Shown: piece after piece, positions 1 to 64,000 of the stretch
How the letters are laid out: every line of letters starts with the position of its first letter
Numbering within the stretch: position 1 is the first letter of the stretch
NCBI GenBank assembly: GCA_014381985.1
Contig: JACNKP010000070.1
Span: 1-64,000, forward strand
Direction: 5' to 3'
DNA from: SAR92 clade bacterium
GTDB taxonomy: Bacteria > Pseudomonadota > Gammaproteobacteria > Pseudomonadales > Porticoccaceae
DNA length: 64,000 bases
The notes under the pieces: model-generated
The model's database searches: none
The model's input: the letters and a program-made list of their open reading frames with translations, nothing else
Told to the model about the DNA's origin: nothing
Translations under genes and position numbers: made by a program

Positions 1-1183
1 TAATCCCTAAAATCGGCAGGATTGAAAACTTGGATAGCATGTTTATCGTCAACCCGACCCCAGGTAAATTCCAGGGTGCCCCCTTGTGGGCAACCCCGAT
101 CCCTAGGGCCCCCCAAAGTGCTAGCTGCGGGCTGAGAAACAGCATCAGTATAATAAGGCCCAGGATCAAACCGCCTATGGCATTCTTAGTGAGCAGTGAC
201 AGCCGGCCCTCAAACAGCACTGAATAGTCTCGCCAAGTGTCCATTTGAAGTTCGTTGGGCAGAAAGGAAGCGCCTGTTGCTACATAGTCCTTAACGGCTT
301 TGGTGGTTGCAATCACGTCAGGATCTTCACCCACGCTGATGGCAAGAAAAATGGCGGTTTTACCATTAAATCGGGTCAGCGAATTTCGTTCTTCAAAAGT
401 GTCTTTAACGACAGCCACATCGCCAATAGTAATCTCTGTTCCGTCACCGCGACTGGTTACGATGATCTTGTTAAAATCGTCTTCATAATAGGCCTGACCG
501 CGCGTTTGTACCTGAATATCGCCACCATCGGCGCGGATAGTCCCCGCGGGTAAATTCAGGGATGTGCGACGAATTGCGGTGACAACATCGTCAAAAGAAA
601 GCCCATAGCGACGCATATCAATCTCAGATAGCTCTATATCAACCTGTGGCTGACGAACACCCCAGACATCGACAGAGTCAATGTCTCGCATGGCGGCAAG
701 ATCATCACGAATACGTTCGCCATATTCTTTCAGAACGCGCTCTTCAGCATCGCCAAATAGAGCAATTCTGATGACCTCCTCGCGCTCTACTAGCTCAGTA
801 ACAATAGGACGTTCGGCGTCTTTAGGAAAGGTGGTGACAGCATCGACACGACTCTTTATGTCGTTGAGCATTTTTGTCATTTCATAGTTCGTGTCAACTT
901 CGACCGTGACAGAACCTCGTCCTTTACGTGCTTCTGACGATAAACCTTTAATACCATCTAAGTTATAAATAGCCTCCTCAATACGCACCACAATTTGTTC
1001 TTCGACTTCTTTTGGTCCCGCTCCAGGATAGGGCATATTGACGGTAATGTAATTCACCGATACGGAGGGAAAAACCTCTTTCCCAATACCATAGGCACCA
1101 AAAAAACCACCGACTAAAATCAGTATCATCAACAGGTTGGCCGCAACAGGGTTGCTTACAAACCACTTAATGGACGCATTCAA
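1..1183 (-). CDS. RND multidrug efflux permease, N-terminal part (cut by window edge)
   Basis: This is the inner-membrane pump of a tripartite RND efflux system (AcrB/HAE-like), which exports hydrophobic compounds using the proton gradient. About 394 residues are visible. They open KWFVSNPVAANLLMIL (first membrane span), then YPGAGPKEVEEQI and the long first periplasmic porter region, and reach the next spans (GLILILGLIILMLFL) before the left edge. The start is read as TTG at 1183, which overlaps the TGA stop of the adaptor gene upstream, so the two are translationally coupled. Substrate cannot be told from the sequence. The rest of the gene lies outside the window. Confidence 0.9.
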   Translation of the reverse strand, partial: MNASIKWFVSNPVAANLLMILILVGGFFGAYGIGKEVFPSVSVNYITVNMPYPGAGPKEVEEQIVVRIEEAIYNLDGIKGLSSEARKGRGSVTVEVDTNYEMTKMLNDIKSRVDAVTTFPKDAERPIVTELVEREEVIRIALFGDAEERVLKEYGERIRDDLAAMRDIDSVDVWGVRQPQVDIELSEIDMRRYGLSFDDVVTAIRRTSLNLPAGTIRADGGDIQVQTRGQAYYEDDFNKIIVTSRGDGTEITIGDVAVVKDTFEERNSLTRFNGKTAIFLAISVGEDPDVIATTKAVKDYVATGASFLPNELQMDTWRDYSVLFEGRLSLLTKNAIGGLILGLIILMLFLSPQLALWGALGIGVAHKGAPWNLPGVGLTINMLSKFSILPILGI

Positions 1184-2388
1184 AGTATTGATTCCTCTGT
1201 GTCGGCGCTCTGGTTCTTGACCAAGACCTCTTTCTTAGGCAGTACTTTCATGCCATTGATGGCTAGGGGGATACGAGAAGAAACAATGCGCATACCGGGT
1301 CTAAGGCCAACCGCAGTGATGCTGTTAGCTTGGGTCTGAATGACTGAAACCGACTGATAATGAACTTCATTGTCTTGATTAAGAATGAGAATCTCATTAC
1401 CCCGATACACGGCGGTTTTTGGAATGGTTACTGCGTCCGTAATGGTTTTTCCGGCAATTTCCGCTTCAACAAAAAGCCCAATATTTAGTGGTGGTCTATT
1501 ACCTGAAGCATCTGACTTAAACGGGTTCTCCACCTCTGCCACCGCATAGGTCATTCTGCTTTTCACATCAATTGAGGCGTCGGTTCGAACGATTTTGCCC
1601 TGCCACTCATAAACCTGATCACCGACTCTGCTGCGCAGAGTAACACTGGGATAGTAAATGGTTTTGTTGTCTTCGAAATTCACGGGCAGTTCAACTAACG
1701 CGGCTTCTCGATCTGACAGCGGCAGGCGCACTTCTACGACATCAGTGCTATAAACCTTTGCGATTCGCGCTCCGGGATTAACGTACTGCCCAAGGTTAGC
1801 AAATGTCTGGCGAATGCGGCCGCGAAAGGGCGCGCTAATACCGGTGCGAGCAAGGTCCAGTTGCGCCTTTTTTAGATCGGCTTGCGCCGAGTCAAGGCCC
1901 GCCTTTGCTGAGTTTAATTGTGGTTGCCGCAAAAAAAGCGCGTTGGCAGTTGTATCCTTGAGGTCTCGCCATTCACGTTTGGCTTGTCGCGAACGCCCTT
2001 GTTCCAGAGCGACCAGTTCAGCCGCTTTAGCCACCTGAGCTTTTGCTCGGGTCACCGAAAATTCATAATCTTCTGGCTCAATCTGAATGAGTTGCTCGCC
2101 CGCTTTAAAAAAACCGCCGTTGGCATACTGATCAGCGGTCGCAAGGACTCGTCCAGCGACTTGAGAAACCAAATCAATTTCGCGTTTTGGTGCGACTGTG
2201 CCCTGAGAGCGAATGATCACTGAAAGGGGCGAAGGCGAGATCGTCATCACCTGCACTGAAAGCGCCGGTTTAGGTGGTCTTGCTGTGCGTTGAGGTTTCG
2301 GACTGAAATAGGCCAGCGAGGCGATTAGAAACAGCCCCACAATTAAAGCGCTTACTGCGATCAGTTCCTTGCGACTTAATACTGACAT
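1180..2388 (-). CDS. RND efflux periplasmic adaptor (membrane fusion protein)
   Basis: The product (402 aa) bridges the RND permease and an outer-membrane channel. It has one N-terminal membrane anchor (ELIAVSALIVGLFLIASLAY), a lipoyl/barrel-sandwich half (GTVAPKREIDLVSQVAGRV), an alpha-hairpin rich in Ala, Lys and Gln, the second lipoyl half (ISAPFRGRIRQTFANLGQYV) and beta-barrel/MP domains. I chose ATG at 2388, preceded by AAGG; the reading frame extends to a TTG at 2448, but those 20 extra residues would bury the anchor. Its stop overlaps the TTG start of the permease downstream, so they form one operon. The outer-membrane partner is not in the window. Confidence 0.9.
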   Translation of the reverse strand: MSVLSRKELIAVSALIVGLFLIASLAYFSPKPQRTARPPKPALSVQVMTISPSPLSVIIRSQGTVAPKREIDLVSQVAGRVLATADQYANGGFFKAGEQLIQIEPEDYEFSVTRAKAQVAKAAELVALEQGRSRQAKREWRDLKDTTANALFLRQPQLNSAKAGLDSAQADLKKAQLDLARTGISAPFRGRIRQTFANLGQYVNPGARIAKVYSTDVVEVRLPLSDREAALVELPVNFEDNKTIYYPSVTLRSRVGDQVYEWQGKIVRTDASIDVKSRMTYAVAEVENPFKSDASGNRPPLNIGLFVEAEIAGKTITDAVTIPKTAVYRGNEILILNQDNEVHYQSVSVIQTQANSITAVGLRPGMRIVSSRIPLAINGMKVLPKKEVLVKNQSADTEESIL

Positions 2389-2594
2389 TAATGGGTAACC
2401 TTTAAGTTGCGTATATGGTGATTTTCGATCAGCCCAGACGAAAGGCAATCATAAATTAATATCGGCAGCTAATAAACGCAGCAGAACCTGCCTGGTTGAC
2501 AGTGTATGAGGCATTTACTAGCTAGTACATCGCGACCACACAGGCCAATGCTTTCTTAGTGAGAATTACGGCAAAAAATAGGTAATGGATTGTT

Positions 2595-3878
2595 TTACCC
2601 AGCGTTGGCTTTTTGGTGCTCATCCTGATCTGATAAGTCATTAAACATCTCTCTGTCTAACAGACCTTCACTATCGGCTACCACTGCGGTGACCATGCCA
2701 TCTCCTGACACATTGACGACAGTTCGCATCATATCCAATAGGCGATCGACTCCAATAATCAAACCAATGCCCTCAACGGGTAAGCCAACTTGCTGCAAGA
2801 CCATGGCTAAGGTAATTAACCCTACACCTGGCACACCGGCAGTGCCTATGGATGCTAATGTGGCGGTTGCAACAACGGCTAAGTATTCGCTCATAGTCAG
2901 GTCAAGACCATAGGCCTGAGCAATAAAGACGGTCGCAATGCCTTGCATAATTGCGGTGCCATCCATATTGACTGTTGCCCCTAAAGGAATCGTAAAAGAT
3001 GCAATTGAATTGTGTGCGCCAACTCTTGTTCGGGCTACATTTAGAGTGATTGGCATCGTTGCATTACTAGATGAGGTACTAAAAGCGAATAATAGTGCCG
3101 GGCGCATGTTTTTAAATAGGGTTAGTGGATTTAAGCGGGTAAGTAGCGCAAATATACTGGTATATACAACGCTGGCATGGAGAAATAGAACGAACACTAT
3201 CGTGCCAAAGTACAGTGCCAGATTAATAATGGCCGAGAACCCTTGGCTCGTAAATAATTTCGCCAACAGGCAAAACACCCCATAAGGCGCAAGGTTCATT
3301 AAAATAGCCACCATTCTCATAATGACATCACTAATCATCTGACAGCCGCGCAAAACGGTTTTTCCAGAATCACCCGCCTGTAATATAGCGACGCCGACTA
3401 GAATGGCGAAGACTATAACTTGCAACATATTACCCTCGACCATTGCCTGAAATGGGTTAGAGGGGAAAATCCCAATAAAGACGTCTTTAAAGGATGGCGC
3501 GGGTTTGGCGATATAGTTAGCCGCTTCAGCGGTATTGATGCCTACGCCAGGGTCGACGATGTTAGCGATGGTCAGGGCAAGACTCACTGCAATTGCTGTC
3601 GTCACTAAGTAAAGGCCGATGGTTTTGAGGGCTACCTGACCCATCTTGACGTCCTCGCCCATCGAGGCAGAACCGCACACCAAAGAGAAAAATACCAGAG
3701 GTACTACTAACAACTTTAAAGAAATGACGAAAACCTTACCTATCACATCAAAAATATTGTCTACAAACCAAGCGATAAGAGGTGTTTGCTCAGGATCAGC
3801 GCCACCTAGTGCATTTAGTACTAAACCTAGAATTATGCCAAGTACCATTCCCGATAGAATTTTTGATGAAAGTTGCAT
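2595..3878 (-). CDS. Sodium/proton-dicarboxylate or glutamate symporter (DAACS family)
   Basis: A 427-residue member of the dicarboxylate/amino acid:cation symporter family (GltP/DctA/GltPh type), importing glutamate, aspartate or C4-dicarboxylates with Na+ or H+. Family hallmarks are present: the serine-rich hairpin as STSSSNATMP near residue 270, NMDGTAIMQG in transmembrane segment 7, and GTAGVPGVG in the second hairpin. Eight membrane spans are expected. The ATG at 3878 gives the usual family N-terminus. The gene stands alone between the RND operon and an MFS gene. Substrate is not resolvable by eye. Confidence 0.9.
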   Translation of the reverse strand: MQLSSKILSGMVLGIILGLVLNALGGADPEQTPLIAWFVDNIFDVIGKVFVISLKLLVVPLVFFSLVCGSASMGEDVKMGQVALKTIGLYLVTTAIAVSLALTIANIVDPGVGINTAEAANYIAKPAPSFKDVFIGIFPSNPFQAMVEGNMLQVIVFAILVGVAILQAGDSGKTVLRGCQMISDVIMRMVAILMNLAPYGVFCLLAKLFTSQGFSAIINLALYFGTIVFVLFLHASVVYTSIFALLTRLNPLTLFKNMRPALLFAFSTSSSNATMPITLNVARTRVGAHNSIASFTIPLGATVNMDGTAIMQGIATVFIAQAYGLDLTMSEYLAVVATATLASIGTAGVPGVGLITLAMVLQQVGLPVEGIGLIIGVDRLLDMMRTVVNVSGDGMVTAVVADSEGLLDREMFNDLSDQDEHQKANAG

Positions 3879-3904
3879 GCGCGCTTAGAGCTCCGTGTTA
3901 GCGA

Positions 3905-5260
3905 TTAGAGGTGCAGTTTGAACCGGCTCGATGACCAGAATACAAACCTTGAAACAAATTCAGGGACCCGCATAAATATTACCCCGACCACGACCATATT
4001 CATGATGGCTACAGTAATGAAAAAATCCATAATACTCCAGCCCAAAAAGCTTAGAAAAAACATTCCCAACAGGCTGCCACCGACCATAAATGCGGCATTA
4101 ATAATAGCATTTACTGAGAGAATGCGTGCCCGCTTGTTACTGGCAGTTCGCTGCTGAACCATCGCGTTTAGAGGTACGATAAAGAAGCCGCCAAACATGC
4201 CAATCATTACTAAGTCGATGAGTATATGAGTTCCGCCGCTGAGGCTGAAGAACTGACCCGGCATTACTTCACTGAACGACGCATTTGCTTGCTGATAGGC
4301 CATGGAGGTAAAACTTAGATCAAAGGCAAAAATACTTAGACCGAGGGCTCCCAACGGAACAATGCCTGGTTCGACAGCGCCTCTAGACAAGCGGTTACAC
4401 AGTAAGGAGCCAATAGCGACGCCAACAATGAATGCGCCGAGTAAAATGGAGATTAGGCGGGGGTGGCCATTCAATATGGTTACTGTGTAGTTGGGCACCT
4501 GGGTCAGAAAGCAACCGCCATAGAGCCAAAACCAAGAGATCGCCAGAATGCAGTAAAACACCGTGCGGTTCTCGCGCGCCATGCGGAAATTGCCCGATGT
4601 TTCGGTAAATGGATTTAGGCGTAGCTTTTGCCCAGGATTTTCTGAAGGGGCCTCTGGAATCTCTCTGCTACTTACCCATCCAATCAGGGAGACAAGAACA
4701 ATGAGGCCGCTTAACATCGCAATGCCGTTCTCCAGCGTTACCATCCATCCGCCAATCAATGTGCCAAGTAAAATAGATCCAAAGGTACCCATGCTTATCT
4801 GTGCATTACCTGCCAATAACTCATCGTTGTTTAAATGCTGAGGGATAAGAGAATATTTTGCAGGGCCAAAAAATGCTGATTGGGTACCCAGCAAAAATAA
4901 GATGACCAGCATGAAATTAAAATTCTCAGTCATCAGAGCGTAGGTGCCGGCCAACATAATAAAAATCTCAGCAAGCTTAACTCTGCGCATCAACATTGCT
5001 TTGTCATAGGTATCTGCCAATTGGCCAGCCGTCGTAGAGAACAGAAAAAAGGGCAGGATAAATAAGCCAACGGCCAAGTTGGTGGTGAAGTTAGTGCTGC
5101 TATCTGACCCCGCTGCCGCGGTGCTAACCACAATCACCAAGAGAGCATTTTTGAATAGGTTGTCATTGAACGCGCCGAGAAATTGAGTAATAAAAAAAGG
5201 TAGGAACCTTCTTTGAGTAAACAGGTGAAACTGACTCTTGAGTTGATTAGTTTGTTCCAT
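3905..5260 (-). CDS. MFS transporter, LplT/Aas-type
   Basis: A 451-residue major facilitator protein whose N-terminus (FLPFFITQFLGAFNDNLFKN) is the signature of the lysophospholipid flippase group LplT and of the transporter half of Aas-like fusions. About twelve hydrophobic segments can be traced; the loop between spans 2 and 3 contains GQLADTYDKAMLMRRVK, the expected MFS loop motif. A role in moving lysophospholipids across the inner membrane for re-acylation is inferred from the family. No acyltransferase domain is fused and none lies next to it. ATG at 5260; the cupin gene ends 10 bases upstream, so the two may be co-transcribed. Confidence 0.8.
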   Translation of the reverse strand: MEQTNQLKSQFHLFTQRRFLPFFITQFLGAFNDNLFKNALLVIVVSTAAAGSDSSTNFTTNLAVGLFILPFFLFSTTAGQLADTYDKAMLMRRVKLAEIFIMLAGTYALMTENFNFMLVILFLLGTQSAFFGPAKYSLIPQHLNNDELLAGNAQISMGTFGSILLGTLIGGWMVTLENGIAMLSGLIVLVSLIGWVSSREIPEAPSENPGQKLRLNPFTETSGNFRMARENRTVFYCILAISWFWLYGGCFLTQVPNYTVTILNGHPRLISILLGAFIVGVAIGSLLCNRLSRGAVEPGIVPLGALGLSIFAFDLSFTSMAYQQANASFSEVMPGQFFSLSGGTHILIDLVMIGMFGGFFIVPLNAMVQQRTASNKRARILSVNAIINAAFMVGGSLLGMFFLSFLGWSIMDFFITVAIMNMVVVGVIFMRVPEFVSRFVFWSSSRFKLHL

Positions 5261-5270
5261 TGAAGCCTCG

Positions 5271-5624
5271 TTATTTAGCGTAATGACTCGCGCCTAAAAA
5301 GTGTAAAGAAACATAAGGCTGATCACCGATAACCCAACTATCGTGAGGCTGTCTCGGAATGTAAAACAAATCACCTTCATGCATTTCTACAACAGGGCCA
5401 TCAGCAAAAGCGGCTGTAGCACATCCAGATATTACCATTCCGACATGCTCGACATCACAAAAATCTTTACCCAAGGGTTGGCCCACATCTGAGGACCACT
5501 TCCAGCCCGGCATATAAGTCGCACGGCCTATGGTCATACCGCCAAGGGTTACCGTTTCAAATTTGCCTTTGTCAAAGGTAGTGACTTCATCTGGATTATC
5601 AAATTGTTTGAGAACCATATCCAT
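5271..5624 (-). CDS. Small single-domain cupin protein
   Basis: A 117-residue protein that is essentially one cupin barrel. The metal-site motifs are partly kept: CDVEHVGMVISG resembles motif 1, and the GDLFYIPRQPHDSWV stretch resembles motif 2 with its histidine. Such proteins bind a metal and act as small isomerases, dioxygenases or sensors; no substrate can be inferred. ATG at 5624 is preceded by AGGAGC at good distance. It lies between a GNAT gene and the MFS gene on the same strand. Confidence 0.75.
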   Translation of the reverse strand: MDMVLKQFDNPDEVTTFDKGKFETVTLGGMTIGRATYMPGWKWSSDVGQPLGKDFCDVEHVGMVISGCATAAFADGPVVEMHEGDLFYIPRQPHDSWVIGDQPYVSLHFLGASHYAK

Positions 5625-5655
5625 TTTAGTGCTCCTAATACCACATCACCCATTT

Positions 5656-6162
5656 TTATGTGTTTAAGTTAAGGCTGAGAATAGAGGTTTTTCGACTGCC
5701 TGACTGCCTGCGTTGAGGGTCAGAAAAACAATCTAGCTCGGTGAATCCAGCCTTTCTCATCATACCAGCAGAGGCTAGGTTCTGTTCATGCCGGGATATG
5801 AGTAACTCATTTGCGCCGAGTTCTTTGGCCGTTATTGCGATCTGTTTAAGCAGGGTGCTACCAATACCTTTCCCGCTCCACTGAGAATGTACGACCACTT
5901 CAGCCACATAAATCACATCATTTCGGCTAACATGGTGATCAAAAAAACCTGGGATATCTCCGAGTTTACAATAAATGGCAAGGCCAACAATATACTCTCC
6001 ATCCTTGGCTACCAGACAGTAATCAGCCCCTACAGCAAGGCGTTTGAATTGCTGATTTATGCCATCCTCGGGAAGGTAGTTCCATTGATTGGTGCCGTTT
6101 TGCACGAGAAACTTTTGTAGGTAGTCAAGTTCATTCGATAAAGCAAAATGTGTCGTTAACAT
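5656..6162 (-). CDS. GNAT family N-acetyltransferase
   Basis: A 168-residue acyl-CoA-dependent acetyltransferase. The acetyl-CoA binding motif A is visible as VVVHSQWSGKGIGSTLLKQI around residues 105-125 (the Q/R-x-x-G-x-G/A loop reads SGKGIG). The following helix and the NLASAGMMRKAGF segment match motif B, where a bound-CoA asparagine is usual. The acetylated substrate is unknown. It sits between modC and the cupin gene with 19 and 31 bases of spacing, so co-transcription is possible but nothing ties its function to molybdate. Confidence 0.8.
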   Translation of the reverse strand: MLTTHFALSNELDYLQKFLVQNGTNQWNYLPEDGINQQFKRLAVGADYCLVAKDGEYIVGLAIYCKLGDIPGFFDHHVSRNDVIYVAEVVVHSQWSGKGIGSTLLKQIAITAKELGANELLISRHEQNLASAGMMRKAGFTELDCFSDPQRRQSGSRKTSILSLNLNT

Positions 6163-6181
6163 GATCGAATGCTCTTTAATG

Positions 6182-7249
6182 TTAGGTCAGTAAGGCGGCA
6201 GTTTTAACTTGAGCATAAACCTTATCGCCCTCTTTAAGATTTAGATTATAAGCTGATTTACACGTAATTCTGGACAGCAGAGCGGTTTCATCGGCAATTA
6301 ATCGCACCGTCATCTGAGATTTGCTTTCTTTAACAATCGCATCGATAGTGACAGGAATAATATTGAGAATGCTCGTGTTTTTTTGCGGCTCAAGAGTAAT
6401 GCTGACATCACGGGCGAGCACCTGTAAGCGGACTTTTGAGCCCACGATTAAAGGTTCAGCCGCTACTGAAAGTTGACCGCCTAGAAATGCCACAGAGGCT
6501 AAGCCAAATTCTTCATCGTAGTGCGACACGGAGGCTTTAATAATACTTTCAGCACGAGATTGATGAGCCATCGGTAGATCCAGAGCGGTGAATATTTCAC
6601 TCATCTTGCCGGAGGCTTTTATCTCGCCATTATCAAGCAACAGCATGTGATCGGCTAAGCGAGCAACCTCGTTGCGTGAATGGCTCACATACAGAACTGG
6701 GATGTCTAGCTGCTGATAAACGGATTCAAGGTAGGGCAATATGTCGGCTTTTTGATCGTCCCCTAAGGCTGCCAAAGGCTCATCCAGTAACAACATTGAC
6801 GGGTTTGTGGCTAACGCGCGCGCGATGGCAACTCGTTGTTGTTCACCACCCGATAACTGCCATGGCATACGCTTTAGCAGGTGCTCTATGCCAAGCAAGT
6901 CTATGGCTTGTTGCAGGACGACTGCAGAAGATTCATCTTTTGCACGCGCCACGCCATAGTTGATATTACCTTGCACAGTGAGATGGCTGAACAGGCTAGG
7001 TTCTTGGAAGACATAGCCGATTTTACGTTGGTGTGTTGGCAAAAAGACTCCATTCCCTTGCCATAGAGCATCACCTACTTTGAGGTAGCCATTATCGGCG
7101 TGCTCCAACCCTGCGATAGCTCTTAAAAGTGTTGTTTTTCCGCTGCCAGAGGGGCCGAATATGGCTGTTACGCCGGTTTCAGGAATAACAGTGTCGATGT
7201 TGAGAGCAAACTCACCACGTTGAATATTAAACCGCACGGCTATCGTCAT
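6182..7249 (-). CDS. modC: Molybdate ABC transporter ATP-binding protein
   Basis: ATPase of the ModABC molybdate importer, 355 aa. It has Walker [19 protein letters not shown]-loop in [10 protein letters not shown], signature [15 protein letters not shown], Walker [11 protein letters not shown] and the H-loop in YVSHSRNEV. The C-terminal part (from about residue 265) is a TOBE/MOP-type molybdate-binding domain, which separates ModC from other importers. ATG overlaps the end of modB by 4 bases (ATGA), indicating translational coupling. A molybdate-responsive ModE is not encoded in the window. Confidence 0.93.
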
Positions 7250-7929
7250 GGTTGGGCCACCGTGTAGCGACGGTTAGTACCATAAACAATAATCAACAAC
7301 AGAAATGAGAACAGTAAAAGACTGGCGGCCAACCAATGTGCTTGACCATACTCCAGGGCCTCAACATGATCATAAATAGCAATTGAAGCGACTTGCGTAC
7401 TCCCAGGAATATTGCCGCCAATCATCAACACCACCCCGAATTCACCCAAGGTATGAGCGAAGCCCAGCACACTCGCAGTAATAAATCCGGGCTTAGCCAT
7501 GGGCACGGCAATGGTAAAAAACCGGTCAAGTGGCGATGCGCGAAGTGTTGCCGCTACCTCTAAAGGTCTTTGGCCAACAGCAGTAAAGGCGTTTTGCAGT
7601 GGCTGCACAACAAAAGGCATGGAATAAAACACCGAGCCAATCACAAGTCCGGTAAAGGTAAAGGCCAAGGGCGCACCACCTAACATATCCACAAGGCCGC
7701 CGATCGGACCATTAGGGCCCAGTGAAATTAGCAAATAAAAGCCTAGCACCGTCGGGGGTAAAATAAGTGGCAGGGCAATAATGGCTTCGATAATATACTT
7801 AAATCGCCATTGGCTACGTGACAGCCACCAGGCCAGAGGTGTACCAATAATCAATAAAACGAGCGTACTCACCGACGCCAACTTAAGGGTCACGAAAAGC
7901 GCGGTTAAATCCTGTTCACTAAGGATCAT
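7246..7929 (-). CDS. modB: Molybdate ABC transporter permease
   Basis: Inner-membrane permease of ModABC, 227 aa, with five to six hydrophobic spans. The EAA-type loop that contacts ModC is seen as [20 protein letters not shown] around residues 140-160, and [20 protein letters not shown] is typical of ModB. The ATG overlaps the stop of modA by 4 bases and its own stop overlaps modC by 4 bases, so all three are coupled in the order modA-modB-modC. Confidence 0.93.
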
Positions 7930-8642
7930 GGTAAGTCATATCCGTAATTTTGAATAATCTGTCGAGCTAGGGGTCCTTTTAAAAACTTCAAAAAGTCCTT
8001 CGAAGCTTGTTTGTCGTTTAATAATACTGCTTGCTGATCAATCGGGCTATAAAGAGATTGGTGCGGCATCCAAAATGATCCTTGCACAGATCGCTTAGGG
8101 TTGACCGCTTGCGAATAGGCGACAAAACCCAACTCAGCATTGCCGCTGTGCACAAATTGAAACGTTTGGGCGATGTTCTCTCCACGCACTAATTTAGTTT
8201 GTAGCTTTGGCCATATATCCAGCTCCACCATAACTTGCTGTGCCCCCAAGCCATAAGGGGATAATTTAGGGTTAGCCAGAGCCAAGTGGCGAATGTCTTG
8301 GCTATTCAATAGGGTCTCTTTAAGATCATTGACATCAGGCTTTGAAGTCCACAGGACCAGTTTTCCTCTTGCATAGGTAGTGCGACTGCCTATAAGAGCG
8401 ATACCTTGCTCTTCTAAAAGCGCGGGTCGTGCTGCGTCTGCTGCGAGGAATACATCGAAAGGCGCACCATTTTTGATTTGCGCATAGTGCTTACCCGTAG
8501 AGCCAAACGAAAGTACGGCATGATGAGCCGTTGTCTTTTCAAACTCCACCGTGAGGGCTTTCATTGCAGTGGCAAAATTGCTGGCCACGGCCACTCTAAC
8601 TTCATCGGCAGGTGCGTTTGTGCCAGCGCTCCACAGAGTCAA
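7926..8642 (-). CDS. modA: Molybdate ABC transporter periplasmic binding protein; start uncertain
   Basis: Periplasmic molybdate-binding protein. The mature part is complete: [16 protein letters not shown] at the N-terminus, [20 protein letters not shown] with the oxyanion-binding serines, and GELGFVA-like [11 protein letters not shown]. The start is a problem. TTG at 8642 is the only conventional start codon in frame but leaves just 11 residues before the expected cleavage region. In-frame codons upstream, up to a TAG at 8708-8706, encode a convincing signal peptide ([18 protein letters not shown]) without ATG, GTG, TTG or CTG before it. An ATG at 8686 lies out of frame. A rare ATC/ATT start or a one-base indel is likely. 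Confidence 0.85.
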
Positions 8643-8771
8643 TATAAGCGATAAATTAATGGCTAGTTGTTTGATGGCAACGGCATCCGAATAATGAGTG
8701 TGCGTATCTCTATGCTACTGCTTGGAATCTGGGGCCGCAAGCGATGTGTTTCGACCGCGGCGAGATAGGGT

Positions 8772-9158
8772 TCAACCAAACAGCCAACTATGCATTAAGC
8801 GCCCAGGCGTCAGTGTGAAACTACCTGCCACCAGAAGAGCGCCCACATATAAACCAATCATTTTGCGCCTATGTACCCGGATATTGCCAGAACGTATCGC
8901 CGTATAGGCGGTGGGTACTGTGTATATAACAAAGAGACTTAGCAGATGGATGTAACCAAAATGATTTAGAAATAGAGGGCCGATAACGGCTTTCATAAAA
9001 AGTGTAACGATGGCGGTAAACAGCATTAGCACCATATAAATTTTACCCAGCAGCCTGTGGGCGGGTGTTCCTTTACGATTCAGTAGCAGGTAAGTACCGA
9101 TGACGAAGGCTGGTGCTAAAGTGCCAAGATGAAGATAGGTTAATTGCATATAGGTCAT
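8772..9158 (-). CDS. DUF2306-type small membrane protein
   Basis: A 128-residue integral membrane protein with four hydrophobic segments. The conserved pattern of the DUF2306 family is visible: HRLLGKIYMVLM near residue 35, YIHLLSLFVIYTVP, and GNIRVHRRKMIGLYVGAL with a basic loop before the last span. The function of the family is unknown. ATG at 9158 follows AAAGAG at usual distance; a GTG just upstream adds one residue. The gene lies between modA and the VF530-like gene, both on the same strand. Confidence 0.7.
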   Translation of the reverse strand: MTYMQLTYLHLGTLAPAFVIGTYLLLNRKGTPAHRLLGKIYMVLMLFTAIVTLFMKAVIGPLFLNHFGYIHLLSLFVIYTVPTAYTAIRSGNIRVHRRKMIGLYVGALLVAGSFTLTPGRLMHSWLFG

Positions 9159-9182
9159 CACAAACTCTTTTAAGTCAGTCTA

Positions 9183-9452
9183 CTATTGGGCTGCGTTGTT
9201 GCCACTCGATGCTCGGCTTCCCCAGGGAGAGGGTGGCTCAAACGTTGATATATACAGGCTCTCTACTTTTTCTCTAGCCCAGGGCGTTCTGCGCAAGAAT
9301 TTTAAGGACGACTTAACTGACGGGTTGCTCTTAAAGCAGTTAATACTGATGCGCTGCGCAAGGCCATCCCAACCATAATGGTCAGCGAGGTTAGTTACCA
9401 CCATTTCTAAGGTGATGCCGTGCAATGGGTTGTTGGGCTGTTTTTCAGTCAT
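9183..9452 (-). CDS. VF530/DUF2132 family DNA-binding protein
   Basis: An 89-residue protein matching the VF530 (DUF2132) family: [20 protein letters not shown] followed by [13 protein letters not shown], then [17 protein letters not shown]. Structures of the family show a small helical fold related to DNA-binding domains; the cellular role is not established. The family core ends near residue 72 and the last 17 residues (Pro, Ser and Gly rich) are an extension. The ATG at 9452 overlaps the end of the upstream hydrolase gene by 8 bases, suggesting coupled translation. Confidence 0.8.
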
Positions 9453-10371
9453 TCGGCACTATAGCATCACTCGTCAAAAGTGACTGTAAATAGGTTTCAT
9501 AATGTTTTAACACCGAAGAGGGCGCCTCTACTTGGGGATAGTGACCAATCAAGGGTAGTTCAGCCAGATAATCTAATCGGCAATTCAGTTCTTTATAGCG
9601 TGCCACCATATGGTCGCCCGATACTGGGTCTACAGAGCCATTAATTAAGCCCAGTGGAATAGTGGATTTTTGTAGTGCAGATACCCAGCGCTCTCGATGT
9701 TCAATCCGGTCACGCATGTACGTGATCAGATTGTGAAAAATGTGCTTTCCGTCGCTGAAATTAATTAGCCGCCAAAAATTTTCTAGGTCTTGTTCTGAAG
9801 GCTTACTTTGTGGGCCAAAAACCGAACTAAAATTTTTGCTGAATTTTGAATAACCGGTTAAACGATTTAAAAATTTACCTAATGGGCTCAATAGTAATTT
9901 TTGCGTTAGCAACGCTCGGTGCGTTTCGGGGAATAAACCGCCATTAAGAAGGCAACAAGAAAGCCATGTTCCTGCTCCAGCGCCGGTCAACTGACGCGCC
10001 AACAGTTCTTGCGCTACCGTATCGCCATAGTCGTGCGCCAACACATGAAAGTCATCAAGCCGTTTTGTTTTAACTAAGGCTTCAACAATGTCAGCTTGAC
10101 CATGAATACTATAACGATGGCTGTTGGGCTTGTCCGAGAAGCCAAAGCCCAGCATGTCTAAAGCGATTAATCGATAGCTCTGTGAGAGCGAATGCCAAAT
10201 GGGAGCCCAATCCCAACTTGACGTAGGAAATCCGTGTAGCAATACAATAGTCGGTAAATGGGTAGCACCCTCATCGATAACAAAGATCGAGTGGCCAAGT
10301 AAAATTTCTAGCTCACCCCGCGACTGCCATTGTTTTGGAGAGATGTAGTCAGGGTTGTCATTTGAGTCCAT
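9445..10371 (-). CDS. Alpha/beta hydrolase, haloalkane dehalogenase-like
   Basis: A 308-residue alpha/beta-fold hydrolase. It shows the oxyanion [10 protein letters not shown] motif, [11 protein letters not shown] and the nucleophile elbow [11 protein letters not shown], in which the nucleophile is Asp in a G/H-D-x-G context. That resembles haloalkane dehalogenases and related epoxide hydrolases more than serine esterases; a His in GHYPQVEAP closes the triad. ATG at 10371, preceded by GGAA, was chosen over TTG at 10383. It is divergent from the amidohydrolase gene. The substrate is unknown. Confidence 0.8.
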
Positions 10372-10493
10372 TAGGCGTTCCAAGCGTTAGTTATCAGTAC
10401 TCTAAAGTCACTATAGTAAGGGCTAGAAGCTTGACCTTAATTTCTGCTAAGTGCAATACTGACAGTATTCAAACCTCAAGAGACTCAAGCCTA

Positions 10494-12371
10494 ATGCATG
10501 CGGACATTCAGAATATTGATACCCTCATTAAAAATGCAAAAGTGTTTAACAATGGTGAGGCAGCGGTCATTGAAGATGTCGCGGTCAGTGACGGGCGTAT
10601 CATCGCACGCGGTAAAGACTTAAATGAAGAGAATGCCCGCCGCGTTATCGATGCAAAAGGTATGTGGTTGATGCCGGGCTTATTCGACATACATACTCAC
10701 TACGATTTAGAGTTAGAAGTTGCACCAGGATTACCTGAATCAACGCGCCATGGCACCACATCAGTGGTGATCGCCAATTGCAGTTTGGGGCTAGCGTTTG
10801 GTACTCAGCGCGACGGCACTAATGACCCTATAGTGAGTTGTTATGCCAGAGTTGAAAATATCCCCAAGTCGGTACTCAAAAATTGTGCCGACAATATCAC
10901 TTGGGACAATCCAAAAGCTTATTTGGAACATTTGGATGAATTGAATCTGGGGCCTAATGTGGCGGTTCTTTTCCCTCATTCAATGTTGCGTATCGACGCG
11001 ATGGGGTTTGATAACAGCGTGACTCGAGACCCCACCAGTCATGAAATTAACAGTATGAAAGAGACACTTTCAGACGCCCTTAAGTGTGGCTATGCTGGGT
11101 TCTCAACCGATGCACTGCCTTTCCATTATTTGGCGGCTCAACCTCACTGTGAGAAGACTATTCCGACTCAGTTCGCAAAGTATGGCGAACTTAAACAGCT
11201 TGCTCAGGTCGTCAGAGAGCAGGGGTCTACTTGGCAGGCGACCCCACCAAAAGACAGTGTTATCGGCACTTTAAGGACTTTTTTACTGACCAGTGGCAGA
11301 CTTCATGGGAAGCCGCTGCGAACCACTGTTGTGGCAGCCTTGGATATTGCTAATAATTGGAAGCTCTCCAGAATGGTAAAGACGCTGTCCAATGTGCTCA
11401 ACTCGTCTCTTGTGGGGGGCGACTTTCATATGCAAGCGTTGGGTGCACCTTTTAAGGTTTGGTCCGATGGGGCGATTACCCCGATTGCGGAAGAGATTCC
11501 AGAACTGCGTCGGCTGAATGAGACGGATATTGAGGATCGTGAAGGGCGGCGTAAAATCATGCACGAGACTGACTATATTAAGTCATTCAAAGACATGTGG
11601 ATGAGGGGTAAGCAAGGCTGGAATCTTGATCGACTAAAACGCAAACTCAATATCGAGGATTTTGCTTTCAATCGAACACTGGCTGATATGACAGTGGATA
11701 GATGCCCGCAAAAAAATTGGGAGGGAATGGATTTTCAGGCGGTTTTAGATCGTGTTGTGGCTATTAAGCAAGATCAGTGCAAAGAGCCGGTCAGTAAAGC
11801 AGAGCAGAAATTAGTGAAATCAGATTTTTTCTGGATTGCCGATGAAGGCGACTTCATGCTGCAAATGCTGAGAACCTTTGATACTGATTTAACCTGGAGT
11901 ACGGTGACGGCAAATCGTGATTTAAAGGTAGTTCGAGAGCTGTTGATGAACCCTAAGTTGCTGCCCGGATTTAACGACAGCGGTGCTCATTTAACCAATA
12001 TGGCGTTTTATGATGTTAATCTGAGAAGCTTGAAGTTAGCGGCTGAAGGTGGCGATGGCGATGTTAGTTACATGGTTAAGCGGCTGACTAAAGATGCGGC
12101 AGATGTATTTGGTGTTGCCGGTGGGACTATTCATGAAGGTGATATTGCTGACCTTATATTGATCGATCCAGAGCAGCTGGCAAGCTATGACGGTGAGAGC
12201 AATGTACAGCGAGTTCATCGTGAAGAATTTCAGCATGAGCAGTTAGTGAATCGATCAGATGGCGTGGTGCCATTAGTGATGATTGGCGGTCATATGGCTT
12301 GGGAGGGCAATGATTTTGCACCTGACTTAGGGCAAAAGCCTATGGGTCGTTTGTTGCGAGCTATTCATTAA
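10494..12371 (+). CDS. D-aminoacylase-like amidohydrolase
   Basis: A 625-residue metal-dependent amidohydrolase of the N-acyl-D-amino-acid deacylase group. The first strand carries the metal ligands in GLFDIHTHYDLE. VIANCSLGLAFG supplies the cysteine ligand typical of D-aminoacylases, and FNDSGAHLTN near the C-terminus holds the catalytic Asp. The C-terminal ADLILIDPEQL belongs to the small composite beta-sandwich. ATG at 10494 gives the expected beta-sandwich N-terminus; in-frame upstream sequence back to 10335 has no domain content. It probably hydrolyses N-acylated D-amino acids or related ring amides. It is transcribed away from the alpha/beta hydrolase gene. Confidence 0.8.
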   Translation: MHADIQNIDTLIKNAKVFNNGEAAVIEDVAVSDGRIIARGKDLNEENARRVIDAKGMWLMPGLFDIHTHYDLELEVAPGLPESTRHGTTSVVIANCSLGLAFGTQRDGTNDPIVSCYARVENIPKSVLKNCADNITWDNPKAYLEHLDELNLGPNVAVLFPHSMLRIDAMGFDNSVTRDPTSHEINSMKETLSDALKCGYAGFSTDALPFHYLAAQPHCEKTIPTQFAKYGELKQLAQVVREQGSTWQATPPKDSVIGTLRTFLLTSGRLHGKPLRTTVVAALDIANNWKLSRMVKTLSNVLNSSLVGGDFHMQALGAPFKVWSDGAITPIAEEIPELRRLNETDIEDREGRRKIMHETDYIKSFKDMWMRGKQGWNLDRLKRKLNIEDFAFNRTLADMTVDRCPQKNWEGMDFQAVLDRVVAIKQDQCKEPVSKAEQKLVKSDFFWIADEGDFMLQMLRTFDTDLTWSTVTANRDLKVVRELLMNPKLLPGFNDSGAHLTNMAFYDVNLRSLKLAAEGGDGDVSYMVKRLTKDAADVFGVAGGTIHEGDIADLILIDPEQLASYDGESNVQRVHREEFQHEQLVNRSDGVVPLVMIGGHMAWEGNDFAPDLGQKPMGRLLRAIH

Positions 12372-12424
12372 ATTAAAACTCTCGCTCCGCTTAACAGTGT
12401 GGCGCTAAATTTTTAGGGGAAGTC

Positions 12425-13330
12425 ATGTACATAATTATAGATAGATTGGTTAAGCCACTGCTTTTTTTAGCGGCGCTACTGATGTTAACTATTTCAGCCA
12501 GTTTTGCTGATCACCATCAAACCTCGCCTTCTTTTGCTGAGGTTCAGGTAACGTCTAATATCCTTATGCTGCAGGGTAAAGGAGGCAACCTTGCCTTGCT
12601 CAGTGGAGATCAAGGCTTGGTACTGGTAGATGATGATTATCAGGAAATGTCGGCCGCCTTAACGGATGTTATTGTGGGAAAAGGGGGCTTGGACAAGCTC
12701 ACTTATATAATCAATACCCACTGGCATGGTGATCACACCCAAGGCAACTTAGCGCTGGGCGACCATGCAACCATAGTAGCCCATGACAATGTGCGTACTC
12801 GCTTGTTAAGTGCGCAAGAAGTTAAATTGTTTAATATGAAATCTGAGCCCTACCCTGAGCAAGCGTTACCATCGGTAACCTATAAAAAGTCGCTATCATT
12901 ACACATCAATGATGAGCATGTAGAGCTCATTCATTTGGCCAACGGGCACACCGACGGTGATTCTGTGGTGTTTTTCAGAAAAGCTAATGTAGTACACATG
13001 GGCGACCACTTCTTCAATGGCACTTTTCCCTTTGTTGACGTCGGCACAGGTGGCAATGTTTTTACTTTGACAGATAATATTGCCAAGGTGCTGGGTCTTA
13101 TTGATGAGAAAACCAAACTCATACCCGGGCATGGCCCGTTAGCGGATAAACAAGACTTGCAGGATTTCCACACCATGTTGGTGGCTACGTCGTCTACCGT
13201 GAAAATAATGGCTGAAAAAGGAAAGAGCTTAGAGCAGATTCAAGCTGCTGGTTTAGGCGCACAGTGGAACTCATGGGCCAAGTTCTTTAGTGAAGAGGTT
13301 TGGATTAGCATTATTCACAGCAGCCTTTAA
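12425..13330 (+). CDS. Secreted metallo-beta-lactamase-fold hydrolase
   Basis: A 301-residue periplasmic MBL-fold enzyme. It starts with a signal peptide (hydrophobic LVKPLLFLAALLMLTISA, cleaved near SFADH). The zinc signature is THWHGDHTQGN; further ligands are in LANGHTDGDS and LIPGHGPLA. This ligand set is that of the broad MBL family, and the sequence resembles cyclase-like or quinoprotein-associated members rather than a proven beta-lactamase. ATG at 12425 follows AGGGGA. It lies 53 bases behind the amidohydrolase gene, likely co-transcribed, and ends before a strong terminator. Confidence 0.85.
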   Translation: MYIIIDRLVKPLLFLAALLMLTISASFADHHQTSPSFAEVQVTSNILMLQGKGGNLALLSGDQGLVLVDDDYQEMSAALTDVIVGKGGLDKLTYIINTHWHGDHTQGNLALGDHATIVAHDNVRTRLLSAQEVKLFNMKSEPYPEQALPSVTYKKSLSLHINDEHVELIHLANGHTDGDSVVFFRKANVVHMGDHFFNGTFPFVDVGTGGNVFTLTDNIAKVLGLIDEKTKLIPGHGPLADKQDLQDFHTMLVATSSTVKIMAEKGKSLEQIQAAGLGAQWNSWAKFFSEEVWISIIHSSL

Positions 13331-13350
13331 GACTGTTTTTTCGCCGATAA

Positions 13351-13380
13351 AATGCCTGCTAACCAGCGGGCATTTTTTTA
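13351..13380 (+). terminator. Rho-independent terminator after the MBL-fold gene
   Basis: ATGCCTGCT and AGCGGGCAT form a 9-bp stem with one G-U pair around a 4-base loop (13352-13373), followed by a run of seven T on the plus strand. It ends the amidohydrolase and MBL-hydrolase transcript. Confidence 0.85.
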
Positions 13381-13492
13381 AGACTTGATTGATGCTGATA
13401 GATCACTGAAGCAATGAATTGATCAAGGATTGGGCGCCTAGTTTGGGAAAAATCAGTGGGCTGGTTTTTGCGAGCCGACTGCTCCTAAATTA

Positions 13493-14380
13493 CTAAGACG
13501 CCTGCTTGCGGCGCCAAGTAATAAATATAAAACCCATAATCAATTGCCACCCGCCATACAGCAGCAACGATAGAAGCACCATGTCGGCAAGTGGATTTGT
13601 CTGCCCGGCAATAAGTGGGAACAAAGAAATCTTTATCAAAAGGCCTAAATTAATATTTCTAACGACCACCTCCATTTCAATCGCAGTGTTTTCTGCCTTA
13701 CTCAGGCCAAAGGTTTTGGTGATAAATATACCCGCAATGGTGAGGCTGAGTATAAACAGACATAACCCTGCGAGGTCCATAGCGGACGCTGTGGCAAAAT
13801 TAATACGCCCAGCACCTAGAGATCCAAGAACGATAATAGCAATACCTAAAAGCGATCCTCTTACGCAAAACATTGAAAACTGCGGGGCATATTCTGGGTA
13901 CTTTGTTAAAAAACTCATTCCTACTAATAAGGGTACTAAAAGGCAAAGACCAATCTCAATAGCAACCCGCATGGTGGGCATTGAAAAATTATCAGGCATA
14001 AAGTCGGCAATTAAAAAATCGAGTATTACGGGGGTTGTTACTAGACAGGCAAACGACGTCAACGCCGTTATGCTAATCGACAGGGGTACATTGCCTCGGG
14101 CTAAAAAGGTAAAAATATTCGACGATGCGCCACCGGGAATAGCAGCAATAATGGCGATGCCAATGACCATGCCGGAGGGGAGATTTGTGTAACTAATAAA
14201 ACCAAAGGCAATAAGCGGTACTATTATTAGCTGCATCATCAACCCTAGGCTCACCGCTTTGGGTTGTTGCACGACTTTCTGAAAATCAGCTACCTGCAGT
14301 CCAGCCCCCATACCTAACATTGCCAGCACTAACTGCACAACGGCGACCCAATATTCGTATTGCAGATAAAGCTCAACCAT
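13493..14380 (-). CDS. Bile acid:sodium symporter family (BASS) transporter
   Basis: A 295-residue membrane protein with about nine hydrophobic spans, of the BASS family. These import bile acids, pantoate, 2-keto acids or other organic anions with sodium. Typical parts are LGMGAGLQVADFQKV in the first span, AAIPGGASSNIFTFLARGNV (the conserved GG-ASN motif) around residue 90, and IEMEVVVRNINLGLL near the second crossover. ATG at 14380 follows AAGGAT. The gene ends tail-to-tail with the MBL-hydrolase gene. The substrate cannot be assigned. Confidence 0.85.
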   Translation of the reverse strand: MVELYLQYEYWVAVVQLVLAMLGMGAGLQVADFQKVVQQPKAVSLGLMMQLIIVPLIAFGFISYTNLPSGMVIGIAIIAAIPGGASSNIFTFLARGNVPLSISITALTSFACLVTTPVILDFLIADFMPDNFSMPTMRVAIEIGLCLLVPLLVGMSFLTKYPEYAPQFSMFCVRGSLLGIAIIVLGSLGAGRINFATASAMDLAGLCLFILSLTIAGIFITKTFGLSKAENTAIEMEVVVRNINLGLLIKISLFPLIAGQTNPLADMVLLSLLLYGGWQLIMGFIFITWRRKQAS

Positions 14381-14398
14381 ATTACTTATCCTTAACAG

Positions 14399-14944
14399 TT
14401 ACCGTTGTTCAATTTTTTTGTAGGCCAGTACTTTTTCTTCGAGCGTTAAAAGACGCTTTTTTAAAGGTAAGCCGCCACCATAGCCACCCATGCTTCCATC
14501 GTTGGCAATCACTCTATGGCAAGGGATGATAATAGCTAATGCATTAGCACCGTTGGCGGTGCCGACAGCTCTTACCGCACCCACATTATCAATCGTTGTT
14601 GCTAGATCTTGGTAAGACAGAGTTTCACCGTAACCAATAGTCTGCAGGGCATCCCATACACTTTTTTGGAAAGGTGTTCCTGCGGTTATCAGAGGAAGAT
14701 CAAAAGATGTCCGGGCTCCCGAAAAGTATTCGTTTAATTGGACTTTGGTCGTTTCGATGACATCACTATTTTTTTCAATGAACACGGCACCGAGCAACTT
14801 TTGAATTCGATCATCAACAGCTGAACGTAATTTGCGGTAGTGAAAGTCACAGAGACAGAGCTTATTATCGTAGGAGCCCAAGATAAATTCAGCATAAGAA
14901 TGCTTAAAGTATTGAATGCTGATTTGCGACTCTACGTTATTCAT
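14399..14944 (-). CDS. ogt: Methylated-DNA--protein-cysteine methyltransferase
   Basis: A 181-residue O6-alkylguanine-DNA alkyltransferase (suicide repair enzyme). The acceptor-cysteine motif IIPCHRVIANDGSMGGYGGG is present, preceded by the wing VGTANGANALAI and the recognition helix YQDLATTI. The N-terminal domain is short, as in Ogt, and there is no Ada-type regulatory domain. The ATG at 14944 overlaps the end of the upstream hydrolase by 8 bases, so the two are probably one transcript. Confidence 0.92.
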   Translation of the reverse strand: MNNVESQISIQYFKHSYAEFILGSYDNKLCLCDFHYRKLRSAVDDRIQKLLGAVFIEKNSDVIETTKVQLNEYFSGARTSFDLPLITAGTPFQKSVWDALQTIGYGETLSYQDLATTIDNVGAVRAVGTANGANALAIIIPCHRVIANDGSMGGYGGGLPLKKRLLTLEEKVLAYKKIEQR

Positions 14945-15884
14945 CCTTGTGCTCTTGCAGTGCTACTAAAATTTTATTGGCCACTAACTGAGCCTGAGCA
15001 TAGGCTATGTTGTGGTTGCCGTCTTCAATAGCTTCAATTTTCAACTGCGGAACATCTGCAGCCATTTCAGCAGCACCCGAGTAGGGCACTACTTCATCTG
15101 CCGTGCCCCATATAGCTGAAACAGGTATGCCAGCCTTGCCAACTATCTTATAGCGATGGGCCAAATCATGCATTGGATAATGGCGCAGAGTTGACAGCAA
15201 TGCCTCGGTATAGCCTTTAAAAGAGGCTTGTTTTTGAAACTTCTCATACATGTCTTTTGGCGCCAGACCTTCTTCTATTTCGCTTTGGATAGCAGTGCCT
15301 GCATATTGATTGCCAAACACAGTGGCGAGCCATTCTCCTATAATTGGTTTGGCAGCTAGGGCCGAAGAGTCGGGGTCATCCATATAGCCCGCCGGGGCGA
15401 TCAATATAAGCTGTTGAATCTGCTCAGGGTGCGAAGCAGCATAATCAACAACATTAGCGCCACCCATTGAATAACCAACCAAGGTTAGGGGTGTTTTAAG
15501 TTCTAGTTTAGCTATCAGGCCCGCTAACTCACTTTGGTAGAGTTCCGCATTGTAAGGTCCGGCTGGACGATCAGAGAAGCCGCGCCCTAGATGATCAAAG
15601 GTAATAACCTGATAACCCTTAGCAACGAGTGACGGAGTGATCTGGTCCCAAACGAATTTTGGTGTACTAAAACCATGTACTAATATGACAGCCGACGAAT
15701 TGACTGACCCTTCGCGAGTGTAAGAGAGCGTGCCATATTCAGTGTCCAGATAGAGCCCGCCAATCTCCTCACGGGCTTGTTCATTAAGCTCTTTTAAACC
15801 ATTGCGCGCCGCCATATAGACCGCCAGTGACATGACCAATAGAAATAGGCCGGCATAAATAAAGAGCATCATTACTTTTTTCAT
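14937..15884 (-). CDS. Membrane-anchored alpha/beta hydrolase
   Basis: A 315-residue serine hydrolase with one N-terminal membrane anchor (VMMLFIYAGLFLLVMSLAVY). Catalytic features are the HGFSTPKFVWD oxyanion turn, nucleophile elbow GYSMGGAN, acid Asp in GTADEVVP and His in EDGNHNIAY. The family includes lipases, esterases and C-C hydrolases, and substrate is not evident. The active domain probably faces the periplasm. The stop overlaps ogt. Confidence 0.82.
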   Translation of the reverse strand: MKKVMMLFIYAGLFLLVMSLAVYMAARNGLKELNEQAREEIGGLYLDTEYGTLSYTREGSVNSSAVILVHGFSTPKFVWDQITPSLVAKGYQVITFDHLGRGFSDRPAGPYNAELYQSELAGLIAKLELKTPLTLVGYSMGGANVVDYAASHPEQIQQLILIAPAGYMDDPDSSALAAKPIIGEWLATVFGNQYAGTAIQSEIEEGLAPKDMYEKFQKQASFKGYTEALLSTLRHYPMHDLAHRYKIVGKAGIPVSAIWGTADEVVPYSGAAEMAADVPQLKIEAIEDGNHNIAYAQAQLVANKILVALQEHKDE

Positions 15885-15906
15885 TTGCTTGCCCTATTAA
15901 AACTTT

Positions 15907-16506
15907 CTAAGTGAAAATCAAACTAGCGGCCAAGATAGACATCAATAGCCCAATGAAAACTTCCAGTATTTGCCATGCCCGAGGTTGTTCAAATACCGGA
16001 ATTAAAATGCGCGCGCCGTAACCTAGGCTGTAAAAAAATACAAAAGATGCACTGACAGCACCTAGTGTAAAGGCCTCTATGTCAGCTGAAAATTGCGTTG
16101 AAACAGAGCCTAAAAATATCACGGTATCGAGATAAACGTGCGGATTTAACCAGGTAAAGCCAAGACAAATTAAGGCAATTTTTAAGGCTGATTCGGGCGC
16201 ACTATCACTCGGCACTAGACTATGTTTTTGACTATAGGCAGAGTAAAAACTCATTGCAGCATAAACAGCTAGGAAGGCCGCGCCGCCATAGCGGGCAATT
16301 TGTTCGACCCAAGGATATTGCTCAACAAGCGCGCCAAAACCCATAATGCCAAAAGTAATGAGTATGGCATCAGAAATAGCACAAAGACTACAGACCAAAA
16401 AGACATGCTGCCTTTTTAGACCTTGCTTTAAGACAAACGCATTCTGTGCGCCAATCGCCAAAATCAACGATAGTCCAAGCGCAAAGCCGGAAAGATATGC
16501 TGTCAT
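15907..16506 (-). CDS. LysE/ArgO family amino-acid exporter
   Basis: A 199-residue inner-membrane protein with six hydrophobic segments. The start (GFALGLSLILAIGAQNAFVLKQGL) and CAISDAILITFGIMG followed by GFTWLNPHVYLDT are characteristic of LysE/ArgO exporters of basic amino acids. ATG at 16506. No LysR-type regulator of the LysG/ArgP type lies next to it. The 201 bases upstream, to the ubiD stop, show no gene. Confidence 0.85.
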   Translation of the reverse strand: MTAYLSGFALGLSLILAIGAQNAFVLKQGLKRQHVFLVCSLCAISDAILITFGIMGFGALVEQYPWVEQIARYGGAAFLAVYAAMSFYSAYSQKHSLVPSDSAPESALKIALICLGFTWLNPHVYLDTVIFLGSVSTQFSADIEAFTLGAVSASFVFFYSLGYGARILIPVFEQPRAWQILEVFIGLLMSILAASLIFT

Positions 16507-16707
16507 GGATTTAGAAAGTCCTAATTACATAAATGCAGGAGTATACCTCAATAAACGGTTTGTGCTTTTGAGTGGGCAATTTTCATAAGAACAGACCACT
16601 TAGCGGTTGAGAATAAGTCGACCAATAGGCATTACACTGATATCTAACAGGTAAAAAGGACAGATGATAGCTATGTTGCTTTGATCAAAGTGGGTAGTGT
16701 CAAGAGG

Positions 16708-18174
16708 CTATTTTTCAATACCTAGAGTATCCCATAGGTCATCAATTCGCCGCTTAACTTCATCATCCATCGCGATAGGTTCTCCCCACTCGCGGTCGGT
16801 TTCTCCGGGCATTTTATTGGTGGCATCCATCCCCATTTTAGAGCCGAGACCCGACACGGGTGAGGCAAAGTCAAGATAGTCGATGGGGGTGTTTTCAATC
16901 ATGACTGTGTCCCGCACTGGATCCATGCGCGTGGTCATCGCCCAAATAACATCTTCCCAGTTGCGCACGTCGATATCATCATCGGTAACGATCACAAATT
17001 TGGTATACATAAATTGCCGTAGGAATGACCAAACTCCCATCATTACTCGCTTAGCGTGACCGGGGTATTGCTTTTTCATACTGACCACAGCCATACGATA
17101 CGAGCAGCCTTCAGGTGGTAGGTAAAAGTCGACAATCTCAGGAAACTGCTTTTTCAGGATAGGCACGAACACTTCGTTTAATGCGACGCCCAAAATAGCG
17201 GGTTCATCTGGCGGGCGGCCCGTATAGGTACTGTGATAAATAGGGTTTTCACGATGAGTAATACGATCGATGGTAAATATCGGAAACGACTCTACCTCGT
17301 TGTAGTAGCCAGTGTGATCGCCAAAGGGCCCTTCATCAGCCTCATCGCCATGCAAGAAGCCTTCAAGAATGTATTCTGCACTGGCAGGCACTTGCAAATC
17401 ACTGCCAAGGCACTTTACCACCTGGGTTTTTTCGCCACGCAACAGGCCTGCAAACGCGTATTCAGATAGTGTGTCTGGCACAGGCGTTACTGCACCCAAT
17501 GTTGTTGCTGGATCAGCACCCAAAGCAATGGCTACAGGGTAAGGTTTTCCCGGGTTTTTCTTTTGAAAATCACGATAGTCCAGTGCACCGCCACGGTGAG
17601 CCAACCAGCGCATGATCAGTTTGTTTTTGGCGATCTTTTGCATACGATAAATGCCAAGATTTTGCCGCTCTTTTTCTGGACCACGAGTTATCGCCAAGGC
17701 CCAAGTGACGAGTGGTGCGGCATCGCCGGGCCAGCAGGTCTGAATGGGTAGTTTATCAAGGTCAACCTGATCACCTTCAAGTACAATTTGCTGGCAGGGA
17801 GCCTTTTTCACCACCTTGACCGGCATGTTAAGTACTTGCTTAAAGTCGTGGCGTTTCTCCCACAAATCTAACAAACCTTTGGGTGGTTCGGGCTCTTTTA
17901 AAAAGGCCAGTAGTTCGCCAATATCACGAAGGGCACTAACATTTTCTTGCCCCATACCTAAAGCAACTCGTTCGGGGGTGCCGAATAAGTTGCACAATAC
18001 GGGGACGTTGTGGCCTTTGGGATTTTCGAACAGCAGAGCCGGACCTTTTGCGCGCAGTGTACGGTCGCTGATCTCGGTCATTTCTAAATAGGGATCGACT
18101 TCTTGGCTGATACGCACCAGCTCTCCCCGTTGTTCGAGAAGAGCAATAAAGTCGCGAAGATCAGCGCTTTTCAT
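16708..18174 (-). CDS. ubiD: 4-hydroxy-3-polyprenylbenzoate decarboxylase
   Basis: Decarboxylase of ubiquinone biosynthesis that uses the prenylated-FMN cofactor made by UbiX. At 488 residues it has the normal family length. The N-terminal [18 protein letters not shown], the QNLGIYRMQ segment with the cofactor-site residues, the [12 protein letters not shown] active-site loop and [18 protein letters not shown] near the C-terminus are all UbiD. ATG at 18174. It is followed by no other ubi gene; coq7 is at 46.5 kb and ubiX is not in the window. Confidence 0.95.
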
Positions 18175-18208
18175 AATCGATGAACTCGATATCTCTGTTA
18201 AGAGATTG

Positions 18209-19468
18209 TTACTTACGTTTCATGGCACCAAAGAATTCGGTATTGTTTTTGAATCCTTTAAGCTTCTCAACCATAAATTCTGCAGCACCTATATCTTCCA
18301 TATCATGGAGTAGTTTGCGCAGAATCCAGACGCGTTGTAGTTCTGATTCCTCAATCAATAGCTCTTCACGGCGTGTACCAGAGCGACGTACATTTATCGC
18401 CGGGTAAACACGTTTTTCTGCGATCTTACGATCGAGAATTAATTCCATGTTGCCTGTGCCTTTGAATTCTTCGTAGATGACTTCGTCCATCTTGGAACCA
18501 GTCTCCACCAGCGCAGTAGCGATGATGGTTAAGCTGCCGCCGAATTCAATGTTGCGCGCAGCACCAAAGAAACGCTTAGGCTTTTCTAGAGCATTGGCAT
18601 CAACGCCACCTGTAAGCACCTTGCCTGATGAAGGTATTACCGTGTTGTAGGCTCTTGCCAGACGTGTGATTGAGTCAAGCAGGATGACTACGTCCTTCTT
18701 GTGTTCTACTAAACGCTTAGCTTTTTCAATGACCATTTCAGCGACTTGCACGTGGCGAGTAGGTGGCTCATCAAAGGTGGAGGCGATAACTTCACCGCGA
18801 ACGGTTCGCTGCATTTCAGTGACTTCTTCAGGACGCTCATCGATCAATAGTACGATGATGTAGCACTCTGGGTTGTTGCGAACAATCGACTGAGCGATAT
18901 TCTGCATCATAATGGTTTTACCGGCTTTTGGCGGTGCAACAATCAAGCCTCTTTGACCCTTACCAATCGGAGCCACTAGATCAATAATACGGCCTGTTAA
19001 ATCTTCGGAAGATCCGTTACCTGCTTCTAACGTTAGACGTTCATCAGGGAATAGAGGTGTTAGGTTGGTGAACAGAATTTTGTTGCGTGCATTTTCCGGA
19101 GCATCGTAATTAATCGTATCTACTTTAAGCATCGCGAAATAGCGCTCACCATCTTTTGGTGGTCTGATTTTTCCCGATATAGCATCGCCGGTGCGCAGGT
19201 TAAAGCGCCTTATCTGGCTGGGTGATACATAAATGTCATCTGCGCCAGCTAAGTAAGATGCGTCTGAGGAACGTAAAAACCCAAAACCATCAGGGAGAAT
19301 TTCAAGCACCCCATCGCCATAGATATCTTCACCACCTTTAGCGTGTTTTTTAAGTAGGGCAAAGATAATGTCATTTTTCCGAGAACGAGCTAGGTTGTCG
19401 AGGCCTAAGGCTTTTGTCATTTCTAGTAGTTCGGGAATAGGTTTGTGCTTTAATTCTGAAAGGTTCAT
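18209..19468 (-). CDS. rho: Transcription termination factor Rho
   Basis: Hexameric RNA helicase that ends transcription at Rho-dependent sites. The protein is 419 aa from the ATG at 19468, the same as the E. coli enzyme; a TTG further out would add 10 residues and was rejected. Seen are the N-terminal helical domain ([17 protein letters not shown]), the OSB RNA-binding fold with [10 protein letters not shown], the Walker [13 protein letters not shown] and Walker [14 protein letters not shown], and the Q/R-loop region. It lies upstream of ubiD in the same orientation. Confidence 0.97.
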
Positions 19469-19654
19469 AGATAGGTTATTTTTAAGGTTGTTATGCAAAT
19501 AAATTGCGGAATGTTAGCTGATAGCTAGTTTGGGAAATGGATGATTTAAAAGCCTAGTCGGCGCAAAGGGTTATGTTCAGAGACGTCAGATGCGGCTGGA
19601 ATTTGTTCTTAGAGCTTGAGTATAGCGATGATCATAGAAAGCGCAAGGAAATAT

Positions 19655-19680
19655 TTCGGGCCCAGTGAACTAGGCCCGAA
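19655..19680 (-). terminator. Hairpin downstream of trxA
   Basis: TTCGGGCC and GGCCCGAA form an 8-bp stem around a loop of ten bases, 6 bases past the trxA stop on the minus strand. The U-tract is poor (ATATTT follows), so it is a weak intrinsic terminator or an RNA 3'-end stabiliser. Confidence 0.55.
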
Positions 19681-19686
19681 TGATAT

Positions 19687-20013
19687 TTAGACTAAACCAT
19701 CAACGAATTCGACTAATTGGCTTTTAGATAGAGCGCCAACTTTGGTTGCTTCTACAGTTCCGTTTTTAAATACGAGCAGAGTTGGGATCCCGCGAACATT
19801 AAATTTAGCGGCAGTCTCCGGATTACTGTCTACATCAACTTTACAGATCTTTATTTTTCCTGCGTATTCGTCTGCAACCTCGCTGAGGATTGGTGCAATC
19901 ATTTTGCAGGGGCCACACCACTCAGCCCAGAAGTCAACCAAAGCAGGGGTTTCAGACTGTAAGACATCAGCTTCAAAGCTGGCATCAGTAACGTGAACAA
20001 TATTTTCGCTCAT
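19687..20013 (-). CDS. trxA: Thioredoxin
   Basis: Cytoplasmic dithiol-disulfide oxidoreductase, 108 aa, full length. The active site is [14 protein letters not shown] and the conserved cis-proline lies in [16 protein letters not shown] at 20013 is preceded by GGAGAA. It lies upstream of rho, as in many proteobacteria, but the 218-base gap and hairpin between them suggest separate transcription. Confidence 0.96.
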
Positions 20014-20066
20014 TGAGTGAGTTCTCCAAATGGGTATTTTAACAGCGATATGCCGATCAGGACATG

Positions 20067-20096
20067 ATCATACCATCGACTTTGCTTGGGCTTCAA
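20067..20096 (-). promoter_or_regulatory. Putative sigma-70 promoter of trxA
   Basis: On the minus strand TTGAAG (20096-20091) and TATGAT (20072-20067) are 18 bases apart, with the trxA ATG about 54 bases downstream of the -10 element. Both hexamers match four or five consensus positions. Assigned by eye only. Confidence 0.5.
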
Positions 20097-20131
20097 ATGA
20101 TATGCACAGTTGACTGCAATTTTGATTTAAA

Positions 20132-20167
20132 AGTAGAGCCCATTAACGAAGGCTAGTGGGCTCTACT
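20132..20167 (-). terminator. Strong hairpin with U-tract upstream of trxA
   Basis: AGTAGAGCCCA (20132-20142) pairs with TGGGCTCTACT (20157-20167), 11 bp without mismatch. On the minus strand the stem is followed by TTTTAAAT, so it would end a minus-strand transcript coming from the 20.17-20.37 kb region, which holds no recognised gene. Confidence 0.6.
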
Positions 20168-20371
20168 GGTCTAAATGTCATCAAATTGTTAGCCGAATAT
20201 CATTGATGCCCAGCTCCTGAAGCGGCCAAGGAGTTGCCTCGTCATCCAACGGGCAAACTCTGCGAGACTCTTCTTAAAGATAAGTATTGGGCTGATCATA
20301 AAAACCAAATTATTTAGTGTCTTGATGTGGTAATTAGCCCGCGGGGTGTTTAGGTTTTGCTTAACCCACAA
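20168..20371 (-). other. Unassigned stretch between two terminators; possible small protein or RNA
   Basis: Part of the 413-base gap between trxA and katG, bounded by the katG terminator on one side and the 20132-20167 hairpin on the other. On the minus strand a frame with an ATG at 20299 encodes 36 residues (MISPILIFKKSLAEFARWMT, then a basic amphipathic tail ending SWASMIFG, stop at 20189-20191). No Shine-Dalgarno sequence precedes it and I recognise no family. The segment also contains GAGTTGCC and GGGCAAACTC, which can pair, so a structured RNA is an alternative. Confidence 0.3.
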
Positions 20372-20410
20372 AAAAGGGCTTGGTAACTAAAGTTAACCAA
20401 GCCCTTTTCG
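20371..20410 (-). terminator. Terminator of katG
   Basis: AAAAGGGCTTGGTTAAC and its near-perfect complement (20372-20409) form a long stem with a short loop. On the minus strand, just past the katG stop, the stem is followed by a T run. The A/T flanks make it potentially bidirectional. Confidence 0.85.
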
Positions 20411-20426
20411 TTGTAGCCTTATAACA

Positions 20427-22607
<2,181 letters not shown>

Positions 22608-22742
22608 TTAACCATTAGTGACCTAGGGTTTTATTTGGGTGTCAATTAACACCATAACGAGGTCCTTTAATATTACAAGTGATTTTTAAGTGGCTTGCTT
22701 GTGTATGATCACAAACTCCCTCAACCATACAAACATTTCATG

Positions 22743-22762
22743 TATTGATAAATATATTAATA
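22743..22762. promoter_or_regulatory. AT-rich palindrome in the katG/oxyR intergenic region
   Basis: TATTGATAAATATATTAATA is a near-perfect dyad (16 of 20 positions symmetric) 52 bases upstream of the oxyR ATG. Its symmetry and position suit LysR-type autoregulation, but it is not a clear match to the four-part OxyR consensus, so binding is inference only. Confidence 0.3.
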
Positions 22763-22814
22763 AGAACCATGATGTTCGATTAAAATGAACACTAATTAAT
22801 TGGGTAAACAGATA

Positions 22815-23714
22815 ATGGTTTCACTTAAGCAGCTGAATTACGCGTTGGCAGTGTCGAAAACGCTGCATTTTAAGCGCGCAGCAGACGCCTGTTTTATATC
22901 TCCTTCAACGCTCAGTAATGCTCTTACTGAGATGGAAAAGCAATTAGGCATTCAGATATTTGAGCGGGACAATAAAAAAGTGCTAATTACTGAATTGGGT
23001 AAGCAGGTACTGGAGAAAGCGCAAACCATTATGCTGCAAGTTGATGATATTGAGCACTTGGCAGAAACACAGCAAGCGCCGCTAAGTCGGCCGATGTCTA
23101 TCGGTATTATTCCGACAATCGCGCCCTACCTCTTGCCTATTATTTTACCCGCCATTAACCGGCAATACCCTGCGTTACAGTTGACCATTATTGAAGGGCA
23201 GTCTGAGGTGTTGGTGGGGCAAGTCAAACGCGGTGAAATAGATACTGCTATATTGGCCTTACCGTATGATCTTGAAGGGTTACTGACGTTCACTTTTTGG
23301 CAGGAGGACTTTTATTGGATTAGCCACAAAGATCATCATCTTGCCGGGAGAGATCATATCTCTGCCGGCGAATTAGACCAAGCAGAGCTGATGTTGTTGC
23401 AAGATGGCCATTGCTTAAAGGACCAGATTCTCGACACTTGCATGATATCTAGCAGCTCTTATCACAGTGTGAGTGCTGCAAGTCTAGAGACATTGATTCA
23501 GTTAGTTGTGGGAAAGATGGGCTCTACGTTGGTACCGCAGATGGCGTTAGCTACCTTAATGGGGGCTAACGAGTCTCTTTGTAATGTGCACCTTAGTGAA
23601 CCTGGACCTCACCGTGAGCTGGCGATGATCATGCGACCCACCTATGCGGGTGTGCACAACATAGAATTGCTCAAGGCGTTATTTAATAGTCAACTATCGA
23701 TGCGATTTAGCTAG
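22815..23714 (+). CDS. oxyR: Hydrogen-peroxide-sensing LysR-type regulator
   Basis: A 299-residue LysR family regulator. The N-terminal winged helix-turn-helix covers residues 1-60 (LKQLNYALAVSKTLHFKRAA). The C-terminal part contains MLLQDGHCLKDQILDTCM, in which two cysteines are nine residues apart exactly as the redox-active pair of OxyR. That and the divergent katG make the assignment firm. ATG at 22815 was chosen over an upstream TTG at 22800. It presumably activates katG when oxidised. Confidence 0.92.
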   Translation: MVSLKQLNYALAVSKTLHFKRAADACFISPSTLSNALTEMEKQLGIQIFERDNKKVLITELGKQVLEKAQTIMLQVDDIEHLAETQQAPLSRPMSIGIIPTIAPYLLPIILPAINRQYPALQLTIIEGQSEVLVGQVKRGEIDTAILALPYDLEGLLTFTFWQEDFYWISHKDHHLAGRDHISAGELDQAELMLLQDGHCLKDQILDTCMISSSSYHSVSAASLETLIQLVVGKMGSTLVPQMALATLMGANESLCNVHLSEPGPHRELAMIMRPTYAGVHNIELLKALFNSQLSMRFS

Positions 23715-23729
23715 TGCCAGTATTCAGCC

Positions 23730-24869
23730 TTAGAGGCCAAAAACAATCTTTTCACTTTTTAGTAAACGCTCCATACCTAAGACTAGCGCGACTGAGATAA
23801 TCAGCGTTGATAGACAAGAAACGGTCAGTTGCAGCAGGGGAATTTCTTTACCTTTCATTAAATCGATTAGAGCCTGCAGCTGCCCAGTCACTGGTGCCCA
23901 GCGCAATTCATCAGTTGCTAAGTCAAAGGTGACGGCGTAGGACAGGGCCATAGGGATGAATAACACAAAGGAGATGTACGTCTGGGCTTCTTTAAAACTC
24001 TTAGCCATAAAGGATACAAACAACTGCATACTTGCCGCGAAAATTGCGATAAACACTCCGGCTATGAGTGTGGCGATCATAAAGTTCAGGCTAATATCTA
24101 CACTAAACCCAAGTTCTTGCCATGGCACCAGGGGATAGATGATTTTTGACATTATTAGCACCAATACCAGCCCTAACATGCCGAAAAAACTGACCGCACA
24201 GACTTTGGAGGCAATCAGTTCTCGCAGACTGATGGGATGACTTAGCAGAAGCGCTAGCGAGTTACGCTCTCGCTCTCCTGCGCTGGTATCAATAGCAAGA
24301 TTCATCCCTGAGACAAAGATCGACAACAGCATAAATAAGATAATCATAGCCATAAGCTGGCCGCCTTTAGATTCTGAGGTGGCTTGATCTTGCATTTTGA
24401 TATTCAAGGAGTTCATTATTTTAGGATTAATTCCTCGAGCAATAAGCCTTAAACTAGCCATCTCTGAGCTATAACTTCGCAGCGTTTTTTGTGTCTCGCG
24501 AATGGCGCTTTGCAAGTTTTCCTCTGATCCGTCAGCAATCAAGAGAACCTCTGCGGGTTCACCGCGATGCATTTGTTCGGCGTAGGTAGCACCGATAATT
24601 ATTTGAATGGCTTTGACTTCGGACTTGTCATCGCTATGCCGAATACCTTGGTTATCTAAAAAAGCAATAAGATCTGGTGCGGCGGCGGCGTTGTTAATCG
24701 TAATATTTAAATCTTCAGGACTCGTTACTTTGTCGATGATAAGCATCATCATACCCGCCACAAGTATGGGTACGAAAAAAGCGTAGTAAAGACCGGCCAT
24801 GACTGAACGGTTGTCTCTTGCGGCGTCCACTAGTTCTTTACGGAGTAAACTAAAAAACCGGTTATTCAT
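23730..24869 (-). CDS. ABC-2 type transporter permease (NatB-like)
   Basis: A 379-residue export permease: one N-terminal span, a large extracytoplasmic domain (residues 45-175), then five or six spans in the second half. The segment NLAIDTSAGERERNSLALLL is the conserved motif of NatB/ABC-2 permeases. The ATG overlaps the ATPase gene by 4 bases. Together with the ATPase it forms an exporter; the substrate is unknown, with Na+ export by NatAB one precedent. Confidence 0.85.
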   Translation of the reverse strand: MNNRFFSLLRKELVDAARDNRSVMAGLYYAFFVPILVAGMMMLIIDKVTSPEDLNITINNAAAAPDLIAFLDNQGIRHSDDKSEVKAIQIIIGATYAEQMHRGEPAEVLLIADGSEENLQSAIRETQKTLRSYSSEMASLRLIARGINPKIMNSLNIKMQDQATSESKGGQLMAMIILFMLLSIFVSGMNLAIDTSAGERERNSLALLLSHPISLRELIASKVCAVSFFGMLGLVLVLIMSKIIYPLVPWQELGFSVDISLNFMIATLIAGVFIAIFAASMQLFVSFMAKSFKEAQTYISFVLFIPMALSYAVTFDLATDELRWAPVTGQLQALIDLMKGKEIPLLQLTVSCLSTLIISVALVLGMERLLKSEKIVFGL

Positions 24870-25600
24870 GCCGCAATCCCCTCGTCAGTGCCAATCAGAG
24901 CAATGAAGGCTTCTTCCAGAGACGTTTGGTTAGTCTGGTCACAGAGCTCCTGTGGACTGCCAATGGCAACAGCCTTTCCGTCCGCCATTACCACCACACG
25001 ATCACAAAGTGAGGCTACTTCTTGCATCACATGGCTGGAAAATAGGATGCAATGTCCCCCGGCCTTCAGTTTGCGAAGCATGTCTCTAAGCACTCTGGTA
25101 CTCATTACATCTAGACCCCGAGTAGGTTCATCAAGGACGATATTTTTTGGTTTGTGAACAATAGCCTGTGCGAGCGCTGTTTTCATCCGCTGGCCTTGGG
25201 AGAATCCTTTACATCGCCGATCAGCAATATCCTCAAGGTGTAAGTCATCGATAACTTTGTTCGTGGCATCTAGTGCTCCACGTCTAGATAAGCCGCTTAG
25301 CTCGGCAAAGTAACGGATATATTCCCGTGGGGTTAGCCTCTCATAAATTCCAAATGGATCTGGAAATAGCCCTAACTGTTGCTTTGCCTCAACAGGCTTT
25401 ATAGCAACATCGATGCCGTTGATTGTGGCGATTCCTTGGTCTGCTTTTAGAAGTCCGAAAATAGTCCTCAAGCATGTCGTTTTCCCTGCACCATTGGGGC
25501 CTAAAAGCCCAGTTATCTGGCCATCTTCCGCATGGAAACTTAAGCCATCAAGCGCTTGAACGTCACCGATTTTTTTTGATAAATTAGAGACCGAGATCAT
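24866..25600 (-). CDS. ABC transporter ATP-binding protein (NatA-like)
   Basis: A 244-residue ATPase with Walker A GLLGPNGAGKTTCLRT, signature FSQGQRMKTALAQA (variant of LSGGQ, as in NatA types), Walker B NIVLDEPTRGLD and H-loop SSHVMQEV. ATG at 25600 overlaps the upstream peptidase stop by 4 bases, and its stop overlaps the permease by 4 bases, so three genes are translated in series. Confidence 0.88.
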   Translation of the reverse strand: MISVSNLSKKIGDVQALDGLSFHAEDGQITGLLGPNGAGKTTCLRTIFGLLKADQGIATINGIDVAIKPVEAKQQLGLFPDPFGIYERLTPREYIRYFAELSGLSRRGALDATNKVIDDLHLEDIADRRCKGFSQGQRMKTALAQAIVHKPKNIVLDEPTRGLDVMSTRVLRDMLRKLKAGGHCILFSSHVMQEVASLCDRVVVMADGKAVAIGSPQELCDQTNQTSLEEAFIALIGTDEGIAA

Positions 25601-27105
25601 AGCGCTTCCTCAGAAGTTGTCTTTTGTTCAGTGGATGGTATGACTATATCGATGCCATTGGCATTGAGATAAAAACTCCTCGCTCGGCCTTTTTTAAGAC
25701 AGTCGCCATCCAATTCTGCGATAGACCCTTCTTCAACGAGTTGAGCAACTATGCGATTAGCACAAGATTGCATGGCCACGCCATGCGCTGCATGGGGGGC
25801 AACAAGATGTGTAGAGTTTTTCATGTCGACCATGGCAAGCTCAGCCCATTCAGGGGGCGTTGCAGGATCCAATTCGCCTGACAGCAGTAGGGTGGGTATG
25901 TCGCTAACGATAGCGGCAGAAAAGGACTTGGCAACTTTATCACTGGGCCAGATCGAGCATACCTTGGACAGCTCGGAAAACATCGTACTACCGATATGTG
26001 ACTGCTCAAGACCCTCACTCAAGCCAGCAGGAACTCGGTGAATATCTTCACTGCAGACTACCGAAGCATGCATGCCCATAGCCATACCCATGCCCTCCAT
26101 AGACAGCGAGTAGAGTCCTAAAATAGCCTGATAATTTCCCCTGCTTGCCTGGTCTATTGCATGAGGCAGTAGCGCTCTTGTGGTGGGTGAATACAGCGCA
26201 AGGCGAATAACGCCAAGGAACTTATTATGAGTAAGTAAAAACTCTGTCGGCTGAGCTGTCAAAGGATGAAATATTTGTGTTTTGATAGGCGCGACTAGGA
26301 GATCAGATTCAATAGCAACTAGGGCCTCTCTGAGAGATGGAAATTGATTTTGGCATCGAGCCTGGTCCTCACAATCACTGATCAAAAGATTGAAGGCGCG
26401 GTCAACAGCCAATCCAATAGTTAAAACAGATTGCTGCATTGGAACAACGCCATCTAAGGTGACAGTGGCCAATGCTCCTACATGTTCACGCATATACAGC
26501 TGGGCCATACGGGTGCCATAGGAAATGCCATAGACATGCAATCTGTCATAGCCAAGAGATTTTCTCACTGCCTCAAAATCATTAAGGGCATTGGTGCTAG
26601 TGTATTGAGTGACATCGCTATCAATTGCCGCAAGACATTTCTTGGTTTCTGCGACGGTATCAAAATCATCTCCATCGATGAGCAGTGGTGAGATATCTTT
26701 ATCTTCGGGACAGTGCAAAATATTGGAGCGGCCCGTTCCACGCTGGTCGATGAGCAAAATATCTCTGGTCTCTCGAACCTGTCCAAATGTGTTATCAAAC
26801 AGTGGGGCGTTATCGATTGCCGACTGGCCTGGACCACCCGCAATGGCGAGGAAAGCCTGATTAGGATAAATATTTTTAACCGCCGGAATTATCGCGTAAT
26901 GAATGTTAATTTTGCGGCCGTTGGGGTTATCTGGATTTTCTGCGACTTTGACATAGCCACAGCGCAGGCGCTCTGAAAGACCGTCTACATAGCAGTGGTC
27001 GTTCTCTTTATGAGCCGGTTGAGCAAGAGCCACTGTTGCCAAAAAAATGGCGACAATCGTAGTCACTATTTTACCTAAAATGGCAGGCCTTTGATTAATG
27101 GGCAA
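25597..27105 (-). CDS. Secreted S33-type (TAP-like) peptidase
   Basis: A 502-residue alpha/beta-hydrolase of the S33 aminopeptidase group (tripeptidyl/prolyl aminopeptidase-like). A signal peptide (IVTTIVAIFLATVALAQPA) sends it to the periplasm. Catalytic parts are IAGGPGQSA (oxyanion), DQRGTGRSN, nucleophile elbow YGISYGTRMA, the Asp in LSGELDPATPP and a C-terminal His in APHAAHGVA. Start TTG at 27105, well spaced behind AGGAG; no ATG competes. It is the first gene of the peptidase-ATPase-permease operon, a context that suggests peptide processing tied to export. Confidence 0.85.
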   Translation of the reverse strand: MPINQRPAILGKIVTTIVAIFLATVALAQPAHKENDHCYVDGLSERLRCGYVKVAENPDNPNGRKINIHYAIIPAVKNIYPNQAFLAIAGGPGQSAIDNAPLFDNTFGQVRETRDILLIDQRGTGRSNILHCPEDKDISPLLIDGDDFDTVAETKKCLAAIDSDVTQYTSTNALNDFEAVRKSLGYDRLHVYGISYGTRMAQLYMREHVGALATVTLDGVVPMQQSVLTIGLAVDRAFNLLISDCEDQARCQNQFPSLREALVAIESDLLVAPIKTQIFHPLTAQPTEFLLTHNKFLGVIRLALYSPTTRALLPHAIDQASRGNYQAILGLYSLSMEGMGMAMGMHASVVCSEDIHRVPAGLSEGLEQSHIGSTMFSELSKVCSIWPSDKVAKSFSAAIVSDIPTLLLSGELDPATPPEWAELAMVDMKNSTHLVAPHAAHGVAMQSCANRIVAQLVEEGSIAELDGDCLKKGRARSFYLNANGIDIVIPSTEQKTTSEEAL

Positions 27106-27174
27106 GACAAAACTCCTGTTTACTGGCGGGAAAATCTCAAATAACTATACACAAATAAATAAATCAAGACCACT

Positions 27175-28311
27175 TCAGAACGCTTGCAATACCGTATTTA
27201 AAAATTGGTAACCCAAGGGGGTCGTGCGATAGTTATTTGAATTTGGCTCTAGTAACCCAAGAGATTCTAAGTGGCTAGTCACTTTCTGAATAGATTTGGG
27301 GTCTATTCCGGTTCTAGCCTTAAAATAATCGATAGGTACACCTTGTTTTAAGCGCAAACCGTTCATCATAAATTCTAGTGCCATTTCATCAGGTTTAATG
27401 GCGTTACTTTGGCTGATAGCAGATCCCATACGATCTAAATAATGATCGGGCTGCCGAGTTTTCGCAGTTCGAAGCACTTGCTGTTGTTCGGGAAGAGTAA
27501 TCTTTCCGTGAGCACCTGCACCGATACCCAAATAGTCGCCAAACTGCCAATAGTTCATATTGTGTGCTGCTTTTTGATTATTTAGGGCAAAGGCGGAGAC
27601 CTCATACTGCTCAAACTGATTTTCTTGTAGCATGACCATGCCAGCTTGTTGTATATCGGCTAGACGGTCATCAATGGGCAACAGTGGTGGTTTTGAGAAA
27701 AACTCGGTATTTGGCTCTATAGTGAGTTGATACCAAGAGATATGCATGGCACCGGCATCAATAGCCTGTGTGAGATCAGCCTCAGCCTGACTAATGGTCT
27801 GATTGGGCAAACCATGCATAAGGTCGATATTGAAGTTATCAAAACCCACCGATCTGGCTGTGGCAATTGCCCTCAGAGCCTGACCAGCATCATGAATTCG
27901 ACCAAGGCGGTTAAGGTGTGAATCGTCAAAACTTTGCACTCCGATCGATAGTCGATTAATGCCGGCACTGCGAAAATCAGAAAATTTGTTTTGCTCAAAC
28001 GTTCCGGGGTTAGCTTCTAGGGTTATCTCAATATCTGACTCAAATCCTATCAAGCCCTCTGCGGCAACTAGGATGGCCTCGATTGCTGGCCCAGAAAAAA
28101 GACTGGGGGTGCCACCACCGATAAAAATTGAATGTAATTTTCTGCCCTGTACCCAATGCAAATCCGCTTTGAGATCTTCGATTAGGGCGGCAATATAAGC
28201 CTGCTCGGGAATGTTGTCCTTGGCTACATGGGAGTTAAAATCGCAGTAAGGACATTTTTTAACACACCAAGGGATGTGAATGTAGAGCGAGAGTGGCGGT
28301 AAATGAATCAC
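27175..28311 (-). CDS. hemW: HemW, radical-SAM haem chaperone
   Basis: A 378-residue radical-SAM protein, formerly called oxygen-independent coproporphyrinogen oxidase-like. The cluster motif is [13 protein letters not shown] (CxxxCxxC, with Phe-Asn after it), followed by the [11 protein letters not shown]-binding segment. It lacks the extra N-terminal region of true HemN and fits HemW, which inserts haem into respiratory enzymes. GTG at 28311 overlaps the rdgB stop (GTGA). The order metX-metW-DUF4426-rdgB-hemW is the one known in pseudomonads. Confidence 0.92.
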
Positions 28312-28907
28312 AAGCTCATTTGCTGTAAAAATTGAGCAATGGCTTTGCCTCGATGGCTAAGGCTATGTTTGGTTGATTTGTCTAGTTCGGCAGCATGGCA
28401 AGCCATTTCTGGAACATAGAATATTGGATCATAACCGAATCCGTGAGTGCCTCGATGTTCGAAAGTGATACTGCCCTCCCATGTTCCTTGGCAGATAATG
28501 GGAGTAGGATCTTCTGCGTGGCGCAGATAGACAATAACTGCTTGATAGCGAGCGCCGCGCTGGTCGATGGGAATACCCGTTAATGCTGTTAATAGCTTTT
28601 CGCGATTGGTCGCGTCAGTGGCGCCATCACCAGAGTAGCGCGCGGAGTATATGCCTGGCGCCCCTAGGAGATAATCAACTTCTAGGCCGGAGTCATCGGC
28701 AATAGCGGGAAGGCCTGACAGCGCCGAGGCATTTCTAGCCTTTAGAATGGCATTTTCGACAAATGTTAGACCGGTCTCTTCGATATCTGGAATATTTAAA
28801 TCGCCTTGGGGGGTGATGCTAAATCCTAGGCCGCCTAATAGCTCTTGTAGCTCTTTAATTTTGCCAGGGTTACCGCTAGCTAGTACGATATTTTTTGGAT
28901 TACTCAC
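28308..28907 (-). CDS. rdgB: dITP/XTP pyrophosphatase (RdgB/HAM1)
   Basis: A 199-residue house-cleaning enzyme that hydrolyses non-canonical purine triphosphates such as dITP and XTP. Substrate loop [15 protein letters not shown], active-site [20 protein letters not shown] and base-recognition HGFGYDPIF are all conserved. Start GTG at 28907; no ATG is available nearby. It is coupled to hemW by a 4-base overlap. Confidence 0.95.
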
Positions 28908-28931
28908 TTTAAATGTCCGTATTGTTGGTGA

Positions 28932-29369
28932 TTAGTCATGGTACATTTTTTTTTGAAATTTGAAATCATAGGCATAGCTTGGCTTGCCATTGTTAGGTTT
29001 AACCGTAATCTTAAAGGTTAGATAATCTTCATTCTCAAATTCAAAGGGTGCGAGGTAATAGAGCGCTTGCTCCTCTTTAATAGCAACAAATTCTAATGAC
29101 TGACTTTGTTGCAAGATATTGAACACCCGGCCAGAAACCGTCGAGGGCGTACCAACTGCTAGGGTTTCCATAACGGCAATATTAACGATGCCTTTACCTT
29201 TACCTCTGACAATATTGTTTGTCACTGCAATATTGGGATCGATAAAGGAGCTATTAAACGCGCTGAAAAAAATCTTATAGTTGCCATGCTGCTTGTAGAG
29301 TTGCTCTTCAAATGCCAGTCCCATTAGCGGCATAGCCAGCAGCACAGCTACCAGAATGATCCTTTTCAT
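28932..29369 (-). CDS. DUF4426 periplasmic protein
   Basis: A 145-residue exported protein. A signal peptide (MKRIILVAVLLAMPLMGLAF) is followed by YKQHGNYKIFFSAFNSSFI, the DUF4426 start; the rest is predicted beta-rich. The molecular function is unknown. Its fixed place between metW and rdgB is shared with pseudomonads, but nothing in the sequence links it to methionine synthesis. ATG at 29369. Confidence 0.8.
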   Translation of the reverse strand: MKRIILVAVLLAMPLMGLAFEEQLYKQHGNYKIFFSAFNSSFIDPNIAVTNNIVRGKGKGIVNIAVMETLAVGTPSTVSGRVFNILQQSQSLEFVAIKEEQALYYLAPFEFENEDYLTFKITVKPNNGKPSYAYDFKFQKKMYHD

Positions 29370-29411
29370 TAGTTTGATCCTCGTTATGATTATTGCCTGA
29401 CTATTAAAACC

Positions 29412-29996
29412 CTATTTTGCTAGATGATAAACCGCTGTTTTAGCAAATAAGCTAGGGCAGAGGCTATTTAATCCTAGAAATTGGCTGCCGACAAAGGTTC
29501 TTTTTAATATTTTGATCTGGCGCTCAGAACAGAGTGCTTCGAAATCTTTATAGGTAAATAAATGTATGTTGGGTGTGTCATACCATTGATAGGCAAGTTG
29601 CTTTGTGACCGGCATGCGCCCTCGAATCGCCAAAAAACTGCGCGTTTGCCAGTGACCAAAGTTAGGGAAGGTAACAATGCAACGGTTGCCGATTCTGAGC
29701 ATTTCATCGAGAACCAAGTGTGGATTCCGCAAAGCTTGTAATGTTTGGCTCATAAGGACAGTATCAAAGCTGTTGTCGGGAAAATTCTTTAAGCCTTTAT
29801 TTAAATCTTGCTCGATGACGTTAAGGCCTTTTTGAATACACTGGTTGATAGAATCAGGATCAATTTCTAATCCATAACCTTGAACCTGATAATCATCGAT
29901 TAATCTTCGCAGTAGTGTGCCGTCACCGCAACCGAGATCTAGTAAGCGAGATTTAGGCTCGATCCACGCGCCAATAGGTACGGTGTCGTTGATCAT
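29412..29996 (-). CDS. metW: MetW, methionine biosynthesis partner protein
   Basis: A 194-residue SAM-dependent methyltransferase-fold protein. LLDLGCGDGTLLRRLID is the SAM-binding motif I, and DTVLMSQTLQALRNP and CIVTFPNFGHWQTR are typical MetW segments. In proteobacteria MetW is needed with MetX for homoserine acylation. ATG at 29996 overlaps the metX stop by 4 bases, matching that partnership. Confidence 0.92.
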   Translation of the reverse strand: MINDTVPIGAWIEPKSRLLDLGCGDGTLLRRLIDDYQVQGYGLEIDPDSINQCIQKGLNVIEQDLNKGLKNFPDNSFDTVLMSQTLQALRNPHLVLDEMLRIGNRCIVTFPNFGHWQTRSFLAIRGRMPVTKQLAYQWYDTPNIHLFTYKDFEALCSERQIKILKRTFVGSQFLGLNSLCPSLFAKTAVYHLAK

Positions 29997-31165
29997 AATG
30001 AGCTTTCTTCGAGTTCATTTGAAACTCGGCTGAGATAAAGACTAACGGCTTTTTGGTATCGCGAGTTAGGCAAAAGAAAAGCATCATGCCCCTGATCAGA
30101 TTCGATTTTGATATAAGAGACTGCTTTACCTGCACTCATCAAAGAGTCGGTAATTTGTTCTGAGCATAGTGGTGAAAACCGCCAATCACTACTGAATGAA
30201 ACGACCAAAAATTGACATTGGGCATGACCGAAGGCTTTAGCTGGGTCGTCGTTATAATCTTGGGCTAGGTCGAAATGATCGAGCATTTTGGTAATCAAAA
30301 TATAACTATTGGCATCAAACCTCTGAGAAAATTTATCACCCTGATAATTCAGATAACTGGCGACTTCAAATTCACCTAGCTCTTTCTCAGTCGTCCCTAT
30401 ATCACCACCATTCACCAAACGACCAAACTTTCTACCGAGAGCATCGTCAGACAAATAGGTTAAGTGCCCAATCATACGTGCTAGTGCAAGGCCCTGTTTT
30501 GGGCTGGTTTCATGGTCTAAATAATGACCATCCTTAAATTCAACATCGGATTGTATGGCGCGGCGTGCAATTTCATTAAAGGCAATATTTTGTGCTGACA
30601 ATCTCATAGCCGCCGCGATCACAACAGCATGTTTTAATTTGTCAGGGTAGGCTAGTGACCAGCACATTGCCTGCATGCCACCCAAACTACCCCCAATCAC
30701 TGCAGCCCAGCATTCTATTTTTAAGTGATCCATCAGATATTTTTGAGACTCAACCCAGTCTCTTACTTGTATTGGCGGAAAGCTATCACCATAGGCCTTG
30801 CCGGTTCTAGGGTTATTAGAGGTCGGCCCAGTACTGCCAAAACAACTACCAATATTATTGGGACATACGACAAAGAATTTGTCGGTATCTATAGCTTTGC
30901 CTGGGCCAATGTAGTGATCCCACCAACCGACTTTGCCCTCTGCATTGATTCCGGCAACATGATGATCACCGCTTAACGCATGACAGATAAGAATGGCATT
31001 ACTGCGCGCCTTATTGAGAATTCCGTAGGTTTCAAAAATAAGAGAATGAGAGGGCAAATTCGCCCCACACACCAAATCCATGGGCCTATTTATGGCTGCT
31101 GCCTGAGGTACAGTAGCGCCAAGTGAATTATCAGGGCTGGAGGATAGTGAACTATCTGAAGACAT
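29993..31165 (-). CDS. metX: Homoserine O-acyltransferase (probably succinyltransferase)
   Basis: First committed enzyme of methionine synthesis, 390 aa, alpha/beta-hydrolase fold. The oxyanion and catalytic regions read ICHALSGDHHVAG, nucleophile elbow IGGSLGGMQAM, DWRFSPLCSEQI (catalytic Asp region) and SDQGHDAFLLP (His). MetX enzymes paired with MetW are usually succinyltransferases; this is inferred from context, not from residues I could verify. ATG at 31165; no Shine-Dalgarno is obvious. Confidence 0.9.
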   Translation of the reverse strand: MSSDSSLSSSPDNSLGATVPQAAAINRPMDLVCGANLPSHSLIFETYGILNKARSNAILICHALSGDHHVAGINAEGKVGWWDHYIGPGKAIDTDKFFVVCPNNIGSCFGSTGPTSNNPRTGKAYGDSFPPIQVRDWVESQKYLMDHLKIECWAAVIGGSLGGMQAMCWSLAYPDKLKHAVVIAAAMRLSAQNIAFNEIARRAIQSDVEFKDGHYLDHETSPKQGLALARMIGHLTYLSDDALGRKFGRLVNGGDIGTTEKELGEFEVASYLNYQGDKFSQRFDANSYILITKMLDHFDLAQDYNDDPAKAFGHAQCQFLVVSFSSDWRFSPLCSEQITDSLMSAGKAVSYIKIESDQGHDAFLLPNSRYQKAVSLYLSRVSNELEESSL

Positions 31166-31465
31166 AGTATTAAAAATAACGGCTTTGTTTTAAGGGTCTT
31201 TTAAAGATTAAGGGTACCATTAGATTAACCTAGCATAGGCATAATTAATGGTTATAACCTTTTATGGATCAGCCTAGAGTTGTCGTTTTGGCTTGGTTTT
31301 TCTGCTTAATATGAGTTGACGCTGGCAGGATCAAAGGGGTATTGATGTGAAGGACTTTGTGCTCGGAAGATTAACCGCTCATCACTATTATTTTGGATTT
31401 CGCCGTACCGAATTGTTTTGCAAAGTAACTAATTAATGGGCATAACTAGGCAGAATGCAAAAAAA
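31166..31465. other. Intergenic stretch between metX and yggT
   Basis: A 300-base stretch upstream of metX (minus strand) and downstream of yggT (also minus). I see no ORF with a ribosome-binding site, no clear terminator hairpin and no SAM-riboswitch fold. It is AT-rich near 31200-31260 (CATTAATTATGCC and TTATAACC on the minus strand), where a metX promoter could lie. Confidence 0.4.
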
Positions 31466-32014
31466 TTAGATTAAATTACTCAGTACTGGCAATACTTGGC
31501 CTCGAATAAACATCAGTGTAAATATTGCCACCATCGGCGAAATATCAATCATGCCGATCGGCGGAATCACCTTCCTAAAGGGCTTCATATAAGGATCTAT
31601 TATTTGGCTAATGACCCTGACCGTAGGGTGGCTAGTGGTGCCCACCCAGCTAGAAATAGCCAGAATAAGAATGCCGTAAAAATAAATCTGAATTAAGCTA
31701 GCTAATAACGACAATGCCGCGACAAACAGATAGGTGGGCAGTTGCTCAACCAAAACTTTTTCAAAGCCTATCATGATGATAAAGAACGACCACTTAACCA
31801 GAATGGCACTTATCAGTGCCGCAGTATTAAATCTGCCGAAGGTTGGAAATATTTTGTGCAATGTCTCAACGACTGGCGCAGTGACTTTAAATATCGTCTG
31901 CGATATGGGGTTAAAAAAATCAGCTTGGACTAATTGTAGCAATAGTCTCACCAACAGCACGGTGGCATAAAGATCAATGACTAACCTAATAATATTAACT
32001 GCACCATCACCCAT
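31466..32014 (-). CDS. YggT family membrane protein
   Basis: A 182-residue protein carrying two YggT repeats, each a pair of hydrophobic helices separated by a short loop; DPYMKPFRKVIPPIGMIDIS near the C-terminus is the conserved loop. The family is linked to osmotic stress and septum or membrane organisation, without a defined biochemical role. ATG at 32014 follows AAAGGAG. It comes after proC in a cluster shared with pseudomonads. Confidence 0.88.
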   Translation of the reverse strand: MGDGAVNIIRLVIDLYATVLLVRLLLQLVQADFFNPISQTIFKVTAPVVETLHKIFPTFGRFNTAALISAILVKWSFFIIMIGFEKVLVEQLPTYLFVAALSLLASLIQIYFYGILILAISSWVGTTSHPTVRVISQIIDPYMKPFRKVIPPIGMIDISPMVAIFTLMFIRGQVLPVLSNLI

Positions 32015-32038
32015 TAAGTAACTCCTTTATTAAATTGA

Positions 32039-32854
32039 CTACTCTGCAAAATCTTTGGACATTTCTTCAGCTCGTTTAAGCGCGCTGGTCATGGCGTTCC
32101 GAAAAATAGTTTCCAAGCCTTCTTTTTGAAAAATGCTTAGAGCACGCTCTGTAGTGCCTCCAGGAGAGGTAACCTGTCGTCTAAGTTGTGATGGGCTGCT
32201 GTCCGATTGATGGGCCATCTGAGATGCGCCTAGGGCTGTGTGAGACGCAAGCTCGCGCGCTATATCTTCAGATAATCCTAGCTCTTGACCGACCTGCTGC
32301 ATAATCTCTAAAATGCGGAAAAAATAGGCTGGTCCGCTACCCGATACTGCAATCACTGCATTTATCTGATCTTCAATATCAACCCAGCAACAGTAACCCA
32401 CGGCTTGAAAAATATTGGTGACCATATCTTTTTGTGGTGCTGTGGTGAACTGATTGGCAAATAGGGCTGTTGCTCCTGCTAGAACCAGTGAGGGCGTGTT
32501 GGGCATAGCTCTAATGATGGCTACTGATGAACCAAGCCAACCCTGAAGAGACTCTGCTGAGATACCTGCTGCTATTGATACCACCACCGCTTGATCGTTC
32601 AAAGCAGGTGCTAGATCCATCGCTACCTTGCGCATAATTTGAGGTTTAACGGCTAACACCACTACGCTTGCATTAGACACAGCAGCTTTATTATCTTCGC
32701 CCACCGTGACTCCAAACTCTACCTTTAGTCGCTCTCTGCTAGCCTCGTTGGGCTCACTGACTAGAATATCACCTGGCTTAAAGCCATTGGCAATAGTGCC
32801 TCCGATTAAGCAAGACGCCATGTTGCCGCCACCAATAAATACGATTGAACTCAT
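32039..32854 (-). CDS. proC: Pyrroline-5-carboxylate reductase
   Basis: Last enzyme of proline synthesis, 271 aa. The NAD(P)-binding GGGNMASCLIGG motif opens the protein, VLAVKPQIM and IRAMPNTPSLV follow, and AVSGSGPAYFF is the catalytic segment; TSPGGTTERAL is at the C-terminus. ATG at 32854 lies 3 bases behind the yggS stop, so they are co-translated. Confidence 0.95.
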   Translation of the reverse strand: MSSIVFIGGGNMASCLIGGTIANGFKPGDILVSEPNEASRERLKVEFGVTVGEDNKAAVSNASVVVLAVKPQIMRKVAMDLAPALNDQAVVVSIAAGISAESLQGWLGSSVAIIRAMPNTPSLVLAGATALFANQFTTAPQKDMVTNIFQAVGYCCWVDIEDQINAVIAVSGSGPAYFFRILEIMQQVGQELGLSEDIARELASHTALGASQMAHQSDSSPSQLRRQVTSPGGTTERALSIFQKEGLETIFRNAMTSALKRAEEMSKDFAE

Positions 32855-32857
32855 ACA

Positions 32858-33562
32858 TCACCCTGTTGTTGTACTTCTTGGGCCAAAAATATCGGTGCCC
32901 ACTCTAACAATAGTTGCACCCTCAAGAATAGCGGCCTCAAGATCTGCAGACATTCCCATTGAGAGGGTATCCAATTTTTGAGAATTGTCCAGTGACTGGT
33001 TTATCTCATCTCGTAATTTTCGCAGTTGACGAAAGGGTATACGCTGTTCCTGTTCGTCTTTTCGAGCTTCAGGTATTGCCATTAGACCGCGCAATCTTAA
33101 ATTGGGTAGCCTAGCTATCTCAGCGACCACTGCTAGCAAGTCACTTGATTTAAACCCTGCTTTGGTTGGTTCATCATCAATATTCACTTGCAAGCAAATA
33201 TTGAGAGGAGGCATAGTTGCAGGTCTCTGAGCACTTAAGCGCTGGGCAATTTTCAGTCGGTCTACGCTGTGCACCCACGCAAAGTTCTCGGCTATTTGAC
33301 GGGTCTTGTTTGACTGTATCGGGCCAATAAAATGCCAGTCTAGTATTAAGGGTTTTAATACATAAACTTTTTTTAGGGCTTCCTGTAGATAATTCTCGCC
33401 AAAGCTTGTCAGTCCGCTGTCATATGCTTGTTTTACCTGCTCAGACGTTCGGGTTTTACTGACAGCCAGCAATGTGACTTCAGAAGCCGGTCGTTGAGCT
33501 TCGGTAGCAGCTAATTTGAGCCGCGATCTGAGAGCTGCTATTTTGTTGCTTTGATCTTGCAT
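32858..33562 (-). CDS. yggS: YggS family PLP homeostasis protein
   Basis: A 234-residue single-barrel PLP-binding protein. The lysine that carries PLP is in LLAVSKTRTSEQV, and FGENYLQEAL and the phosphate-site segment TLSMGMSADLEAAI are conserved. It buffers free pyridoxal phosphate; no enzyme activity is known. ATG at 33562. It is usually next to proC, as here. Confidence 0.92.
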   Translation of the reverse strand: MQDQSNKIAALRSRLKLAATEAQRPASEVTLLAVSKTRTSEQVKQAYDSGLTSFGENYLQEALKKVYVLKPLILDWHFIGPIQSNKTRQIAENFAWVHSVDRLKIAQRLSAQRPATMPPLNICLQVNIDDEPTKAGFKSSDLLAVVAEIARLPNLRLRGLMAIPEARKDEQEQRIPFRQLRKLRDEINQSLDNSQKLDTLSMGMSADLEAAILEGATIVRVGTDIFGPRSTTTG

Positions 33563-33604
33563 GGAGGCTGTCTTTATACGTTGTTTCGGGATTGGTGGGT
33601 GTTA

Positions 33605-34060
33605 CTAAGGTTGCTGGCCTAAACTAGGATCATTCAGCCAGCTTTGCAATATTAATGAGGCAGCAATATGGTCTATTTTTGTTAGATCGCGGATTCTTCC
33701 TTTTTGGTTTTCCGCCTGATCTCGAACAAATGATTTTGCCTCTTGGCTTGTAAGCCTCTCATCGACCATTTGTACCTCGACATTAAAGCGGCCCACCAGT
33801 CTGCGTGCAAACTTCCTAGATCGACCACTTAACTCACTTTCACTATCATCCATATTCAGAGGCAGGCCCACCAGTACTATATTTGGTTCCCACTTCTCAA
33901 TGACCGCACTTATCTCTGACCACTGCGGGACGCCGTCAACTGCTTTAATAATGGCAATACCCTTTGCGTTGTTGGTCAGGGTTTGCCCATAAGCCACACC
34001 AATTTGCTTAAGACCGAAGTCAAAAGCAAGTAATGAAGAAGGTTTCTTGAGATCAGGCAT
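33605..34060 (-). CDS. ruvX: RuvX/YqgF, putative pre-16S rRNA nuclease
   Basis: A 151-residue RNase H-fold protein. Metal-site residues fall in LAFDFGLKQIGVA, LVGLPLNMDD and VDERLTSQEAK, with a C-terminal DHIAASLILQSWL. YqgF trims the 5' end of 16S rRNA precursor; the old name refers to a presumed Holliday junction resolvase. ATG at 34060 was chosen, overlapping the yqgE stop by 8 bases; an upstream TTG at 34087 is less likely. Confidence 0.92.
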   Translation of the reverse strand: MPDLKKPSSLLAFDFGLKQIGVAYGQTLTNNAKGIAIIKAVDGVPQWSEISAVIEKWEPNIVLVGLPLNMDDSESELSGRSRKFARRLVGRFNVEVQMVDERLTSQEAKSFVRDQAENQKGRIRDLTKIDHIAASLILQSWLNDPSLGQQP

Positions 34061-34628
34061 GTCCAATATCCATGGACAGCATGCCAAGTTTTATACCGAT
34101 GGATGCTGCGGCTACCACAGCGCGATTCTCGCACTCAGTATTAAAGATAATAGCTGATTTGGCTGGGATCGTTAACCAGCTATTAGTGGTTAGCTCTTCT
34201 TCCAATTGGCCTGCATCCCAGCTGGAATAACCCAAAGTAACCAGGGCATTTTGAGGACCTTTACCAACCGCAATATCACTAAGAATATCCTTTGATGCGG
34301 TTAAGCTAACATCATCCGAAATATCAACAGTAGACTCCCAGCGTTGAGTGCAGGCTCGATGCAAGATAAATCCTCGGTCGCGGGCCACAGGACCACCGTC
34401 TAAAATCAGATGATCACCACAGCCTTCGTGATAGTCTAAGTCTAGCTGTTTAAAGATAGCGTTGACCTGAATATCCAACTGTTGGTTAATGATGAGGCCC
34501 ATGGCACCATCCTGGCTGTGCTCGCAAATATATACCACTGACTGAGAAAAATTAGGGTCACGAAGGCCAGGCATAGCCAATAAGAAGTGGTTTTTTAGGC
34601 TGGTAACGGTTCTTTTTGGGATATTCAT
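34053..34628 (-). CDS. algH: YqgE/AlgH family protein
   Basis: A 191-residue UPF0301 protein. LKNHFLLAMPGLRDPNF at the start, GAMGLIINQQ and LGYSSWDAGQLEEEL are family hallmarks. In pseudomonads AlgH affects alginate production, but the molecular function is unknown. ATG at 34628 follows GAGAA; TTG at 34637 was rejected. Next to ruvX as in most gammaproteobacteria. Confidence 0.9.
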   Translation of the reverse strand: MNIPKRTVTSLKNHFLLAMPGLRDPNFSQSVVYICEHSQDGAMGLIINQQLDIQVNAIFKQLDLDYHEGCGDHLILDGGPVARDRGFILHRACTQRWESTVDISDDVSLTASKDILSDIAVGKGPQNALVTLGYSSWDAGQLEEELTTNSWLTIPAKSAIIFNTECENRAVVAAASIGIKLGMLSMDIGHA

Positions 34629-34697
34629 GGTTCTCAATATGAAGGTTTACGCACCGAAACTCAACTCTGGACTCCGCGCGTCAGTCAGTATTTCGAC

Positions 34698-35648
34698 TTA
34701 GGCCTCTAATCTTTTTGCAATTGCACGCATTAATTGACCACCTATATCGGTATCTTTGGCATTATCAATTTCACGAACACAGGTTGGGCTAGTAACATTG
34801 ATTTCTGTTAGATAATCTCCAATGACATCTAAACCAACGAACAATAGCCCTTTGTTCACTAAGGTGGGGGCAATCTGCTGGGCGATCCAATGATCTCGCT
34901 TACTTAAAGGTTGAACCACACCGCGACCCCCAGCTGCAAGATTACCCCGAAATTCTCCTGCCGCAGGAATTCTAGCTACACAATAGGGAACCACTTCCCC
35001 GTCTATGACCAGTATTCTTTTGTCGCCACTAAGAATTTCAGGCAAATACTTTTGAGCCATGATGGTATTTTGGCCATAGTTGGTCAGAGTTTCGATAATG
35101 ACATTGAGGTTTTGGTCACCCTGTTGGACCCTAAAAATTGAGGTTCCACCCATTCCATCAAGGGGCTTATAAACGACTTCTTTGTGTTCACCTAAAAATT
35201 GTTTTAACAGTTCTGGGTCGCTGCTCACTAGTAGCGGAGGTGTGCATTGTGGAAACTCGGTGGCAAACACTTTTTCATTACAGTCACGTAAACTTTGAGG
35301 CTTGTTAACTATTAATGTGCCAAGGCGCTCCGCCGCCTCTAGGATGTATGTAGAGTAGATAAATTCGCTATCGAACGGCGGGTCTTTGCGCATCAAAATA
35401 ACATCTAGATCACTGAGAGGTTTAATAATGCTCTCGCCTAGTTCGTACCAGCTATTGGCATCGGCATGTACCTTAAGGGAAGACATTTTTGCGCCAGGCC
35501 CAGTGCTGTCGATAAATAGACTATTTTGCTCCATATAAAATAGCTCATAGCCTTGATTTTGGGCAGCAAGCAATAAAGCCAGAGTAGTGTCTTTGTGGTA
35601 ATTGATGGACTTGATAGGGTCCATAACCACGCCGAGGAATTTGCTCAT
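34698..35648 (-). CDS. gshB: Glutathione synthetase
   Basis: ATP-grasp ligase joining gamma-glutamylcysteine and glycine, 316 aa, as in E. coli. GVVMDPIKSINYHKDTT is the family N-terminus; KPLDGMGGTSIFRV is the ATP-grasp glycine loop and NVTSPTCVREID the C-terminal active-site segment with metal and substrate residues. ATG at 35648. It heads the minus-strand series gshB-yqgE-ruvX-yggS-proC-yggT and is divergent from pilT. Confidence 0.95.
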   Translation of the reverse strand: MSKFLGVVMDPIKSINYHKDTTLALLLAAQNQGYELFYMEQNSLFIDSTGPGAKMSSLKVHADANSWYELGESIIKPLSDLDVILMRKDPPFDSEFIYSTYILEAAERLGTLIVNKPQSLRDCNEKVFATEFPQCTPPLLVSSDPELLKQFLGEHKEVVYKPLDGMGGTSIFRVQQGDQNLNVIIETLTNYGQNTIMAQKYLPEILSGDKRILVIDGEVVPYCVARIPAAGEFRGNLAAGGRGVVQPLSKRDHWIAQQIAPTLVNKGLLFVGLDVIGDYLTEINVTSPTCVREIDNAKDTDIGGQLMRAIAKRLEA

Positions 35649-35844
35649 AATATCTATGCCTTTACGTATAAAGTCCAGTATGATTGCTGCCTTAGTAGGA
35701 CGAACCCAGTCAGGCTTTTGCTATGTAGAGCATCTAACTAACCACATGTTGGCAGTTATTCTCCGAATGACAATATTATTAATCGCACAATGGCGATTAA
35801 TAATATGATAATCCATTTATTCACGTAATAAAGGAACTATTACT

Positions 35845-36885
35845 ATGAATCTCAGCGATCTACTATCCCTAAGTATAAAAGAAGGGGCCTCAGATTTACA
35901 TCTTTCGTCAGGACTTTCGCCTATTTTACGAATTGACGGCGATCTGGTTCGAACCGACTTGCCGGCAATGAGTTCTGATCATGTTGATAAACTCATATAT
36001 GAGGTTCTCAATGATCGGCAGATTGCGACTATTGAAGAGGGGGCCGAAGTTGACTTTTCCTTTGAGATTCCGCATGTGGCGAGATTTAGAGCCAATGTAT
36101 TCAATCAAAACCGTGGTCGAGCTGCAGCTTTTCGGTCAATCTCTGCCGACGTAGCGACTCTCGATGAACTCGACTTGGGCGAAGTGTTTGAAGAGCTTTG
36201 CCTAAAGCCCCGTGGATTAGTTTTGATTACTGGGCCAACCGGTTCGGGAAAATCTAAAACTCAGGCTGCTATGGTTGATCACATCAACAAAAATCGGGCA
36301 TTTCACATTCTTACTATTGAGGATCCTATTGAGTATGTTCACCAAAGTATAAAATCCTTAATTAATCAGCGTGAGGTACGTCGTGATACCCAGAGTTTCA
36401 GTCAAGCGCTGCGAGCAGCTTTGCGTGAAGATCCCGATGTAGTCGTGGTCGGAGAAATGCGTGATCTAGAGACAATTCGCTTGGCATTGACTGCCGCTGA
36501 AACGGGTCATTTAGTGTTTGCGACTCTACACACCACATCGGCCGCTTTGACGGTCAATCGAATTATTGATGTTTTCCCTGCGGCAGAGAAGGATATGGTT
36601 AGGTCGATGTTGTCAGATTCTTTGCAGGCAGTGGTAACTCAGACCCTTATGAAACGGAAGGTGGGTGGAAGAATTGCTGCCCATGAAATTATGATTGGGA
36701 CGCCGGCGATTCGTAATCTAATTAGAGAAGACAAGGTGGCTCAGATATATTCTGTTCTTCAAACGGGGTCAGAATTTGGCATGAAAACTCTCGATCAAAG
36801 CCTAAGGCAGTTAGTAGATGATGAGATGATCACTCTTGAGGTTGCTAAAGAAAAGGCGGTCTATCCGGAATATTTCCAGGCGTAA
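35845..36885 (+). CDS. pilT: Type IV pilus retraction ATPase PilT, with altered Walker A
   Basis: A 346-residue hexameric ATPase that drives pilus retraction and twitching. The N-terminal PAS-like domain (ASDLHLSSGLSPILRIDGD), Asp box, Walker B VVVVGEMRDLETIRLAL, His box GHLVFATLHTTSA and the retraction motif AIRNLIREDKVAQ are PilT. The Walker A reads GPTGSGKSKTQAAM where the family has KSTTLAAM; Lys and Gln replace Thr and Leu next to the P-loop Ser. ATG at 35845 follows AAGGAAC. pilU, often next to pilT, is absent; pilT beside the proC cluster is the pseudomonad order. Confidence 0.93.
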   Translation: MNLSDLLSLSIKEGASDLHLSSGLSPILRIDGDLVRTDLPAMSSDHVDKLIYEVLNDRQIATIEEGAEVDFSFEIPHVARFRANVFNQNRGRAAAFRSISADVATLDELDLGEVFEELCLKPRGLVLITGPTGSGKSKTQAAMVDHINKNRAFHILTIEDPIEYVHQSIKSLINQREVRRDTQSFSQALRAALREDPDVVVVGEMRDLETIRLALTAAETGHLVFATLHTTSAALTVNRIIDVFPAAEKDMVRSMLSDSLQAVVTQTLMKRKVGGRIAAHEIMIGTPAIRNLIREDKVAQIYSVLQTGSEFGMKTLDQSLRQLVDDEMITLEVAKEKAVYPEYFQA

Positions 36886-37085
36886 AAAGAGTTAAAGGGA
36901 AATGCTAAAACCACTAAAAACAACTGAGTAAAACATCATCTCTGGCATTTCTCTGTTAATGGCCTTGCCTTGCGGTGAGTTTTTTAATTTGCTTAAGGGA
37001 AATACTAACGACAATTTTTGTCAACTAAACAGTGGTAGTATCGTTATTACAAGCAAGCCAACAGCTAAATGAGGAGATGATAAGG

Positions 37086-37433
37086 ATGAATAAAGGAATT
37101 GTTTTTGTAATAGTGTCGCTTATATCTGTTTCTGGATTCGCCGATCATCATAAAGGTGAGCGAGATAAAGATCCTGGTCATGAGCGGGGGAGAGGTGACT
37201 TATTTAAGGAGGCCGATCTTGATAAAGATAACAAGGTATCTCTCGCGGAGCATGAGGCGATGGTCCAGCGAATGTCTGACAGAGGCCGTGCGCGTTTTCA
37301 TGAGATGGACTTGGATGGTGACGGGTTTGTCACCAAAAAAGAATCTCGTAAGGCGATGAAAGAGAAAATGAAAACTAAGCGAAAGAAGCGAAAGGCTTTG
37401 GATAAAGAGAGGAAAGCCTCGGCAGAAAAGTAG
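37086..37433 (+). CDS. Small secreted EF-hand protein
   Basis: A 115-residue protein with a signal peptide (MNKGIVFVIVSLISVSGFA), a His- and Asp-rich mature start, and two calcium-binding loops, DLDKDNKVSLAE and DLDGDGFVTKKE, each with the D-x-D-x-D/N...E pattern of EF-hands. The last 35 residues are very rich in Lys and Arg. It probably binds calcium in the periplasm; no partner is evident. ATG at 37086, preceded by GAGGAG; the open frame extends further back but without a signal peptide fit. A terminator follows. Confidence 0.75.
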   Translation: MNKGIVFVIVSLISVSGFADHHKGERDKDPGHERGRGDLFKEADLDKDNKVSLAEHEAMVQRMSDRGRARFHEMDLDGDGFVTKKESRKAMKEKMKTKRKKRKALDKERKASAEK

Positions 37434-37456
37434 CAAGAAAAGAGATATTTTATCTA

Positions 37457-37490
37457 TAAAAAGGTCGCTTAATTAAGCGGCCTTTTTTGT
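37457..37490 (+). terminator. Terminator after the EF-hand gene
   Basis: AAAAAGGTCGCTTAA and TTAAGCGGCCTTTTTT form a stem with one mismatch and a tiny loop at 37457-37489, followed by T's. It separates the EF-hand gene from rpe. Confidence 0.85.
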
Positions 37491-37569
37491 AATTTTGCCC
37501 CTATCTGCAGTCGCAGTATATAATGATTTCTAAATTGTACTTATATGACTAACCAAACTCAGGTGCCCT

Positions 37570-38241
37570 ATGATTGATTATTTAATTGCCCCGTCTATTT
37601 TAGCGGCTAATTTTGCTCGTCTAGGAGATGAGGTCGATAATGTACTGGAGGCAGGGGCTGATATAGTCCATTTTGACGTCATGGATAATCATTATGTGCC
37701 TAACCTGACTATCGGGCCAATGGTGTGTAAGGCCTTGAGAGATCATGGCGTTACCGCTCCGATTGATGTCCATCTTATGGTCAGCCCAGTAGACGACTTA
37801 ATTAGAATGTTTGCCGATGCCGGTGCCAGCTATATCACATTTCACCCAGAGGCAACCAACCACATTGATAGGTCTTTGCAGTTAGTGCGAGAGCTTGGCT
37901 GTAAGTCTGGCCTTGTGTTAAACCCTGGAACGGGCCTTGATACTGCGCAGTGGGTGATGGATAAAATCGATATGTTACTGTTAATGTCAGTTAACCCAGG
38001 CTTTGGTGGCCAGGCGTTCATTCCTTCAACAATTGATAAATTAAAACAAGCCAGAAAAATGATCGATAGCAGTGGGTATGATATTCGGTTAGAAGTTGAC
38101 GGCGGCGTAGGCGTTGCCAATATCGCTGAGATTGCCGCGGCCGGTGCAGATACTTTTGTCGCTGGATCAGCCATTTTTAGCCAGCCAGATTATTCTGAAG
38201 TTATTGGTAAGCTTCGCGCTGAACTTGCTAGTGTAAAGTAG
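37570..38241 (+). CDS. rpe: Ribulose-phosphate 3-epimerase
   Basis: Pentose-phosphate pathway epimerase, 223 aa TIM barrel. [35 protein letters not shown] (metal ligands and catalytic Asp), [21 protein letters not shown] and [10 protein letters not shown] are all family motifs. ATG at 37570. In pseudomonads gph (phosphoglycolate phosphatase) separates rpe from trpE; here it is absent and 221 bases of leader sequence lie between. Confidence 0.96.
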
Positions 38242-38290
38242 CCCTGAGAATTGGCGTTATATCTTTAGCGGGCCGGCCAGAGGCCAGAGG

Positions 38291-38319
38291 TTTATTGATA
38301 TCGTGATATTGGTTATAAT
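38291..38319 (+). promoter_or_regulatory. Putative promoter for the trp leader and trpEGDC
   Basis: A perfect TATAAT (38314-38319) lies 26 bases before the leader-peptide start. With 17-base spacing the -35 would be TTTATT (38291-38296), which is weak. The predicted start of transcription (near 38326) leaves a short 5' end before the AGGAGG site, as in other trp leaders. Confidence 0.45.
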
Positions 38320-38344
38320 GCTAAGCTCATTCAGGAGGTTCCTT

Positions 38345-38401
38345 TTGAAAGACACTTTGTATGTTCATTTTGATTTGAGTTTTTGCTGTTGGCCAGACTA
38401 A
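38345..38401 (+). CDS. trpL: Putative trp leader peptide (18 codons, TTG start)
   Basis: A short frame with start TTG, six bases behind a perfect AGGAGG (38333-38338). It encodes MKDTLYVHFDLSFCCWPD and stops 61 bases before trpE. It holds one Trp codon near the end, plus several aromatic codons (Tyr, Phe, Phe). The strong ribosome site and place before trpE suggest an attenuation leader. Only one Trp codon and no U-rich terminator hairpin are seen between it and trpE, so the mechanism is unclear. Confidence 0.5.
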   Translation: MKDTLYVHFDLSFCCWPD

Positions 38402-38462
38402 TTAGCCTTGGGCATGTTGCGTGCCTGCATAAACTAAATTACAAAAGAACCAGGAAGCTGTC

Positions 38463-39941
38463 ATGAACCCCGATACATTTGCCACCTTGGCAACCCAAAA
38501 TTTTAATCGAATTCCCATCACCCGTGAGGTGCTCGCTGATCTAGAAACACCCTTGAGTGTTTATTTAAAGTTGGCGTTTGGATCAAATTCTTATCTTTTC
38601 GAATCCGTTCAAGGCGGCGAAAAATGGGGCCGTTACTCCCTCATTGGCTTGCAGACATCTACCGTGCTTAAACTATATGGAAACCGGCTGGAGATTATCC
38701 GCGACGGCAAACCCATGGTAGCCAGAACGACTGATGACCCACTGGCCGAAGTGGAACGGTTCCGAAATCTATTTAGTATGCCAGACCTGCCAGATTTACC
38801 TAGATTTACCGGCGGGCTGGTTGGCTACTTTGGTTATGACACGGTGCGTTATGTTGAACCAAGATTGGCTAAAAGTGCGCCGCCAGATCAACTTGGTACG
38901 CCGGATGTATTATTGATGGCGTCTGACGAGGTAGCTGTTTTCGATAATCTTTCAGGCACGATCATGCTGGTAGTGCATGCGGATGCTAAAGATCCTAATG
39001 CTTTAGCTGACGCTGAAATTAGGCTGGATGAGTTAGAAGATAAACTAGCCCAGCCAAAGCCTGACTTGCCACCTATGAATATGGGTAGCGACGGCCTTGC
39101 GGAAGACGCCTTCGTATCAAGCTTTGGTAAAGATAATTACAAACGAGCCGTTGACAAAGTGAAGCAGTACACGCTGTCTGGGGACGTCATGCAGGTGGTT
39201 CCCTCGCAACGATTCTCTGCCCCCTTTGAAGAAGCGCCGATAAACTTGTATCGTGCCTTGCGCCGACTTAACCCTTCTCCCTATATGTACTTTCTCGATT
39301 TAGAAGACTTTCATATTGTCGGCTCTTCCCCTGAGGTATTAGCGCGATTGGAAGACGAGCAAGTGACGGTGCGTCCTATCGCCGGCACGCGTCGGCGTGG
39401 TGAAACGGCAGTCGATGATCAATTATTAGAAAATGAAATGTTGGCCGACCCTAAAGAAATTGCCGAGCATCTTATGTTGATTGATTTAGGTCGTAATGAT
39501 GTTGGAAGAATTAGCCAGCCGGGATCTGTGGAAGTGACCGAAAAAATGGTGGTTGAACGCTATTCCCATGTTATGCATATTACTTCAAATGTGGTGGGCC
39601 AGGTGAATGCAGGGATGAGTGCAATTGACGTCTTGAAGGCAACCTTACCGGCTGGAACCTTGAGTGGCGCGCCTAAAATTAGAGCCATGGAAATTATTGA
39701 TGAACTAGAGCCGGTGAAGCGAAATATTTATGGCGGCGCCGTCGGCTACATTGGCTGGAATGGCAATATGGATATGGCTATTGCGATCCGTACCGCGATT
39801 ATCAAAGACAAGATGTTACATGTCCAGGCTGGTGGTGGTGTTGTTGCCGATTCAGTCCCTGAGTTAGAGTGGGAAGAGACGATGAATAAAGCTCGAGCAG
39901 TTATGCGCGCAGCAGCAATGGTTTGTGGGGTAGTCAAATGA
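38463..39941 (+). CDS. trpE: Anthranilate synthase component I
   Basis: Makes anthranilate from chorismate, 492 aa. N-terminal feedback-site region [19 protein letters not shown]; catalytic core with [40 protein letters not shown] and [21 protein letters not shown] at 38463 follows AGGAAGC. The stop overlaps the trpG ATG (ATGA), coupling the two subunits. It is first in trpEGDC. Confidence 0.96.
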
Positions 39942-40516
39942 TTTTAATGATTGATAATTACGATTCTTTTACCTACAACATTGTTCAGTATTTGGCGGAA
40001 TTAAAGGCAGATGTTCAGGTCTTTAGGAATGATGAAATTACTATTGCGGATATCGAAAAATTAGCGCCAGAAAAGATAGTTATCTCTCCAGGGCCCTGCA
40101 CGCCGAATGAAGCAGGTATTTCGGTTGAGGCCATAACTAGCTTTGCCGGTAAGTTACCCATTTTAGGTGTTTGCCTTGGGCATCAAAGCATTGCCCAGGC
40201 GTTTGGTGGCAAAATTATCCGCGCCAAGCAGGTGATGCACGGTAAAACTTCAAGAATCTGTCATCACAATAGCGGTGTCTTTCAGGGCCTTGGTCCGCGC
40301 TTTGTGGCTACCCGTTACCACTCATTGGTGATTGAGCAGAGTAGTTTGCCGTCCTGCCTTGAGATTACTGCATGGACTGAAAATGAAGATGGTTCATTAG
40401 ATGAGATCATGGGGATACGGCACAAAGAATTGACTATTGAGGGTGTTCAGTTTCATCCTGAATCGATTCTTACAGAGCATGGACATGATTTATTACGTAA
40501 CTTTTTGGAGGCTTAG
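39938..40516 (+). CDS. trpG: Anthranilate synthase component II (glutamine amidotransferase)
   Basis: Supplies ammonia from glutamine to TrpE; 192 aa. [30 protein letters not shown], nucleophile Cys in [16 protein letters not shown] and the His/Glu pair in [13 protein letters not shown] are the class I amidotransferase triad. ATG at 39938 overlaps the trpE stop. It may also serve p-aminobenzoate synthase, as in other bacteria with one such subunit. Confidence 0.95.
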
Positions 40517-40519
40517 CCA

Positions 40520-41536
40520 GTGGAAATTAAGCAGGCTTTACTGTTAATTATTAATCAGGAGGATCTAACTAGAGACGCGATGCGCGACGTCATGCGTCAG
40601 ATCATGTCTGGTGGAGCCAGCGATGCCCAAATAGGTGCTTTTTTAGTCGCGCTGCGCATCAAAGGTGAGTCCATTGATGAAATCACAGGCGCTGTCGAAG
40701 TGATGCGTGAGCTTGTCATAGGTGTTGAAATTTACGGCGATAATTTAGTTGATATTGTGGGCACTGGAGGTGACGAATCTAATCTATTCAATGTTTCTAC
40801 GGCTTCAACCTTTGTTGTGGCAGCGGCTGGTGGGCGCGTAGCAAAACATGGGAATCGCTCGGTAAGTAGTAAAAGCGGTGCCGCTGATGTGCTTGAAGCG
40901 GCAGGTGTCAATCTGAATCTGAATGCCGAGCAGGTAGCGCAGTGTGTTGACCAGATAGGCGTTGGGTTTATGTATGCACCTTCTCACCACAGCGCGATGA
41001 AACATGCCGTTGGACCGAGAAAGGAGTTAGCACTAAGAACAATTTTTAATATTCTTGGGCCTATGACGAATCCGGCGGCGGTTAAACGACAGCTCATAGG
41101 CGTTTATGACCGAGCCTTATGCCGGCCTATGGCAGAGGTGCTTGGTCGATTGGGGGCAGAGCATGTAATGGTGGTGCACTCGGCAGACGGATTGGATGAG
41201 ATTAGTATCGCGGCAGAAACATTTGTTGCAGAGTTTAAAGACGGGCTACTTACTGAATATAGCGTATTCCCAGATGACTATTTTAATGAGCGACAATCAC
41301 TAAGCGGATTATCTGTTCTGGATGCCCAAGAATCGCTTTCCATAATCACTTCGGCACTTGGCGGAGAATTGCCCTCCGCGGCTAACTTAATCGCCCTTAA
41401 TGCTGGCGCAGCACTCTATGTCGCTGGATGTGCAGAATCTATTCAAGACGGATTTGCCATGGCGCAGCAGTCAATTACGTCTGGAGCGGCGAGCGCAAAA
41501 ATAGATCAACTTGTGATGCTTACCAATAGTATTTAG
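40520..41536 (+). CDS. trpD: Anthranilate phosphoribosyltransferase
   Basis: Joins anthranilate to PRPP, 338 aa. The PRPP-binding [33 protein letters not shown] and [14 protein letters not shown] motifs are conserved. Start GTG at 40520, spaced 9 bases from GGAGG, three bases after the trpG stop. Part of trpEGDC. Confidence 0.96.
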
Positions 41537-41558
41537 CTTGACCAAAAGAGAGACACGC

Positions 41559-42359
41559 ATGACTGCAGAAAAACCGACCATATTAAAGAAGATTTTAGCG
41601 CGAAAGCGGGTAGAAGTTGCCGAGCGCGTTGCCTTGGTGCCTCTATCTTTTTTGATTGAAAATTTGGTAACAGCCTCTAAGCCTAGAGGTTTCACTGCGG
41701 CGGTTAAGGCAAAGATAAGCGTCGGGGAATCAGCTGTTATTGCAGAAATCAAAAAAGCTTCTCCGAGTAAAGGTGTCATCCGCAACAATTTCGATCCAGC
41801 ACAGATTGCTAAGAGTTATGAAAAGGGAGGAGCCTGTTGCCTATCTGTATTGACTGACATAGATTTCTTTCAGGGCTCAGATGCTCACCTGCAAGCGGCT
41901 CGCGAGGCATGCAACCTGCCGGTTATCCGAAAAGATTTTATTGTTGATGAATACCAGATTTACGAGGCTCGCGTGTTAGGTGCCGACTGTATTTTGTTGA
42001 TTGTCGCTGCTCTTGATGAAATACAGCTAAAGCAGTTACATAAACTTGCGGTATCTCTTGGGATGGATGTGCTAGTTGAGGTGCATAATGAATATGAATT
42101 AGAGATAGCTATTCAGTTAGAGAACACCCTGATTGGGGTTAATAACCGTAATTTGCATACCTTTGAGGTTTCTTTGGAAAACACTTATCGGTTGCTGGAT
42201 AAAATGCCTTCTAAAGCAATAGTGGTGACAGAGAGCGGTATTCACACCTCTGCTGATGTTATTGCAATGCGTAAGAGAAATGTTCAGGGGTTTTTAGTGG
42301 GCGAAGCATTCATGCGAAGTGAGCAGCCTGGCGAGAAATTGAAAGAATTATTCAGTTAG
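41559..42359 (+). CDS. trpC: Indole-3-glycerol-phosphate synthase
   Basis: TIM-barrel enzyme forming indoleglycerol phosphate, 266 aa, not fused to Trp[29 protein letters not shown] (catalytic Lys), [28 protein letters not shown] and [12 protein letters not shown] are typical. ATG at 41559 was chosen over TTG at 41538. It is the last gene of the cluster; trpF, trpA and trpB are elsewhere. The vfr gene faces it. Confidence 0.95.
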
Positions 42360-42424
42360 TATTACGCTAGCGACAAAGCTGGCACAGAAAATATTACCGA
42401 TGAGATTGTAATTGAGGCTATGTT

Positions 42425-43060
42425 TCATCGAGCACCGAGAAGGACTATAGTTTTTCCTGCAACAGTTATAAGACCGTGGTTTTCAAGTTGTTTTATCACT
42501 CGTCCGGCCATTTCACGCGAACAAACCGCAATGCGGCCAATTTCCTGGCGCGTGATCTTAATTTGCATCCCGTCTGGGTGAGTCATGGCATCAGGTTGCT
42601 TTGCAAGATCTTTAAGTACCTGAGTAATACGGCCAGTGACACTTAAGAACGCTAAATCACTTGCTTTTTGGGTCGTTTCCCTAAGTCTCTTAGCAACCTG
42701 CTGGGCCACCGAAAATAAAATGTCAGGTTCTTTTTGATAAAGCGCCCTGAACTTTGAGTAGCTAATTTCACAGACTTCACAGTCAGTTTTAGTTTTAACC
42801 CAAGCACTACGAGGGTGCTCTTCAAAAAGGCCCATCTCTCCAAAAAATTGACCTGGATTGAGGTAGGTGACTATCATATCTTTTTCGTCATTTCCATCTT
42901 CCACTAAGACGCTAACAGTTCCTTTAACGAGATAATAGAGGATATCTGCTTTGTCACCGGCATAGATAATCGTACTTTTTGCTGGATAACGTCTTCTATG
43001 AAAGTTAGATAGAAATAACTTTTCGCTATTAACGGCAATTGGCAGCACTGACATAGTCAT
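42425..43060 (-). CDS. vfr: Vfr/CRP-type cAMP-binding regulator
   Basis: A 211-residue CRP-family regulator. The cyclic-nucleotide domain has [19 protein letters not shown], close to the cAMP pocket of CRP/Vfr (Gly-Glu, Arg-Ser). The C-terminal helix-turn-helix reads [20 protein letters not shown]; recognition-helix Arg-Glu and Arg are kept as in CRP. vfr next to trpC is also the order in Pseudomonas aeruginosa. ATG at 43060. It likely controls catabolic and surface functions, possibly type IV pili. Confidence 0.92.
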
Positions 43061-43212
43061 GATAGTTCCTAAATTATAGATCTATGGTGGTACCAGCAAA
43101 TTTATCGCTTCCACCATTGCCTCAGTAGCAGTGAATAGTAACTCTTTATTATGCGCTTGTGTATATATATCCAAAAAAGAAACAATGGGGGGTGCGATTT
43201 AAAAGCAATGGC

Positions 43213-43242
43213 TAAAAAAAGGTTAAAAAAAGGTTAAAAAAA
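43213..43242. repeat. Short A-rich tandem repeat, 11-bp unit
   Basis: The unit TAAAAAAAGGT occurs twice in direct succession (43213-43234), and a third, altered copy runs into the terminator stem. On the minus strand this gives three U-tracts of seven or eight in a row right after the unit A terminator hairpin. Confidence 0.7.
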
Positions 43243-43262
43243 AGGGACCTTAGGAGGTCCCT
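43236..43262 (-). terminator. Terminator of transcription unit A
   Basis: AGGGACCT (43243-43250) pairs with AGGTCCCT (43255-43262) around loop TAGG. On the minus strand eight U's follow. A second small hairpin (ATCCT/AGGAT, 43269-43284) precedes it. The whole block is copied at 43596-43645. Confidence 0.85.
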
Positions 43263-43356
43263 ATAAAAATCCTATAGCAAGGATTAAGAGGGGTTTGGTT
43301 CAAGCTGAATTTGGTTGTACTATTTTTAGAGCCACTAAGTGGGCTGGTTCTTCTTA

Positions 43357-43461
43357 TTACTTATTTTTTACTTCGGGTGCTTTCAATTTAGCGAAGTCAT
43401 CTTTCGCAATTGCAGCTCCTGCTAGTCCAGTGAAGCCTATTAGCAAATACACGAGCGTCAT
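43357..43461 (-). CDS. 34-residue single-span membrane peptide
   Basis: The peptide starts MTLVYLLIGFTGLAGAAIAK, a clear hydrophobic span of about 18 residues, and ends with a charged tail (DDFAKLKAPEVKNK). ATG at 43461 is nine bases behind AAGG; an in-frame ATG at 43467 would add two residues but sits too close to that site. The 11-codon frame upstream ends in an ATGA overlap with this start. It lies between the unit A promoter and terminator. I recognise no family; a regulatory or toxin-like small membrane protein is possible. Confidence 0.6.
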   Translation of the reverse strand: MTLVYLLIGFTGLAGAAIAKDDFAKLKAPEVKNK

Positions 43462-43493
43462 TTCCATTTTCCTTGATTATTTGAGAGCGTCAT
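43458..43493 (-). CDS. Possible 11-codon upstream ORF of unit A
   Basis: ATG at 43493 begins MTLSNNQGKWK and ends with a TGA overlapping the ATG of the 34-codon gene (ATGA). Both frames begin with the same ten bases, AATGACGCTC, repeated 32 bases apart. GGAG lies only two bases before the start, so translation may be weak. It could couple or modulate expression of the main frame. Confidence 0.3.
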   Translation of the reverse strand: MTLSNNQGKWK

Positions 43494-43508
43494 TGCTCCA
43501 ATGCATGC

Positions 43509-43551
43509 ACTATATTGCTCGAGAGGTCATGATGCAAATGCATTGTATGCA
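43509..43551 (-). promoter_or_regulatory. Unit A promoter with LysR-type T-N11-A box
   Basis: On the minus strand TTGCAT (43537-43532) and TATAGT (43514-43509) are 17 bases apart. One base upstream of the -35 lies TGCATTGTATGCA (43539-43551), a T-N11-A dyad of the form TGCA-N5-TGCA. The copy at 43757-43799 has the same spacing in every part, offset by exactly 248 bases. Confidence 0.65.
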
Positions 43552-43595
43552 TCAACTATATGCAAAAATGGTATGACCTTGCGAAAATTTAAAAT

Positions 43596-43624
43596 AAAAA
43601 AAAGGGACCTTAGAAAGGTCCCTT
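43596..43624 (-). terminator. Terminator of transcription unit B
   Basis: AAAGGGACCT (43601-43610) pairs with AGGTCCCTTT (43615-43624); on the minus strand a run of U's follows. A second hairpin, ATCCTG/CAGGAT (43631-43645), lies just before it. Homologous to the unit A terminator. Confidence 0.85.
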
Positions 43625-43750
43625 TGAAAAATCCTGTAGCAGGATTAAGAGGGGTAATGGTCGCGAACGAATTTGGTCGTACCGTCTCAAGTTAAAGTCT
43701 AAACCTAGTTCTTATCTGTTGGATCTAGAAACTCTAATAACTACATCGAG
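43597..43750 (-). ncRNA. Putative small RNA (unit B)
   Basis: Between the unit B promoter and its terminator lie about 150 bases with no ORF that has a start and ribosome site; the only frame of note would run into the terminator. The 3' half matches unit A (43682 down to 43601), including two hairpins and the U-tract. Best read as a terminator-bounded small RNA divergent from the lysR gene. No known RNA family recognised. Confidence 0.5.
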
Positions 43751-43756
43751 GTTGCT

Positions 43757-43799
43757 AATATAGTCGCTCACAATGCATAATCCAAATGCATTGATTGCA
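43757..43799 (-). promoter_or_regulatory. Unit B promoter with LysR-type T-N11-A box
   Basis: TTGGAT (43785-43780) and TATATT (43762-43757) on the minus strand are 17 bases apart. TGCATTGATTGCA (43787-43799), a T-N11-A dyad, lies one base upstream. The region between it and the lysR ATG (43800-43840) is shared by both divergent genes, the usual place for LysR-family operators. Confidence 0.65.
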
Positions 43800-43840
43800 T
43801 GAACTATATGCGTTTTTGGTATACCTGTTAAGAGGCTCAG

Positions 43841-44797
43841 ATGAACTTACAAAAGCTTTCCCGACTTGACTTGAATCTATTGGTTTCACTACAGGCTCTG
43901 CTTGAAGAGAAAAGTGTTACACGCGCCGCAGCGCGCCTATTTATTAGTCAGCCAGCTATGAGTCGCGTGCTGCAGCGATTGCGTTATCAACTTGACGATC
44001 CGCTGTTCACGCGAACCGGCAATGAGCTGGTCCCGACCCCAAAAGCAAGGGATCTGCAGCAACGGTTACCAAGATTACTCGATGGGATTCTGGATATGGT
44101 TAGTGAGGGTGAATTTGACCCCACAACTTATGTTGGTGAGATTACCATTGCTGTACCCGAATTTGTCGCTATCTCTTTGATATCACAATTAACTAAAGTG
44201 ATTACTCAATATGCGCCAGGATTAATCTTATCTATCTCAAGTGAAACTGACTCGGTGGAAGGTGAGCTAGCAGAAGGAGTCTTAGACTTTGCGATCGATA
44301 TTGAAAAGACGATGACAGGCGATATCACCACAACACCATTGGCTATTTTTACCCCATCAATTTGGATGCGTGAAGGCCACCCTTTAGCCCATAAAGAAAC
44401 AGTCACACTGACCGAAATTCTTGAATATCCGTTTATTCAATATTATCTGCTAATCTCCAAGAGGGTCAGCGCAAGAACTGATGCTCGATTTGATCGAGCG
44501 CTTCGAGAGTTAGGCCTCAAACGCAAAAAGACTTTAGTGACTAATCAGTTGATGACAGCAATGGAAACCGTATGTGACACCGATTGCCTCATGGTTGCGG
44601 CTAAGTACGGCGAGACTATGGAGCGAGAAATGCATCGCATTATTCGTAAGCGATACCCGGCGGATATTCCCCACGAAGGTAAAATAAAATTAGTCTTACT
44701 TCAGCATAAGCGCACTTCTGGTTCGCCAATTCATCAGTGGCTTTCTGAGAGGATAGTGGGATTGATTCAAGAGAGAGAGACAATCATCGACGTCTAA
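43841..44797 (+). CDS. LysR-type regulator of a duplicated small-RNA/peptide cassette
   Basis: A 318-residue LysR family protein closest in style to the NodD/PcpR/LeuO group: LDLNLLVSLQALLEEKSVTR then AAARLFISQPAMSRVLQRLR for the winged helix (residues 8-65), and GEITIAVPEFVAISLISQL for the start of the effector domain. ATG at 43841 follows AGAGG. It is divergent from two homologous promoters that carry T-N11-A boxes, so it is the obvious candidate regulator. The inducer is unknown. Confidence 0.85.
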   Translation: MNLQKLSRLDLNLLVSLQALLEEKSVTRAAARLFISQPAMSRVLQRLRYQLDDPLFTRTGNELVPTPKARDLQQRLPRLLDGILDMVSEGEFDPTTYVGEITIAVPEFVAISLISQLTKVITQYAPGLILSISSETDSVEGELAEGVLDFAIDIEKTMTGDITTTPLAIFTPSIWMREGHPLAHKETVTLTEILEYPFIQYYLLISKRVSARTDARFDRALRELGLKRKKTLVTNQLMTAMETVCDTDCLMVAAKYGETMEREMHRIIRKRYPADIPHEGKIKLVLLQHKRTSGSPIHQWLSERIVGLIQERETIIDV

Positions 44798-44821
44798 GGC
44801 GATGTTCTAGACGTCGATGAT
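44783..44821. repeat. Perfect 14-bp inverted repeat at the lysR stop
   Basis: ATCATCGACGTCTA (44783-44796) and TAGACGTCGATGAT (44808-44821) are exact complements around an 11-base loop. The left arm includes the last codons of the regulator and part of its TAA. There is no U-tract on either side, so it is not a standard intrinsic terminator. The convergent gene stops 25 bases away. Confidence 0.7.
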
Positions 44822-44845
44822 AAAATCAAAGGCGCTATAGGGATT

Positions 44846-45985
44846 TTATGCCGCGTCAGAAAATTGCGTTATCGGTCGATTTCGCCCGGCTAAAACAAAT
44901 ACGACACCATAAAGTACAACTTGGAGCGCAAATATAGATATCCAATCGTCACTGCTGGCAGGACGCCAAACTAAGATATAGCCAATCAGAGCTATGCCCG
45001 CGGAACCACCGCTTATCAAAAGGCCAGTCATCGAATTAGCTATAACTCGTGATTTAACACGTTTGTTTAACTGCCAATGAAGGCGATTGTGCAGGTGGTC
45101 ATTATCAGCGGAAAATGGTGAGCGCCCTGAGGCAAGTCTTCGAGCTATGCTGGCCACAAAGTCAAGACAGGGGTAGGCAAGTAATACAGCCATAAATGAA
45201 GCGGAAAAAACTCCATCAGCAACACCATTTAGGCCGTACAGGGCAATGATAGCTCCTAGACCATAGCTACCCATATCGCCAAGGAAAAACCATCCTGAAA
45301 TGATATTAAACACGAGGAACATAGAGCAGGTGAAGAACAGTAACCCTTCGACGGGGCGCCCATATTCTATAAAGAAGACCGTAAAAACCGCCGTCGCAAT
45401 CCCGGGTACTAAGCCATTGGCGCCGTCGGACATATTAAACGCATTGATAAATCCGACGCAAAAAATGGTCGCAGATGCCCAGGCGATCGCCGGTACCTCG
45501 AGTAGTTGATCAATCACTTCTAGGCCGACATTTTCTGGAATAAGGGTTGGCCAAGCCAATAGCAGTAGGCCAAATACTACAAACTTACATAAAAGTCGCA
45601 ACGCTGGACTCAAAAAATCTGCCTTAATGTCCTCACATAAGCCAAGACAAGCACACAAAAAGACAGCGAACCAAAGTGCAAGGTCTAGATTAGAGCGGAC
45701 CACGCCGGGGGTGTAGTCGGTTAGTAGCACCATACCCAAAGCATGAGAGCCGAGTAGTAATGTTATAGCTAAACCGCCAAGTCGAGAGGATTCAATAACA
45801 CTTATACCATGGCTTGAAGCTTGATCTCGGCCCGCTGCTAGGTATGAAAGTAGTCGCATCAAAAGAATGGCGCCTACTCCCATGAGGCCGAATGCCCATA
45901 GGGCAATTAAGCACATAATGATTAATTTTAAGTCGTTTTTGTCTAGGGGCCGTGAAAAGGCGGAGTCGTTGTCTTTTGTTAGCAT
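44846..45985 (-). CDS. WecA/MraY-family polyprenyl-phosphate sugar-phosphate transferase
   Basis: A 379-residue membrane protein with about ten spans, of the family that moves a HexNAc-1-phosphate onto undecaprenyl phosphate. The conserved loops are visible: CEDIKADFLSPALRLL, NAFNMSDGANGLVPG (catalytic Asp), FFLGDMGSYGLGA and SPFSADNDHLHNRLHW with the His box. It may start O-antigen or exopolysaccharide synthesis. No other sugar genes adjoin it. ATG at 45985, overlapping the end of the small upstream gene. Confidence 0.82.
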   Translation of the reverse strand: MLTKDNDSAFSRPLDKNDLKLIIMCLIALWAFGLMGVGAILLMRLLSYLAAGRDQASSHGISVIESSRLGGLAITLLLGSHALGMVLLTDYTPGVVRSNLDLALWFAVFLCACLGLCEDIKADFLSPALRLLCKFVVFGLLLLAWPTLIPENVGLEVIDQLLEVPAIAWASATIFCVGFINAFNMSDGANGLVPGIATAVFTVFFIEYGRPVEGLLFFTCSMFLVFNIISGWFFLGDMGSYGLGAIIALYGLNGVADGVFSASFMAVLLAYPCLDFVASIARRLASGRSPFSADNDHLHNRLHWQLNKRVKSRVIANSMTGLLISGGSAGIALIGYILVWRPASSDDWISIFALQVVLYGVVFVLAGRNRPITQFSDAA

Positions 45986-46326
45986 AATGGCCCTTCAGCA
46001 TGGTTCACAATGGCGGCAAGGTCTACCAGGCCACCATTCTTGCTGATGCACATTAGTGATGTAGATTCAGGGGTTAAAGATTGGCCAGTGTGGGCGCTCG
46101 CTTGAGATTTTATAAGAGTACTTTTCCCTGTGGTCGCTATCTTAAATATAGCTATAGCCCCTAACTGCCCCACCGCTAGTGATTTAGCCTTAGATATAGA
46201 TGACAAAAAGCCTTCATAGTCTTCACTCTGGACAAATTTAGACTTGCTCAGTTGAGCCATAAAATTAAGCCCAATAGATGAGCATAGAACCATCATCAAG
46301 GTAATAACCAGATATCTTGAAAACAT
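45979..46326 (-). CDS. Small exported protein of unknown function
   Basis: A 115-residue protein with an N-terminal hydrophobic segment (MFSRYLVITLMMVLCSSIGL) that is a signal peptide or anchor. The rest is polar, rich in Ser, Lys and Ala, and contains two cysteines near the C-terminus (SLMCISKNGG and EGPLC). I recognise no family. ATG at 46326 follows GAGAAAG; TTG at 46341 would add five residues. Its stop overlaps the sugar-phosphate transferase gene by 7 bases, so the two are coupled. Confidence 0.6.
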   Translation of the reverse strand: MFSRYLVITLMMVLCSSIGLNFMAQLSKSKFVQSEDYEGFLSSISKAKSLAVGQLGAIAIFKIATTGKSTLIKSQASAHTGQSLTPESTSLMCISKNGGLVDLAAIVNHAEGPLC

Positions 46327-46449
46327 GTTTGACTTTCTCAAAGCTATTTAACAGTGGGCGCAATAATATCTGAGGCGCCATTAATTCATAGTAGCATAAT
46401 TAGCACTCAAATTTGCGTAGAAATGCTAATGTATCAAGATTAAAGACGC

Positions 46450-47094
46450 TTATAATCGATAGCTGCTTAGGGTCATAGCCGATGAGGCTAACGTCATTAA
46501 CTTTTTAACGGGAGAAGGAAATTCATAGCCCCCAGCATCACGAGCTGCCTGTGCATGACGTCGTTCATCGACGAGCATTTCTTCGACGATAGCCCGACTT
46601 TTTAAGTCTTCTTTCGGTAAGTCAGAAAGATGCTTACTTAAATGGGCTGACACTTGATCTTCAGTTGCAGCGACGAACCCTAAGCTTAGTTTGTCATTAA
46701 TTAGGCCGGCTCCTGCGCCAAGGCTAAAAGACATTGCATACCAAATTGGATTTAGAAGACTAGTCTGGCCACCAAGTTTTTTAATTCGTTCTTCACACCA
46801 AGCCAAGTGATCGATTTCCTCTGCGGCTGAATGCTTCATTTGGTCGCGTACTTCAGGCAGTTTTGCGGTTAGCGCTTGACCTTGATAGAGCGCTTGAGCA
46901 CAGACTTCACCGGTATGATTAACGCGCATCAGACCAATCGTATGGGCGCGATCTTTATCGTTAAGGTTGGTATCTGCGATGGTATCCGCAGGAGATTTTC
47001 GCTCAGGGAGAGGCGCGCTGCTAAAGGCCGTGCGTAGACCTTGATCAAGCTGCGTTAAAATTTTGTCGAGCCCTGTTAATTTGCGATCAGTCAC
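46450..47094 (-). CDS. coq7: Ubiquinone biosynthesis hydroxylase Coq7
   Basis: Di-iron hydroxylase that adds the last ring hydroxyl in ubiquinone synthesis, 214 aa. Two sets of iron ligands are visible: MRVNHTGEVCAQALYQGQ, HSAAEEIDHLAWCEERI, ATEDQVSAHL and VEEMLVDERRHAQAA. Start GTG at 47094; the nearby ATGs are out of frame. It stands where pseudomonads also keep coq7, near vfr. Confidence 0.94.
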   Translation of the reverse strand: MTDRKLTGLDKILTQLDQGLRTAFSSAPLPERKSPADTIADTNLNDKDRAHTIGLMRVNHTGEVCAQALYQGQALTAKLPEVRDQMKHSAAEEIDHLAWCEERIKKLGGQTSLLNPIWYAMSFSLGAGAGLINDKLSLGFVAATEDQVSAHLSKHLSDLPKEDLKSRAIVEEMLVDERRHAQAARDAGGYEFPSPVKKLMTLASSAMTLSSYRL

Positions 47095-47114
47095 GAAACA
47101 TCATCCAAGTGTCT

Positions 47115-47664
47115 TCAAGAGTCTATTGTATCCATTTTTAACTTGTTCTTCCTAGCGATAAATATAGGTAGATAAATTAGGGTAAAAAAGACCATGGCCA
47201 AGCCCTCTGTGACTATTATGTAGAATGGCCAGGGACCGAAAAAATCCAGCAACGAGCGGTTAACGGGCTTTGCTCATCATATAAAAAAATTAGCGTCCAA
47301 CCAAAGGTTAATGGGTATCAAGCACAGGATATAGATATTCAGCCACACAAATGTGCGCAAAATGCCCTTTGCTCTGGGGTAGAGTTTAAACGAGAGCAGG
47401 AGATGAACCGTCACAACAATCAGACCACAGTGAACAATCCAATATTTAAAGAACCCATAACTGGGGTAGCCACCGTCCGGATCCGGCGTAATTATTGCTT
47501 GCAATGTGCCCGACAAGACGAAGAAATAGACGATTTCAAAGCGCCGAGCAGTATTTACGAAGATCATTACAAAGAGGATAAAAACAATCACCGCACCGAG
47601 ATGCGACTGACTAAGCGATGTAAAACCAATATCAGCGCTAAAAAGACGTTATCGCTGAACACAT
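47115..47664 (-). pseudogene. Decayed TIGR02206/YwaF-like membrane protein gene
   Basis: The middle fragment (47277-47591) encodes FFVLSGTLQAIITPDPDGGY and LLLSFKLYPRAKGIL, typical of the YwaF/TMEM164-like family. Downstream in the same frame, past two consecutive TGA codons (47274-47279), it continues AKPVNRSLLDFFGPWPFYI, the family C-terminus, ending at 47115. At the 5' end an ATG at 47664 with GGAGAG runs into a stop one base out of frame at a T run (TCTTTTTAG). About 55 residues between the first spans and the LSGTLQA segment also appear to be missing. Family name from memory. Confidence 0.6.
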
Positions 47665-47688
47665 AACTCTCCTTTACTGAATCCGGAA

Positions 47689-48981
47689 TTAGCTATTTTG
47701 TTCTCGAGCAATTGCGCGCCAACCAATATCATCGCGCAGATAAACGTCATCCCAATGAATCTTAGAGGCCAGCTCATAGGCGCGAGCCTGAGCCTCAGAC
47801 ACTGTCGCGCCCATCGCGGTTGCACAGAGTACACGCCCGCCACTGGTCACCACATTGCCATCGGTGATGGCAGTGCCAGCATGAAAGATTTTTTGGTCTG
47901 CATCAGCAGGCGTATCAGACAAACCCGAAATAACATCACCACCACGATAGCTTCCAGGGTAACCACCTGCGGCTAGTACCACGCCAATAGAGGGCCGAGG
48001 ATCCCACTGCGCTGTTTGTTGGTTTAGCGTTCCCTCTAAAGCAGCTAAACAGTGGACTACCAAGTCAGATTGTAGACGCAGGAGTATGGGTTGAGTTTCT
48101 GGGTCGCCAAAGCGACAGTTGTACTCAATGACCTTGGGAGTGCCGTCGGCCATAATCATTAGCCCTGCATATAAAAAACCGTTGTAGTCATTGCCCTCAT
48201 CAGCCATACCCTTAACCGTAGGGTAGATTACTTCATCCATAATTCGCTGATAAATCACCTCATCCACTACGGGGGCTGGCGAGTACGCACCCATACCTCC
48301 AGTATTAGGGCCGGTGTCGCCGTTGCCAGCACGTTTATGATCTTGACTGGTAGCCATTGGTAATATATTTTTGCCATCCACCATCACAATAAAGCTGGCT
48401 TCTTCGCCATCCAAAAACTCTTCAATCACCACGCGACTGCCGGCCTCACCAAAGGCATTGCCGGCGAGCATGTCGCGCACTGCGTCTTCAGCTTCGGCCA
48501 TAGTCATGGCGACAATGACACCCTTACCCGCGGCCAAGCCATCGGCTTTAACCACGATGGGTGCGCCAACTTTTTGCAGGTATTCAAGCGCAGCATCAAC
48601 CTCAGTAAAGTTGCCATAGTTGGCAGTCGGTATTTGTTGGCGTTCAAGAAAGTCTTTGGTAAATGCTTTAGAACCCTCTAGTTGAGCAGCACCGCTAGAG
48701 GGCCCGAAAATTGCTAATCCACGTGACTCAAAATAATCAACAATGCCATCTACTAATGGTTGTTCAGGACCAACGATAGTTAGGCCGACGTTATTGTTCT
48801 CGGCAAAGTCAGCCAGTGCGGTAAAATCGGCCACCGAGATCGCAACGTTTTCCAGATCGCGCTCCATCGCAGTTCCTGCATTGCCCGGTGCTACATAAAC
48901 GGTGCTGACACTTGACGATTGAGACGCCTTCCAAGCCAGTGCATGTTCGCGTCCACCAGAGCCGATAACCAGAACATTCAT
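47689..48981 (-). CDS. purD: Phosphoribosylamine--glycine ligase
   Basis: Purine pathway ATP-grasp enzyme, 430 aa. Start MNVLVIGSGGREHALAWK, ATP-grasp loops in VVKADGLAAGKGVIVA and NTGGMGAYSPAPVVD, and EYNCRFGDPETQP are GARS motifs. ATG at 48981 (GGAA nine bases before) was preferred to TTG at 48999. In pseudomonads purD follows purH directly; here other genes lie between. Confidence 0.95.
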   Translation of the reverse strand: MNVLVIGSGGREHALAWKASQSSSVSTVYVAPGNAGTAMERDLENVAISVADFTALADFAENNNVGLTIVGPEQPLVDGIVDYFESRGLAIFGPSSGAAQLEGSKAFTKDFLERQQIPTANYGNFTEVDAALEYLQKVGAPIVVKADGLAAGKGVIVAMTMAEAEDAVRDMLAGNAFGEAGSRVVIEEFLDGEEASFIVMVDGKNILPMATSQDHKRAGNGDTGPNTGGMGAYSPAPVVDEVIYQRIMDEVIYPTVKGMADEGNDYNGFLYAGLMIMADGTPKVIEYNCRFGDPETQPILLRLQSDLVVHCLAALEGTLNQQTAQWDPRPSIGVVLAAGGYPGSYRGGDVISGLSDTPADADQKIFHAGTAITDGNVVTSGGRVLCATAMGATVSEAQARAYELASKIHWDDVYLRDDIGWRAIAREQNS

Positions 48982-49116
48982 TGTGTAATTTCCAAGCAAA
49001 ATTTAAGAGCGAAATTATAACAGACTGCACGACTGGGATTATATAATTTGTGGTACGGTGTCGCTAACAAGAGCAATCTAAATCTGCGTCTAAGTCGTAA
49101 TTTCACACAGGAAAAA

Positions 49117-50598
49117 TTGCCACAGAGGATATATCTTATCGCTGAACTACAACAATCTAACGCACCTACTATCATGTGGTTTCGCCAAGACCTAAGGCTT
49201 GCCGACAACCCAGCACTCTGCGCTGCTTGCGAGCGGGGTGAAATTATTCCCGTATATATTCTCGATGATCAAGGCGCCGAGAGTTGGAAAATGGGTGGCG
49301 CTAGCCGCTGGTGGTTACATTATGCGTTGGAAGATCTAAACGATTCTCTCAAGCAAGGATTACAGCTTTTTCAGGGCGATGCACTAACCATCCTTCGTGA
49401 TCTTGCCGCGCAAACTGGGGCGGCAGCTATCACCTGGAATCGTTGTTATGAGCCTTGGCGTATTACTCGCGACGCCATCCTTAAAACAGCGCTCAAAGAC
49501 GACGGCCTAGATGTGCAAAGCTTCAATGGCTCGCTGCTGTGGGAACCCTGGCAAGTACTTAAAAAAGACGGCACACCCTACAGAGTATTCACCCCTTATT
49601 ATCGCCGTGGTTGTCTTTCTGCTGCTGCTCCACGCCGGCCATTGGAGCCACCTGAAGGCATCAACTTAAGTAAAAATAGTGTCCACTCACTACTCCTAAA
49701 AGACATGAATTTACTGCCTAAAATTAACTGGGACGAGCAAATGAAAGTACGCTGGGATATCAGTGAAGCTGCCGCCCATGAACGCCTTGATGAGTTTGTT
49801 ATGGACGAGTTACAAGACTATCGTGAAGGGCGAAATTTCCCAGACAAACAGAACGTGTCACGTCTTTCCCCCTACCTGCATTTTGGTCAAATATCGCCAA
49901 ACATTGCTTGGCATCGTGCGGCAGAAGCAGGAGCTTTTATTACCAACGAACAAAGTCTAGATACCTTTATGAGTGAATTGGGTTGGCGCGAGTTCTCATA
50001 CTATTTGCTCTACCATTTTCCTAAGTTACCAACCGACAATTTACAGGTGCGTTTTAATCTTTTCCCTTGGGCAGAGAATGCCGACGCTGATCTAAAAGCC
50101 TGGCAACAGGGCAAAACGGGGTACCCACTAGTAGACGCAGGCATGCGCGAGCTATACACCACCGGTTACATGCACAACCGCGTGCGGATGGTGGTGGGTT
50201 CTTTTCTTGTGAAAAATTTACTCATACATTGGCACAGTGGCGAGGCTTGGTTTTGGGATTGTCTCGTCGATGCCGACCTTGCCAGCAACAGCGCTGGTTG
50301 GCAGTGGATTGCTGGCTGCGGTGCTGACGCCGCACCCTTTTTTAGAATCTTTAACCCCATCACTCAGAGTGAAAAGTTCGACAAGCAGGGCAGCTACATT
50401 CGCCGCTATGTGCCAGAGCTTGCTAACATGCCCGAAAAATATATTCATGCGCCCTGGCTCGCACCCTCTGAGGTGCTAACTGCGGCGGGGGTCGACATTG
50501 GCGATAACTACCCAGCACCTATAATGGATATTAAAGAATCCAGAGAGCGAGCATTGGCTGCTTTTGCGGTGACTAAAATTCAGCCTAAAGAGGCTTAA
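49117..50598 (+). CDS. phrB: Deoxyribodipyrimidine photolyase (cryptochrome/photolyase family)
   Basis: FAD enzyme that splits UV-made pyrimidine dimers with light. N-terminal alpha/beta domain MWFRQDLRLADNPALCAACE; C-terminal FAD domain with SELGWREFSYYLLYHFP, MHNRVRMVVGSFLVKNLL and WDCLVDADLASNSAGWQW, including the Trp electron-transfer residues. The start is uncertain: ATG at 49174 would cut the first beta strand, so TTG at 49117 (behind CAGGAAAA) is preferred; the frame is open back to 49048. Divergent from purD. Confidence 0.9.
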   Translation: MPQRIYLIAELQQSNAPTIMWFRQDLRLADNPALCAACERGEIIPVYILDDQGAESWKMGGASRWWLHYALEDLNDSLKQGLQLFQGDALTILRDLAAQTGAAAITWNRCYEPWRITRDAILKTALKDDGLDVQSFNGSLLWEPWQVLKKDGTPYRVFTPYYRRGCLSAAAPRRPLEPPEGINLSKNSVHSLLLKDMNLLPKINWDEQMKVRWDISEAAAHERLDEFVMDELQDYREGRNFPDKQNVSRLSPYLHFGQISPNIAWHRAAEAGAFITNEQSLDTFMSELGWREFSYYLLYHFPKLPTDNLQVRFNLFPWAENADADLKAWQQGKTGYPLVDAGMRELYTTGYMHNRVRMVVGSFLVKNLLIHWHSGEAWFWDCLVDADLASNSAGWQWIAGCGADAAPFFRIFNPITQSEKFDKQGSYIRRYVPELANMPEKYIHAPWLAPSEVLTAAGVDIGDNYPAPIMDIKESRERALAAFAVTKIQPKEA

Positions 50599-50627
50599 TG
50601 GGTCTCAATTTTTAGCGGAGTAATAAC

Positions 50628-51698
50628 ATGTATTTTGGCAGTGACAATCAAACCGGTGCATCTCCGCAGGTGCTAGACATGTTAACCGTGGCTAACAATG
50701 AGTATACACATGGTTATGGCGATGACCGCTGGACCAACCAAGCCATAGAGGCCTTAAAAACCCTCTTTGAATGTGACCTAGAGGCCTACTTTGTGGCTAC
50801 TGGCACTGCTGCAAACTCACTGGCACTGTCGTGCATGGTTCAACCATGGGATGCTATTCTCTGCCATGACAGCGCCCATATTATTCTTGACGAGTCCACT
50901 GCCCCAGAGCTATTTACTGGCGGAGCACGAATGGTGCCTATTTCCAATGGCGAGGGCAAGATCAGCCCACAACACCTGAAAGACTATTTCCAAACAATAG
51001 GTACTGATTACCCACATAATGTGCGAGCCACCGCTTTAAGTATTACCCAAGCTAGCGAATCAGGACTTGTGTACACGCCAACAGAGATCTCTGCACTTAG
51101 TGCTGTTGCCAAAGACAATGGGCTAAGCGTGCACATGGACGGCGCCCGATTTTCCAACGCCGTGGCTTCCCAGCAGTGCACCCCTGCAGAATTGTCATGG
51201 AAAGCGGGAGTGGATGTACTCTGCTTAGGCGCCACCAAATGTGGTGCGCTCTGTGCTGAGGTTGTCATATTTTTCAACAAAGAGTTAGCCGCGACCTTTA
51301 CTCATCGCCGTAAGCGCGGTGGTCATTTATTGTCCAAGGGCCGAGTATTTGGCGCTCAGATGGTGGGTTGGTTACAAGATGACCATTGGCTTGATCTGGC
51401 TCAATATGCCAATACTCAGGCCACTCAGTTAGCCAAACAAATTGCGACTTTTGACCGTCTGCAGTTGGTCTGGCCGGTAGAGTCAAACGAACTTTTTGTT
51501 ATCATGCCCAAAGGGCTGGCAGTGCACTTGCAAGACGCCGGCGCTGAATTCTATGACTGGTACGTTACTACCTTGCCACCCAATATACTGATAGATGAGG
51601 ATGAGATGTTCGCACGACTAGTCACCTCCTTTGTTACTCAAGATTCCCAGTGCGAAGCTTTTTGTGAGTTAATTCATGATTATTTTGCCGCGCAGTAA
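50628..51698 (+). CDS. Low-specificity threonine aldolase
   Basis: PLP enzyme cleaving threonine or allo-threonine to glycine and acetaldehyde, 356 aa. SDNQTGASPQVLDML, EYTHGYGDDRW, ATGTAANSLALS, VHMDGARFSNAV and the PLP-lysine segment LCLGATKCGALCAE match the beta-eliminating lyase/aldolase family. ATG at 50628 follows AGCGGAG. It lies 29 bases behind the photolyase stop, probably co-transcribed. Confidence 0.88.
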   Translation: MYFGSDNQTGASPQVLDMLTVANNEYTHGYGDDRWTNQAIEALKTLFECDLEAYFVATGTAANSLALSCMVQPWDAILCHDSAHIILDESTAPELFTGGARMVPISNGEGKISPQHLKDYFQTIGTDYPHNVRATALSITQASESGLVYTPTEISALSAVAKDNGLSVHMDGARFSNAVASQQCTPAELSWKAGVDVLCLGATKCGALCAEVVIFFNKELAATFTHRRKRGGHLLSKGRVFGAQMVGWLQDDHWLDLAQYANTQATQLAKQIATFDRLQLVWPVESNELFVIMPKGLAVHLQDAGAEFYDWYVTTLPPNILIDEDEMFARLVTSFVTQDSQCEAFCELIHDYFAAQ

Positions 51699-51762
51699 AA
51701 GCGCTATATAAGTAAAAATACTAATGATCTAATACGTTGATCAATAAAAAGACGAGGAAAAA

Positions 51763-52506
51763 TTGCATATTTTGCGAGGGTTAGAAAAGTATTTGCAGTC
51801 AATGGTTGCAAAACCTACTGCCAGCAGAGCCATGGTTCTCTCAGGGTTGTTGGGGTTTTTAGGGGCAACTATTATGTTTGCTGGTGATCTATTGCTCTAT
51901 GCCCATTGGCGTGAAATGCCTGTGGTTAATGAAGCCATTCTCTCATTGTTACCGGGCAGGAAGGTGGTGCTTTTGGCAACATCTGGCGAGCTGCAAATAT
52001 CTGGTGTTTTAGGCCCCATAGCAGCAGTTTTTTATCTTTTTGGCGCTTGGCATCTATACATTAAATTAGCATTTTACTCGCCATTTTGGGCCGCTTTAAC
52101 CGCTATTTCTTTCGCTTTTAGCATAATAATAGCCGGTGCCTACCATGCCTTGTGGGGTATGTATGGGCTTATTGTTCAATTCGCCAATACGCAAGAATCA
52201 GCGGCACTAGCGCTACTTGAGGCGGCCGCTAATTACATGACTTTTGTCGCTGACACAGTGACCGTGCCCCTGAGCCTGGCGTGTTCGATTGTCTTGGTGA
52301 GAACGCTACTGGCTAAAACCGATTACCCGCGATGGATGGCACTGTTAAACCCGCTGCTTCTTTTGTTTGTGGGTGGGCCAATACTGACTTCAGTAGCGGT
52401 AAACATGGCAGTACCCTATGGCGCCCTAACTGTGGGGACTTACTTTAACGTAGTAATGATGATTTTCTTTTTGGCCTCAGTTTATAGCCCCAAGCGAAAA
52501 ACTTGA
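51763..52506 (+). CDS. Uncharacterised multi-span membrane protein (DUF6796-like)
   Basis: A 247-residue hydrophobic protein with about seven spans; segments such as GLLGFLGATIMFAGDLLLY, GPIAAVFYLFGAWHLYIKLA and AGAYHALWGMYGLIVQFA are seen. It resembles the family I know as DUF6796, from memory, with no known function. Start TTG at 51763, close behind GAGGAAAAA; the frame has no ATG before the first span. It is the third gene after the photolyase. Confidence 0.65.
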   Translation: MHILRGLEKYLQSMVAKPTASRAMVLSGLLGFLGATIMFAGDLLLYAHWREMPVVNEAILSLLPGRKVVLLATSGELQISGVLGPIAAVFYLFGAWHLYIKLAFYSPFWAALTAISFAFSIIIAGAYHALWGMYGLIVQFANTQESAALALLEAAANYMTFVADTVTVPLSLACSIVLVRTLLAKTDYPRWMALLNPLLLLFVGGPILTSVAVNMAVPYGALTVGTYFNVVMMIFFLASVYSPKRKT

Positions 52507-52608
52507 GTGCTCAGCGTTAGTTTGGCCGACAATGAAACCTTTGCTCGGCTAAAACATAACAATATAACTAAAAGTGTCTCATTATTGGGTGATTAAAAAA
52601 TGCTCAAT

Positions 52609-52637
52609 AAAAAGCCCGCACTAAGCGGCCTTTTTGT
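52609..52637. terminator. Bidirectional terminator between the DUF6796-like gene and purH
   Basis: AAAAAGCCCGC and GCGGCCTTTTT form an 11-bp stem with one mismatch around ACTAA. A and T runs flank it on both strands, so it can end both convergent transcripts. Confidence 0.75.
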
Positions 52638-52654
52638 TGAAACAGGGAAAAGGC

Positions 52655-54229
52655 TTAGTGCCTGAAATGACGCATTCCCGTGAGCACCATCGCCATGCCA
52701 TGTTCATTTGCTGCTGCAATGACTTCTTCATCTCGCATGGAACCACCGGGCTGAATAATACAGCTAATGCCGGCTGCCCCTGCGTTATCAATGCCATCGC
52801 GGAAGGGGAAGAATGCATCAGACGCCATCACTGCGCCGACCACTTCGAGCCCTGCGTGCTCGGCTTTAATGCCGGCAATGCGAGCACTGTTAATACGGCT
52901 CATCTGGCCTGCGCCAACGCCAACAGTTTGGTTATTTTTGGCATAAATAATGGCGTTAGACTTGACCATTTTGGCGACCTTCCAAGCAAACAGCATGTCG
53001 GTCATCTCGCTGTTTGTTGGCACTCGTTTAGACACCACCTTGAGATCTTGCTCAGTAATCATGCCGTTGTCGCGGTCTTGAATCAGCAGACCGCCATTGA
53101 CGCGTTTGTAGTCAAAGTCTTGCGGACGCTGCTCACCCCAGGTGCCGCATTCTAGAAGCCTGACGTTTTTCTTCGCGGCCACTACAGCGACGGCATCAGC
53201 CGATACTGAGGGGGCAATAATGACTTCAACAAATTGTTTTGCACAAATAGCTTCTGCAGTCTTGGCATCCAACTCACGGTTAAAGGCAATAATGCCGCCG
53301 AAGGCCGATTCTGGGTCTGTGGCAAAAGCGAGATCATAGGCAGTGCCGATGTCGACCGCTACTGCCACACCACAGGGGTTGGCGTGTTTAACAATAACGC
53401 AGGCCGGTTGATCAAACTGTTTTACGCATTCAAGTGCCGCATCGGTATCAGCAATGTTGTTGAACGAAAGCTCTTTACCTTGCAGTTGTTTTGCGGTGGC
53501 CACACTAGCTTCGGTGGGGTTAGCCTCGGTATAGAACGCTGCTTTTTGATGAGGGTTTTCACCGTAGCGCATTTCTTGAGTTTTGAAATACTGCATATTA
53601 AAGGTGTCAGAAAAATCACGGACAGTGTTGTCGATATCACGAGCACCAAAGTGATTGGCAATCATGCCGTCATAGCCAGCTGTGTGCTCAAAGGCTTTGA
53701 CCATGAGCGCATAACGGGTGCCGTAATCAAGTTGCCCTTCATTGGCCTGCATTTCTTCAAGCACGGTTGCGTAATCACCGCTGTTAACCACAATAGCTAC
53801 GTCTTTATGATTTTTAGCTGCCGAGCGAACCATGGTTGGGCCGCCAATATCAATATTTTCAATGGCGTTAGGCAATGTGCAATCAGGGTCGGCAACGGTC
53901 GCTGCAAACGGGTAGAGATTAACAATGACCATATCTATAGGTTTAATCGAGTGCTCTGCCATCACGGCATCATCGGTGCCACGCCGACCTAAAATACCGC
54001 CATGCACTTTTGGATGCAGAGTTTTAACACGGCCGTCCATCATCTCGGGAAAACCGGTGTAGTCTGAGACTTCAGTCACCGCAATATTGTTTTCTTGGAG
54101 TAAGCGGAAGGTGCCGCCAGTGGAGAGTAGTTCGACGCCGAGGGCGTTTAGTGCGCGGGCAAAATCAACAATGCCGTTTTTGTCAGATACGCTAATCAGT
54201 GCGCGTGAAACTTTTTTTAGATCGCTCAT
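52655..54229 (-). CDS. purH: Bifunctional AICAR transformylase/IMP cyclohydrolase
   Basis: Last two steps of IMP synthesis, 524 aa. The N-terminal cyclohydrolase (MGS) domain has [28 protein letters not shown] and [16 protein letters not shown]; the C-terminal transformylase has [25 protein letters not shown] and [15 protein letters not shown] at 54229. It is followed by purD only after a group of unrelated genes, and preceded by fis. Confidence 0.96.
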
Positions 54230-54244
54230 GAAGTCCTCGGGTAG

Positions 54245-54574
54245 TTACAAAAGATCATACTGTTTTAGTTTTTTTCGGAGTGTACCTCGGTTAAGGCCGA
54301 GTATTTCGGAAGCTTTACTCTGGTTTTGCCGAGTATAGGCCATGACTGCGGTTAGCAGTGGTGCCTCGACTTCAGCTAACACTAAATCATAAAGATTCAC
54401 AGTGCTTTGACCATCTAAATCGTCAAAATAACGCTGCATAGCGTCGGCAACACTGACTCTTAATGAGTGTTGAGTGTCTTTTGTCGTCTGTTGAGCCGGC
54501 GGGATATAGTCCGGAGTAGTCAGGTAGCTATTAATGTCTTTTTTGTCTAACACTTTGATATCGTCAGGAGTCAT
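54245..54574 (-). CDS. fis: Nucleoid-associated regulator Fis
   Basis: A 109-residue Fis homologue. The N-terminal half is variable; the dimer and DNA-binding part at the C-terminus (PLLTAVMAYTRQNQSKASEI then LGLNRGTLRKKLKQYDLL) is a classic Fis helix-turn-helix. Slightly longer than the 98-residue E. coli form. ATG at 54574 overlaps the dusB stop by 4 bases, the usual dusB-fis operon. Confidence 0.92.
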   Translation of the reverse strand: MTPDDIKVLDKKDINSYLTTPDYIPPAQQTTKDTQHSLRVSVADAMQRYFDDLDGQSTVNLYDLVLAEVEAPLLTAVMAYTRQNQSKASEILGLNRGTLRKKLKQYDLL

Positions 54575-55575
54575 GCGACTTTTTCCTCGTAGCCCGATAC
54601 GAAGAAAAAATTATTGAGTAATGTTCGTTGTTGTTCGGTGGTTTCAAGTGTATTGAACTGACGGGTAAAGTCTCTGCCACCGGGTAGTGGGTTGATGTAC
54701 CAACCAATGTGTTTTCGAGAAATACGCAACCCACCAGCCTCACCATAAAACTCATGCAGTGCGAGCAGATGAGCGGACATGATGGCTGCACATTCTTCCA
54801 TGCTTGGCGATGCTAGTCGCTTTCCAAATTTAAGAAAGTGATTTATTTGGTTGAAAATCCAGGGATTACCCTGGGCGGCACGTCCAATCATAACTGCAGC
54901 AGCACCTGTGTGTTGTAGGACTGAAACAGCTTTTTCTGGATCGGTAATGTCACCGTTTGCTAGCACGGGAATGGATACTGCCTCCACGACTTGGGCGATG
55001 GTGTCGTACTCAACCTCACCGACAAAACGACAGGCTCGCGTACGACCGTGGACAGCCAGCGCGGAGATACCTGCGTCCTCTGCAATTTTTGCAATGGTCA
55101 CTGCGTTGCGGTTTTGTCTGTCCCAGCCAGTGCGAATTTTTAAGGTAATGGGGACGTCGGTCGCAGAAACTACAGCTTCTAAGATGTTTTTCACTAGCTC
55201 TGGATTTTGCAGTAACGCTGACCCTGCAGCACGCTTGCATACTTTTTTAGCAGGACACCCCATATTAAGATCAATAATCTCAGCACCCTGCTGGACGTTG
55301 AATTTGGCTGCTTCTGCCATCATTTGAGGATCGTAGCCAGCTATTTGCACTGATCTTGGTGCAGGTTCATCACCAAATTCCACTCGGAGACGAGACTTAC
55401 GAGTCGACCACGTGGTCGGGTCGGCGGCTACCATCTCAGATACAACTAAACCAGCGCCCATTTTTCTGCATAGTTGGCGGAACGGTAAATCAGTCACGCC
55501 GGCCATGGGTGCGAGCACGGTTTGGTTTTTAATGTGATAAGGGCCAATATTAAACACGTTAATCTCAGGTGCCAC
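54571..55575 (-). CDS. dusB: tRNA-dihydrouridine synthase B
   Basis: FMN enzyme that reduces uridine in tRNA, 334 aa TIM barrel plus helical domain. VLAPMAGVTDLPFRQLCRKM, catalytic Cys in DLNMGCPAKKVCKRAAGSAL, VHGRTRACRF and IGRAAQGNPWIF are family motifs. GTG at 55575 is used here; a second GTG five codons on (55560) would give the more usual FNIGPY start. First of the dusB-fis pair. Confidence 0.93.
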   Translation of the reverse strand: MAPEINVFNIGPYHIKNQTVLAPMAGVTDLPFRQLCRKMGAGLVVSEMVAADPTTWSTRKSRLRVEFGDEPAPRSVQIAGYDPQMMAEAAKFNVQQGAEIIDLNMGCPAKKVCKRAAGSALLQNPELVKNILEAVVSATDVPITLKIRTGWDRQNRNAVTIAKIAEDAGISALAVHGRTRACRFVGEVEYDTIAQVVEAVSIPVLANGDITDPEKAVSVLQHTGAAAVMIGRAAQGNPWIFNQINHFLKFGKRLASPSMEECAAIMSAHLLALHEFYGEAGGLRISRKHIGWYINPLPGGRDFTRQFNTLETTEQQRTLLNNFFFVSGYEEKVA

Positions 55576-55692
55576 GTTAAGGGTTGATCATAATACCCCT
55601 TGAACGATTGATTAAAAAGTGATCAATTAAAAAATATGCCGTTTATTGATAATTCTGCGTTAGCAAGTCACTAAAGCGCGTTAAATGCAGAG

Positions 55693-56574
55693 CTACTTCA
55701 ATTTTTGGGCGCTCAATTGGGCCCATTCAGACTGGATAGCTGGGGCAGAGAATTTAAAGTGCCCACTGTATGGCGCAGACACAGATTCAATTTGCCTATC
55801 TAGAAGCCCTGCTAAGCACAATAAACCATTGGTCTCAGTCATGGCGCTAAGCTTGGGTGCTAGCTCAATAAGCGGTGCTGCTAAAATATTGGCCACCATA
55901 ACTTCCGCGCACAGGTCTTTGGGAACCTCGTCAGGAAGATAGGTAACGAGTCGATCATCAGTAATATTATTACGTTGTGCATTATCGCGACTGGCCAGCA
56001 AAGCTTGAGGATCATTGTCGACAGCGATAACTTGCTTGGCCCCCAGCAGCAGAGCGGCAATGCCTAAAATGCCAGAGCCACAACCATAGTCGATAATAGT
56101 CTTGCCATTTAAATCTTGTTTGTCTAACCATCTCAAGCACAAGTGAGTGGTAGGGTGACTGCCCGTACCAAACGCTAATCCTGGGTCAAGACTTAAGTTG
56201 ACACCTTGAGGGTCCGGCGGGGCAATCCAGCTTGGGCATATCCATAAGCGCTCCCCGCATTTTAGAGGGTTAAAGTGTTTCTTCCATTCTTGGGACCAGT
56301 CTTTATCTTCGAGCTGCTCCCAGCGCATCTGTTGAGAGTTTGAAGTAGTCGCGTTAAATTGCTCATTGATCTTTTTGGTGTCGACTGTAGTGGGAAATAA
56401 GGCGGTAACAACGCATTGATCCCAGAGAGGGGTTTCGCCGACTGCTGGCTCCAGAATGGGTTGATCGGCCGCATCTTGTATCGTGACCGACAGGGCATTA
56501 AGCGCGACAAGAGCGGCTTCTATTTCTTGGCTGTCGTGTCGGGATGAGAGAATAATTAACTGGATCCACTGCAT
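55693..56574 (-). CDS. prmA: Ribosomal protein L11 methyltransferase
   Basis: Methylates L11, 293 aa. LDPGLAFGTGSHPTTHLCLR, SAM motif DYGCGSGILGIAALLLGA and MVANILAAPLIELAP are conserved. ATG at 56574. Lies between dusB and accC as in pseudomonads. Confidence 0.94.
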   Translation of the reverse strand: MQWIQLIILSSRHDSQEIEAALVALNALSVTIQDAADQPILEPAVGETPLWDQCVVTALFPTTVDTKKINEQFNATTSNSQQMRWEQLEDKDWSQEWKKHFNPLKCGERLWICPSWIAPPDPQGVNLSLDPGLAFGTGSHPTTHLCLRWLDKQDLNGKTIIDYGCGSGILGIAALLLGAKQVIAVDNDPQALLASRDNAQRNNITDDRLVTYLPDEVPKDLCAEVMVANILAAPLIELAPKLSAMTETNGLLCLAGLLDRQIESVSAPYSGHFKFSAPAIQSEWAQLSAQKLK

Positions 56575-56621
56575 GCTTAAGGTCCGGCGTTAGTTTGGCC
56601 TATAAAAAGGCAGGGTAGAAC

Positions 56622-57962
56622 CTATAGGCCAAGTTTTTTCTCAAGATAATGAATATTGACGCCACCCTTTTTGAAAGCCTCGTCTCTTACTAGGTCTTCA
56701 TGAAGGGGAATATTGGTTTTGATACCGTCAATGACCATTTCATCCAGAGCGATACGCATTCTGGACAATGCCGCTTCTCGATCGTGACCATAAGTAATGA
56801 CCTTGCCGATTAGAGAATCATAATTAGGTGGCACTGTGTAGCCATTATAAATATGAGAGTCAACACGGATGCCGTTTCCCCCTGGGGCGTGATAGGCGTT
56901 GATAGTGCCGGGCTGTGGCATAAAGGTAATAGGATCTTCGGCATTAATTCGACATTCAAACGAGTGGCCACGAAAGATAATATCTTCTTGCTTAAAGCTT
57001 AGAGGGCGCCCGCTTGCAATTAAAAGCTGCTCTTTAACGATATCAACGCCTGTAATCATTTCAGACACGGGATGCTCCACTTGGACCCGAGTGTTCATTT
57101 CGATAAAGTAAAAATGGCCATCTTCATAAAGGAATTCGAAGGTTCCGGCACCGCGATAGTTGATTTGAATACAGGCTTTTACGCAGCTCTCAAACACTGC
57201 CTGCCTAGCATCCTCTGGAATGCCTGGAGCTGGTGCTTCTTCGAGTACTTTTTGGTGCCGCCGCTGCAAGGAGCAGTCCCGGTCTCCAAGATGGATGGCC
57301 TGGCCCTGACCGTCTGAAAGCACCTGCACTTCGACATGCCTTGGGTTTTGGAGAAATTTCTCCATGTACACCGTGCCGTCACCAAAAGCTGCTGCTGCTT
57401 CAGTCTGCGTTATAGAAACGGCATTGACCAAGGCTTCTTCATTCTCGACCACACGCATACCTCTGCCGCCACCGCCTGCCGCTGCCTTAATAATAACGGG
57501 ATAGCCAATTCGTGTAGCAGTAGAACGCAAAGTCTCAGGATCGTTAGATAATGGGCCGTCAGAACCCGGTACAGTTGGAACGCCTGCCGCTTTCATAGCC
57601 TTAATGGCCGCAACCTTGTCCCCCATAACGCGAATTACGTCCGCGGTTGGCCCGATAAAAACGAAGCCGCTTTTTTCAACCTGCTCGGCAAAGTTGGCGT
57701 TTTCTGCCAAAAACCCATAGCCAGGGTGCACAGCAGAGGCGCCGGTTATTTCCATTGCGCTAATAAGGGCAGGAACATTCAGGTAGCTTTGTGGTGACGG
57801 ATTTGGACCAATGCAAACAGCCTCATCGGCTAATTTAACGTGCTTAAGTGCAGCGTCAATTTTCGAATGAACGGCAACGGTTTTTATATCCAACTCTTTA
57901 CAAGCGCGGAGAATTCGTAAGGCAATTTCGCCGCGATTGGCGATAAGCACTTTATCCAGCAT
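56622..57962 (-). CDS. accC: Acetyl-CoA carboxylase biotin carboxylase subunit
   Basis: Carboxylates biotin on AccB with ATP and bicarbonate, 446 aa. [38 protein letters not shown]-grasp Gly-rich loop [14 protein letters not shown] and [18 protein letters not shown] are all present. ATG at 57962 lies 20 bases behind the accB stop. Confidence 0.97.
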
Positions 57963-57982
57963 GGTTTATTTCCTGCGCGCTA

Positions 57983-58435
57983 TTAAACAATCGTGAATAA
58001 AGGTTGATCGAATTCTACGGGATCGCCGTCTTCAACCAGCACGGCGCCAATAACTCCGCCTTTATCCGCTTCAATTTGATTCATCATTTTCATGGCTTCG
58101 ATAATACAAAGAACATCGCCCGGCGAAACAGTTTGACCAACGCTTGCAAATGCCGGAGAGCCAGGAGCAGGAGAGGCATAAAAGCTACCGACCATAGGAG
58201 AATTTACGATATGACCCTGAAGTTCAACTGGTGCGGTAGGCTCTACAGCGTGCACTCCGCCAATGGCCGGTGCGGCTGCTACAGGGGACGCTGCAATGGC
58301 AGGCGGTGCAGCATAAGAGACTACTTGAGCGCCACGACTGATTCGAACTGAATCTTCGCCCTCAGTAATTTCAAGTTCATTAATATTAGACTCTTCAAGC
58401 AGCTCAATAAGCTTCTTAACTTTACGGATATCCAT
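57983..58435 (-). CDS. accB: Biotin carboxyl carrier protein
   Basis: Carries biotin in acetyl-CoA carboxylase, 150 aa. N-terminal [20 protein letters not shown], an Ala/Pro-rich linker (residues 40-70), then the biotinyl domain with [15 protein letters not shown] thumb region and the biotin lysine in [17 protein letters not shown] at 58435. Operon aroQ-accB-accC-prmA. Confidence 0.96.
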
Positions 58436-58449
58436 TGTTGTCTCTCAAT

Positions 58450-58896
58450 CTATTGTTGTTGGTCAAATTTACTTAAGGCTGCGTCTAGCGCGAAATCGTA
58501 GCTTTTTGCTCCAAACCCACAGATTACACCTTCTGCGATATCTGAAAAGTAAGAGTAGTGTCTGAATTCTTCCCGCGCGTGAACGTTGGACAGATGCACT
58601 TCGATAAAGGGAATGCTGACTCCAAGTAAGGCGTCTCTAAGCGCGATACTTGTATGAGTGAAGGCGCCAGGATTAATGATAATAAAATCCACACCCCCAC
58701 TAACGGCGTTATGAATGCTATCAATAAGCTCGTGTTCAGCATTACTTTGTAGTGCATTGAGGCTGTGCCCAGCGGCATCTGCATTGTCAATTAGCCGCTG
58801 ATTAATGAGCTCTAGCGTTTGACCCCCGTAAACCTCTGGTTCGCGAGTGCCAAGCAAGTTAAGGTTTGGGCCGTGAAGTAATAATAAGTTGGCCAT
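58450..58896 (-). CDS. aroQ: Type II 3-dehydroquinate dehydratase
   Basis: Shikimate pathway enzyme, 148 aa, dodecameric type [22 protein letters not shown] (catalytic Tyr and Arg), [33 protein letters not shown] and [17 protein letters not shown] contain the active-site residues. ATG at 58896 was chosen over TTG at 58908. First gene of the accBC operon. Confidence 0.95.
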
Positions 58897-59151
58897 AATC
58901 ACTCTCAATGCGGATTAAGTTAAGAGTGAATTCTGCACTAAAATGCATAAACTGTCTATGACTTCGGGCAATAATTTGCTTTTCGGCGAAATTAGCAGAA
59001 ATTGAGTGCTTTTTCTGTATTTTTTACAGATATTTATGATTTTGCAGGGATGAAAATTACCATTAAGCCGACGTTTAGCGCATTTAGCGACATGTTGGCC
59101 TCCGTAGGCGGCTAATTCCCGCAAAATCAGCTAAGTTCAGTAAAAAATACT

Positions 59152-60948
59152 CTAAAATACGCTAACATCTGCTAAGTTGCTTCTTGAACGCTGGATGGCG
59201 TTGATCAAAGTGTTTTCCAGTAGAATTTGAGGTAAAACCTCGGCAGAATCCTCGCCTTCTGGGTAGACAAGATAGAGCGGAACACCACTGCGCTGAAATT
59301 GGTTGAGTAGTTTTGTGATTTCAGGATCATTGTTGGTCCAATCGCCTTTCAGATAGGTTACCTGATTGTCACTTAAGCTTTGATAGAACGCATTAGTAAA
59401 AGCAATTTTCTCATTGGCTAGGCAAGTAATACACCAATCTGCAGTTAAATTAACAAAAACGGGCTTTTGCGCCTGTCGTAATTCACTGAGACGTTGCTGG
59501 GAATAGGGTTCCCATCGCACTGGCTCAGTATCTTTAGTGATTGACCAAGCTGGGATAGTTACGGCTCCTATCAGACATAAGGCCGCAAATAAATTTGCAA
59601 AAGATAGGGTGGTTATTTTATGCCCTGCGGCCTGCCTTAATTTGGTTAACCAAATGGACATTGTAATTAAGACTAAGCCGATAATGATGGTGGCAACAAT
59701 ATCTACACTTGTTTGTCTGCCAACGACCCAGATTAGCCATACCCCAGTGATATAGAGGGGGAAGGCTAGAAATTGCTTGAAGCTATCCATCCAAGCTCCT
59801 GGGCGAGGTAACTTGGCGGTTAGGCTAGGAATCCAGGCGAGTAGAACAAAAGGTAACGCCATACCTAGGCCTAAAAAGGCAAACACTAATAGCGCTAAAT
59901 AGCTTGGTTGAGCTATTGCAAAGCCAAGTGCTGGGCCCATAAAGGGGGCGGTGCACGGGCTAGCAACAGTGGTGGCCAAGACGCCTGTCATGAATGAAGA
60001 CGACAGACTCTCATCTCGCTCTGAAGACTGCCCTATCGACATGAGGCTAGAGCCTATTTCTAAATAACCAGAAAAAGCCAATCCCATAATAAAAAACAGG
60101 TAGATTAATAACATGACAAACAGAGGTGACTGAAGTTGAAATCCCCACCCAATGGCTTCGCCGGCCGCTCGTAAGCTAAGCATGACGAATGCAATTCCAA
60201 CAAAACTAGAGACCACACCTGCGGTATAAGCCAAGCCATGCGATCGTCGGCTTGATGCGGTTTGATGTGTCATAGTAAAGCTGAGAGCTTTTATTGAGAG
60301 GACTGGGAAAACACAGGGCATTAGATTCAATATCATGCCACCCAATAAGGCGAATATGAGAATCACGCCTAGAGAGAATTCCTGCTGTCTGGGGTTAATG
60401 ATTGAGCCACCTTGCATGGCGGCTTGTGCAGCGGTAGATGGAGTGTTGCTGATATCAACTTTGCCGCTGAGAAAATCAACCGTAAGCCATTGCTTGTAAG
60501 GTGGGTAACAGAGGCCCGCATCAGCGCAGCCTTGAGACTCGATTTGGATTTCCATCTGGTCGCTCTCTGCCTTGTAGGGAAGGACGATGGATGTTGTTGT
60601 GTAATAAACTTCTAGCTCTTCTTCAAAAAAGTCGTCCCACTTGCGCTTGCCCGTCTCAAAGATCGGCGCTTCTAATTGGCTCGTTGCATCGACGGCGCTA
60701 AAATTAAATCGATCGCGATAAAGGTAGTACCCTTCAACAATCGACCAATTCAGGATCAATTCGCTCTCTTTGATCTCAATGGCGACTTGATAAACTTGCG
60801 CCACTGGCAAAAACACGGTATCTGGTGATGCGAGCCTGTTATTTTTAACCGGCGAAGAGATATTATCGGAAAAGGAATTTTGTGCGAAGCTCAGTGATGC
60901 TAACAAATAGGTTAGTAAAATTAAGGTTGTTTTGAACAACTTGTCCAT
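59152..60948 (-). CDS. dsbD: Thiol:disulfide interchange protein DsbD
   Basis: Moves electrons from cytoplasmic thioredoxin to the periplasm, 598 aa. After a signal peptide comes the DsbD-alpha domain with the Cys pair in CADAGLCYPPYKQW. The eight-span core holds Cys in LMPCVFPVLSIKAL and TTVASPCTAPFMGP. The C-terminal thioredoxin-like domain has TADWCITCLANEK. ATG at 60948. It is divergent from the copper chaperone gene, which fits shared roles in cytochrome and copper protein assembly. Confidence 0.95.
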   Translation of the reverse strand: MDKLFKTTLILLTYLLASLSFAQNSFSDNISSPVKNNRLASPDTVFLPVAQVYQVAIEIKESELILNWSIVEGYYLYRDRFNFSAVDATSQLEAPIFETGKRKWDDFFEEELEVYYTTTSIVLPYKAESDQMEIQIESQGCADAGLCYPPYKQWLTVDFLSGKVDISNTPSTAAQAAMQGGSIINPRQQEFSLGVILIFALLGGMILNLMPCVFPVLSIKALSFTMTHQTASSRRSHGLAYTAGVVSSFVGIAFVMLSLRAAGEAIGWGFQLQSPLFVMLLIYLFFIMGLAFSGYLEIGSSLMSIGQSSERDESLSSSFMTGVLATTVASPCTAPFMGPALGFAIAQPSYLALLVFAFLGLGMALPFVLLAWIPSLTAKLPRPGAWMDSFKQFLAFPLYITGVWLIWVVGRQTSVDIVATIIIGLVLITMSIWLTKLRQAAGHKITTLSFANLFAALCLIGAVTIPAWSITKDTEPVRWEPYSQQRLSELRQAQKPVFVNLTADWCITCLANEKIAFTNAFYQSLSDNQVTYLKGDWTNNDPEITKLLNQFQRSGVPLYLVYPEGEDSAEVLPQILLENTLINAIQRSRSNLADVSVF

Positions 60949-61146
60949 CTTTGGCTTCCTGACTTGAGATTTTTTAGCTTATTAGACGATAGTTACGGTT
61001 ACTAAGCTTTATTGTATCCCTATTTCATCGCATATGGATATTTTGCAGGCTGCGACGACCTAATTTGATGATCTAATTCACAAAACACTTTAATGCCCAG
61101 ACCTAAATATGTTTGATCCTGTATAGTTATACGCAGGAGCATATTT

Positions 61147-61644
61147 ATGAAGCAATTTTTTATCTTAGTAATTCTGAGTTCGGTTATGGCATTGGTGGGC
61201 TCACTAATAGCGCCAAGGCTAATGGCTCAAGTGATAGATGAGAAATTGCAACCAGCCTCGTTAATGATTAGTGGTGCGTACATACGCACGATGCCGCCGG
61301 GTCAGAAAGTGACGGCGGCTTTTCTCACAGTCTCTAATATGGAAGAGTCTGACTGCCAGATTTTATCGGCTACGTCACCCCTCACCAAACGCATTGAATT
61401 TCATCAGCATCAACATGTGGACGGACTAATGCGGATGCGCCAGATGAAATCAGTATTAATAGCTGCTGGCGAAACTGTAGTTTTTAAACCGGGTGCTTTT
61501 CATATAATGTTTTTTAATATGGATAATCCTCTGATGGATGGTGATAAGACAGAGGTTACATTACAAACAGATGAGTGCGGTGACTATAGCGCCGAGTTAG
61601 ATGTAAGAAGCCTAGTTAAACCGAAAATGATGGATCATCATTGA
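61147..61644 (+). CDS. PCu(A)C-type periplasmic copper chaperone
   Basis: A 165-residue exported protein that brings Cu(I) to cytochrome oxidase. A signal peptide (MKQFFILVILSSVMALVGSL) precedes the DUF461/PCuAC domain with TAAFLTVSN, and the copper motif with His and Met in HQHQHVDGLMRMRQM and KPGAFHIMFFN. ATG at 61147 behind CAGGAG. Its stop overlaps the next ATG (TGATG). Confidence 0.85.
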   Translation: MKQFFILVILSSVMALVGSLIAPRLMAQVIDEKLQPASLMISGAYIRTMPPGQKVTAAFLTVSNMEESDCQILSATSPLTKRIEFHQHQHVDGLMRMRQMKSVLIAAGETVVFKPGAFHIMFFNMDNPLMDGDKTEVTLQTDECGDYSAELDVRSLVKPKMMDHH

Positions 61645-62699
61645 TGGGCTTTTTCAAAAAAATAATGACCGCTTGGAGGCGATTTTTTAGCGGTGCTGGC
61701 GAAACGTTGTCTGAAGATTATATTGGCAAAAATGCACCTAAAAAATTACGTGTTGGCCTTTATACCACCTTAGTTGCCCTTGTCTTGTTGCTGCTTTTAG
61801 GTTGGTACTGGAGTCAAGAGCCCGCCGAATTCAATATTCATGTAGAGACTAATACTGGTGCTGTTATTGGTGAAACGACGGCTAGCGCTTTAGTTAATGT
61901 TGTCGATGTCTTGCTAGATAAACCAGGTGGTTATCTAAGTAACGATATTATGCCTCCAGGGATTTGGCTAGATAACCAGCCGAGCTGGGAATATGGCGTA
62001 ATAATTCAAGTTAGAGACCTTAGTAAAGCGATGAGAGAGTCTTTTAGTCGCTCTCAATCGCAGTCTGCAGAGGATCCTGATCTATCTCTGGCTGAGCCGC
62101 GATTTAATGTTGACCATGTACGGTGGGCTGCACCTTGGCCTGAGGTGGAGTACAGAGAAGGTCGAAATTACGTGGCTTCTTACCTCGAGCGCTTGAGTAA
62201 TGAGGAGGCTTTTGACGCGCAATTTTACGCTAGAGCCGATAATTTGCGTTACTGGCTAGGCACAGTAGAGAAGCGATTGGGTAGTCTCTCTCAACGTTTA
62301 TCGGCGAGCGTTGGTCAGCGACGTATTAACACTGACTTATCAGGGAGCCTGGGCGCTCGACAGTCTACAGCGTCGCCTCGAGAATTGGTGGTTAAAACGA
62401 GCTGGTGGCAAGTCGACAATGTGTTCTATGAAGCGAGGGGTACAGCATGGGCACTAGTTCATTTTTTAAAAGCGGTTGAGGTCGATTTTGGTGACGTACT
62501 GGCGCAAAAAAATGCTACCGTCAGCCTGCGGCAAATAATTCGTGAGCTTGAAATGACACAAAGACCACTTCGATCACCAATGATTGTTAACGGCGAAGGC
62601 TTTGGTTTGCTGGCCAACCATTCTCTGGTTATGGCGTCCTATATCAGTCGCGCCAATGCCGCAATTATCGATTTACGAGAGCTTATGTCTCAAGGCTAG
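61644..62699 (+). CDS. DUF2333 family membrane-anchored protein
   Basis: A 351-residue protein: basic start, one membrane span (VGLYTTLVALVLLLLLGWYW) near residues 40-60, then a long soluble, mostly helical domain. TSWWQVDNVFYEARGTAWAL is the DUF2333 signature. Function unknown. ATG at 61644 overlaps the copper chaperone stop, so they are translated together; whether they work together is unknown. Confidence 0.85.
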   Translation: MGFFKKIMTAWRRFFSGAGETLSEDYIGKNAPKKLRVGLYTTLVALVLLLLLGWYWSQEPAEFNIHVETNTGAVIGETTASALVNVVDVLLDKPGGYLSNDIMPPGIWLDNQPSWEYGVIIQVRDLSKAMRESFSRSQSQSAEDPDLSLAEPRFNVDHVRWAAPWPEVEYREGRNYVASYLERLSNEEAFDAQFYARADNLRYWLGTVEKRLGSLSQRLSASVGQRRINTDLSGSLGARQSTASPRELVVKTSWWQVDNVFYEARGTAWALVHFLKAVEVDFGDVLAQKNATVSLRQIIRELEMTQRPLRSPMIVNGEGFGLLANHSLVMASYISRANAAIIDLRELMSQG

Positions 62700-62705
62700 T
62701 GTTAC

Positions 62706-63398
62706 CTAGTGCGCTGGGTGATGAGTAATTATGCCCTGTTGGGTTGCCAAAAATAAAATATCGGCAGGTTTTAAGGCAAATAAACCGTTGGTGACTACCC
62801 CGGTAATCTGATTGATTTTTTCCTCTAACTCACATGCGGAACCTATTGGATGAAGGTGATGTACATCAAGGATTAGGTTTCCATTGTCAGTGATAACATT
62901 CTCACGCCACACTGGATCCCCAGCCAATTTAACGAGCTCTCGGGCAACATGACTTCGGGCCATTGGGATAACTTCGACTGGGAGAGGAAAAGTACCTAAG
63001 TTTTTCACCCATTTACTCTCGTCGGCAATACAGACAAATTCATTAGCCACTGCGGTCACAATTTTCTCTCGGGTTAGTGCTGCGCCACCACCTTTAATTA
63101 ACTCTAGCCGCGTGTTAGCTTCGTCAGCGCCATCGACATAAATAGTGACTTCTGAGACAGCATTTAACTCAAAAACTTGGATGCCGTGACTGCGCAGACG
63201 CTCGGCAGAAACTTCTGAGCTAGCAACGGTAGCTAGAAATTTATGTTTGTGCTGGGCTATAAGATCAATAAAACAGTTTGCTGTAGAGCCAGTGCCGATA
63301 CCGACAATGCTGTCAGATTCAATTTTTTTAACGACATAATCAACAGCAGCTTGAGCTACTGCCTGTTTAAGTTGGTCTTGATCCACGTAATACCCCAT
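62706..63398 (-). CDS. rpiA: Ribose-5-phosphate isomerase A
   Basis: Interconverts ribose 5-phosphate and ribulose 5-phosphate, 230 aa. [16 protein letters not shown], the [20 protein letters not shown] catalytic block with Asp, Glu and Lys, and [10 protein letters not shown] are conserved. ATG at 63398. Divergent from ilvA, an order also seen in pseudomonads. Confidence 0.96.
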
Positions 63399-63564
63399 AC
63401 AAGTTGGTTGCCTAAATTACTATCACAAGTATACGGTGATTTATTTTGGAAATCAGAATCATCACTTAAATTAAGATATTTTCAAGTTGTCCCTAAACAA
63501 CGTACTGGCGTATAGAGTCATATCAACTTACCATTGCGTCTTTGTTCAATAACTTGGGTTACTC

Positions 63565-64000
63565 ATGCCGCAGAAGTACGTTAAAAAAATCCTCGATGCT
63601 CGTATTTACGATTTGGCCATAGAAACGCCCGTAGACGCGGCACCTTTGCTTTCAAAGCGGCTAAATAACAAGGTGCTGTTGAAGCGCGAAGACTTGCAAC
63701 CGGTGTTTTCATTCAAACTGCGTGGTGCTTACAATAAGTTACGACAGTTATCTGAAGCGGAGAGAGCAGGCGGCGTTATCGCAGCGTCGGCAGGCAATCA
63801 TGCCCAAGGGTTAGCCCTAGCGGCTCAGAAGATGAGCATCAATGCGACTATTGTTATGCCCAAAACAACGCCTCTCATTAAGGTGGATGCGGTACGTGGT
63901 TGGGGGGCAAAGGTTATTTTGTTTGGTGACAATTATAACGCGGCAGCAGATCATGCTAATCAGCTTGTTGCCGAGGAGGGGCTGACTTACATTCATCCAT
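63565..64000 (+). CDS. ilvA: Threonine ammonia-lyase, biosynthetic (N-terminal part, cut by window edge)
   Basis: First step of isoleucine synthesis; 145 residues are visible. The PLP lysine lies in QPVFSFKLRGAYNKL, and ASAGNHAQGLALAA binds the PLP phosphate and is typical of the fold-type II dehydratases. ATG at 63565. The C-terminal ACT regulatory domains would lie outside the window, so full-length structure cannot be judged. Confidence 0.92.
   Translation, partial: MPQKYVKKILDARIYDLAIETPVDAAPLLSKRLNNKVLLKREDLQPVFSFKLRGAYNKLRQLSEAERAGGVIAASAGNHAQGLALAAQKMSINATIVMPKTTPLIKVDAVRGWGAKVILFGDNYNAAADHANQLVAEEGLTYIHP

Follow-up and report, generated by a model that had tools for sequence, protein, structure and literature searches.

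On the minus strand between a CRP gene (42425-43060) and a LysR-family gene (43841-44797, plus strand) of a SAR92 clade bacterium lie two tandem transcription units, which raises the question of what the unit next to the LysR gene is made for, if not for a protein. The stretch of DNA analysed, hereafter the window, comprises 64,000 nucleotides. The LysR-adjoining unit, here unit B, runs from about 43750 to 43596 and corresponds to a predicted small RNA of ~155 nt, and the second, unit A, runs from about 43502 to 43236 and is predicted to be a dual-function RNA, namely a peptide mRNA that carries the same 3' module as unit B. The gene at 42425-43060 scores as a true CRP (311.9 bits versus a cut-off of 266), and in many relatives what we take, by eye, to be an OsmC-like frame apparently lies between CRP and the array. 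Unit B is confirmed as a feature of the sequence, extending from promoter to terminator without a conserved open reading frame (ORF), and its most likely product is a small regulatory RNA that belongs to a pair with a common switch and a C-rich contact site.

The unit B promoter, placed from relatives and re-read in the window, consists of a -35 element TTGGAT (43785-43780), a 17-nt spacer and a -10 element TATATT (43762-43757), and it is this conserved -10 that puts the start near 43750; a generic promoter scan chose a different pair (43831-43803). At the other end, an intrinsic terminator with a stem of 11 pairs followed by a T-run occupies 43625-43601, so that the promoter and terminator named in the preliminary description are borne out. 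Together with the intrinsic terminator of unit A (43262-43243), it has the longest stems among the four terminators that a scan returned in the region. The description had also put the 3' sequence common to both units at about 80 bases; it is closer to 85, with 84% identity over 86-88 nt in a BLAST comparison of 43235-43320 with unit B (E 1.2e-15), and the two promoter regions are 86% identical over 36 nt (E 4e-5). The shared 3' module comprises CCCCUCUU, which is predicted to be unpaired, a small hairpin, a U-run and the terminator. In unit B the C-rich seed CCCCTCTT lies at 43654-43647, likewise predicted unpaired, and is followed by the hairpin AATCCTGCTACAGGATT (43646-43630, from folding and covariation) and the U-run, and in unit A the same seed CCCCTCTT is found at 43293-43286. 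Upstream of it, unit A carries an ORF (43467-43357) of 36 amino acids as called by the ORF tool, the conserved start being the inner ATG at 43461, which gives 34 amino acids.

The two units also have a box in common, which, like the adjoining LysR gene, was absent from the preliminary account of unit B. Both carry the pattern GCAT-N7-ATGC-N7-GCAT-N7-ATG running into the -35 element (43811-43776 in unit B, 43563-43528 in unit A), that is, four GCAT/ATGC half-sites 11 bp apart that form overlapping T-N11-A motifs. This four-half-site box matches with zero mismatches at both promoters versus 0.00 matches expected in 64 kb and, being nearly palindromic, also matches the opposite strand at both. 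With zero or one mismatch, the 25-base box core occurs only at the two array sites in the whole genome; a further 28 matches each have three mismatches, and 13 are returned by a reversed control pattern. Among 50 same-genus genomes, 48 have a match at two mismatches or fewer; in each of the 42 of these that were listed, all matches with zero or one mismatch lie on one contig, which was identified as that of the array or the peptide gene for all of them but G340 and G341, and matches with two mismatches also occur elsewhere than the array. Overlapping T-N11-A motifs are a signature of LysR sites, hence the adjacent LysR gene is the natural candidate for the regulator of both units. From its position, the uniqueness of the box and their co-conservation, we infer that this LysR protein controls units A and B through the arrays of half-sites. 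The protein matches the LysR domains in Pfam and is a distant relative of solved LysR regulators, scoring far under every NCBIfam cut-off listed (25 of 53), the best being BsrA with 120 versus 480 bits.

The predicted fold of unit B is more stable than those of shuffled sequences (z = -2.15), and for unit A as a whole no such gain over shuffles is seen (z = -0.20). The longest frame within unit B is a TTG-started one of 26 codons, which is also open in the close relative G027 and whose tail, from a different start, is open in G014; a few ORFs of at least 20 codons recur in close pairs (e.g., G000/G027 and G005/G019), but none is common to all 10 of the unit Bs compared when both strands are considered, as judged by coordinates. 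The preliminary description had found no credible ORF in the middle of the unit, and a conserved one in relatives would have counted against its small RNA; none shared by all was found in these 10 members, from which G006 was excluded owing to stretches of N. Among the same 10 unit Bs, mean identity is 38% in the leader, 80% in the module and 73% in the promoter, and the seed is predicted to be unpaired in all 10, with a mean probability of 0.83-0.99. Rfam 15 gave no match at the gathering threshold in the 64-kb window or in five related loci, and the sub-threshold matches at the array all have E values of 1.2 or more.

The module could be followed with a covariance model, as the preliminary description had suggested, which returned 95 matches (83 distinct) across the window and 57 related loci. 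Both helices covary, with two-sided changes at all 14 pairs in an alignment that was itself fitted to the structure, although for helix 1 each pair has such changes in only one to five sequences, largely type-2 copies. In the helices 97.4% of cells are paired versus 82.7% after shuffling, and the proportion drops clearly when partners are slid by one to three columns. A pattern scan of a genome collection gave 47 loci, of which 46 bear titles that fit the lineage (SAR92, HTCC2207, Porticoccaceae, MOLA455, uncultured Cellvibrionales or Pseudomonadales); the remaining one, in an archaeal metagenome-assembled genome (MAG), was put down to chance or contamination. No viral contig carried the module pattern. 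The module is carried by records titled as strains and not as MAGs, namely HTCC2207, MOLA455 and SAR92 clade H921 and H231, all of which we take to be cultured.

The 591-bp array as a whole is found in 34 of 35 same-genus genomes, including its own, the one miss (G011) being 71% complete, and the same search gave nothing past E 0.01 in 21 genomes of other families. A LysR orthologue adjoins the array in all 34, and CRP was found beyond it in 30; it was not found in G023, and G001, G012 and G013 are truncated or incomplete. Of the 34 arrays, 31 have two copies of the exact box core ATGC-N7-GCAT and G006 has three; in G022 and G020 it is single, as one base differs in the other copy. A script detected two terminators in 31 arrays, the exceptions being G013, at a contig end, G026 and G032. 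The order of the units varies: unit B comes first and the peptide unit second in 11 arrays (G000, G027, G023, G014, G006, G005, G019, G024, G030, G026 and G032), the peptide unit precedes the non-coding unit in 18, and no peptide was recognised in five (G034, G007, G013, G009 and G004, assemblies of 1.2-1.4 Mb, some incomplete). The LysR-proximal unit contains CCCCTCTTAATCC in all 34 intergenic regions, which were retrieved through their DNA similarity to the array and so are not an unbiased sample for this count. Among 32 second units, seven have the same module form as the LysR-proximal unit, 22 have a second form with one or two ACCCC stretches and a different hairpin (often CTTTG...CAAAG), and three are altered peptide units. 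In one of these (G030) the seed is retained and the hairpin is gone, and in the other two (G024 and G026) the peptide unit lacks the CCCCTCTT seed while unit B retains it.

The peptide of unit A (MTLVYxLIGFTGLAGAAIAKDDF...) has a hydrophobic N-terminal half and a GxxGxAIAxD motif. It is under purifying selection, with a median dN of 0.098 and dS of 0.717 and dN below dS in 343 of 343 codon pairs used, out of 378 from which 28 identical pairs or pairs with no usable dS and seven with a dS of at least 3 were dropped. Searching with a single sequence recovered it from 48 of the 112 genomes of the family, in five of 14 genera, to which a peptide profile adds genus g24; over 341 genomes of the order, the profile gave 11 matches, all in the family. 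No Pfam or PHROGs family matched the peptide, and NCBIfam gave only two matches far under their cut-offs. Within the ORF, at 43419-43393 on the minus strand, codon use is nearly uniform across 28 relatives at GAAIAK (residues 15-20) and F23 (GGT 23, GCT 26, GCA 26, ATT 25, GCG 26, AAA 25 and TTC 28 of 28), and codons 9-13 vary; a GCGAA...TTCGC pair in the ORF could form a hairpin. This hints at a possible RNA-level constraint inside the unit A ORF.

Where the peptide is missing, the RNA can be kept. The peptide is unmatched in nine of 50 same-genus genomes, all of 1.7 Mb or less and some incomplete, and the five peptide-less genomes whose arrays were read keep the box, the module and the terminator. 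Two further loci, L085 and L088, each have a LysR gene and one box, and their single unit, ~87-89 nt long, contains both CCCCTCTTAATCCTGCAAAGGATTTTTTC and a terminator, with trpC next on the opposite strand; no peptide motif was found in the stretch of DNA examined there. They sit on another branch of the LysR tree than the five reduced genomes, and since both groups keep the RNA without the peptide, the RNA has apparently outlived the peptide twice. The LysR tree also places the B-first order in two well-supported clades, although its labels are coarse ('second' for L146 reflects a distance cut-off, and 'no peptide' covers L150 and L151, whose peptides are too diverged for that search, and L078, whose DNA is cut), so that counts of label changes are rough. 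A third locus, L071, has a single-unit array like those of L085 and L088, with the LysR gene outside the stretch examined. In all three a 5' hairpin stands just ahead of the seed, with stems GCAAAG...CTTTGC, GCAAAGGA...TCCTTTGC and AAAAGCG...CGCTTTT; the stem sequences differ in L071.

Beyond the genus, the RNA model was run over 293 genomes of the order and found 29 with an E value of 0.01 or less, six of them in the genus. Reading by eye covered 18 of the 23 out-of-genus genomes (all but G050, G083, G143, G256 and G266), and of the 18 places only that in G169, of the same family, is a homologue. The other 17 resemble standard terminators, which in two cases follow tandem tRNA-like genes, and have no LysR relative above 28% identity nearby, save short chance pieces. 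LysR orthologues with 45-71% identity stand by such arrays in further genera: G141 and G215 have tandem units encoding ...SGLLGSAIAxDDLK... peptides, G169 and G353 have a peptide followed by a type-2 RNA, and G327, G328 and G392 have arrays with peptides. Most box-core copies in G141, G215, G275, G112, G327 and G328 read AATACATT and not AATGCATT. The cassette thus seems to extend to the family Porticoccaceae, with its details less certain. In G215 (L151) at least three tandem peptide units lie by the LysR gene, and there are 10 peptide-profile matches genome-wide, the weakest of which may be chance. In G275 and G112 (L148 and L149) two tandem units lie by the LysR orthologue with no peptide recognised and with CTCCCTC in place of CCCCTCTT, possibly a third form of the RNA. 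G380 (L140) has four peptide-like units on one 36-kb contig, on which LysR was not seen; the matches contain internal TAA codons and are partly separated by N, so that this array may be either decaying or misassembled.

These data bear on several other ways of reading unit B. It could be a decaying copy of the peptide gene, one that has lost its ORF and whose remaining parts persist through recency or as a terminator, and the promoter and 3' end that it shares with unit A, as well as the variable number of units among genomes, would fit such an origin. However, the leader has diverged far more than the module and promoter, the B-first order occurs in two well-supported clades, and L085 and L088 retain the RNA alone, which makes decay an unlikely account. 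We consider it quite improbable that the module is a mere 3' stabiliser or terminator of LysR-controlled small transcripts with the peptide as the sole functional product, as this would require neither an identical unpaired CCCCTCTT nor a module that outlives the peptide; purifying selection on the peptide, the existence of peptide units with decayed modules and the unremarkable fold of unit A as a whole would all be expected from it.

The preliminary description had proposed, as one possible role of unit B, that of a decoy or sponge titrating the factors bound to the unit A mRNA at its end, for which the 3' module and box common to both units could be adduced. A decoy has no reason to outlast its client, hence the retention of the module where no peptide gene was found leaves this proposal unsupported, as does the loss of the seed from unit A and its persistence in unit B in G024 and G026, and we regard it as very improbable. 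That unit B is a leader or attenuator governing unit A by termination is suggested by its location upstream of unit A on the same strand, but is hardly credible, since unit A has its own box and promoter past the unit B terminator, the peptide unit comes first in more than half of the intergenic regions and the single unit of L085 and L088 precedes a gene on the opposite strand. The other proposal of the preliminary description, a regulatory RNA in its own right, gains support from the conserved promoter and module, the predicted unpaired seed, the lack of a conserved ORF and the persistence of the RNA without the peptide. Unit B is therefore probably a LysR-controlled, trans-acting small RNA with an anti-Shine-Dalgarno-like seed and a sibling of a dual-function peptide mRNA, a reading drawn from comparison of sequences.

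Such an RNA may work as follows. Upon a signal, the LysR protein would activate units A and B, and RNA B would bind Hfq, which could use the U-run of the module. Single-stranded CCCCUCUU resembles, as we take it, the anti-Shine-Dalgarno of 16S rRNA, and with the help of Hfq this C-rich seed may pair with G-rich ribosome-binding sites of target mRNAs, which by analogy would mainly repress them. Unit A would add a conserved peptide of ~34 amino acids with one predicted membrane segment, presumably acting at the membrane, so that unit A would be a dual-function RNA and unit B would carry the RNA function alone. Unit B has the sequence features of Hfq-dependent small RNAs, namely its own promoter, a terminator with a U-run and a conserved unpaired seed, and an Hfq gene is present in the genome. 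A scan for seed targets in 270 orthologous gene pairs (400 kb from each of two relatives) gave no excess over 30 shuffled seeds, with 11 pairs versus a mean of 11.3 at -10 kcal/mol and 1 versus 2.7 at -12; these pairs are a small part of the genes, and the result is compatible with a few specific targets. A strict search of the own genome for AAGAGGGG before an ATG gave eight matches versus five for the reversed control, one of the eight being the array read backwards and only one of the other seven starting a plausible gene.

Among known systems, the nearest in layout to unit A is VcdRP of Vibrio cholerae, which reportedly has a 29-amino-acid ORF, a pairing site with a core of four consecutive cytosines and a Rho-independent terminator, and is repressed by CRP (PMC8672173). 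The predicted unit A transcript would likewise hold a small ORF and a C-rich site; the likeness is one of layout, sequence having been compared by Rfam scans alone, and unit B differs in having no conserved ORF. The nearest in circuit is the VtlR/LsrB-AbcR system of the Rhizobiales, which also places tandem sibling RNAs, here as sequence units, by a LysR gene. The small RNAs AbcR1 and AbcR2 of Agrobacterium lie in tandem by a LysR gene, VtlR directly activates abcR1 and the small hypothetical protein atu1667 (PMC7486931, PMC4211561), and it does not activate abcR2, while LsrB activates neither RNA in the Sinorhizobium meliloti strain tested (PMC7486931). That system is alphaproteobacterial, without an Rfam match here, and its VtlR box (GCAT-N3-TG-N3-T) has 12 matches in the window, none of which falls between 43200 and 43860. 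Because there is neither an Rfam match nor a VtlR box, the array was not filed under VcdRP or VtlR-AbcR. In the enterobacterial GcvA-GcvB pair, a LysR-type regulator stands beside a divergently transcribed small RNA, as is the case here, but the LysR protein of the array scores 31.6 bits versus an NCBIfam cut-off of 288 for GcvA, and GcvB had no match in the Rfam scans. The alphaproteobacterial suhB/mmgR family (RF00519) was considered and rejected, as the module reaches only 14.6 bits versus a gathering threshold of 41 (E value 3).

Unit B is thus best interpreted as a new family of small RNAs, which would be a variant of the LysR-linked siblings in which the partner has a dual function. A literature search of limited depth returned no account of a LysR regulator with a private array of coding and non-coding siblings that share one seed, nor a paper on SAR92 small RNAs. 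More tentatively, the array may represent a cassette found across the Porticoccaceae, in which one LysR regulator has as its only clear sites an array of dual-function RNAs, with a membrane peptide of ~34 amino acids and an anti-Shine-Dalgarno-like seed, whose functions evolution would have split repeatedly. On that tentative reading, the splits would comprise peptide and RNA on separate units (G024 and G026), the RNA without the peptide (in reduced SAR92 genomes and, at the extreme, as one unit of ~88 nt in two environmental genomes) and tandem peptide copies (other genera). SAR92 bacteria are reported to be abundant in coastal seawater (PMC10746254). With no more than two clear sites for its presumed regulator in the genome, the circuit is compact and testable, and the recurrent parting of peptide from RNA makes it possible to ask which role of a dual-function RNA is kept first by selection; if this is true, the Porticoccaceae cassette would be a natural experiment on the splitting of dual-function RNAs.
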